DNA of 24,165 nt from a virus: the IMG/VR virus record IMGVR_UViG_3300010367_000089, positions 1-24,165 of that record; one strand, 5' to 3'. A model generated the notes under the pieces. It did no database searches. It was not told where the DNA came from and worked only from the letters and a program-made list of their open reading frames with translations. Positions 1 through 24,165 of the stretch are shown one piece after another. The stretch's first letter is position 1. Every line of letters starts with the position of its first letter. The position numbers were made by a program, and so were the translations under genes.

Positions 1-192
1 GGTGCGCGTATCCGCGCCCGGCGGCACGCCGTACCCCATCCCCATGAACACCTTGCCGTCCGGGGACCCGGAGGCGGCGCCCTGGGCGCCCAGGAAGCCC
101 TGAAGGGCCTGCTGCTCGCCGGGCGTCAGTGCGCCGGCGGACGGGGTGGGTGTCGCCGACGGGGAGGGCGTGGGCGCCTTGGTGATCGTCAC
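1..192 (-). CDS. Partial late-operon gene, Pro/Thr/Ser-rich N-terminus, unknown function
   Basis: The first 64 codons of a gene that leaves the window at base 1. It starts with GTG at 192-190, which overlaps the stop of the 1664-aa gene by four bases (GTGA), so the two are translationally coupled; GGAGACC lies just upstream. The visible protein begins MTITKAPTPSPSATPTPSAG and continues into a Gly/Ala-rich stretch, so the N-terminus is low complexity and probably disordered. Being next in the late operon after a large probable virion protein, it is likely a structural or scaffold protein, but no domain is visible and I do not assign a function. Confidence 0.75.
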   Translation of the reverse strand, partial: MTITKAPTPSPSATPTPSAGALTPGEQQALQGFLGAQGAASGSPDGKVFMGMGYGVPPGADTRT

Positions 193-3100
193 GTGGTCTC
201 CTGGTCGCTCAGGCTCTGGTCGTATCCGAGATCACGCGCCAGGTAGCGGGTGTGCAGGTCGCCGAACCGCGTGTCGGACTCGATGAGTCCGTCCACGTAC
301 CGCTGCCACGCGGACAGCAGGTCCGCGTTCTTCCTGGCCGTGATGACCTTGGACCCGCCCGCCCGGTCACGGGCGGCCAGAAGCTGCGTGAGGCCCTGGC
401 GGGCCCCCAGGTAGCCCTGGAGGACCCGCAGGTCCGACCGGTTCGGATCGTCCGCCAGAGGGCTCCTGGCGACCGCCTGGAGCCCCGGAATCAGGCGCTC
501 GTACTTCAGCGGGTCCAGCGTGTTGTAATCCATGGACCAGGCCGCGTTGTAGTACGGGTTCGCCTCACCGCTGGGCAGGGTCGGGCTGCCGAGCAGCTGC
601 ACATACGCCTGCTTGGTGGCCTTCAGGTCCTCGGCGCCCTTGTCGGCAAAAGACTTCAGCTGGCGATTGTGGAGCTGGGCGGTGAGGTTGTTCATCATGC
701 TCGTGAACTTGGTCCAGCCCAGCCGGCGCTGGTTCTCCTTCATGGCGTCGTCGGCGGACATCTTGGTCCGCTGCATCTCCGCCCCGCCCGGAGTGACGGG
801 CGTGTTGAGCTGGTAGGAGTACGCCTCCGGCGAGAAGGGCCCGTCGCCCTCCGGGCCCACGATCAGGGCCCCCAGCTCCGGGTTGGCGGCGATGAGATCG
901 CCGTACTTCTTCTCCAGCTCCACGGCCTTGGTGGTGGCCGGGATGCCCGACTCGTTCCTGGATTGCGACTGGGCGAAGATGAAGTACGACTCCCCGAAGC
1001 GGTCCAGGAACTGGTCATCCGCGGTCAGCGGGTTCTCGCGACGCAGGGCGTTGTACTGGTCCCGGAAGAACTGGTACTTGTCCGCCTTCTGGGTCGCCAT
1101 CGGCTGGAGGAAGGCGGAGGCCGCACTGAACAGCCAGTACTGCTTCGTCATGGCCGCGATCTGCTTCGGGCTGGGCATCGGCTTGCCCAGCTGGTCGTGC
1201 TCGTAGGCGGCACGCTGCATGATCTGGAGCTTGACCTCCTGGTACCTGCTGTCGGAGGTGTCGTAGGCGGTCAGGAAGTTCTTGACCGTGGACGGCATCA
1301 AGAAGCCTGCGGCTTCGCCGACCGGGCCGGAGCCGAACGGGCCGCCGTTCTGCGGCCCGAAGGGCAGGACGCCCAGGTGGCGGGCCAGTTCCGCCGTCTT
1401 CGGCTTGTCCTTGACCAGCTGGTTCACCGGAATCTGCACGATCGGGCCGATGCCGGGGTGAAACCACGGGTCGCCCTGGGTCACCAGGTCCATCGAGTTC
1501 TGGGACAGCTTGAAGTTCGAGCTGGCCGGCTCGACGCCGAAGGCGACGCCGACCGGGGAGTGCGCCAGCCACTTGGGCATTCGCCCCACGATGTACCGCT
1601 GGGACTTCGGCACGAGCCGCTTCACGGCCCGGCCGGTCTTCGGGTCGATCGTGTAGGAGTAGCCGTCCTTAGCCACATGGTTGCCGTCGGCGTCCTGCAT
1701 GGAGCCCTTGGCAATGGGGGCGTTGAAGAAGTTGCTGGCGTAGCCGACCACCTGGGGGCGGTCGGCGATGATACGCCCCCAGCGCTGGAAGGACTCCGTG
1801 GTCGCCGCCATGAACGGCGAGATCAGCCGCAGAGCGGCTGCCGCATCGCTCTTGTGGGTGATGTCGAAAACCAGGCCCCGGGTATCCCGCAGCGCCAGGC
1901 GGCGCGCGGTCGTCGCCATCCGCTCCACGCCTTCGGCGGTGGTGTCGTACGCGCCTTGCTTCTTCAGCTGGGAGGCCAGGGTCTTCAGGTGGCCCTCGTA
2001 GAGCTGGTTGAACAGCGGGTGCCGGCTCCAGCGGTCGGCCGGCAGGGAGGCCGCGACCTTGTAGAAGCGGCCGATCACCTCGTCCACGGCGCGCTGGTAC
2101 CGGGCGGTGGCCAGGCCCACCTGGCCCGTGTGCACATCGGGGCGGCCCACCATGGGGACCGCCTGCTTTAGGAACTCCGGGTCCACGCCCTGCCGGCTCA
2201 GTGCCCTCAGGCGAATCTCCGGGGTGGGCATGTACTCGGCCACCTCGTGCCACGCACGGTTGGCCACGTCCTCCGGGTCCTTGATGATGCTCTGCGCCTC
2301 GTCCACCGTGCGCGCGTCGGGCGACAGCCCGAGCCTGCGCAGGTACTGGCGGCCTTCGGCCGTGGACTTCAGCCACTTCGTCATGTCATCCACAGAGGCG
2401 CCCCGCACGGCCTGGACGGCCAGCGGGTCCTGCATGAGCTGGGCATTGATCGCATGTGCCCAGGACTGCGCGTGCAGCGCCTCGTCCTGGGCGGCGCTGA
2501 TCGCCTTGCCCCCGTGGTCGAAGCTGCGCATCAGGTGGCCGTGGATCAGGCGCTTGTTGGTCATGAAGATCTGACCCACGGACTCGTCCGAGCTGATCAG
2601 CTTCAGGGCATACTGCCCGTTCTCGCCCTCGAAGGCAGCCGGGGCCACGGCCCCACCGGGCAGTGCCACGGGCTTGCTGCCCTGTATCGCCTTCGGCGCG
2701 GACGCCGCCTTCAGGGACTGCTCCATGGTCGCCTGGCGCTCGGCCAGCTGCTGCTCCAGCCAGCCGTGATGCGCCTGGAGATCCTGGAGCCTGATGTTCT
2801 TGGCCCCGACGCCCGTGGACATGGACCGGGACGCCCGATCCACCGCCAGCTGGTGCTTGGCGATGAGCTGGTCCATCGCCGCCAGGCGGGTGGGCGGCGT
2901 GGCCGCCGGGTCCATCGCGGCCCGCTTGGCCTGCGCCGCCGCAAGACGGCGCCCTGCCTGCGTCAGGCTCGCACGGATCACCGTGCGGCGGGTGGCGATC
3001 TGCGCCTTCAGGGGGTCGATCTCCGCCTGGAGGGCGGCCATCTGCGCCTTTGCGTACTCCGCGCCCTCCTTGGCGGACGCGGCTTGCGCCGCCGCCATAG

Positions 3101-5183
3101 GGCGCGTGAAGCGCAGGGCTACGTTCGTGGCCCCATTGCGCACGCCCCACCCAACGCGCATGGCCATGCTGGCGGCGCCGAGCCGGGCCACCTGGCCCGC
3201 CAGGTCGTCGCCCGCTACGCGGGGTATGTAACCCAGGCGGAACAGCGTCCCGAACTTGAACAAGTGGGTGAGAAAGTCTGCGGAGTCCAGGATCCAGTCC
3301 GGGTTGCCGGCCCGGCTGGTCCGGATCGCGCGCAGCGCACTGGAGTGCCGGGCCAGCGTCTTGTCCATGGCGTCCAGATCCTGGAAGACGTGGCTATTCG
3401 CCAGCTTAGTCACCAGGTTCGGATGCAGCACCAGCTTGCCGCCGTCGGCGGTGAATTCGTCCACGTGGATCGGGGCCACCGTGCCGTCGGGCAGCGTGGT
3501 GGGCACGGTGGCGGCGGAGTACCGCTTCATGTTGTCGATCTCGCCCGCCTGGCGGGACAGGTGCTCCTTGTAGATGTCCAGCCCGGCCTCGGGGTCCAGG
3601 CCGTGCTTCTCTGCGATCTTCGCGGCGCCCGTGGCGCCGATCTGCTTCAGCAGCGCCAGGCGCTCGCCCTCGGTGCGCGTCTTCAGGTACTCGTTGACCA
3701 TGTTCAGCCGGGCCTGGCTGCTCAGGTCCGGGATGCGGGCTATCTGCCCGCGCAGCTCCGCAATCGAGTCCTTGTCAATGTCATCGATCCGCATGAAGCC
3801 GTTCGGCCTTGCGTTGGCGAAGGAGCGTACGACCGTGACCGGAGTGGAGAAGAAGTCCCCCACGCCGTACAGACGGGACTTCACGAAGCCCAGGTCCACG
3901 GGCGTGGATGCACCCCGCGACAGGATCGGCGTGGGCTGGATCGTCACCGAGCGGCCGGCGCTCGCACCCCGGGCAGCCCTGGCCCGGTAGGCCGCCTGGG
4001 CCTCCGTGCGCTGCTGCGCACGCGCCAGCGACCACCTGGACAGGTTCACCTCGTCCAGTTCGTGGGCGTGATCCAGAACCTGGCTGTAGCGGTTCACCAG
4101 GGATTCGTCCGCGTTCACGCGGGCGGTCGCCCGCTCCATCTCCTGGCGCGCCAGCGCCGCATACTGCGACGCCCGGCCCGCACCCTGGGCCCCGAAGCGC
4201 GTAGCCATCAGGTCCAGAGCGGCCACCCGGGAGGTGTCCTGCTCGATACGGGCCGCCGCCAGGGCATTCTGGCCCTGGAGGCGCTGGATGGCGCCCACGT
4301 CCCCCAGGCCCACGCGCAGAAACGTGTGGACCTCATCCGGACTCTGGAGCAGCGAGGCGACGGCGCCGAAGCGCGGCCCCAGCGCCGAGCGCTGGGCCAT
4401 CTGGAGATTGTTCAGGAGCTGCGGGTTGTCCTTGTTCTGCCAGATGAAGTCCACGGCCTTGCCCATCGTGGACTTCTGCATGATCTTGTCTATGTCCTGC
4501 GTGGACCAGCCCGCCGCCGGGCGGCGCACCACCTGCCGGGCCCGGCGCACATCGCCGGCGGCTCGGCCGCCCAGGATTACCGGGTCTGCCCACCAGCGCA
4601 GCGCGAAGTCCCCGACGCCCGAGGCGTTCCTGAACATCCCGCTGGACTGCCGAAGCTCCTGGATGTAGGCGTTGCCCACGGCGGGCATGCCCGCCTTCCT
4701 CAGGTACTCCTGCTGCTGATCCTGGGGGAGCTGGTCGAATCCCGGCGGCAGGTACGCCGCACCGGGCTTGTAGTACAGGAGCGGCGAGGTGACGGCCTGC
4801 TCGGTCTGCCCCGGGTTCAGGAATAGCGCCTGCGCCGGGGAGATGTGGTTGGCGGCGTGCCACGCCTGCGTCCAGTTGTGGGCGTTGAAGGGCCCTCCGG
4901 GGAGGTTGCCCGCCATCAGGGCCGTGGACACCGGCTGGCTCACGCCGTTGTCGTAGAGCCACTGCATCTTCTGGGAGGCCCACTCCACGCTGGGCATCAC
5001 GGAGTGCTGCACCACGAGGTTGCCCAGCGGACTGTTGCCGCTGGTGTTGCCCGTGCGCGTGGAGCCCTGCTCCACGTGGAAGGGGTTGATGACCCGGTCC
5101 ACGGTGTTCAGGCCACTGGACACGTCATGCACGGCCGATGCGGCCGTGTTCCCGATGTCCTTGAAGAAGCCGCCCAGGCCCAT
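189..5183 (-). CDS. Giant 1664-aa phage protein, probable virion/ejection protein
   Basis: The largest gene of the window, in the late operon two genes after the portal block. The start ATG at 5183 lies seven bases after the stop of the 60-aa gene; the Shine-Dalgarno is weak (CAGGCTGAG). The N-terminus (MGLGGFFKDIGNTAASAVHD) is Gly/Ala-rich and might be amphipathic. Residues about 300-410 are Arg/Ala/Gln-rich and helical-looking. Residues about 690-830 are rich in Ala, Gln, Lys and Arg with heptad-like spacing, suggesting a coiled coil. The C-terminal third is mixed and probably folded. There is no signal peptide and I recognise no enzyme motif. Size and position fit an internal virion or DNA-ejection protein, or a capsid-associated multidomain protein. 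A tape measure is less likely this close to the portal. The role is inferred from context only. Confidence 0.9.
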   Translation of the reverse strand: MGLGGFFKDIGNTAASAVHDVSSGLNTVDRVINPFHVEQGSTRTGNTSGNSPLGNLVVQHSVMPSVEWASQKMQWLYDNGVSQPVSTALMAGNLPGGPFNAHNWTQAWHAANHISPAQALFLNPGQTEQAVTSPLLYYKPGAAYLPPGFDQLPQDQQQEYLRKAGMPAVGNAYIQELRQSSGMFRNASGVGDFALRWWADPVILGGRAAGDVRRARQVVRRPAAGWSTQDIDKIMQKSTMGKAVDFIWQNKDNPQLLNNLQMAQRSALGPRFGAVASLLQSPDEVHTFLRVGLGDVGAIQRLQGQNALAAARIEQDTSRVAALDLMATRFGAQGAGRASQYAALARQEMERATARVNADESLVNRYSQVLDHAHELDEVNLSRWSLARAQQRTEAQAAYRARAARGASAGRSVTIQPTPILSRGASTPVDLGFVKSRLYGVGDFFSTPVTVVRSFANARPNGFMRIDDIDKDSIAELRGQIARIPDLSSQARLNMVNEYLKTRTEGERLALLKQIGATGAAKIAEKHGLDPEAGLDIYKEHLSRQAGEIDNMKRYSAATVPTTLPDGTVAPIHVDEFTADGGKLVLHPNLVTKLANSHVFQDLDAMDKTLARHSSALRAIRTSRAGNPDWILDSADFLTHLFKFGTLFRLGYIPRVAGDDLAGQVARLGAASMAMRVGWGVRNGATNVALRFTRPMAAAQAASAKEGAEYAKAQMAALQAEIDPLKAQIATRRTVIRASLTQAGRRLAAAQAKRAAMDPAATPPTRLAAMDQLIAKHQLAVDRASRSMSTGVGAKNIRLQDLQAHHGWLEQQLAERQATMEQSLKAASAPKAIQGSKPVALPGGAVAPAAFEGENGQYALKLISSDESVGQIFMTNKRLIHGHLMRSFDHGGKAISAAQDEALHAQSWAHAINAQLMQDPLAVQAVRGASVDDMTKWLKSTAEGRQYLRRLGLSPDARTVDEAQSIIKDPEDVANRAWHEVAEYMPTPEIRLRALSRQGVDPEFLKQAVPMVGRPDVHTGQVGLATARYQRAVDEVIGRFYKVAASLPADRWSRHPLFNQLYEGHLKTLASQLKKQGAYDTTAEGVERMATTARRLALRDTRGLVFDITHKSDAAAALRLISPFMAATTESFQRWGRIIADRPQVVGYASNFFNAPIAKGSMQDADGNHVAKDGYSYTIDPKTGRAVKRLVPKSQRYIVGRMPKWLAHSPVGVAFGVEPASSNFKLSQNSMDLVTQGDPWFHPGIGPIVQIPVNQLVKDKPKTAELARHLGVLPFGPQNGGPFGSGPVGEAAGFLMPSTVKNFLTAYDTSDSRYQEVKLQIMQRAAYEHDQLGKPMPSPKQIAAMTKQYWLFSAASAFLQPMATQKADKYQFFRDQYNALRRENPLTADDQFLDRFGESYFIFAQSQSRNESGIPATTKAVELEKKYGDLIAANPELGALIVGPEGDGPFSPEAYSYQLNTPVTPGGAEMQRTKMSADDAMKENQRRLGWTKFTSMMNNLTAQLHNRQLKSFADKGAEDLKATKQAYVQLLGSPTLPSGEANPYYNAAWSMDYNTLDPLKYERLIPGLQAVARSPLADDPNRSDLRVLQGYLGARQGLTQLLAARDRAGGSKVITARKNADLLSAWQRYVDGLIESDTRFGDLHTRYLARDLGYDQSLSDQETT

Positions 5184-5189
5184 GCTTGC

Positions 5190-5372
5190 TCAGCCTGCCA
5201 GGGTCTGGGTGTCCGCCGGATACACGTCCAGGGGCGTCTGGGTGTTCTGGAGCCCGTACGCCAAGGCGTACCCGAAGTCCGTCTGCGGACCCTTCAGGGC
5301 CATGTCCACGGCCAGGGCCGGGGTGTCGGGGAAGAACTGGTACATGGCTCCTATGTTGTTCCAGAAGTCCAT
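5190..5372 (-). CDS. Small late-operon protein, 60 aa, unknown
   Basis: A 60-residue protein beginning MDFWNNIGAMYQFFPDTPAL. The ATG at 5372 shares one base with the TAA stop of the 156-aa gene (TAATG), so it is translated by coupling, and an AAGGGGG sequence lies upstream. It is rich in aromatic residues and Pro near the N-terminus, with no Cys pairs and no clear membrane segment. It sits directly before the 1664-aa gene in the late operon and is probably a minor structural protein or its partner. I do not recognise the family. Confidence 0.75.
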   Translation of the reverse strand: MDFWNNIGAMYQFFPDTPALAVDMALKGPQTDFGYALAYGLQNTQTPLDVYPADTQTLAG

Positions 5373-5842
5373 TACACCGCCCCCTTGATCGATCTGACGA
5401 GGTTGCGCGCAGAGGAGGAGGAACCCACCTGGTTGGCCATGTGCTCGAACACGGGCAGATAGGCCACGAGAGCCCGCATATCCTGGCCTTCCTGGTTCGG
5501 CAGGCCCAGGGCCTCCGGCCCGGGGCCGGGGCCGCTGGCAGCGCCAGCGGTGACCGGCGTGTCCGGCTGCGCCGTCGGCGCCCCGATGGGGACGCCCTGC
5601 GGCAGAGTCAGGCCGGCCAGCAGTCCGGGGGCGGCCTGGTCGCCGCCAGGAGTGGCGGCCAGCGGCGCGCCCTGCTGGTCCTGACGCAACTGCGACGCGT
5701 CGCCGTACTGCCCACCCGTGGGGACGCGGATGGGCTGCCTGGCGTCACCGGGGCCGCCGTCAGTCCGCTTCGAAAGAGCCCCCGGCCCGGAGACCGGGGC
5801 GGGGGAGCTGGGTGTCCTCGGACCCCCGTGGCCATTGGCCAT
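5372..5842 (-). CDS. Pro/Gly-rich late protein, 156 aa, possible virion or scaffold protein
   Basis: Starts at ATG 5842 with an excellent ribosome site (GGAGGAG, six to seven bases upstream). The first 110 residues are dominated by Pro, Gly, Ala, Ser and Gln and look disordered. The last 45 (from EALGLPNQEGQDMRALVAYL on) look like a short ordered helical tail ending RNLVRSIKGAV. This build, a disordered body with a short C-terminal helix, is common in phage scaffolds and minor virion proteins, but the sequence alone does not decide. A 12-bp perfect hairpin separates it from the preceding gene, and its ribosome site is stronger than those of its neighbours, so it may be made in larger amounts. 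Confidence 0.8.
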   Translation of the reverse strand: MANGHGGPRTPSSPAPVSGPGALSKRTDGGPGDARQPIRVPTGGQYGDASQLRQDQQGAPLAATPGGDQAAPGLLAGLTLPQGVPIGAPTAQPDTPVTAGAASGPGPGPEALGLPNQEGQDMRALVAYLPVFEHMANQVGSSSSARNLVRSIKGAV

Positions 5843-5857
5843 TCACTCCTCCTTCTC

Positions 5858-5885
5858 ATCACTTTGGCGGTAGCGCCAAAGTGAT
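5858..5885 (-). promoter_or_regulatory. Perfect 12-bp hairpin inside the late operon
   Basis: ATCACTTTGGCG at 5858-5869 and its exact complement at 5874-5885 enclose a 4-base loop (GTAG on plus, CTAC on minus). It touches the stop codon of the 75-aa gene and lies just ahead of the GGAGGAG ribosome site of the 156-aa gene. There is no U-tract after it on the minus strand, so a full terminator is unlikely. An RNA-processing, mRNA-stability or partial attenuation element is more likely. Confidence 0.6.
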
Positions 5886-6112
5886 CAGTGGGCCTCGGCC
5901 TTGTCGTTGTTCGGGGTGCCCGCCGGCACGGGGCCGAGTGAGGTGGCGTTCCAGGTCTGCTGGATGTTCTCCACGCCCGCGGAGCGCGGGTTGGTCATGG
6001 CGGTGGAGTCCATCGGCATCTGAGTGGGGGCGCCCACCATGCCGCCCTTCAGGTGCATCAGGGGCTTGGTCGAGCCCTCGTGGAACGGGTCGCCGGTCAG
6101 GCCGTCGGCCAT
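5885..6112 (-). CDS. Small late-operon protein, 75 aa, unknown
   Basis: The frame is open further upstream, but the real start is the ATG at 6112: it lies five bases after the TGA of the 69-aa gene, with AGGAAG just upstream. The protein begins MADGLTGDPFHEGSTKPLMH, is rich in Gly, Pro, Met, Thr and Asn, and has no Cys and no membrane segment. The extended part of the frame is antisense-like, Arg-rich sequence overlapping the neighbour and is not credible coding. As part of the late operon it is probably a small virion or assembly protein; family not recognised. Confidence 0.75.
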   Translation of the reverse strand: MADGLTGDPFHEGSTKPLMHLKGGMVGAPTQMPMDSTAMTNPRSAGVENIQQTWNATSLGPVPAGTPNNDKAEAH

Positions 6113-6117
6113 GGGGA

Positions 6118-6327
6118 TCACTTCCTGTTCTTCGGGTCGCTGTGCTCGGTGCAGAACTTGGGCGCAGGGCCCTTGCCCTTCGGGCGCTTGGGGTTCATGC
6201 ACTCGCCGTAGGCGCATACGTCGGCGTTCGTGGCGATGGACACGTTGCCCCGCTGGACGATCTTCCACGCCTGCGCGCACCCGAGGTAGTGGCCGTCACC
6301 CCGGCCGCAGGTCTCGCAGTTGCTCAC
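6118..6327 (-). CDS. Small zinc-finger-like protein, 69 aa
   Basis: Starts with GTG at 6327, overlapping the portal stop by four bases (GTGA). The protein has two Cys/His clusters: an N-terminal CETCGRGDGHYLGC and a C-terminal group with CAYGEC and FCTEH. The spacing suggests one or two structural zinc sites. The tail is Lys/Pro-rich (KRPKGKGPAPK). Such small zinc-binding proteins are common in actinophages and may bind nucleic acid or protein; no specific role can be given. Its place right after the portal suggests it is expressed with the head genes. Confidence 0.8.
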   Translation of the reverse strand: MSNCETCGRGDGHYLGCAQAWKIVQRGNVSIATNADVCAYGECMNPKRPKGKGPAPKFCTEHSDPKNRK

Positions 6328-8144
6328 GCGGGCACGCTCCTCTTGACTGATGCCCGCAGGTCGGGCTGACCGTTCGATCCCAGAGACGCGAGCAGGGTCT
6401 GGAGGTCGGGGCGGCCCCCGGGGCCCATCTGGGCCTGGCCGGGGGCGACGCCCATGGGGGAACCCGTGGTCGGATTCATGCCCGGGAGCGCCCCAGGGGC
6501 GCCCTCTGCCCCCGGAGCGCTCGGGCCTCCGGCCGCCGGGGACGGCGGCGCCGGAGGGGACTGGAAGGTCCGGAGGATCGCCTCGTGCACGGGCACGCCC
6601 TTCTCCCGCAGGGCAATGATGTTCGCCGCGTTGCGGAGGATCTGAGTCGGGTCCATGCCCTGCTGGGCCATGATCCCGATGGAGGCGAGCATCCCGAAGA
6701 CGCCCTGCTTGAGGGCGTCCGTTACCTCTTCGTTATCGATCTGCGCCTGGAGCGCGGTCACGTCGATGTCCATCGGCAGTTGCCTCTGGACGAAGTCCCG
6801 GGGGACCAGTTGGTCCCCGCGCAGCTGGAGCAGGAAGACCAGGGCCTGGTTCGGGTTCATCCCCGAGGCGAATCCGTACGTCACGCTGACGCGGTAGTCG
6901 CCGTGGATGTCCTTGCCCGGCGAGTACGTCTGCTGGAAAGGCGTCCCGTTGATCACTCCGGTGACCGTCTTGACCGCGTTCGGCCAGAACCTTTCGTCCA
7001 TCTCGAAGCACAGTGAGATGGCCTGCTCCAGCGCGTGGCCGATGATGGTCTGCCCCGTGGCGATCTGCACGTCATAGCCGCCGTTGAGGGCGTTGACACC
7101 CTGCCCGGTGATGATGCTCGCCTGGACATCGCCGGTCGCGCTGGCCGGCGTGCGCGAGCCGCGCATCACCTCTTCGGCCAGCATCTGTTCCTGCTGCCAG
7201 GCGGCAGTGGGCATCTCCTGCCCCACCTGCCGGATCTTCTCCGGGCTGTTCGTCCGGATGACGGCGTTGTCGCCAAAGCTGATCTTCTGGACGTCGTTGG
7301 GCACCGCCAGCGGCGCCCGGACCGTCTTGTTCGTGGCCTCCATGCCCAGCATGGCCATCTTGTTCCTGGCCAGGTGGGGATAGATCACGTCGTCCATCTG
7401 GCCGCGGTCCTGCTCGTCATAGGACGGCTTGATGGCCACGGCCACGGGCGTCCTGCCGAACGGGTTCGGCGCCTGAGAGAGCACGAGGTTCTGGCGCTCG
7501 GGCATGTACAGGACGTAGACGTCCTTGTCGCAGAACTTCACGACCTCCAGCAGGGTGTCGCCGGAGGTGACGCGCCGGCCCATCTGGTCCCGCTCGTAGA
7601 TCTGCTCGGCCAGGTCCGGGAACTTGGCCGCCAGGGAGCGCGCCTTCTCCCGGTACACCCGGGCGTAGCTGACGACGTTGCCCCAGATGTCGAATTCGGG
7701 GTAGCTGCCCTTCGGGTTGTCGAAGCGCAGCTTCGGCTTGCCGTCCTTGAAGTCCGGCTCCACCACGATGGGCAAGCTGCCGTAGAACAGATACCAGTCA
7801 CACGCCTGCGGCAGCTTGGCCTTCAGGGACGAGTCGATGACGTAGGAGTACGCGATCTTCGTCTTGCGCGCCACGAACTTCTTAGCCCGGTCGCTGGTCG
7901 TCACGCCCGTGGCGCAGTTGATGCTGGGCAGCGTGGCCAGGTTCTCGGCGAGCTGACGGACGCTCGTGTCGAGCGCGTTGGCGATGATCGGCTTCGGCCA
8001 CGCATCGGGCAGCGAGCCGGGCTGCACCCGGTCGATCTTGTTTGCCCGGGCGTCATAGGCCAGCTGGTGCCGCGCATCACGCTCCGCGTGATCGGCGCGC
8101 AGCGCTGTGACGCGCTCGGCTATGCGCTCATCAACAACGGCCAT
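6324..8144 (-). CDS. Phage portal protein, 606 aa
   Basis: Forms the dodecameric ring at one capsid vertex through which terminase pumps DNA. Assignment rests on length, position and sequence character. The N-terminus (to about residue 110) is helical and contains PIIANALDTSVRQLAENL, typical of portals in which the early region packs into the wing. The core alternates beta strands with the segment around GQMDDVIYPHLARNKMAML, and the segment from about 340 (EEVMRGSRTPASATGDVQAS) resembles the crown and stem helices. The C-terminal 80 residues are Pro/Gly/Ala-rich and probably disordered. ATG 8144 has a good ribosome site (GGGAGGTG). It is separated from terminase by the endolysin, an uncommon order. 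I am confident of the portal class but not of the subfamily. Confidence 0.85.
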   Translation of the reverse strand: MAVVDERIAERVTALRADHAERDARHQLAYDARANKIDRVQPGSLPDAWPKPIIANALDTSVRQLAENLATLPSINCATGVTTSDRAKKFVARKTKIAYSYVIDSSLKAKLPQACDWYLFYGSLPIVVEPDFKDGKPKLRFDNPKGSYPEFDIWGNVVSYARVYREKARSLAAKFPDLAEQIYERDQMGRRVTSGDTLLEVVKFCDKDVYVLYMPERQNLVLSQAPNPFGRTPVAVAIKPSYDEQDRGQMDDVIYPHLARNKMAMLGMEATNKTVRAPLAVPNDVQKISFGDNAVIRTNSPEKIRQVGQEMPTAAWQQEQMLAEEVMRGSRTPASATGDVQASIITGQGVNALNGGYDVQIATGQTIIGHALEQAISLCFEMDERFWPNAVKTVTGVINGTPFQQTYSPGKDIHGDYRVSVTYGFASGMNPNQALVFLLQLRGDQLVPRDFVQRQLPMDIDVTALQAQIDNEEVTDALKQGVFGMLASIGIMAQQGMDPTQILRNAANIIALREKGVPVHEAILRTFQSPPAPPSPAAGGPSAPGAEGAPGALPGMNPTTGSPMGVAPGQAQMGPGGRPDLQTLLASLGSNGQPDLRASVKRSVPA

Positions 8145-8163
8145 GCGGCACCTCCCTGCCTAT

Positions 8164-8185
8164 TACGATACGGCCCCGTCTCGTA
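8164..8185 (-). promoter_or_regulatory. Imperfect hairpin between endolysin and portal genes
   Basis: In the 50-base gap, TACGA and ACGG on one side pair with CCGT and TCGTA on the other, with one mismatch and a two-base loop. No U-tract follows. It may modulate read-through or mRNA stability upstream of the portal ribosome site. Confidence 0.4.
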
Positions 8186-8194
8186 TATGCCGAC

Positions 8195-9022
8195 TCAGGA
8201 CTGAAGGCGCTTGGCCAGCAGGTCGGCGACCTTCGCCGCCAGCAGGTCGAGATCCACACCGCCTGCGGCGAGGGAGTTGACCTTGGAGGTCAGTGCCGTC
8301 AGGGCGCTCCCGTTCGCCCGGCCCTGGGCCTCCACGTTCGTCAGGGCCTCGTGCATGTCGTGCTTGTCGCCCGACTTGGTGTTGATGTAGCCCCAGACCT
8401 TCAGGGCAATGGCGTCCATCTCAGCGGCGGTCAAAGCCACGTCTTCCTCCTTCGCGTGAGCCCAGGCCGCGAGGTCCGCGGCCGACAGCGGGCAGAAGTC
8501 CTTGTCCACCGAGCCGGCGCTGTATTGGTGGAACAGCCACTGGTGACTGATCCCCGGCTGGCCGGCGGGGCGGTTCGCGGTGGCGATCCACAGAAAGTCG
8601 CCGTACGGCCCGCTTGGATCACGGTCCAGGTAGTCGGTGTTGCAGTAGGTGCCCACCTGGTGCAAGGGCTGCGTGCCGTGCAGATAGGACAGGAACGCCT
8701 TCTTGTAGGCGGCCTGTCGCGCCTGCGACACGCCCTTGTTGGCCGCGTCGTACCCCTCCCAGTCCAGGACCAGCACGTCGCCGCTCTGCGGCTTGGCGAC
8801 GTTCATGAAGAAGTCGGCCTCGATCACCGGATCGTTAGCCATGTGCGGGTAGTGGTAGTGGCCCACGGTCAGCTTGTGCAGCCGCGCGTACGCCACCTGC
8901 GCGCTCCAGCGCGGATTGACGTACGTCAGGCCCTCCGTGGCCTTGACGAACGCGAACGACAGACCCGTCACATCGGGCGCCGGGGACTGGTACGAGGCCC
9001 AGTCCTGGCCGTAGCAACCCAT
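8195..9022 (-). CDS. Endolysin, GH25-family muramidase, 275 aa
   Basis: Hydrolyses the beta-1,4 bond between N-acetylmuramic acid and N-acetylglucosamine in host peptidoglycan. The GH25 hallmarks are visible: the N-terminal GCYGQDWASYQ with Asp7, FVKATEG with Glu30, the catalytic VLDWEGYD with Asp87 and Glu89, LWIATAN around 144-150, and the closing HQYSAGSVDKD at 165-175. The catalytic domain ends near residue 195. The last 80 residues form a helical Ala/Leu-rich tail (KVNSLAAGGVDLDLLAAKVADLL) that may oligomerise or bind wall; no standard cell-wall repeat is seen. There is no signal peptide, so export needs a holin, which is not found beside it. ATG 9022 follows the terminase stop by 12 bases with AAGGGGA upstream. 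Its position between terminase and portal is unusual. Confidence 0.92.
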   Translation of the reverse strand: MGCYGQDWASYQSPAPDVTGLSFAFVKATEGLTYVNPRWSAQVAYARLHKLTVGHYHYPHMANDPVIEADFFMNVAKPQSGDVLVLDWEGYDAANKGVSQARQAAYKKAFLSYLHGTQPLHQVGTYCNTDYLDRDPSGPYGDFLWIATANRPAGQPGISHQWLFHQYSAGSVDKDFCPLSAADLAAWAHAKEEDVALTAAEMDAIALKVWGYINTKSGDKHDMHEALTNVEAQGRANGSALTALTSKVNSLAAGGVDLDLLAAKVADLLAKRLQS

Positions 9023-9034
9023 CTCGTCCCCTTG

Positions 9035-10975
9035 TCAGAACAGCCCGGACGGGCCGTCAAGGCGCCCGTCCCAGTTGGTGATCTCGCCTGCGGCGAGAGC
9101 CATCTCCAGATCGATCACGATCTGGTTCTCCCGGTCACGAGCGCCCATGAACTCGTTGCTCTCGACATGCCAGCCGCTGCCGCCGTCGAGCATCAGCTCG
9201 CGGCAGCGGATCTCCACGAACCACGCCGCCATGACCGTGTCGGTCAGGTTCTTCGTCTCCGGCGCCCAGCCGCAGAGCTGCTCGATGAAGTTCCGCACCG
9301 GCTCCGACTGCGTCTGAGACGGCAGGCGGATCAGGTTCCGCCCCTCGCGCCATCCCTCGAAGAGGGTGGCCATGCTCGCCACCCCGTAGTCCGGGTCCCA
9401 CTTGTTGGAGTTCGTGTGGTGCCCGGAGATCAGAACGCCGCGGGCGTTCATGTGATCCCGGATCAACCGGTCCTGGACCAGGGACGCCTGATAGGCGTTC
9501 TTCTCGATCCGCCATTCAGAGACGCCGTAGCGGTCGGTGATACGGAACATCTCGGAGCGCAGCTCGTGCGGCAGCATGCCGCGCTTGTTCACGACCTCCA
9601 GCACCCAGCGCACGCCGGTCTGGCGGTCAAGGCCCCAGACCTGGATCGCCGTGCACCCGGCGGCGGCAGGGTCCACCCCGGCAATGACGGTCAAGCCCTC
9701 CATGCCGTACTTGCGGTGCCCGGGCTGGCCGGGCATCAGCCGGCCCGGATACCGGGCCCGGTCCACGCACCCCTGCACATCCTCCTGGGCGAACGTGGAG
9801 TCATCGGCCACCTGGTCCTGCATGTAGACCATCGACCAGTTCCGCGCCCGCATCTTGCGGCGCTTCCTGGCCAGGGCCTCGCCGTGCCACATCGGCCACA
9901 TGCCGTTCCGGGGCCAGCCCTCGGCCTCGGCGACCTTGCGGCCCTTGATGCTCACCGGGGGCCGGTTGGTGACCGGCCACAAGGTTTTCCAGTCCTTCGG
10001 GTCATCCGCATACTCCAGGACGGCCGGCTGCGTCAGGTACGTCCACGGGCTCTCGCCGTCCACGTAGTAGGACGGCTTGAGGATCTCCGAATAGAGATCC
10101 ACGGTCTCCAGGCGGGTCCCGATCAGCAGCATGCGACCACCCGCGTCCGCGACGCGGGTGCCCACTTGGTTCTGCACCCAGTTGATCTGGCTGTCGTACT
10201 GCTGGTGGTTCGTGTGGTCCACGCAGTCATCCATGATGGCCAGGTCGGTACGGGTGCCGTAGATGTGGCCGCCGATCCCGACGGCCTGAACGGTGTAGGC
10301 GGACTCCCCGGAGTCCGCACCGTTGACGCGGATCTTCTCCGCGGCCCAGATGGCGTTCTCGGCGAAGCCGCCCACCGGACCGAAGGTCCGCTGAAGATCC
10401 GCATAGCGCTCGTTCTCCGACAGGCGGTCCTTGATCGCCATCAGGAACCGCTTGGCCATGTCCTGGGTCTTGGACACGAGCAGGATGCGGATGTTCGGGT
10501 CCTGCACGATGCGCCACGTCACGTAGTTGACCGTCAGTGTGGTCGACTTCCCGTGCTCGGGCGGTGTGTTGCACAGCAGTTGGTCCACGTCCCCGCGGAC
10601 GTACCGCTGGGACGGATGCAGGTCGCGGGGCTCCCTGCCCTCCAGCAGGTCGTACCACTGGAGGTGGTGCGTGAACATCTTCGTGTCCAGGTACCGCTCG
10701 CAGAACTCCGGGAAGTCCGGGACCTCCGGGCGCTCCACCACGGAGTCCTCGTCCCGCGCCATCAGCGCGGCCTCGGCCATGACCCGGAAGTTCGCGTCGG
10801 TCTTCTTGTAGTACGCGAACGTGGACTCCCCGCGCTGAGCGGCCTCACAGGCCCGCTTGACGGTCAGGCCGGACCTGATGCCGGCCAGGATGATGTCCTT
10901 CGCATGCTTGCTGGACCGCTCGCTCCTGCGGCGGTCCCGGGAGGGCGTGGCTCCTGCCACGACTCTGACGGCCAC
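9035..10975 (-). CDS. terL: Terminase large subunit with N-terminal TerS-like HTH, 646 aa
   Basis: ATP-driven motor and nuclease that packages DNA through the portal. Visible motifs are the Walker A PPEHGKSTT at 138-146, Walker B DLAIMDD at 244-250, the coupling segment LLIGTRL at 283-289, and the RNase H-like nuclease start IAGVDPAAAG with Asp435, followed by an acidic residue in EWRIEKN (Glu491) and DPDYGVASM near 527-535. Residues 30-70 (IRSGLTVKRACEAAQRGESTFAYY, DANF) resemble the helix-turn-helix that small terminase subunits use to recognise DNA. The start is GTG 10975, with AGGGGG upstream. No separate small subunit is in the window. It is the first gene of the minus-strand late operon and faces the structured region. 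Confidence 0.93.
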   Translation of the reverse strand: MAVRVVAGATPSRDRRRSERSSKHAKDIILAGIRSGLTVKRACEAAQRGESTFAYYKKTDANFRVMAEAALMARDEDSVVERPEVPDFPEFCERYLDTKMFTHHLQWYDLLEGREPRDLHPSQRYVRGDVDQLLCNTPPEHGKSTTLTVNYVTWRIVQDPNIRILLVSKTQDMAKRFLMAIKDRLSENERYADLQRTFGPVGGFAENAIWAAEKIRVNGADSGESAYTVQAVGIGGHIYGTRTDLAIMDDCVDHTNHQQYDSQINWVQNQVGTRVADAGGRMLLIGTRLETVDLYSEILKPSYYVDGESPWTYLTQPAVLEYADDPKDWKTLWPVTNRPPVSIKGRKVAEAEGWPRNGMWPMWHGEALARKRRKMRARNWSMVYMQDQVADDSTFAQEDVQGCVDRARYPGRLMPGQPGHRKYGMEGLTVIAGVDPAAAGCTAIQVWGLDRQTGVRWVLEVVNKRGMLPHELRSEMFRITDRYGVSEWRIEKNAYQASLVQDRLIRDHMNARGVLISGHHTNSNKWDPDYGVASMATLFEGWREGRNLIRLPSQTQSEPVRNFIEQLCGWAPETKNLTDTVMAAWFVEIRCRELMLDGGSGWHVESNEFMGARDRENQIVIDLEMALAAGEITNWDGRLDGPSGLF

Positions 10976-10987
10976 TGCACCCCCTGG

Positions 10988-11011
10988 CTGCTAGCACTTC
11001 GGTGCTAGCAG
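10988..11011. promoter_or_regulatory. Perfect 10-bp hairpin just upstream of the terminase start
   Basis: CTGCTAGCAC and GTGCTAGCAG flank a TTCG loop; on the plus strand this is a C(UUCG)G tetraloop. It ends 13 bases before the terminase GTG. On the minus strand it would lie in the terminase leader, next to the ribosome site, and could control translation or mark RNA processing. As DNA it is a 20-bp dyad that could be an operator or part of a packaging site. Confidence 0.6.
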
Positions 11012-11040
11012 TGTACGGGCCCGAGGGTGAACCCCGGGTC

Positions 11041-11110
11041 TTTGTAAGAACCGACCAAGAATCGGGCGCGATTCTTGTAGGAACCTACAAACTTTGGAAA
11101 TTCTCAAAGT
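11041..11110. promoter_or_regulatory. AT-richer control block with three abutting dyads
   Basis: Three inverted repeats lie side by side. CAAGAATCG/CGATTCTTG at 11056-11077 has a 4-base centre. TTGTAGG/CCTACAA at 11075-11090 has a 2-base centre and overlaps the first. ACTTTG/CAAAGT at 11091-11110 has an 8-base centre. TTGTAAGAACC at 11042-11052 also repeats as TTGTAGGAACC at 11075-11085 with one change. This cluster, between a minus-strand late operon and plus-strand transcription, looks like operator sites for a phage regulator or origin-type repeats. No protein that binds it can be named. Confidence 0.6.
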
Positions 11111-11136
11111 CGCTGTCCGAAATGCCAGATTTGGGC

Positions 11137-11164
11137 TTGACGCGTTTGAGTACCCTCATAGAGG
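11137..11164 (+). promoter_or_regulatory. Candidate sigma70-type promoter reading into the structured region
   Basis: TTGACG at 11137-11142, 16 bases, then TAGAGG at 11159-11164. The -35 is close to consensus; the -10 fits the actinobacterial TANNNT pattern only partly. It lies just after the dyad cluster and immediately before the first hairpins of the putative non-coding RNA. Transcription would start near 11171. Confidence 0.45.
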
Positions 11165-12240
11165 GCGCGCCAGCGCCCCCCGGTATTGAGCGGCCATCAA
11201 GGCCGCTCGCAGGGACAGCGCGTCCCCGTCAGAGGGACGCGCAGGGCGCCCCACCTGGGGCGCGAGAAGCCGGGGGGGCTCGCCCCCCCTGGCAACCCCC
11301 CGTCGGGAATCGGGGGGTGCTGAAAAGCACAATCCCCCCCGATTCCCTCAAGAGAGACGGCAGAGCTCTCTCGGATCCGTCGGCCTTCAGGCCGACACTG
11401 TGACGTCTGGGCCACACCCTGAGGGGTGGACCAGTCCAGTCCAGGGCCCCAGGGTTTAACACCCTGGGGTCAAGAGAGCGCCTTCAGGCGCTCACATGAG
11501 CACGAGAGACCATGATCCCGCTCATATGAGCGGGATGCAGAGGGCCCTGGACTGGAGCGTGAGCGACAGTCCACCCCCTCTGACCTGCACCTATCGGTGC
11601 AGAGGGGTGGCCAGTCGCATGGTGTGGTCCACCAGGACCACACACGGTGTGCCTGTCGGCACCGCTGAGCCTGCCCATCAGGGCAGGCTCTCTGTGCGTG
11701 TGGATCATGCGATGCCACACCTGCGGTGTGGTCATCGCGCCTGCGTGCCTTCGGCACACCGAGCGGCCTGAGGGCCGCTCACTGGGGGGCTGATCGCTTT
11801 GCGATCAAGCTCCCGGCCATCAGGGGTCCAGCCGGAGGGCTGGCCCCCCTTCTTGCCGATCGCAGTACCGCCAGCCCCCTTGGAGGGGGCTACGGCGGAA
11901 GGGGGTGGATGTGTCGGCCTGATGGCCGACCATGCGAGCCGCCTTCGGCGGCTCTCTGTGCCTGTCACGCAAAACGATCATGGCTGTGCCGGCACAGCGC
12001 CGGTCGGGGGAAAAGGATCTTCGACCCCCGCAGCGGACGGGCCCTTGCCCGCCGTACGGGCGCACGAGGGCCCCTCAGGGGCCCGTACAACCCCCGTGAA
12101 CCCCGGTGGGTCCAACTCCGCGCACGCCATGCGTGCGGGTCGCACGGCGGCACACAGCCGCTTCAGCGGCCCGGATGATCGTTTGGCCCGCAGATGGGCC
12201 ATGGATGTCCGTCCCGGACGCATCATGCACGTGCATGTGT
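11165..12240 (+). ncRNA. Putative large structured non-coding RNA, block A (back-to-back hairpins)
   Basis: About 1.08 kb with no credible gene and more than 20 hairpins, most perfect. Examples: 11188-11208 (8 bp), 11218-11242 (9 bp), 11246-11263 (7 bp), 11305-11347 (13 bp, capped by an inner stem with a GAAA loop), 11379-11396 (7 bp, TTCA loop), 11447-11469 (9 bp), 11476-11493 (7 bp, TTCA loop), 11515-11536 (9 bp), 11622-11643 (9 bp), 11667-11690 (10 bp, ATCA loop), 11709-11738 (13 bp, one bulge), 11761-11780 (8 bp), 11785-11814 (two-tier), 11868-11898 (8+5 bp), 11913-11930 (7 bp), 11936-11954 (8 bp), 12121-12137 (7 bp) and 12157-12170 (TTCA loop). Bases 11436-11449 pair with 11542-11555 over 14 bp, closing a multibranch domain. 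Loop types favour plus-strand RNA. Exact ends are unknown. Alternatives are a replication origin or packaging region. Confidence 0.6.
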
Positions 12241-12359
12241 GCGCACGCTCACAACGGAACCGCTGGTCACTGGCGGTGAGTTCACCGGAGAGCCATGATC
12301 ATCTTCACCTTTGCCAACGCTTTACCCGTGGGGCTATTGCTCCGCGGATGGGTCAATGA

Positions 12360-12745
12360 CAAAGTCGTGTCATCGCCACCGGGGAACCCCGCAAGGGGGG
12401 AACCGGCCAGAGCGGTGAGACCTTGAGATGACACTGCGCCTCACGGCGTACGAGGGTGCCGGAGCCTGAGATCCGGACAGCTGACAGGTAGCTAAGTGGC
12501 TTGTGGGTAGCGCACCGACGGTGCGCGAGAGGTGAGCCAGCGGACCTAACCGATCCGTGACTGAAGCCGAACCGCCTAGGCAGCCGCGCAGAGAGCCGGA
12601 GTACCCGGCAGTGCGCAGAGCAACACCAACGACGTGCAGGGCCCCCGTCCTCCGACCCCCGCAAGGGGGAGACGGACCGACCCGGGGCCCTGCCTCGTCA
12701 AGTGCGCACGGTCGGTACCGTGCGTGCCTGTCGAGAGCCACCGAT
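12360..12745 (+). ncRNA. Putative structured RNA, block B, with GNRA-capped stems
   Basis: A second folded block that may be a separate RNA or the 3' domain of block A. GTGTCATC at 12367-12374 pairs with GATGACAC at 12428-12435 and encloses a very regular hairpin at 12379-12406: stem CCGG/CCGG, a symmetric internal loop GGAA/GGAA, stem CCCC/GGGG, and a GCAA tetraloop. GCGCACC/GGTGCGC with loop GAC lies at 12510-12526. At 12636-12693 a 10-bp stem (GCAGGGCCCC and complement) encloses a second GCAA-capped stem at 12656-12669. CGCACGGT/ACCGTGCG lies at 12705-12724. No reading frame of credible composition crosses it. It ends just before the leader of the 12767 gene, so it could also be that gene's long 5' leader. 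The intervening 12241-12359 is less structured and somewhat AT-richer. Confidence 0.55.
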
Positions 12746-12750
12746 CGACT

Positions 12751-12757
12751 GGAGAGG
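12751..12757 (+). promoter_or_regulatory. Start-associated leader word GGAGAGG (first of six)
   Basis: The ribosome site of the 12767 gene. The identical 7-mer occurs before each operon-leading gene in this arm: 12751, 13288, 13839, 14593, 15752 and 17283, at 5 to 10 bases from the ATG. It is longer than a plain Shine-Dalgarno and is not shared by the later leaders at 19279, 20832 and 22604. Confidence 0.65.
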
Positions 12758-12766
12758 GTTGATCAC

Positions 12767-13189
12767 ATGGACCTGAACGAGCACACGGAGAACGGGATCA
12801 CCTACCGCGTAGGTGACCGGGTGGTCAGCGCCCCCGGGCGCAGCGACCACGAGGACGAGCCGAACCTGACGGGCCGACTCGTGAGCATCACGGCCGACAG
12901 CGACGGCGAGGCCACCTATTGGATCACTTGGTCCGGGGCCGGCAAAGCCGATGCACAGGGACCGGGCGACTTCACGATCCTTCCCGCCGACGGCGGTGTC
13001 ACATCCGAGCAGATCAGCGAGGCGCGCAACTGGATCGCGGACGCGTACCCGCAGAACCCGCTGGACATGAGCGACACGCACCCGGTGTACAGCGAGAGCG
13101 CGGAGAGCGTGCAGCGCTTCGTGGACCGCCGGTATCCCGGCGGCTGGCCCGCGTTCGTCGCGGAGTGCTGCACCTACGTGCAGCTCTAG
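12767..13189 (+). CDS. Hypothetical protein, 140 aa, SH3-barrel-like N-terminus
   Basis: First plus-strand gene after the structured region. ATG 12767 is chosen because GGAGAGG stands nine bases upstream and the preceding open frame lies in the hairpin block. The first 75 residues (NGITYRVGDRVVSAPGRSDH, then GRLVSI and TYWITWSG) have the short-strand pattern of a small SH3-like barrel, as in proteins that read V-x-V-G-D-R-V followed by a strand. The second half (EQISEARNWIADAYPQNPLD and VQRFVDRRYPGGWPAFVAEC) is helical and resembles small proteins of Streptomyces phages. Function unknown. It is followed at once by regulatory hairpin module 1, so it is probably its own transcription or processing unit. 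Confidence 0.85.
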   Translation: MDLNEHTENGITYRVGDRVVSAPGRSDHEDEPNLTGRLVSITADSDGEATYWITWSGAGKADAQGPGDFTILPADGGVTSEQISEARNWIADAYPQNPLDMSDTHPVYSESAESVQRFVDRRYPGGWPAFVAECCTYVQL

Positions 13190-13203
13190 CCCGTAGAGCG
13201 GTC

Positions 13204-13294
13204 GGGCGTACGGCTTCACCTCCGTACGCCCCATCAGTCCTACGGACTGGCCCCCGACGGCATCGGGGGCGCATCACATGATCCAGAGGAGAGG
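13204..13294 (+). promoter_or_regulatory. Leader module 1: three hairpins plus GGAGAGG
   Basis: Hairpin A is GGGCGTACGG/CCGTACGCCC (13204-13231, 8-base loop). The TAC hairpin is CAGTCC/GGACTG with triloop TAC (13235-13249). Hairpin C is GCCCCCGA/TCGGGGGC with loop CGGCA (13250-13270). GGAGAGG follows at 13288-13294, six bases before the ATG. The same order recurs in modules 2 and 3 with different stems. Confidence 0.7.
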
Positions 13295-13300
13295 CTGATC

Positions 13301-13495
13301 ATGAGCAGTGAATGGCGCGAGGAGCGCTGTGAGGACTGCGGCGAGACATTCGAGCGCCGCTGGGTCACCAAAACCCACAAGATCGGTGCGCCGATACCCG
13401 CCGGGTACCGCACCGAACGGCGCGGCAACTCGTGGAGCACGATCGCCGCTCCCACAAGCGACGCGTCCCTTTGTCTGTGCGATACGGCGGCGTGA
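13301..13495 (+). CDS. Small zinc-ribbon-like protein, 64 aa
   Basis: ATG 13301 follows GGAGAGG by six bases. The protein begins MSSEWREERCEDCGETFERR; Cys10 and Cys13 form a CxxC knuckle and a second pair (CLC) stands near residues 58-60, so a single zinc ribbon is possible. The middle (HKIGAPIPAGYRTERRGNSW) is basic. It overlaps the next gene by four bases (GTGA) and the two form a coupled pair of Cys-pair proteins. Function unknown. Confidence 0.75.
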   Translation: MSSEWREERCEDCGETFERRWVTKTHKIGAPIPAGYRTERRGNSWSTIAAPTSDASLCLCDTAA

Positions 13496-13746
13496 TCGTG
13501 TCCCCGGAGGATGAGATTCAGGCCGAAGCTGACGCCCGTGGCGTCAAGCTCATCGGCTTCAATCAAGGCGGCCTGTCCTTCCGCAGCGAAACGCTGCACG
13601 TATGTGCGGTGTGCTGGCATCAGACCGAAGCAACCTTTGCCGCATCCAGCGTGACGCACCGGATCTTGAATCGCTCCATGAACCCGGTCACGGACATCGG
13701 CTTGTGCGTGCGGTGCTGGAGTGAGCTTCTGCGAGAGAGCACCTGA
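13492..13746 (+). CDS. Small protein with two CxxC knuckles, 84 aa
   Basis: The frame is open from an ATG at 13432, but GTG 13492 overlaps the stop of the previous gene as GTGA, the usual coupling in this phage, and I choose it; GTG 13498 is also possible. The protein begins MIVSPEDEIQAEADARGVKL and carries CAVC near residue 38 and CVRC near residue 73, spaced as in a zinc ribbon. Between them lies a mixed helix-strand segment. It may bind nucleic acid; no family is recognised. Confidence 0.75.
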   Translation: MIVSPEDEIQAEADARGVKLIGFNQGGLSFRSETLHVCAVCWHQTEATFAASSVTHRILNRSMNPVTDIGLCVRCWSELLREST

Positions 13747-13753
13747 TCTGCCG

Positions 13754-13845
13754 GACAGTCGGGCGCACGTCCGAAGACGTGCGCTCTGTCGGTCTTACAG
13801 ACCACCGCCGGACGGCATCCGGCGGCACATGAACCGTAGGAGAGG
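13754..13845 (+). promoter_or_regulatory. Leader module 2: three hairpins plus GGAGAGG
   Basis: GACAG/CTGTC (13754-13758 and 13786-13790) encloses hairpin A, GCGCACGTC/GACGTGCGC with loop CGAA (13763-13784). The TAC hairpin is GGTCT/AGACC with triloop TAC (13791-13803). Hairpin C is CCGCCGGA/TCCGGCGG with loop CGGCA (13805-13825). GGAGAGG follows at 13839-13845. Loops TAC and CGGCA match module 1 while stems differ by compensating changes. Confidence 0.7.
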
Positions 13846-13852
13846 ACGGGAC

Positions 13853-14326
13853 ATGATCCGATACGAGGACGACGACACCGCCATTGCCCGCGCGCTGAAC
13901 GCGCTGGGTGAGGGCGAGATCATCGACCACGGCACTGCGCGTGCCATCGCGTCGCAGTACAACGACTACCGAACCGCTCACTTCGTGAACACCGGGTACA
14001 TCCCGCAGGGCGCTCAGTGGCTCATGAGCGCCATCCGGCGCGGAGTGAGCCCCGCAGACCTCAAGCAGGGCGCGGACGCGCTCAACGCGCTTACGGCCTA
14101 TCTGGTGAGCCGTGAGGAGAGCCACGACACGGGCCGCGTCCCCGGCTGGTCCGACATGTGGGTGCCCAAGCACGTGGACTACCCGCACCAGGATGGCGCG
14201 CTGGACACGTGCTGGTGCTTCGACGGGGACGATCAGTGCGAAGAGTGCGGCTGGGAAGCGCGCAACTGCGCGTGCGGCGACGCGGGCACCGGTCACGGTG
14301 CCTACGAGTACCGGTCGGGGCACTGA
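13853..14326 (+). CDS. Hypothetical protein, 157 aa, Cys-rich C-terminus
   Basis: ATG 13853 stands seven bases after GGAGAGG; the longer open frame upstream runs through the hairpin module and is not credible. The first 100 residues (MIRYEDDDTAIARALNALGE onward) look helical, with IIDHGTARAIASQYNDYRTA and SAIRRGVSPADLKQGADAL resembling small helical domains. The last 45 residues hold CWCF, CEEC and CAC clusters, suggesting a zinc-binding tail. No family recognised. The next small gene starts two bases after its stop. Confidence 0.82.
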   Translation: MIRYEDDDTAIARALNALGEGEIIDHGTARAIASQYNDYRTAHFVNTGYIPQGAQWLMSAIRRGVSPADLKQGADALNALTAYLVSREESHDTGRVPGWSDMWVPKHVDYPHQDGALDTCWCFDGDDQCEECGWEARNCACGDAGTGHGAYEYRSGH

Positions 14327-14328
14327 CC

Positions 14329-14472
14329 ATGTCCCCCGAGCAGCTTGACCGCGTGATCGCGGTCGCAACCGAGCGCTACCGCGCTCTCACCCCGGCGGAT
14401 CACCGCCGCATGCGCCGTGAGGCGCGCTGGGGCGCGGTACGCGCCTGGCTCCGCTGGATCCTGCACATCTGA
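14329..14472 (+). CDS. Small basic protein, 47 aa
   Basis: ATG 14329 is two bases after the preceding stop, in the same operon. The protein (MSPEQLDRVIAVATERYRAL, then a run rich in Arg and Trp ending LRWILHI) is basic and wholly helical in appearance; the last 15 residues are amphipathic with three Trp. It could bind nucleic acid or associate with the membrane. The ribosome site is poor, so coupling is probable. Confidence 0.6.
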   Translation: MSPEQLDRVIAVATERYRALTPADHRRMRREARWGAVRAWLRWILHI

Positions 14473-14487
14473 GCCTGCCGGCGCACC

Positions 14488-14599
14488 GGGTCCGCACGCT
14501 GTGCGGGCCCCTTTGCGCTTACAGCGCACAAGCGAGCACCCCGGGCGACTCACGCCGCGGCATCCCGGGGTGCTCTTTCGGTCCCCCGAACTGGAGAGG
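14488..14599 (+). promoter_or_regulatory. Leader module 3: three hairpins, terminator-like, plus GGAGAGG
   Basis: Hairpin A is GGGTCCGCAC/GTGCGGGCCC, 10 bp with one G-U, loop GCT (14488-14510). The TAC hairpin is TGCGCT/AGCGCA with triloop TAC (14514-14528). Hairpin C is 12 bp (GAGCACCCCGGG at 14534-14545 with 14564-14575) and its loop ends GCGGCAT, recalling the CGGCA loop of the other modules. TCTTTCGG after hairpin C makes it terminator-like. GGAGAGG is at 14593-14599. Confidence 0.65.
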
Positions 14600-14609
14600 A
14601 ACGGGAACC

Positions 14610-14825
14610 ATGGAAGACAGTACCAAGCTCACGCGCACGCAGCTCAAGCTGCATGCGCAGGAAGTGCTCATGCACGGCATCGCCGACCAGCTCGGGTACT
14701 ACAACCCGGACGATGACGCGCGGCCGATCCCGGCCGAGCAGCGCGAGGAGTTCCGAGGGGTCATGCGGCGCGAGGCCGACCGCCTGGCCAAGGTCTTCGG
14801 CTATGAGAAGGCATGGGCCAACTGA
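14610..14825 (+). CDS. Hypothetical protein, 71 aa
   Basis: ATG 14610 follows GGAGAGG by ten bases. It begins MEDSTKLTRTQLKLHAQEVL and looks all-helical and charged (EQREEFRGVMRREADRLAKV); it ends GYEKAWAN. No Cys or membrane segment. It shares one base with the following gene (TGATG), opening a three-gene coupled operon. Family not recognised. Confidence 0.8.
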   Translation: MEDSTKLTRTQLKLHAQEVLMHGIADQLGYYNPDDDARPIPAEQREEFRGVMRREADRLAKVFGYEKAWAN

Positions 14826-15148
14826 TGACCTCCAAGACCCTGCCGCGGGAACCGTGGCGCGGCTCCATGATCTGCGGCTACCAGATCTCTTGTGGCGGCT
14901 GGTCTTCGCCGCCCATGGCATTCTGCGCGGAGCGCAAGGCGGAGGGGTTCCCTCTGTGCCGGGAGCACTACGCGGAGACCGCGTCCGAGTACGGACACGC
15001 CAACTTCGCGCCCGGCAACGCCGTGGGCGAGTCGCACTGGCAGATACGGCTCCTCTGGGAGCCCTACGAGGGCGAGGACCCCGTGGAGGCCACGGCCGAG
15101 GAGATCGCACTGTACGCCGCGATCCTGGATCCTGCGAGGGGGGAGTGA
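14825..15148 (+). CDS. Hypothetical protein, 107 aa, Cys/His cluster
   Basis: The frame has an earlier ATG at 14813, but ATG 14825 overlaps the previous stop by one base (TGATG), the better coupled start. A Cys/His segment (ICGYQISCGG, then FCAERKAEGFPLCREHY around residues 34-50) is a plausible zinc site; similar C-x-n-PLCxxH segments recur in small actinophage proteins. The rest (HWQIRLLWEPYEGEDPVEAT) is acidic. Role unknown. Ends one base into the next gene. Confidence 0.75.
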   Translation: MTSKTLPREPWRGSMICGYQISCGGWSSPPMAFCAERKAEGFPLCREHYAETASEYGHANFAPGNAVGESHWQIRLLWEPYEGEDPVEATAEEIALYAAILDPARGE

Positions 15149-15318
15149 TGATGGATCTCCAGGACTACATGGAGTGGGGCACCGATCAGCTCCATGAGGC
15201 TCTGAGCGACGTGATTCAGTCGCTCCCTGGCTCCCATCCTGTCCGTGCGCTCTGGGAGCGCTTGGACCAGATCCTCATCGACGGCGGGCCCGACTGCCTG
15301 CCCGCTCCCTGGGAGTAG
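15148..15318 (+). CDS. Small acidic protein, 56 aa
   Basis: Starts at ATG 15148 overlapping the previous stop (TGATG), with GGGGGAG just ahead; the next ATG at 15151 is equally possible. The protein (MMDLQDYMEWGTDQLHEALS and on to a C-terminal PDCLPAPWE) is acidic and mostly helical. Last gene of the three-gene operon. Function unknown. Confidence 0.7.
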   Translation: MMDLQDYMEWGTDQLHEALSDVIQSLPGSHPVRALWERLDQILIDGGPDCLPAPWE

Positions 15319-15448
15319 ATCCCTGCCCCACCAGATCGCCGGCCGTGTCCCACGATCCCCCTCCGGGGCACGGCCGGTCTTCTGGTCGGGACAGCTCATC
15401 GCGCGTCAGCGGGGACGCGCTTGCCCGGCCACCACCACAGGGGGTGGC

Positions 15449-15589
15449 ATGTCAACCGACACTGCGACAGCACATCCAACGGACCTAGCGCCCCGTGAGG
15501 GCGCGCAGGAGGCCCGTGAAGCGCCCAGTGCTGATGGCTGGGCACGGTTCGTCAGGGCCTGCTGCGCAGGCTGTCACAGGCTCTGCTGA
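15449..15589 (+). CDS. Doubtful 46-aa ORF inside a hairpin-rich stretch
   Basis: ATG 15449 has an AGGGGGTGG sequence close upstream. The frame begins MSTDTATAHPTDLAPREGAQ and ends with CCAGCHRLC. Its 3' half coincides with the stem GCCTGC/GCAGGC at 15557-15571, and its bases look shaped by pairing more than by codon use. It is included because the ribosome site is acceptable, but it may well be non-coding. Confidence 0.3.
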   Translation: MSTDTATAHPTDLAPREGAQEAREAPSADGWARFVRACCAGCHRLC

Positions 15590-15590
15590 G

Positions 15591-15632
15591 CCTGCGGGGT
15601 ACCGGGGCTTCCCCGTCCCGGTACCCCGCAGG
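15591..15632 (+). repeat. Perfect 16-bp inverted repeat, stem-loop
   Basis: CCTGCGGGGTACCGGG at 15591-15606 is exactly complementary to 15617-15632, with a 10-base loop. It is the longest perfect stem in the window. There is no U-tract directly after it, so it is not a classical terminator; as RNA it would be extremely stable. Confidence 0.7.
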
Positions 15633-15763
15633 TCCCGTGAGACCGTACCCTCCCCGCGCCTCCCCACCTCTCCGGGTTGAGGCGCGGGGGTTCAACCCCC
15701 GGGAGAGGCTGACAGCGGCGGTAGCGCGCTGTCACAATCAGTTCACGCTCAGGAGAGGGAGCC

Positions 15764-16027
15764 ATGAACACCACTGAGATCACCCTGGACGAGGGGTGGG
15801 AAGTCGTCCCCTCGGACGACATGGCCGAGACCCCCGTGATTATCCGACATGACGGCAGAGCCGTAGCCTCGATCCGCTTCGTGCCCCAGGCCCTCGCCCC
15901 CAGCACGGGCGAGGGTTCGTACGTCACGAGTCGCTTCGAGTGGCAGCTGCTGGACTGGCCGATCGTCGGCCGTGAGGCCGGGTACGAGGACGCGCTGCGT
16001 GCGGCCGTGTGGGCCGTGCAGTCATGA
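15764..16027 (+). CDS. Hypothetical protein, 87 aa, ahead of the DUF5753/DUF397 pair
   Basis: ATG 15764 follows GGAGAGG by five bases. It begins MNTTEITLDEGWEVVPSDDM, with a strand-rich middle (VIIRHDGRAVASIRFVP) and a helical C-terminus (GYEDALRAAVWAVQS). Its stop overlaps the next start as ATGA, so it forms one operon with the DUF5753 and DUF397 genes that ends at the 16904 terminator. The composition suggests a small alpha-beta fold. Function unknown; context hints at a role with that pair. Confidence 0.82.
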   Translation: MNTTEITLDEGWEVVPSDDMAETPVIIRHDGRAVASIRFVPQALAPSTGEGSYVTSRFEWQLLDWPIVGREAGYEDALRAAVWAVQS

Positions 16028-16737
16028 CCGACAACAACATGCGCACGAAGCGTGCGCTGGCCGCCTTAGCGGCAGCCGATCAGCGGGGCGTCGGCCAGGT
16101 GGCCGGCGGCACGGGCGCGGAGGCCATAGACCGCCTTGCCGACCTGGACGCGTGCACCCTGGACTACCGCACATGGAGTCCCCGGGTGGTACCGGGACTC
16201 CTCCAGACGCCCGCATACACCGCGGGCGCCATCAAGAGCCACACCCCGGCCATAGAGGCGGCGGACCTCGGACTCCTGGTCACACACCGTCGCAGGCGCT
16301 CGGAGGCGTTCTTCGCCCGCCGGGCGGCCCTAACGGGCCGGCTGGCATGGTTCCTCGTGGGTGAGGAGGCGATCAGGTACCCCCTGATGAACGCACACAG
16401 CCACGCCGATCAGCTGCGGCAGCTGCTGGAGGTCATCGAAGCGCCGAACAACATCATCCTCCAGGTAGTGCCCGTGGATCTGCCGGTCCCGGTCACGGCG
16501 GAGCCTTTCAGCCTCTTCGGCCTGGACCCCGGGCCGACCGTGGGCCACCTGGAGACAGTGATCGGCGGCTTCTATACGATCATTGACGGAGACATCACCT
16601 GGCTCAAGGGCATGTTCTCCAACATGGTCGGGCGCGCCCTCAGCACGCGCGACTCCCGGGAGTACATCAGAGAGGAGCTGTACGCATGCACAGGCTCAGG
16701 CCGGACCTCGGAGACTTCCGAGGGGCAATCTTCGTGA
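16024..16737 (+). CDS. DUF5753-domain protein without the usual HTH, 237 aa
   Basis: The DUF5753 signature is clear: DYRTWSPRVVPGLLQTPAYT at residues 47-66, an Arg-rich helix HRRRRSEAFFARR at 88-100, WFLVGEEAIRYPL at 109-121, QLRQLLEVIE at 130-139, and NNIILQVVPVDLPVPV at 142-157. In Streptomyces this domain usually sits C-terminal to a helix-turn-helix, in WhiJ-like regulators paired with a DUF397 protein. Here only about 40 residues (MTDNNMRTKRALAALAAADQ onward) precede the domain, too few for the usual HTH. ATG 16024 overlaps the previous stop (ATGA); the longer frame start at 16009 is not credible. It overlaps the DUF397 gene by 52 bases. It may sequester the DUF397 partner or act on host homologues. 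Confidence 0.88.
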   Translation: MTDNNMRTKRALAALAAADQRGVGQVAGGTGAEAIDRLADLDACTLDYRTWSPRVVPGLLQTPAYTAGAIKSHTPAIEAADLGLLVTHRRRRSEAFFARRAALTGRLAWFLVGEEAIRYPLMNAHSHADQLRQLLEVIEAPNNIILQVVPVDLPVPVTAEPFSLFGLDPGPTVGHLETVIGGFYTIIDGDITWLKGMFSNMVGRALSTRDSREYIREELYACTGSGRTSETSEGQSS

Positions 16738-16892
16738 CCAGCAGCTACACCAACCCGGAGAACTGCGTGGCGGTCGCCGCCGCCGACAGCGTCGGCGTGA
16801 AGGACAGCAAGGTCCCACACGGGACCGTCCTGGCGTTCGAGCGGCCCCAGTGGGCCGACTTCGTGGAGTTCGCCAAGACCGCCGTGGTCTGA
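16686..16892 (+). CDS. DUF397-family protein, 68 aa
   Basis: The family pattern is seen in TSSYTNPENCVAVAAADSVG and VKDSKVPHGTVLAFERPQWA, then DFVEFAKTAVV. DUF397 proteins are small partners of HTH-DUF5753 regulators in Streptomyces and have been described in toxin-antitoxin-like pairs. I choose ATG 16686, with GAGGAG upstream, because it restores the usual residues before the SSY motif. GTG 16734, which overlaps the DUF5753 stop as GTGA, would give a 52-residue form. It is the last gene of the operon and is followed directly by a strong terminator. Confidence 0.85.
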   Translation: MHRLRPDLGDFRGAIFVTSSYTNPENCVAVAAADSVGVKDSKVPHGTVLAFERPQWADFVEFAKTAVV

Positions 16893-16903
16893 TCGGCGCA
16901 ACG

Positions 16904-16930
16904 GCCCCCGCCTCCGGGCGGGGGCTTCTT
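16904..16930 (+). terminator. Rho-independent terminator after the DUF397 gene
   Basis: GCCCCCGCC and GGCGGGGGC form a 9-bp stem with loop TCCG, followed by TTCTTC. It lies 12 bases after the DUF397 stop and closes the three-gene operon, insulating the tRNA-like gene. Confidence 0.85.
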
Positions 16931-16978
16931 CATGACCTGTCACCCGATCGGCGCGCGGACGCGCGCGGACAGGTGGCC

Positions 16979-17047
16979 GCCTCCATAGCTCAACTGCGCA
17001 GAGCGCCGCCCTAAGCGGAGAATGCCGGTTCGAATCCGGCTGGAGGC
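16979..17047 (+). tRNA. tRNA-like gene with a shortened anticodon arm
   Basis: The acceptor stem GCCTCCA/TGGAGGC (16979-16985, 17041-17047) is a perfect 7 bp. The D stem GCTC/GAGC (16988-16991, 17001-17004) is perfect, as is the T arm GCCGG-TTCGAAT-CCGGC (17024-17040), with the invariant TTCGAAT. TA stands at positions 8-9. The anticodon arm is abnormal: it folds best as CCGC/GCGG with a 5-base loop CCTAA, about four bases short of standard, and the D loop (AACTGCGCA) lacks a clear GG. If CT is read as 32-33 the anticodon would be AAG, but then the stem does not pair. No CCA is encoded; the discriminator would be G. It could be a decayed tRNA, an unusual phage tRNA or a tRNA mimic. Confidence 0.6.
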
Positions 17048-17232
17048 GCGGGACCGTGAGAGACGACGCCAGGACCGCCGGATACCCCACGGGGCCCGGA
17101 TTGCTCCTGGCTCGGGAACAGAGCCCCGGTGAGGCACGCTTCAACCGCATCTCAGGAGAAGCCTGTAGCAGGGTCCGGCCAGCCCGAACCTGATCAAATG
17201 GCCAAACCCGCCGCCCCTGGCATGGGCGGCAC
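17048..17232 (+). other. Non-coding stretch after the tRNA-like gene, folded
   Basis: Holds no credible gene. At 17068-17111 GCCAGGA/TCCTGGC encloses CCGG/CCGG and CCCC/GGGG in three tiers. GGCTC/GAGCC lies at 17109-17125, competing at its first bases. The rest is unremarkable. It may be a 3' trailer of the tRNA-like transcript, a small RNA, or the leader of the 17298 operon. Confidence 0.45.
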
Positions 17233-17270
17233 GGGGTCCGCGCTCTGGCCTGGTGAGCGCGGGCCCCTTT
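17233..17270 (+). terminator. Strong hairpin with short T-run before the 17298 gene
   Basis: GGGGTCCGCGCTC at 17233-17245 pairs with 17255-17267 over 13 bp (one G-U), loop of nine bases, followed by TTT. It resembles hairpin A of leader module 3 in stem pattern (GGTCCGC/GCGGGCC then CTTT). GGAGAGG at 17283 follows. It may end the tRNA-like transcript, or be the leader element of the next operon. Confidence 0.55.
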
Positions 17271-17297
17271 CCCGTATCCGAAGGAGAGGCGGAGATC

Positions 17298-17699
17298 ATG
17301 TATCCGGAAGTGGAGCAGTACCTGGCGGCCGTGAAGGCCGCGGAGGACAAGTACGAGGAGGCCGCGAAGCAGGCCCCGAGGCACGACTACGACATGAGCG
17401 AGGACGACTGCGCGCGCTGCGCCTTCCTGAACCCGATCCGCGCGGCGCGCGACGTTGCCACGGAGGCGGCCATGGGGCAGCTGGCGCAGGCCTCGGACCC
17501 GTTGGTCCGCTGGATCGCGGAGAACTGCCAGAGCTACCCCAGTGCAGCCAGGACCGTCCTGGAGGCCCTGCCGGCCAGCATGGCCGAGCTGAACGACCTC
17601 GCCGCGGACGAGGGCTGGTGCGGAACCTGGGAGGACTTCGTCCGCAAGGCCGAGTACGCGGGCGTCCTCCCCTCCGCTGATGCGGAGGTGTCGGCATGA
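17298..17699 (+). CDS. Hypothetical protein, 133 aa
   Basis: ATG 17298 follows GGAGAGG by eight bases; the earlier open frame runs through the hairpin and is rejected. The protein (MYPEVEQYLAAVKAAEDKYE onward) is strongly acidic and mainly helical, with one CARC knuckle near residues 38-41 and a central helix-rich region (ATEAAMGQLAQASDPLVRWI). It heads a four-gene coupled operon (ATGA overlaps). No family recognised. Confidence 0.82.
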   Translation: MYPEVEQYLAAVKAAEDKYEEAAKQAPRHDYDMSEDDCARCAFLNPIRAARDVATEAAMGQLAQASDPLVRWIAENCQSYPSAARTVLEALPASMAELNDLAADEGWCGTWEDFVRKAEYAGVLPSADAEVSA

Positions 17700-18094
17700 G
17701 CGAAGAGATCGACTACGCCGCGCGCGTTCAGCGCGGCATCGCCCTGATGGATGAGAAGTGGCCCGACTGGGCCACGGAGATCGACCTGGACACGCTGGAC
17801 ATCGGCGAGTCCGACCGCTGCGTGACGGCGCAGTACGACGCCTTCATGCAGAAGGCCGAGGGCCGGGAGCACGTCTCCGGCTGGTACTTCGAAGGTATGA
17901 AGCGACTGGGGATCGGCGACAACGAGACGTACGCCGCTCATGGCTTCAATGGGGACTACGTCTTCGAGGACGGCGAAATCAACGGCGTCACCCCGGGCGC
18001 GTTCGACGCCCTGAACGGCCTCTGGAAGGCCGAGATCGAGCGCCGCAGGGCGCAGGGCCAGGACGCCCCGGCGGAGCCGGAGGCGAGCGCATGA
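17696..18094 (+). CDS. Conserved-type actinophage hypothetical protein, 132 aa
   Basis: Starts at ATG 17696 overlapping the previous stop (ATGA). The opening RVQRGIALMDEKWPDWATEI followed by DLDTLDIGESDRCVTAQYDA is the pattern of a small acidic protein seen often in Streptomyces and their phages (G-I-x-LDE-x-x-P-x-W, then a Cys-x-x-x-Q). The middle is hydrophilic and the tail Ala/Glu-rich. No enzymatic motif. Family membership is from memory; function unknown. Confidence 0.82.
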   Translation: MSEEIDYAARVQRGIALMDEKWPDWATEIDLDTLDIGESDRCVTAQYDAFMQKAEGREHVSGWYFEGMKRLGIGDNETYAAHGFNGDYVFEDGEINGVTPGAFDALNGLWKAEIERRRAQGQDAPAEPEASA

Positions 18095-18945
18095 GCACGC
18101 CCCTGGAGCCCTCTGGCTCCGCCTTCCGGCTGCCGCCGCAGCCCATGGTCATGGACGTGACGCCGGACATGGCGTCCGATTGGCTGAGCTACCGCAACCA
18201 CCCGAAGAACCGGCCGCTCAGCAAGAGCGTGGCCGGCAAGTACCAGGCCGACATGGAGTCGGGCCGCTGGGCGCTCACGCCCGAAGGCCTGATCTTCGAC
18301 ACGGACGGCTACATCATCTCCGGCCAGCACCGCCTGAAGGCGGTGGCCAACAGCGGCAAGACCATCGAGTTCTGGGTGTTCCCCGGCGAGAGCCGGGACA
18401 TCTTCGACGTGGTTGACCAGGGCTACAAGCGCACGGCCGCGCACGTACTGCGCGTGCCGCACGCGGTGTCCATCGCCAACGCCAGCCGCCACCTGGCGGC
18501 CCTGGCGGACGGCGACCGCTGGGGCATGCCCCGGTACCCGAAGATCTCCACCCCGGAGATCCTGGAGACCTACCGGGCATGGCCCGAGGTCGCCTGGTAC
18601 GCCACTGAGGCGGCGACGGTGTACGGCACGACGCACATCCCGATCGGCGCACACCTGGCAGTCCTCGCCCAGGCGGCGAGGACTGAGCACATCGGGCGCA
18701 TCCAGTCCTGGCTGGATGCCCTGCACACTGGCGCGGACCTGCCGCCGGGCGACGCCCGGCTGCTGCTGCGCAACCGCTTCCAGGCCGGCGTTCAGGTGAT
18801 CGGCGGCGCCAACCGCCGGGACCTGGCGTACGCCCTGATCGTCAAGGCGTGGAACGCCTACGCCGCAGGCGAGGGTCTGAACCTCCTCCGCTGGACGAAA
18901 AACGAGGTCATGCCCCGCGTGGGCGGGCTGGAGGGTGCGGCATGA
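18091..18945 (+). CDS. ParB-like (Srx fold) nuclease-type domain protein, 284 aa
   Basis: ATG 18091 is chosen because it overlaps the previous stop (ATGA); the frame's earlier start lies inside the neighbour. The N-terminal half has the ParB/sulfiredoxin fold marks: MVMDVTPDMASDWLSYRNHP, then YQADMESGRWALTPEGLIFD and the key SGQHRLKAV at residues 77-85, the phosphate-binding loop. Residues about 105-284 are helical (AAHVLRVPHAVSIANASRHL and on) and resemble the downstream helical domain of phage ParB-like proteins. Proteins of this kind in actinophages may bind or nick DNA or bind CTP; which applies here cannot be told. There is no second partner like ParA. Confidence 0.85.
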   Translation: MSTPLEPSGSAFRLPPQPMVMDVTPDMASDWLSYRNHPKNRPLSKSVAGKYQADMESGRWALTPEGLIFDTDGYIISGQHRLKAVANSGKTIEFWVFPGESRDIFDVVDQGYKRTAAHVLRVPHAVSIANASRHLAALADGDRWGMPRYPKISTPEILETYRAWPEVAWYATEAATVYGTTHIPIGAHLAVLAQAARTEHIGRIQSWLDALHTGADLPPGDARLLLRNRFQAGVQVIGGANRRDLAYALIVKAWNAYAAGEGLNLLRWTKNEVMPRVGGLEGAA

Positions 18946-19169
18946 GCATGACGCCGCACAGGCGGGCCGCCCTGGCGGGCAAGCTCTCCCGCCTGACCAA
19001 GGCGGCCACCAGGGCCAACGAGATGCTTCTCGTGGCCATCTACGAGGCGCACCGGGATGGGGCCAGTTACGCGGACATCGCGTACATGATCGGCGACAAG
19101 TCGCCGTCCGGCATCCAGGCCAAGGTGGCCAAAGGTGAGGTCCTTGCTGCGGCGGTAAAGCCGGAGTAA
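18942..19169 (+). CDS. Small HTH-like protein, 75 aa
   Basis: Starts at ATG 18942, overlapping the ParB-like stop (ATGA). Helix (TPHRRAALAGKLSRLTKAAT), then RANEMLLVAIYEAHRDGASYADIAYMIGDKSPSGIQAKV: the segment DGASYADIAYMIGDKSPSGI fits a helix-turn-helix. It probably binds DNA; the target could be the palindrome that overlaps its own stop codon, though this is a guess. It ends the operon begun at 17298. Confidence 0.8.
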   Translation: MSMTPHRRAALAGKLSRLTKAATRANEMLLVAIYEAHRDGASYADIAYMIGDKSPSGIQAKVAKGEVLAAAVKPE

Positions 19170-19179
19170 AGCTTTACTC
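19164..19179. promoter_or_regulatory. Perfect 16-bp palindrome at the end of the HTH gene
   Basis: GAGTAAAGCTTTACTC overlaps the TAA stop of the 18942 gene. It is AT-rich against its surroundings and perfectly symmetric, as expected for a dimer-binding operator or weak terminator stem. No long T-run follows. Confidence 0.55.
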
Positions 19180-19197
19180 ATCTACGCGGGTGATCCC

Positions 19198-19278
19198 GGG
19201 TGCTCCTCTTCTTTGCTCCATGGATCGTGCATAAGGTTGATCCACTTGCACTTCCATAGGCATAGACCAGGAGCACCC
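19198..19278 (+). promoter_or_regulatory. Leader in which the ribosome site can be paired
   Basis: GGGTGCTCCT at 19198-19207 is perfectly complementary to AGGAGCACCC at 19269-19278, which holds the AGGAG ribosome site directly before ATG 19279. Between them CCATGGA and GTGCA can pair with TGCAC and TCCAT, extending an imperfect stem. TGGATC/GATCCA at 19221-19226 and 19239-19244 offers an alternative fold. The 81-base leader could therefore switch translation of the HTH gene on and off. Confidence 0.6.
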
Positions 19279-19557
19279 ATGCCCCGCAGGGCCCGACCAC
19301 CCCTGACTCCGGAGCGCCGCCAGGCGCTGGAGGCCGAGCTGCGTGTCCTTGCCATGCTGGAGGACCGCGCAGCACTGGACAAGTACGTGCATGTGAGCCG
19401 GTGCTTCGACGCCGGCATGAGCGTGCGGGAGATCGCCGACGTGTACGGCGTCAGCTCCTCCACTGCCACGCGCTGGAAGGACGCAGGTGAGCGCGAGAGA
19501 GAACGCCGCCGTAGCGGCGATCCTGACAGACCCGGAGAACCAGAACCGATCAGCTGA
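19279..19557 (+). CDS. Small HTH DNA-binding protein, 92 aa
   Basis: ATG 19279 directly follows the AGGAG site. Residues 40-67 (RCFDAGMSVREIADVYGVSS, then STATRWKDAG) form a clear homeodomain-like helix-turn-helix, preceded by a helix (ERRQALEAELRVLAMLEDRA) and followed by an Arg/Glu-rich tail. It is likely a regulator or recombination directionality factor; small HTH proteins near a serine integrase sometimes serve as the latter. Its tail overlaps the next gene by 71 bases. The earlier frame start at 19213 lies in the leader stem. Confidence 0.83.
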   Translation: MPRRARPPLTPERRQALEAELRVLAMLEDRAALDKYVHVSRCFDAGMSVREIADVYGVSSSTATRWKDAGERERERRRSGDPDRPGEPEPIS

Positions 19558-20173
19558 AGAAGTCGCCCAGCGCGTTCTCGACGCGCTGGCGAGCGAGATC
19601 GAGAACCTGAGAGCCGAAGAGATCGAGCGCGTTGCCGATCGGGTCATCGAAGCAGTAGAGGGCGAACGGGAGGGCGGCATCCCCGTTCGCGTCCTGGACG
19701 CCATCGACAACCGGCGAGCCCGCACCCACCGCTTCGCGGTGGTCGGGCAGATCGCCTTTCACGACGCCCCGGAGACGGCCCACACGGCCGTCCTGGGGCC
19801 GTTCTCCACCCGGGGTGTCCTGGACACCCAGGACAAGTTCCTGCGCGCCCTGGAGCGCACCTCAGCAGCCCGCAACGCGGGCCAGGACCTGCGCTGGGAC
19901 ATCAAGACCGGGCGCGGCCGGGGCCGCTTCATGCTGGCCCCGGCGTTCCGCTCCGCGCGGGACGCCTGGAACTTCTTCCGGCCGGCGGAGCCGGACATCC
20001 CCAAGCGCTTCCAGTGGATCGCGGAGTCGATCCAGCGCTGGGAGGCCGGCGGCAGCCGGGAGCACGCGTACGGCCCCGTGTGCCACTGCGGCACACAGCC
20101 GCGGGAACACCAGACATCGGCAGGCCCCGTGATGACGGGGCCCTGCCCCGTACACGGAGGGGGAGCGCGATGA
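19487..20173 (+). CDS. Hypothetical protein, 228 aa, C-terminal Cys/His cluster
   Basis: Starts at GTG 19487 inside the preceding gene, with GGAAGGA upstream; the 71-base overlap is unusual for this phage and no good later start is visible. The N-terminal third is a long Glu/Arg helix (RVLDALASEIENLRAEEIER). The middle (HRFAVVGQIAFHDAPETAHT, then VLGPFSTRGVLDTQDKFLRA and GRGRFMLAPAFRSARDAWNF) looks like a compact alpha-beta domain of a type I believe occurs in other Streptomyces phages. The tail has CHCG and CPVH. Function unknown. Confidence 0.78.
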   Translation: MSARENAAVAAILTDPENQNRSAEEVAQRVLDALASEIENLRAEEIERVADRVIEAVEGEREGGIPVRVLDAIDNRRARTHRFAVVGQIAFHDAPETAHTAVLGPFSTRGVLDTQDKFLRALERTSAARNAGQDLRWDIKTGRGRGRFMLAPAFRSARDAWNFFRPAEPDIPKRFQWIAESIQRWEAGGSREHAYGPVCHCGTQPREHQTSAGPVMTGPCPVHGGGAR

Positions 20174-20382
20174 GCGACTGGCCTGAGCTGGTCTTCGGCA
20201 CTTGGGCAGCAGGGGGCATCCTTCTGGCGACCCTCGCCCCTGGGCGCCTACGCAAGGCGGGGCGCTGGGAAAGTCTGTCCCCGGCGGACATCGCCTTTCT
20301 GGCTCTCCTGATCGTGGCATGGCCCGCACTCCTCATCGCCGACTGGCTGGGCTTCCTGCCCGGAAAGAAGGGCGGGGAATGA
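20170..20382 (+). CDS. Small membrane protein, two predicted helices, 70 aa
   Basis: ATG 20170 overlaps the previous stop (ATGA). Two hydrophobic segments stand out: LVFGTWAAGGILLATLAPG at about residues 7-25 and IAFLALLIVAWPALLIADWL at about 41-60, separated by a basic loop (RLRKAGRWESLSPAD), with a basic tail (GKKGGE). This is holin-sized, but it lies in an early/accessory operon far from the endolysin, so a holin role is only a possibility; superinfection exclusion is another. Confidence 0.8.
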   Translation: MSDWPELVFGTWAAGGILLATLAPGRLRKAGRWESLSPADIAFLALLIVAWPALLIADWLGFLPGKKGGE

Positions 20383-20597
20383 GCGCGCAAGACGAACTGG
20401 TCGCCCTGGCGGCCAGGCATGGCGTGCCCGGCCTGCTCTTGCGAGCCGGACTGGATGCCGTGCTCGCGGAGCACGCCCACGAACTGGCGGAGAAGATCCG
20501 CAACTCCGCCATCGAGGAGTCCGGCTCAGGCGTCCACTGTTGTGGACGCCTGGTCGGCATGGCCGCCGACCTGATCGATCCCGAGGTCGCGGAGTGA
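20379..20597 (+). CDS. Hypothetical protein, 72 aa
   Basis: ATG 20379 overlaps the previous stop (ATGA). It begins MSAQDELVALAARHGVPGLL, mostly helical, with a CC pair near residue 54 (GVHCCGRLVGMAADLIDPEV). No family recognised. Part of the chain of coupled genes from 19279 to 20764. Confidence 0.72.
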   Translation: MSAQDELVALAARHGVPGLLLRAGLDAVLAEHAHELAEKIRNSAIEESGSGVHCCGRLVGMAADLIDPEVAE

Positions 20598-20764
20598 CCG
20601 CCCAGCCCACCCCGGACGAGGCCCGGGAGTGGCTGAAGGAGTCCGGCGTCACGCCGGACCTCTCGGTCACCTGGAGGGTGACCGACGCCCCCGGCTCCGC
20701 CGAGAGGCACCTGAAACTCCTGAATCTCCTGTTCGGCTCCGCCGACGGTCCCCGGGCGGCATAA
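20594..20764 (+). CDS. Hypothetical protein, 56 aa
   Basis: Starts with GTG 20594 overlapping the previous stop (GTGA). It begins MTAQPTPDEAREWLKESGVT and ends LLNLLFGSADGPRAA. Mixed helix-strand, no Cys. Last gene of its operon; a 67-base gap with a hairpin separates it from the integrase. Confidence 0.68.
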   Translation: MTAQPTPDEAREWLKESGVTPDLSVTWRVTDAPGSAERHLKLLNLLFGSADGPRAA

Positions 20765-20778
20765 TCCGCCGCATGGGT

Positions 20779-20809
20779 GACCCCGGCGGCGTGCGACCGC
20801 CCCGGGGTC
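20779..20809 (+). promoter_or_regulatory. Hairpin in the integrase leader
   Basis: GACCCC/GGGGTC enclose GGCGG/CCGCC with a two-base bulge on the 3' side and a seven-base loop. It sits 22 bases before the integrase ATG, ahead of GGAAGGGA. There is no U-run, so it is more likely a leader or mRNA-stability element than a terminator. Confidence 0.5.
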
Positions 20810-20831
20810 TGGCCAGTCGGAAGGGACTGAC

Positions 20832-22541
20832 ATGAGCAAGGCTCTCACGGCCGCACTGGACGCGATCGACCGCTACCAGCGCCCGCGCCTGCGGGCCGTG
20901 CTGTACCTGCGGGTCAGCACGGACGAGCAGGTGGACGGATACGGCCTCCCCTCCGGGGAGAAAATCTGCCGGGCGTACTGCGAACGCAGTGACTGGGACA
21001 TCGTCCAGGTCTACAAGGACCCCGGAATCAGCGGCAAGCACATGGCGGCCGACAGGCCGGACCTCAAGCGCCTCATGCGGGACGCCCCGCAGGGCGGCTT
21101 CGACGTGGTCGTGGTGCCCGAGGCCCGCGTCATCGGACGCACGGACCGGGCGTACTACTCCTGGGTCTGGGAGCTGGAAGACCAGGGCATCTACGTGGCC
21201 GACGCCAAGACCGGCATGGACAACACCACTGAATTGGGCAAGGAAGCCATGCGCGAGGAGGCGCACTACGCCTTCAAGGAGTACACGCGCATCCGCACCC
21301 GCACGCAGAACGGCGTGCAGGAGAAGGCCCTGGAGGGCGGCTATGCCGGCGGGAAGCCGAAGTACGGCTACCGCGTGGAGAACCTGGGCAAGAAGGGCCT
21401 GTCGCGCCTCGTCCCGGACGAGTGCGACGGCAAGGAGGCGTGCGCCTACAAGGACGGCGAATGCCTCACCAAGCACGAGGCGGACACCCTGCGCATCGCG
21501 CGGGAACTCGTGCTGAAGCACGAGGGGGCCTGGCACGATGCGGCCCTGGCGCTGAACGCGCAGGGGCGCACAACCCGTACCGGCAAATCCTGGACGGGCG
21601 GAGACCTCCGCATCGTCTTGATGCGTGAGGACCTGCACAAGGCGCAGGTCCGCTTCCGCGAAGTCCGCGGAAGCAAGGAGAGCGGACGCGAGAGCGTCAT
21701 CATCAAGCTGAAGCCCATCTTCACCCAGGAGCAGGTGGAGGAGCTGAAGGCCGCGGTGCGGCCCCGGCGGCGCATCACCAAGCGCCGCGACGGCTTCATC
21801 CTGTCCGGGCGCATCGACTCCCTGTGCGGCTCGTACTACGTCGGCCGCGGCCGGCACTACATGTGCCGCATGCGCACGCACAAGAACACCTGCGCCTGCC
21901 CCGCCATCCTGGCGGACCCGGCAGACGCCTGGGCCTGGGGCCAGATCCGGGAACTGCTCGGGGACGCCGAGCGCCTGGAGGCGCTGGCCCGGGAATGGGT
22001 GGGGCTGAGCGCGGGCAACCGCGCCAACTACCTGGACCGCATCGCGGACCTCGATCAGAAGATCGAGGAACTGGGCGAGACCATCGATCTGACCATGGCC
22101 ACCGCCGCCGCTTCGGCGGCGCGGCGCAAGCTTCCCCGGGAAGAGGCCGAGAAGGCCGTTGAGAGGGCCGTACGGCCCCTGGAGAAGGAGTTGGCCGGCC
22201 TGGAGGCCCAAAGGGCCGAGGTGACCGCCTGGCAGGCGGAGACGGAGACCGCCGCCCGCAGGGCGGAAGACCTCCAGGAACTGGCCGCCGCAGCGCGGCA
22301 CCAGCTCGACGGGTTCACCCCGCGCCAGCGGGCCGACCTGCTGGAGGCCCTGAACATCCGGATCACGGTGACCGGCCAGCGCCGGGAACCGTCCACCCGG
22401 AGCCGCGTGGTCATGCCGCCCATGGAGATGACCGGCGACATCCGGCCGGGCATCCTGGGAACTAACGACACAGGGTCTGTTTACTCTTGGGTAAACACCA
22501 CCCCTGTCATCGTTCGGTTCTCGATGGCGGTAGCCGCCTGA
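20832..22541 (+). CDS. int: Large serine integrase (site-specific recombinase), 569 aa
   Basis: Catalyses attP x attB integration by cleaving both DNAs through a serine. The resolvase domain starts at about residue 20 with AVLYLRVSTDEQ, catalytic Ser29 and Arg27; VVVPEARVIGRTDRAYYSW near residues 92-110 carries the conserved Arg motif. The recombinase domain follows (GGYAGGKPKYGYRVE, then the helix-rich region to about 300). The zinc ribbon is at about 330-355 (LCGSYYVGRGRHYMCRMRTH, then CACPAI); its first knuckle has a single Cys where CxxC is usual. A coiled coil follows at about 395-480. Length is normal for the family. ATG 20832 has GGAAGGGA upstream. The last 25 codons contain an att-like dyad, so integration would change the C-terminus. 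Confidence 0.95.
   Translation: MSKALTAALDAIDRYQRPRLRAVLYLRVSTDEQVDGYGLPSGEKICRAYCERSDWDIVQVYKDPGISGKHMAADRPDLKRLMRDAPQGGFDVVVVPEARVIGRTDRAYYSWVWELEDQGIYVADAKTGMDNTTELGKEAMREEAHYAFKEYTRIRTRTQNGVQEKALEGGYAGGKPKYGYRVENLGKKGLSRLVPDECDGKEACAYKDGECLTKHEADTLRIARELVLKHEGAWHDAALALNAQGRTTRTGKSWTGGDLRIVLMREDLHKAQVRFREVRGSKESGRESVIIKLKPIFTQEQVEELKAAVRPRRRITKRRDGFILSGRIDSLCGSYYVGRGRHYMCRMRTHKNTCACPAILADPADAWAWGQIRELLGDAERLEALAREWVGLSAGNRANYLDRIADLDQKIEELGETIDLTMATAAASAARRKLPREEAEKAVERAVRPLEKELAGLEAQRAEVTAWQAETETAARRAEDLQELAAAARHQLDGFTPRQRADLLEALNIRITVTGQRREPSTRSRVVMPPMEMTGDIRPGILGTNDTGSVYSWVNTTPVIVRFSMAVAA
22467..22508. other. Candidate attP core at the integrase 3' end
   Basis: TGTTTAC at 22478-22484 and GTAAACA at 22491-22497 form a perfect dyad around TCTTGG, with outer arms ACAGGG (22470-22475) and CCCTGT (22502-22507) offset by two bases. 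The overall size, imperfect symmetry and a central TT (22487-22488) are those of attP sites of large serine integrases. The stretch is AT-richer than its surroundings. Frame is preserved within the int gene. No second copy is visible in the window, as expected for attP. Confidence 0.5.
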
Positions 22542-22557
22542 CCTGCAAGAACACCAA

Positions 22558-22584
22558 GGCCCACCCCATCCGGGTGGGCCTTTT
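22558..22584 (+). terminator. Rho-independent terminator after the integrase
   Basis: GGCCCACCC/GGGTGGGCC, 9 bp, loop CATCC, followed by TTTT. It closes the integrase transcript and lies 19 bases ahead of the next gene. Confidence 0.9.
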
Positions 22585-22603
22585 GCATGCCCGAAGGAGG
22601 GAC

Positions 22604-22843
22604 ATGGACGCATCGAACTTCGTTCGGGACATCTACCGGCCCCGGATCGAAGCTCACTTCAAGGACCACCCCCTGCACGACGTGATCATGCAGGCGTACG
22701 ACCGGGGCGACGCCTCGCCGGAGCAGTGGGACCTCTGGTTCTCCGAGACGGAGTCCATCGGCTGGGAGCGCCTGATGGCACTCGGAGACAAGTTCGCCAA
22801 GGGCGAGATCACCCTGACCTTCCGGAAGGCGGAAGACTCATGA
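22604..22843 (+). CDS. Hypothetical protein, 79 aa
   Basis: ATG 22604 has a near-perfect ribosome site (GAAGGAGG). The protein begins MDASNFVRDIYRPRIEAHFK, is helical and charged, and ends EITLTFRKAEDS. It heads a coupled run that continues through the WhiB-like gene. No family recognised. Confidence 0.82.
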   Translation: MDASNFVRDIYRPRIEAHFKDHPLHDVIMQAYDRGDASPEQWDLWFSETESIGWERLMALGDKFAKGEITLTFRKAEDS

Positions 22844-23088
22844 GCACGGAGGAGCCCGCCTGGAGGGCGGAGCTGGAGGACGATCTCCGCGAAGCGGATC
22901 TCGATGACGAAGATCTCTGGCCGGTGATTGCGAAGCACATCAAGGCCGCCGAGGAGCGCGGGCGCCGGGAGGCGCTGCGGGAGGCGGCGGAGAAGATCCG
23001 GGGTTACGTGGAAAATCGCGGAGACGTGGACATGATGCGCCTCTTCTGGAGAGGCGCCGCCAACTACATCGACCCGGACACGCCGTGA
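22840..23088 (+). CDS. Hypothetical protein, 82 aa, acidic helical
   Basis: ATG 22840 overlaps the previous stop (ATGA). It begins MSTEEPAWRAELEDDLREAD and has a long charged helix (KHIKAAEERGRREALREAAE) suitable for a coiled coil or dimer. It ends NYIDPDTP, overlapping the WhiB-like start as GTGA. Unknown function. Confidence 0.78.
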   Translation: MSTEEPAWRAELEDDLREADLDDEDLWPVIAKHIKAAEERGRREALREAAEKIRGYVENRGDVDMMRLFWRGAANYIDPDTP

Positions 23089-23840
23089 GCCCGCCGAAGG
23101 ACGGGCGCCTGTGCGCCCGCCTGACGCGCGAGGAGTTGGACGCGACCTACTTCTACCCGGGTCCGCAGAACGTGGGGCAGAAGCCCGGTCGCCGCGTTCA
23201 GCGGCGCTGGGACGCCGCGAAGGAGATGTGCCTGAACTGCCCGATCTTCATCAGCTGCCGTGAGGGCAGCTGGGGTGAGGACTACGGCGTGTGGGGCGGG
23301 TCGGACCAGTACGAGCGGTACCTGTACCGCCGCCGCAAGGCGGCGGCCCTGGCGCGCCTGAGCGCGGGCGAGCGTGCGGCTCTGGCCGCACGGTTTGCTG
23401 CACGCTATGCCGGCGGGGCCGGCGAGAGCGCGGCGTCCATCGCACGCCGCGAGGGCTATTCCTCGCTGATGGTGCGGCAGCTCCTGCGGGAGCACCGCGA
23501 GGCGGTGGAGGCCCGCAGGCAGGAGCTGCGGACGCAGTCCCTGGCGGCCCGTGGGGCCGTCGGCATACCGGGCCCGCCGAGCACGGGGCGGCGGTGGCCG
23601 GAGGGCGCGCCGGATGGCGACGCCTGGGTCAACCGCGAGGGGAGCATCCACTCTGCCCGCTACGTGGGGCAGTCCATGAACGGCCGCTGGCTGCGGATGA
23701 CGGTGCAGATCGGGCACATGAACCCGATCCTGCGCTGGTTCCGGGCCGAGAACGTGGACCTCCGAGCGGAGGTCACGCCTGTGATCATCAAGAAGGGGGT
23801 GGGCCGTGCGGCCCAATCCACAGATAACCGGGCAGCGTGA
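23085..23840 (+). CDS. WhiB-like protein with a long C-terminal extension, 251 aa
   Basis: Wbl proteins hold a [4Fe-4S] cluster and bind the primary sigma factor to redirect transcription; phages are known to carry them. Four cysteines are in place: Cys10, Cys49, Cys52 and Cys58, the last three in the exact C-x2-C-x5-C order (MCLNCPIFISC), followed by the GVWGG turn at 68-72. After a basic stretch (YLYRRRKAAALARL) comes a helix-turn-helix-like region at about 107-135 (GESAASIARREGYSSLMVRQ) and a further 100 residues of unknown fold (DGDAWVNREGSIHSARYVGQ onward). Host Wbl proteins are usually about half this size. The GTG at 23085 overlaps the previous stop (GTGA). Its gene overlaps the nuclease gene by 35 bases. 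Confidence 0.88.
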   Translation: MSPPKDGRLCARLTREELDATYFYPGPQNVGQKPGRRVQRRWDAAKEMCLNCPIFISCREGSWGEDYGVWGGSDQYERYLYRRRKAAALARLSAGERAALAARFAARYAGGAGESAASIARREGYSSLMVRQLLREHREAVEARRQELRTQSLAARGAVGIPGPPSTGRRWPEGAPDGDAWVNREGSIHSARYVGQSMNGRWLRMTVQIGHMNPILRWFRAENVDLRAEVTPVIIKKGVGRAAQSTDNRAA

Positions 23841-24165
23841 CGGGCCGGCGCACCTGTCGCACAGCGCCAGGGAAACCTTGGAGAGGTGCGCGAAGTCCTG
23901 GTTCTTGAAGTACCGCACTCCGGCGCCACGGCGTCCGGCGCTCTGGTCCGTGGGCGGCTCCGCCGTCCACGCCGTAACGGAAGCCTGGGACAGGGGGACT
24001 CTCGCCGAAGGCGAGGTCCGGGAGTGCTGGGAGTACAACTTCAACGGCTTCCTGGGCAAGGCCCGTCAGGCGGAGCCTGACGAATGGAAGTGGGGCCGCT
24101 CTCCGAGCGAGCCCATCGACGTCTGGCGAAGCCAGGGCCTGACGTTCGTCCAGAGCTACATCGAC
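23806..24165 (+). CDS. Partial RecB/Cas4-like PD-(D/E)XK nuclease (N-terminus)
   Basis: A 120-codon open frame to the window end, starting with GTG 23806. The family's early marks are visible: HLSHSARETLERCAKSWFLK at residues 16-35, matching the S-x-n-C-x-x-x-(F/Y)-x-L-K-Y entry of RecB-type and Cas4-type nucleases, then GGSAVHAVTEAWDRG at 50-64, with the His of the GxxxH motif. The catalytic Asp and E-x-K lie beyond the window. Such exonucleases in actinophages take part in recombination or replication. Frame and motif fit are strong; the exact start is less sure because the ribosome site is only GGGGGTG. Confidence 0.78.
   Translation, partial: MRPNPQITGQRDGPAHLSHSARETLERCAKSWFLKYRTPAPRRPALWSVGGSAVHAVTEAWDRGTLAEGEVRECWEYNFNGFLGKARQAEPDEWKWGRSPSEPIDVWRSQGLTFVQSYID

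Follow-up and report, generated by a model that had tools for sequence, protein, structure and literature searches.

A hairpin-dense gap between terL and the early genes of a Streptomyces podophage is a probable packaging locus with a predicted foldable direct terminal repeat

The complete records of five Beephvirinae, a group of Streptomyces phages, have identical ends of 264 bp (WRightOn), 275 bp (Immanuel3), 253 bp (FlowerPower), 263 bp (Stella), and 254 bp (Dennebes). In each genome this direct terminal repeat (DTR) sits in the gap between the terminase gene terL and the early genes. T7 concatemers contain a terminal repeat together with a palindrome next to the cut, which has been proposed to help duplicate the repeat through hairpin ends. 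To our knowledge, repeat duplication during concatemer cutting is still incompletely explained for phages with short terminal repeats. Structured phage sequences are also known from other settings. Phage N4 has three early promoters that are read by a virion RNA polymerase, and extrusion of their hairpins needs C-G closure of the stem together with G and A at the ends of the loop (PMC4496689). The GOLLD and ROOL RNAs are phage-borne, large, highly structured, and often encoded near tRNA genes (PMC12286853).

The window analyzed here is a stretch of 24,165 nucleotides (IMG/VR record IMGVR_UViG_3300010367_000089) from a Streptomyces podophage that is kin to the Beephvirinae; Abafar, another member of that group, is a podovirus (PMC11536984). 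Its minus-strand left arm codes for the terminase large subunit TerL (9035–10975, minus strand; PHROG 38, E 5e-70), which forms the left border of the gap, an endolysin, a portal protein, and a 1664-aa protein. The sole match of this last protein is an unknown PHROG, with no polymerase family recovered from what is an incomplete genome. The plus-strand right arm carries small early genes, a tRNA gene, a serine integrase, and a WhiB-like protein. TerL is approximately 50% identical to the TerL of Beephvirinae such as WRightOn and Immanuel3, and closer relatives (60–87% identity) number in the dozens among metagenomic contigs, with a few more in Streptomyces genomes. A DNA-level similarity search of annotated phages gave no match to either the hairpin region or the whole window. 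Farther along the window, at 16009–16892, a DUF5753 protein is followed by a short protein that we take to be DUF397-like; both are carried by the phage and kept in relatives. Such pairs are regulators common on Streptomyces chromosomes.

Between the start of terL (10975) and the first early gene (12767), the interval 10976–12775 contains 24 perfect local hairpins (stem of at least 7 bp, loop of 3–8). The original prediction had described this gap as hyper-structured and free of any credible gene, and both descriptions hold. Positions 11156–12745 include 22 perfect hairpins, compared with a mean of 1.1 and a maximum of 4 in 100 dinucleotide shuffles. Folding z-scores in 200-nt segments reach -7.0 and -9.1 on the plus strand and about -5 to -7 on the minus strand, against -1.7 ± 1.4 in the rest of the window. 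A coding reading was rejected, since the ORFs of 90–186 aa found in the gap match relatives through DNA conservation only, with stops and frame breaks. Tandem bidirectional terminators were likewise rejected, as the region holds just one terminator-like site, which is the chance level. Immediately upstream of terL, a perfect hairpin at 10988–11011 (CTGCTAGCAC-TTCG-GTGCTAGCAG) is strongly conserved and common to the closest relatives; it is perhaps a leader element of the late operon.

About 30 relatives, which are mostly metagenomic and include isolate genomes, have a dense hairpin zone at this position. Most of these loci have 7–29 perfect hairpins per gap, versus about one in shuffles, located mainly 300–1500 bp from the start of terL. 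Because hairpins are also present in the genomes of Streptomyces isolates (L083 and L085, the latter in Streptomyces sp. MP131-18), they are not an artefact of metagenome assembly. Across relatives, orthologous hairpins retain their position and pairing while their sequence is altered. In the window, a left cluster of six perfect hairpins (11188–11396) lies between terL and the predicted terminal repeat described below, and a right array of 11 (11585–12137) lies between that repeat and the early promoter region.

Between the left cluster and the right array lies a long-range helix, P1, whose left arm (TCCAGTCCAGGGCCC, 11435–11449, plus strand) pairs with its right arm (GGGCCCTGGACTGGA, 11542–11556, plus strand). 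The helix proposed in the original prediction (14 bp, 11436–11449 with 11542–11555) is thus borne out and, at 15 bp, is one pair longer. Three inner hairpins are found on the plus strand. P2 (11447–11473) holds the motif TTTAACACCCTGGGGTCAA (11455–11473), which is kept as far as marine relatives and Beephvirinae, whereas P3 (11476–11493) and P4 (11515–11536) vary in sequence with constant pairing in close relatives. At the place of P1, an exact inverted repeat of at least 11 bp (11–20 bp) is present in 26 of 27 loci, where shuffles lead one to expect 0.1. The arms have 23 different sequences over these loci, with pairing always preserved. Covariation across homologues, which had been put forward as a test of the structure, is therefore abundant. 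It is exclusively Watson-Crick and strand-symmetric, which supports base pairing and not RNA specifically; covarying helices of this type fit paired DNA equally well as structured RNA.

The P1 domain resembles the ends of Beephvirinae DTRs. The motif TTTAAnAnCCnGGGGTCAA within the P1 helix of the window is common to Beephvirinae isolates, in which TTTAACAACCCCCGGGT or a close variant lies 22 nt inside the left DTR end. Written in the orientation of the window and with a slash at the boundary, the left end of the Beephvirinae repeat reads GGGGACT/CACTCC...TTTAACAACCCCCGGGT, and the right end reads GAGATGGGAC/, GAGCGGGGGAC/, and similar. Both ends are GGGGAC/T or near, such that cuts follow a G-rich GAC, although the precise cutting position may be displaced by a base. 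The motif TTTAA...CCnGGGGTCA forms the conserved inner part of the P1 domain in the window, and TTTAA...GGGTCA is found at the equivalent position in about 30 relatives with TerL identities as low as 47% (for example, CACAGACACACAGATATTTAAAAACCTGGGGTCAAAC in phages at that distance). Within the clade of the window, GGAGAC or GGACC stands to the left of the motif and GCGAGGnGGAC or GCGTGAGCGAC to its right, and the bracketing G-rich GAC/ sites are 98–154 bp apart.

Because the DTR-end motif of the Beephvirinae and the GAC sites recur around P1, we predict that positions 11433–11567 (about 135 bp) are the direct terminal repeat of this phage, bounded by G(G)nGAC/ cut-like sites. The prediction draws on homology with the five Beephvirinae DTR ends and on the predicted fold. 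The putative right cut site, GCGTGAGCGAC/AGTCC (11557–11567, plus strand), is comparable to GAGATGGGAC/ in Beephvirinae; this match is short, at about 6–10 bases, and its placement was guided by the GAC motif. Overall, the correspondence between the boundary sequences and known DTR ends involves short motifs and is of moderate strength. Contig ends do not cluster at the predicted cuts; one contig (L015) ends at ...GATGGGGAC, possibly by chance. Given that the arms of P1 lie just inside both predicted cuts, the whole repeat could extrude as a branched cruciform, and modeling predicts that either strand folds into a single branched structure of this kind. We infer from these sequence comparisons that the physical ends of the phage are at 11433–11567.

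Along with its location between terL and the early arm, the predicted repeat shares with Beephvirinae DTRs the TTTAA...CCnGGGT motif inside the left end and a G-rich GAC/ at both ends, and the terminus in the window is predicted to belong with those of direct-terminal-repeat phages as a packaging terminus. However, the Beephvirinae repeats (253–275 bp) are twice as long as the approximately 135 bp predicted here, and the three genomes scanned have neither the P1 inverted repeat nor an array, with just 3–5 hairpins in the gap. The arrangement also differs from that of T7, where a single palindrome lies beside the repeat; in the window, it is the repeat that would fold, flanked on each side by an array. 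At the right ends of WRightOn and Immanuel3 (L088 and L090), the Beephvirinae gap holds several GCAGGTCAG direct repeats as well as motifs such as CTTTGAGAACTCAACAGTGTG (in the direction of the early genes), which in our view resemble leader sequences of actinobacterial rRNA operons.

The original prediction had favored a giant ornate RNA. If the region encoded a large structured non-coding RNA, whether GOLLD/ROOL-like or a packaging RNA like phi29 pRNA, the conserved pairing would be RNA pairing, and the extreme stability of the region, the abundant compensatory changes together with conserved unpaired stretches in P1–P4, and the asymmetric conserved internal loop of a second element (11867–11904, see below) would all be accounted for. 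Folding energy, however, lacks the strand asymmetry that such an RNA should impose: neither the hairpin array (n = 232 windows, p=0.10) nor the P1 domain/predicted repeat (n = 24, p=0.63) shows a strand difference, whereas in a control with RNase P RNA sequences drawn from actinobacterial genomes the sense strand was more stable by 4.4 kcal/mol per 150 nt (n = 42, p=1.6e-5). Wobble pairs inside stems gave a similar picture. When flanking Watson-Crick pairs were demanded, G-U and A-C were equally frequent (14 versus 14), a looser count gave no significant excess (34 versus 25), and two further counts had a similar outcome, with no preference for G-U. Admitting wobble pairs near stem ends did produce a G-U excess on the plus strand (63 versus 36), which favors RNA; this excess was traced to the stem-end wobbles and disappeared once flanking Watson-Crick pairs were demanded. 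Given this count, the wobble test is not perfectly clean.

Loop sequences also bear on this question. The GAAA, GCAA, and TTCA loops noted in the original prediction are readable in the sequence, but RNA-like, orientation-specific loops are not a general property of the region. Among 456 family hairpins, cUNCGg tetraloops occur three times per strand and GNRA loops once on the plus strand versus nine times on the minus strand, so that both are rare and neither is enriched. The stable DNA loops C(GNA)G and C(GNNA)G, in contrast, are skewed to the minus strand (64 versus 15), and they have the stem closure and loop ends needed for hairpin extrusion in N4 (PMC4496689). Searching Rfam returned nothing at gathering or E-value thresholds, the hits in the region all lying far under the cut-offs; GOLLD, ROOL, and other known RNA families were ruled out on this lack of a covariance-model match. 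The locus further departs from GOLLD and ROOL in having no strand-specific structure and a single tRNA gene 4 kb away. A sigma-70 scan found no promoter reading into the region, including the candidate proposed at 11137–11164. The conserved block that resembles a promoter is downstream of the array, and in relatives the core motif falls at a DNA terminus. Taken together, the energy, wobble, and loop tests speak for DNA, without proving that RNA is absent, and we regard a structured RNA as quite improbable. The original observation is partly confirmed, and its interpretation is partly supported: the giant-RNA reading finds no support, and the fallback suggestion, a packaging region acting as DNA, is supported by the homology in position and motif between the P1 domain and the terminal-repeat end of Beephvirinae.

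Two further explanations treat the palindromes as DNA with a different significance. The region could be an origin or single-strand initiation zone, in which palindromes open as single-stranded hairpins, replication proteins are loaded there, and the DTR is close by coincidence. Its site between divergent arms fits this idea, as does the minus-strand skew of the C(GNA)G and C(GNNA)G loops, which are known to favor extrusion of DNA hairpins in N4 (PMC4496689). The region has in common with the N4 early promoters its short perfect DNA hairpins, closed by C-G and carrying loops with G and A at their ends on one strand. Yet N4 has three promoters, while here about 20 hairpins of unrelated sequence are present and no virion RNA polymerase was recognized in the part of the genome that the window covers. 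Neither iterons nor a replication gene was recognized adjoining the region, the hairpin sequences differ totally between relatives save for two short elements, and the best-conserved element is associated with the terminus, all of which makes an origin unlikely. Alternatively, the hairpins could be an inert by-product of template-switch replication errors that make and perfect palindromes where the gap is non-coding and its structure is not under selection. Quasi-palindrome correction would yield perfect Watson-Crick stems with few intermediates, but such a process would hardly keep hairpin positions and numbers across distant relatives despite sequence change, nor retain P1 in all but one of the 27 loci, and Beephvirinae gaps of similar size are without these hairpins. 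We consider this last explanation very improbable.

The right array includes the second conserved element, ACCGnCAGCCCC-loop-GGGGC(GTnn)GnCGGAAGGGG (11867–11904, plus strand). It was found at 13 loci, one of them in the window, with a constant orientation and at roughly 220–340 bp to the right of the predicted repeat (about 300 bp in the window), and it has a conserved asymmetric internal loop. A covariance model of the element gained one extra member (L024). Farther right, a conserved block on the plus strand at 12309–12392 (CTTTGCCAAnnCTTTACC, with promoter-like sequence just downstream) is, judging from its conservation, a probable early promoter; the array would therefore lie upstream of the probable early transcript. 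The right array may have a role in packaging, end protection, or replication.

The first early gene (12767–13189, plus strand) encodes a 140-aa protein of unknown function that is conserved in relatives. Of 28 ORFs checked, it alone ends in TAG. Reading through this codon (12767–13492) would lengthen the gene by 101 codons, and the added part matches a relative (L037) at 48% identity, with a stop inside the match. The tRNA-like gene reported downstream in the original prediction is confirmed as a single tRNA gene (16979–17049) with a CUA (amber) anticodon, called tRNA-Pyl by ARAGORN and scoring 52 bits with the Rfam tRNA model; given this tRNA, read-through of the first early gene is conceivable. 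Predicted tRNA-like genes of other identity occur in several relatives (for example, Ile in L037 and Pro in L094 and L103) and may occupy the position of the tRNA gene of the window.

In sum, the results support a DNA structure that is conserved, paired, and located at the presumed packaging terminus. We think it likely that the region functions as DNA and constitutes the genome-end (packaging) locus of a Streptomyces podophage, with 11433–11567 as the direct terminal repeat. On this model, similar G(G)nGAC/ sites to the left and right of 11433–11567 would be where terminase cuts the concatemer. The P1 arms, a perfect 15-bp inverted repeat, would lie just inside the cuts, and the repeat could be extruded as a cruciform bearing P2–P4. 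In virion DNA, the right-hand hairpin array, together with the second conserved element, would be located at the end that bears the early genes. More speculatively, extrusion or fold-back of the repeat may position terminase, and fold-back on P1 after cutting may prime copying or duplication of the repeat during concatemer cutting. These phages could tentatively represent a class in which direct terminal repeats are conserved cruciforms, with branching somewhat reminiscent of the terminal repeats of parvoviruses, and in which fold-back and hairpin arrays let terminase duplicate the repeat, although this generalization is the more doubtful part of the proposal. In the literature searched, we found no description of a cruciform direct terminal repeat with hairpin arrays.

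The locus also carries a caution, in that strong covariation and high stability do not by themselves mean RNA, and strand asymmetry should be checked first. Finally, about 25 sequence-diverse repeats in which the long perfect helix is retained while its sequence has fully turned over form a natural series, and these natural compensatory variants could be used to test whether DNA folding at the terminus matters.
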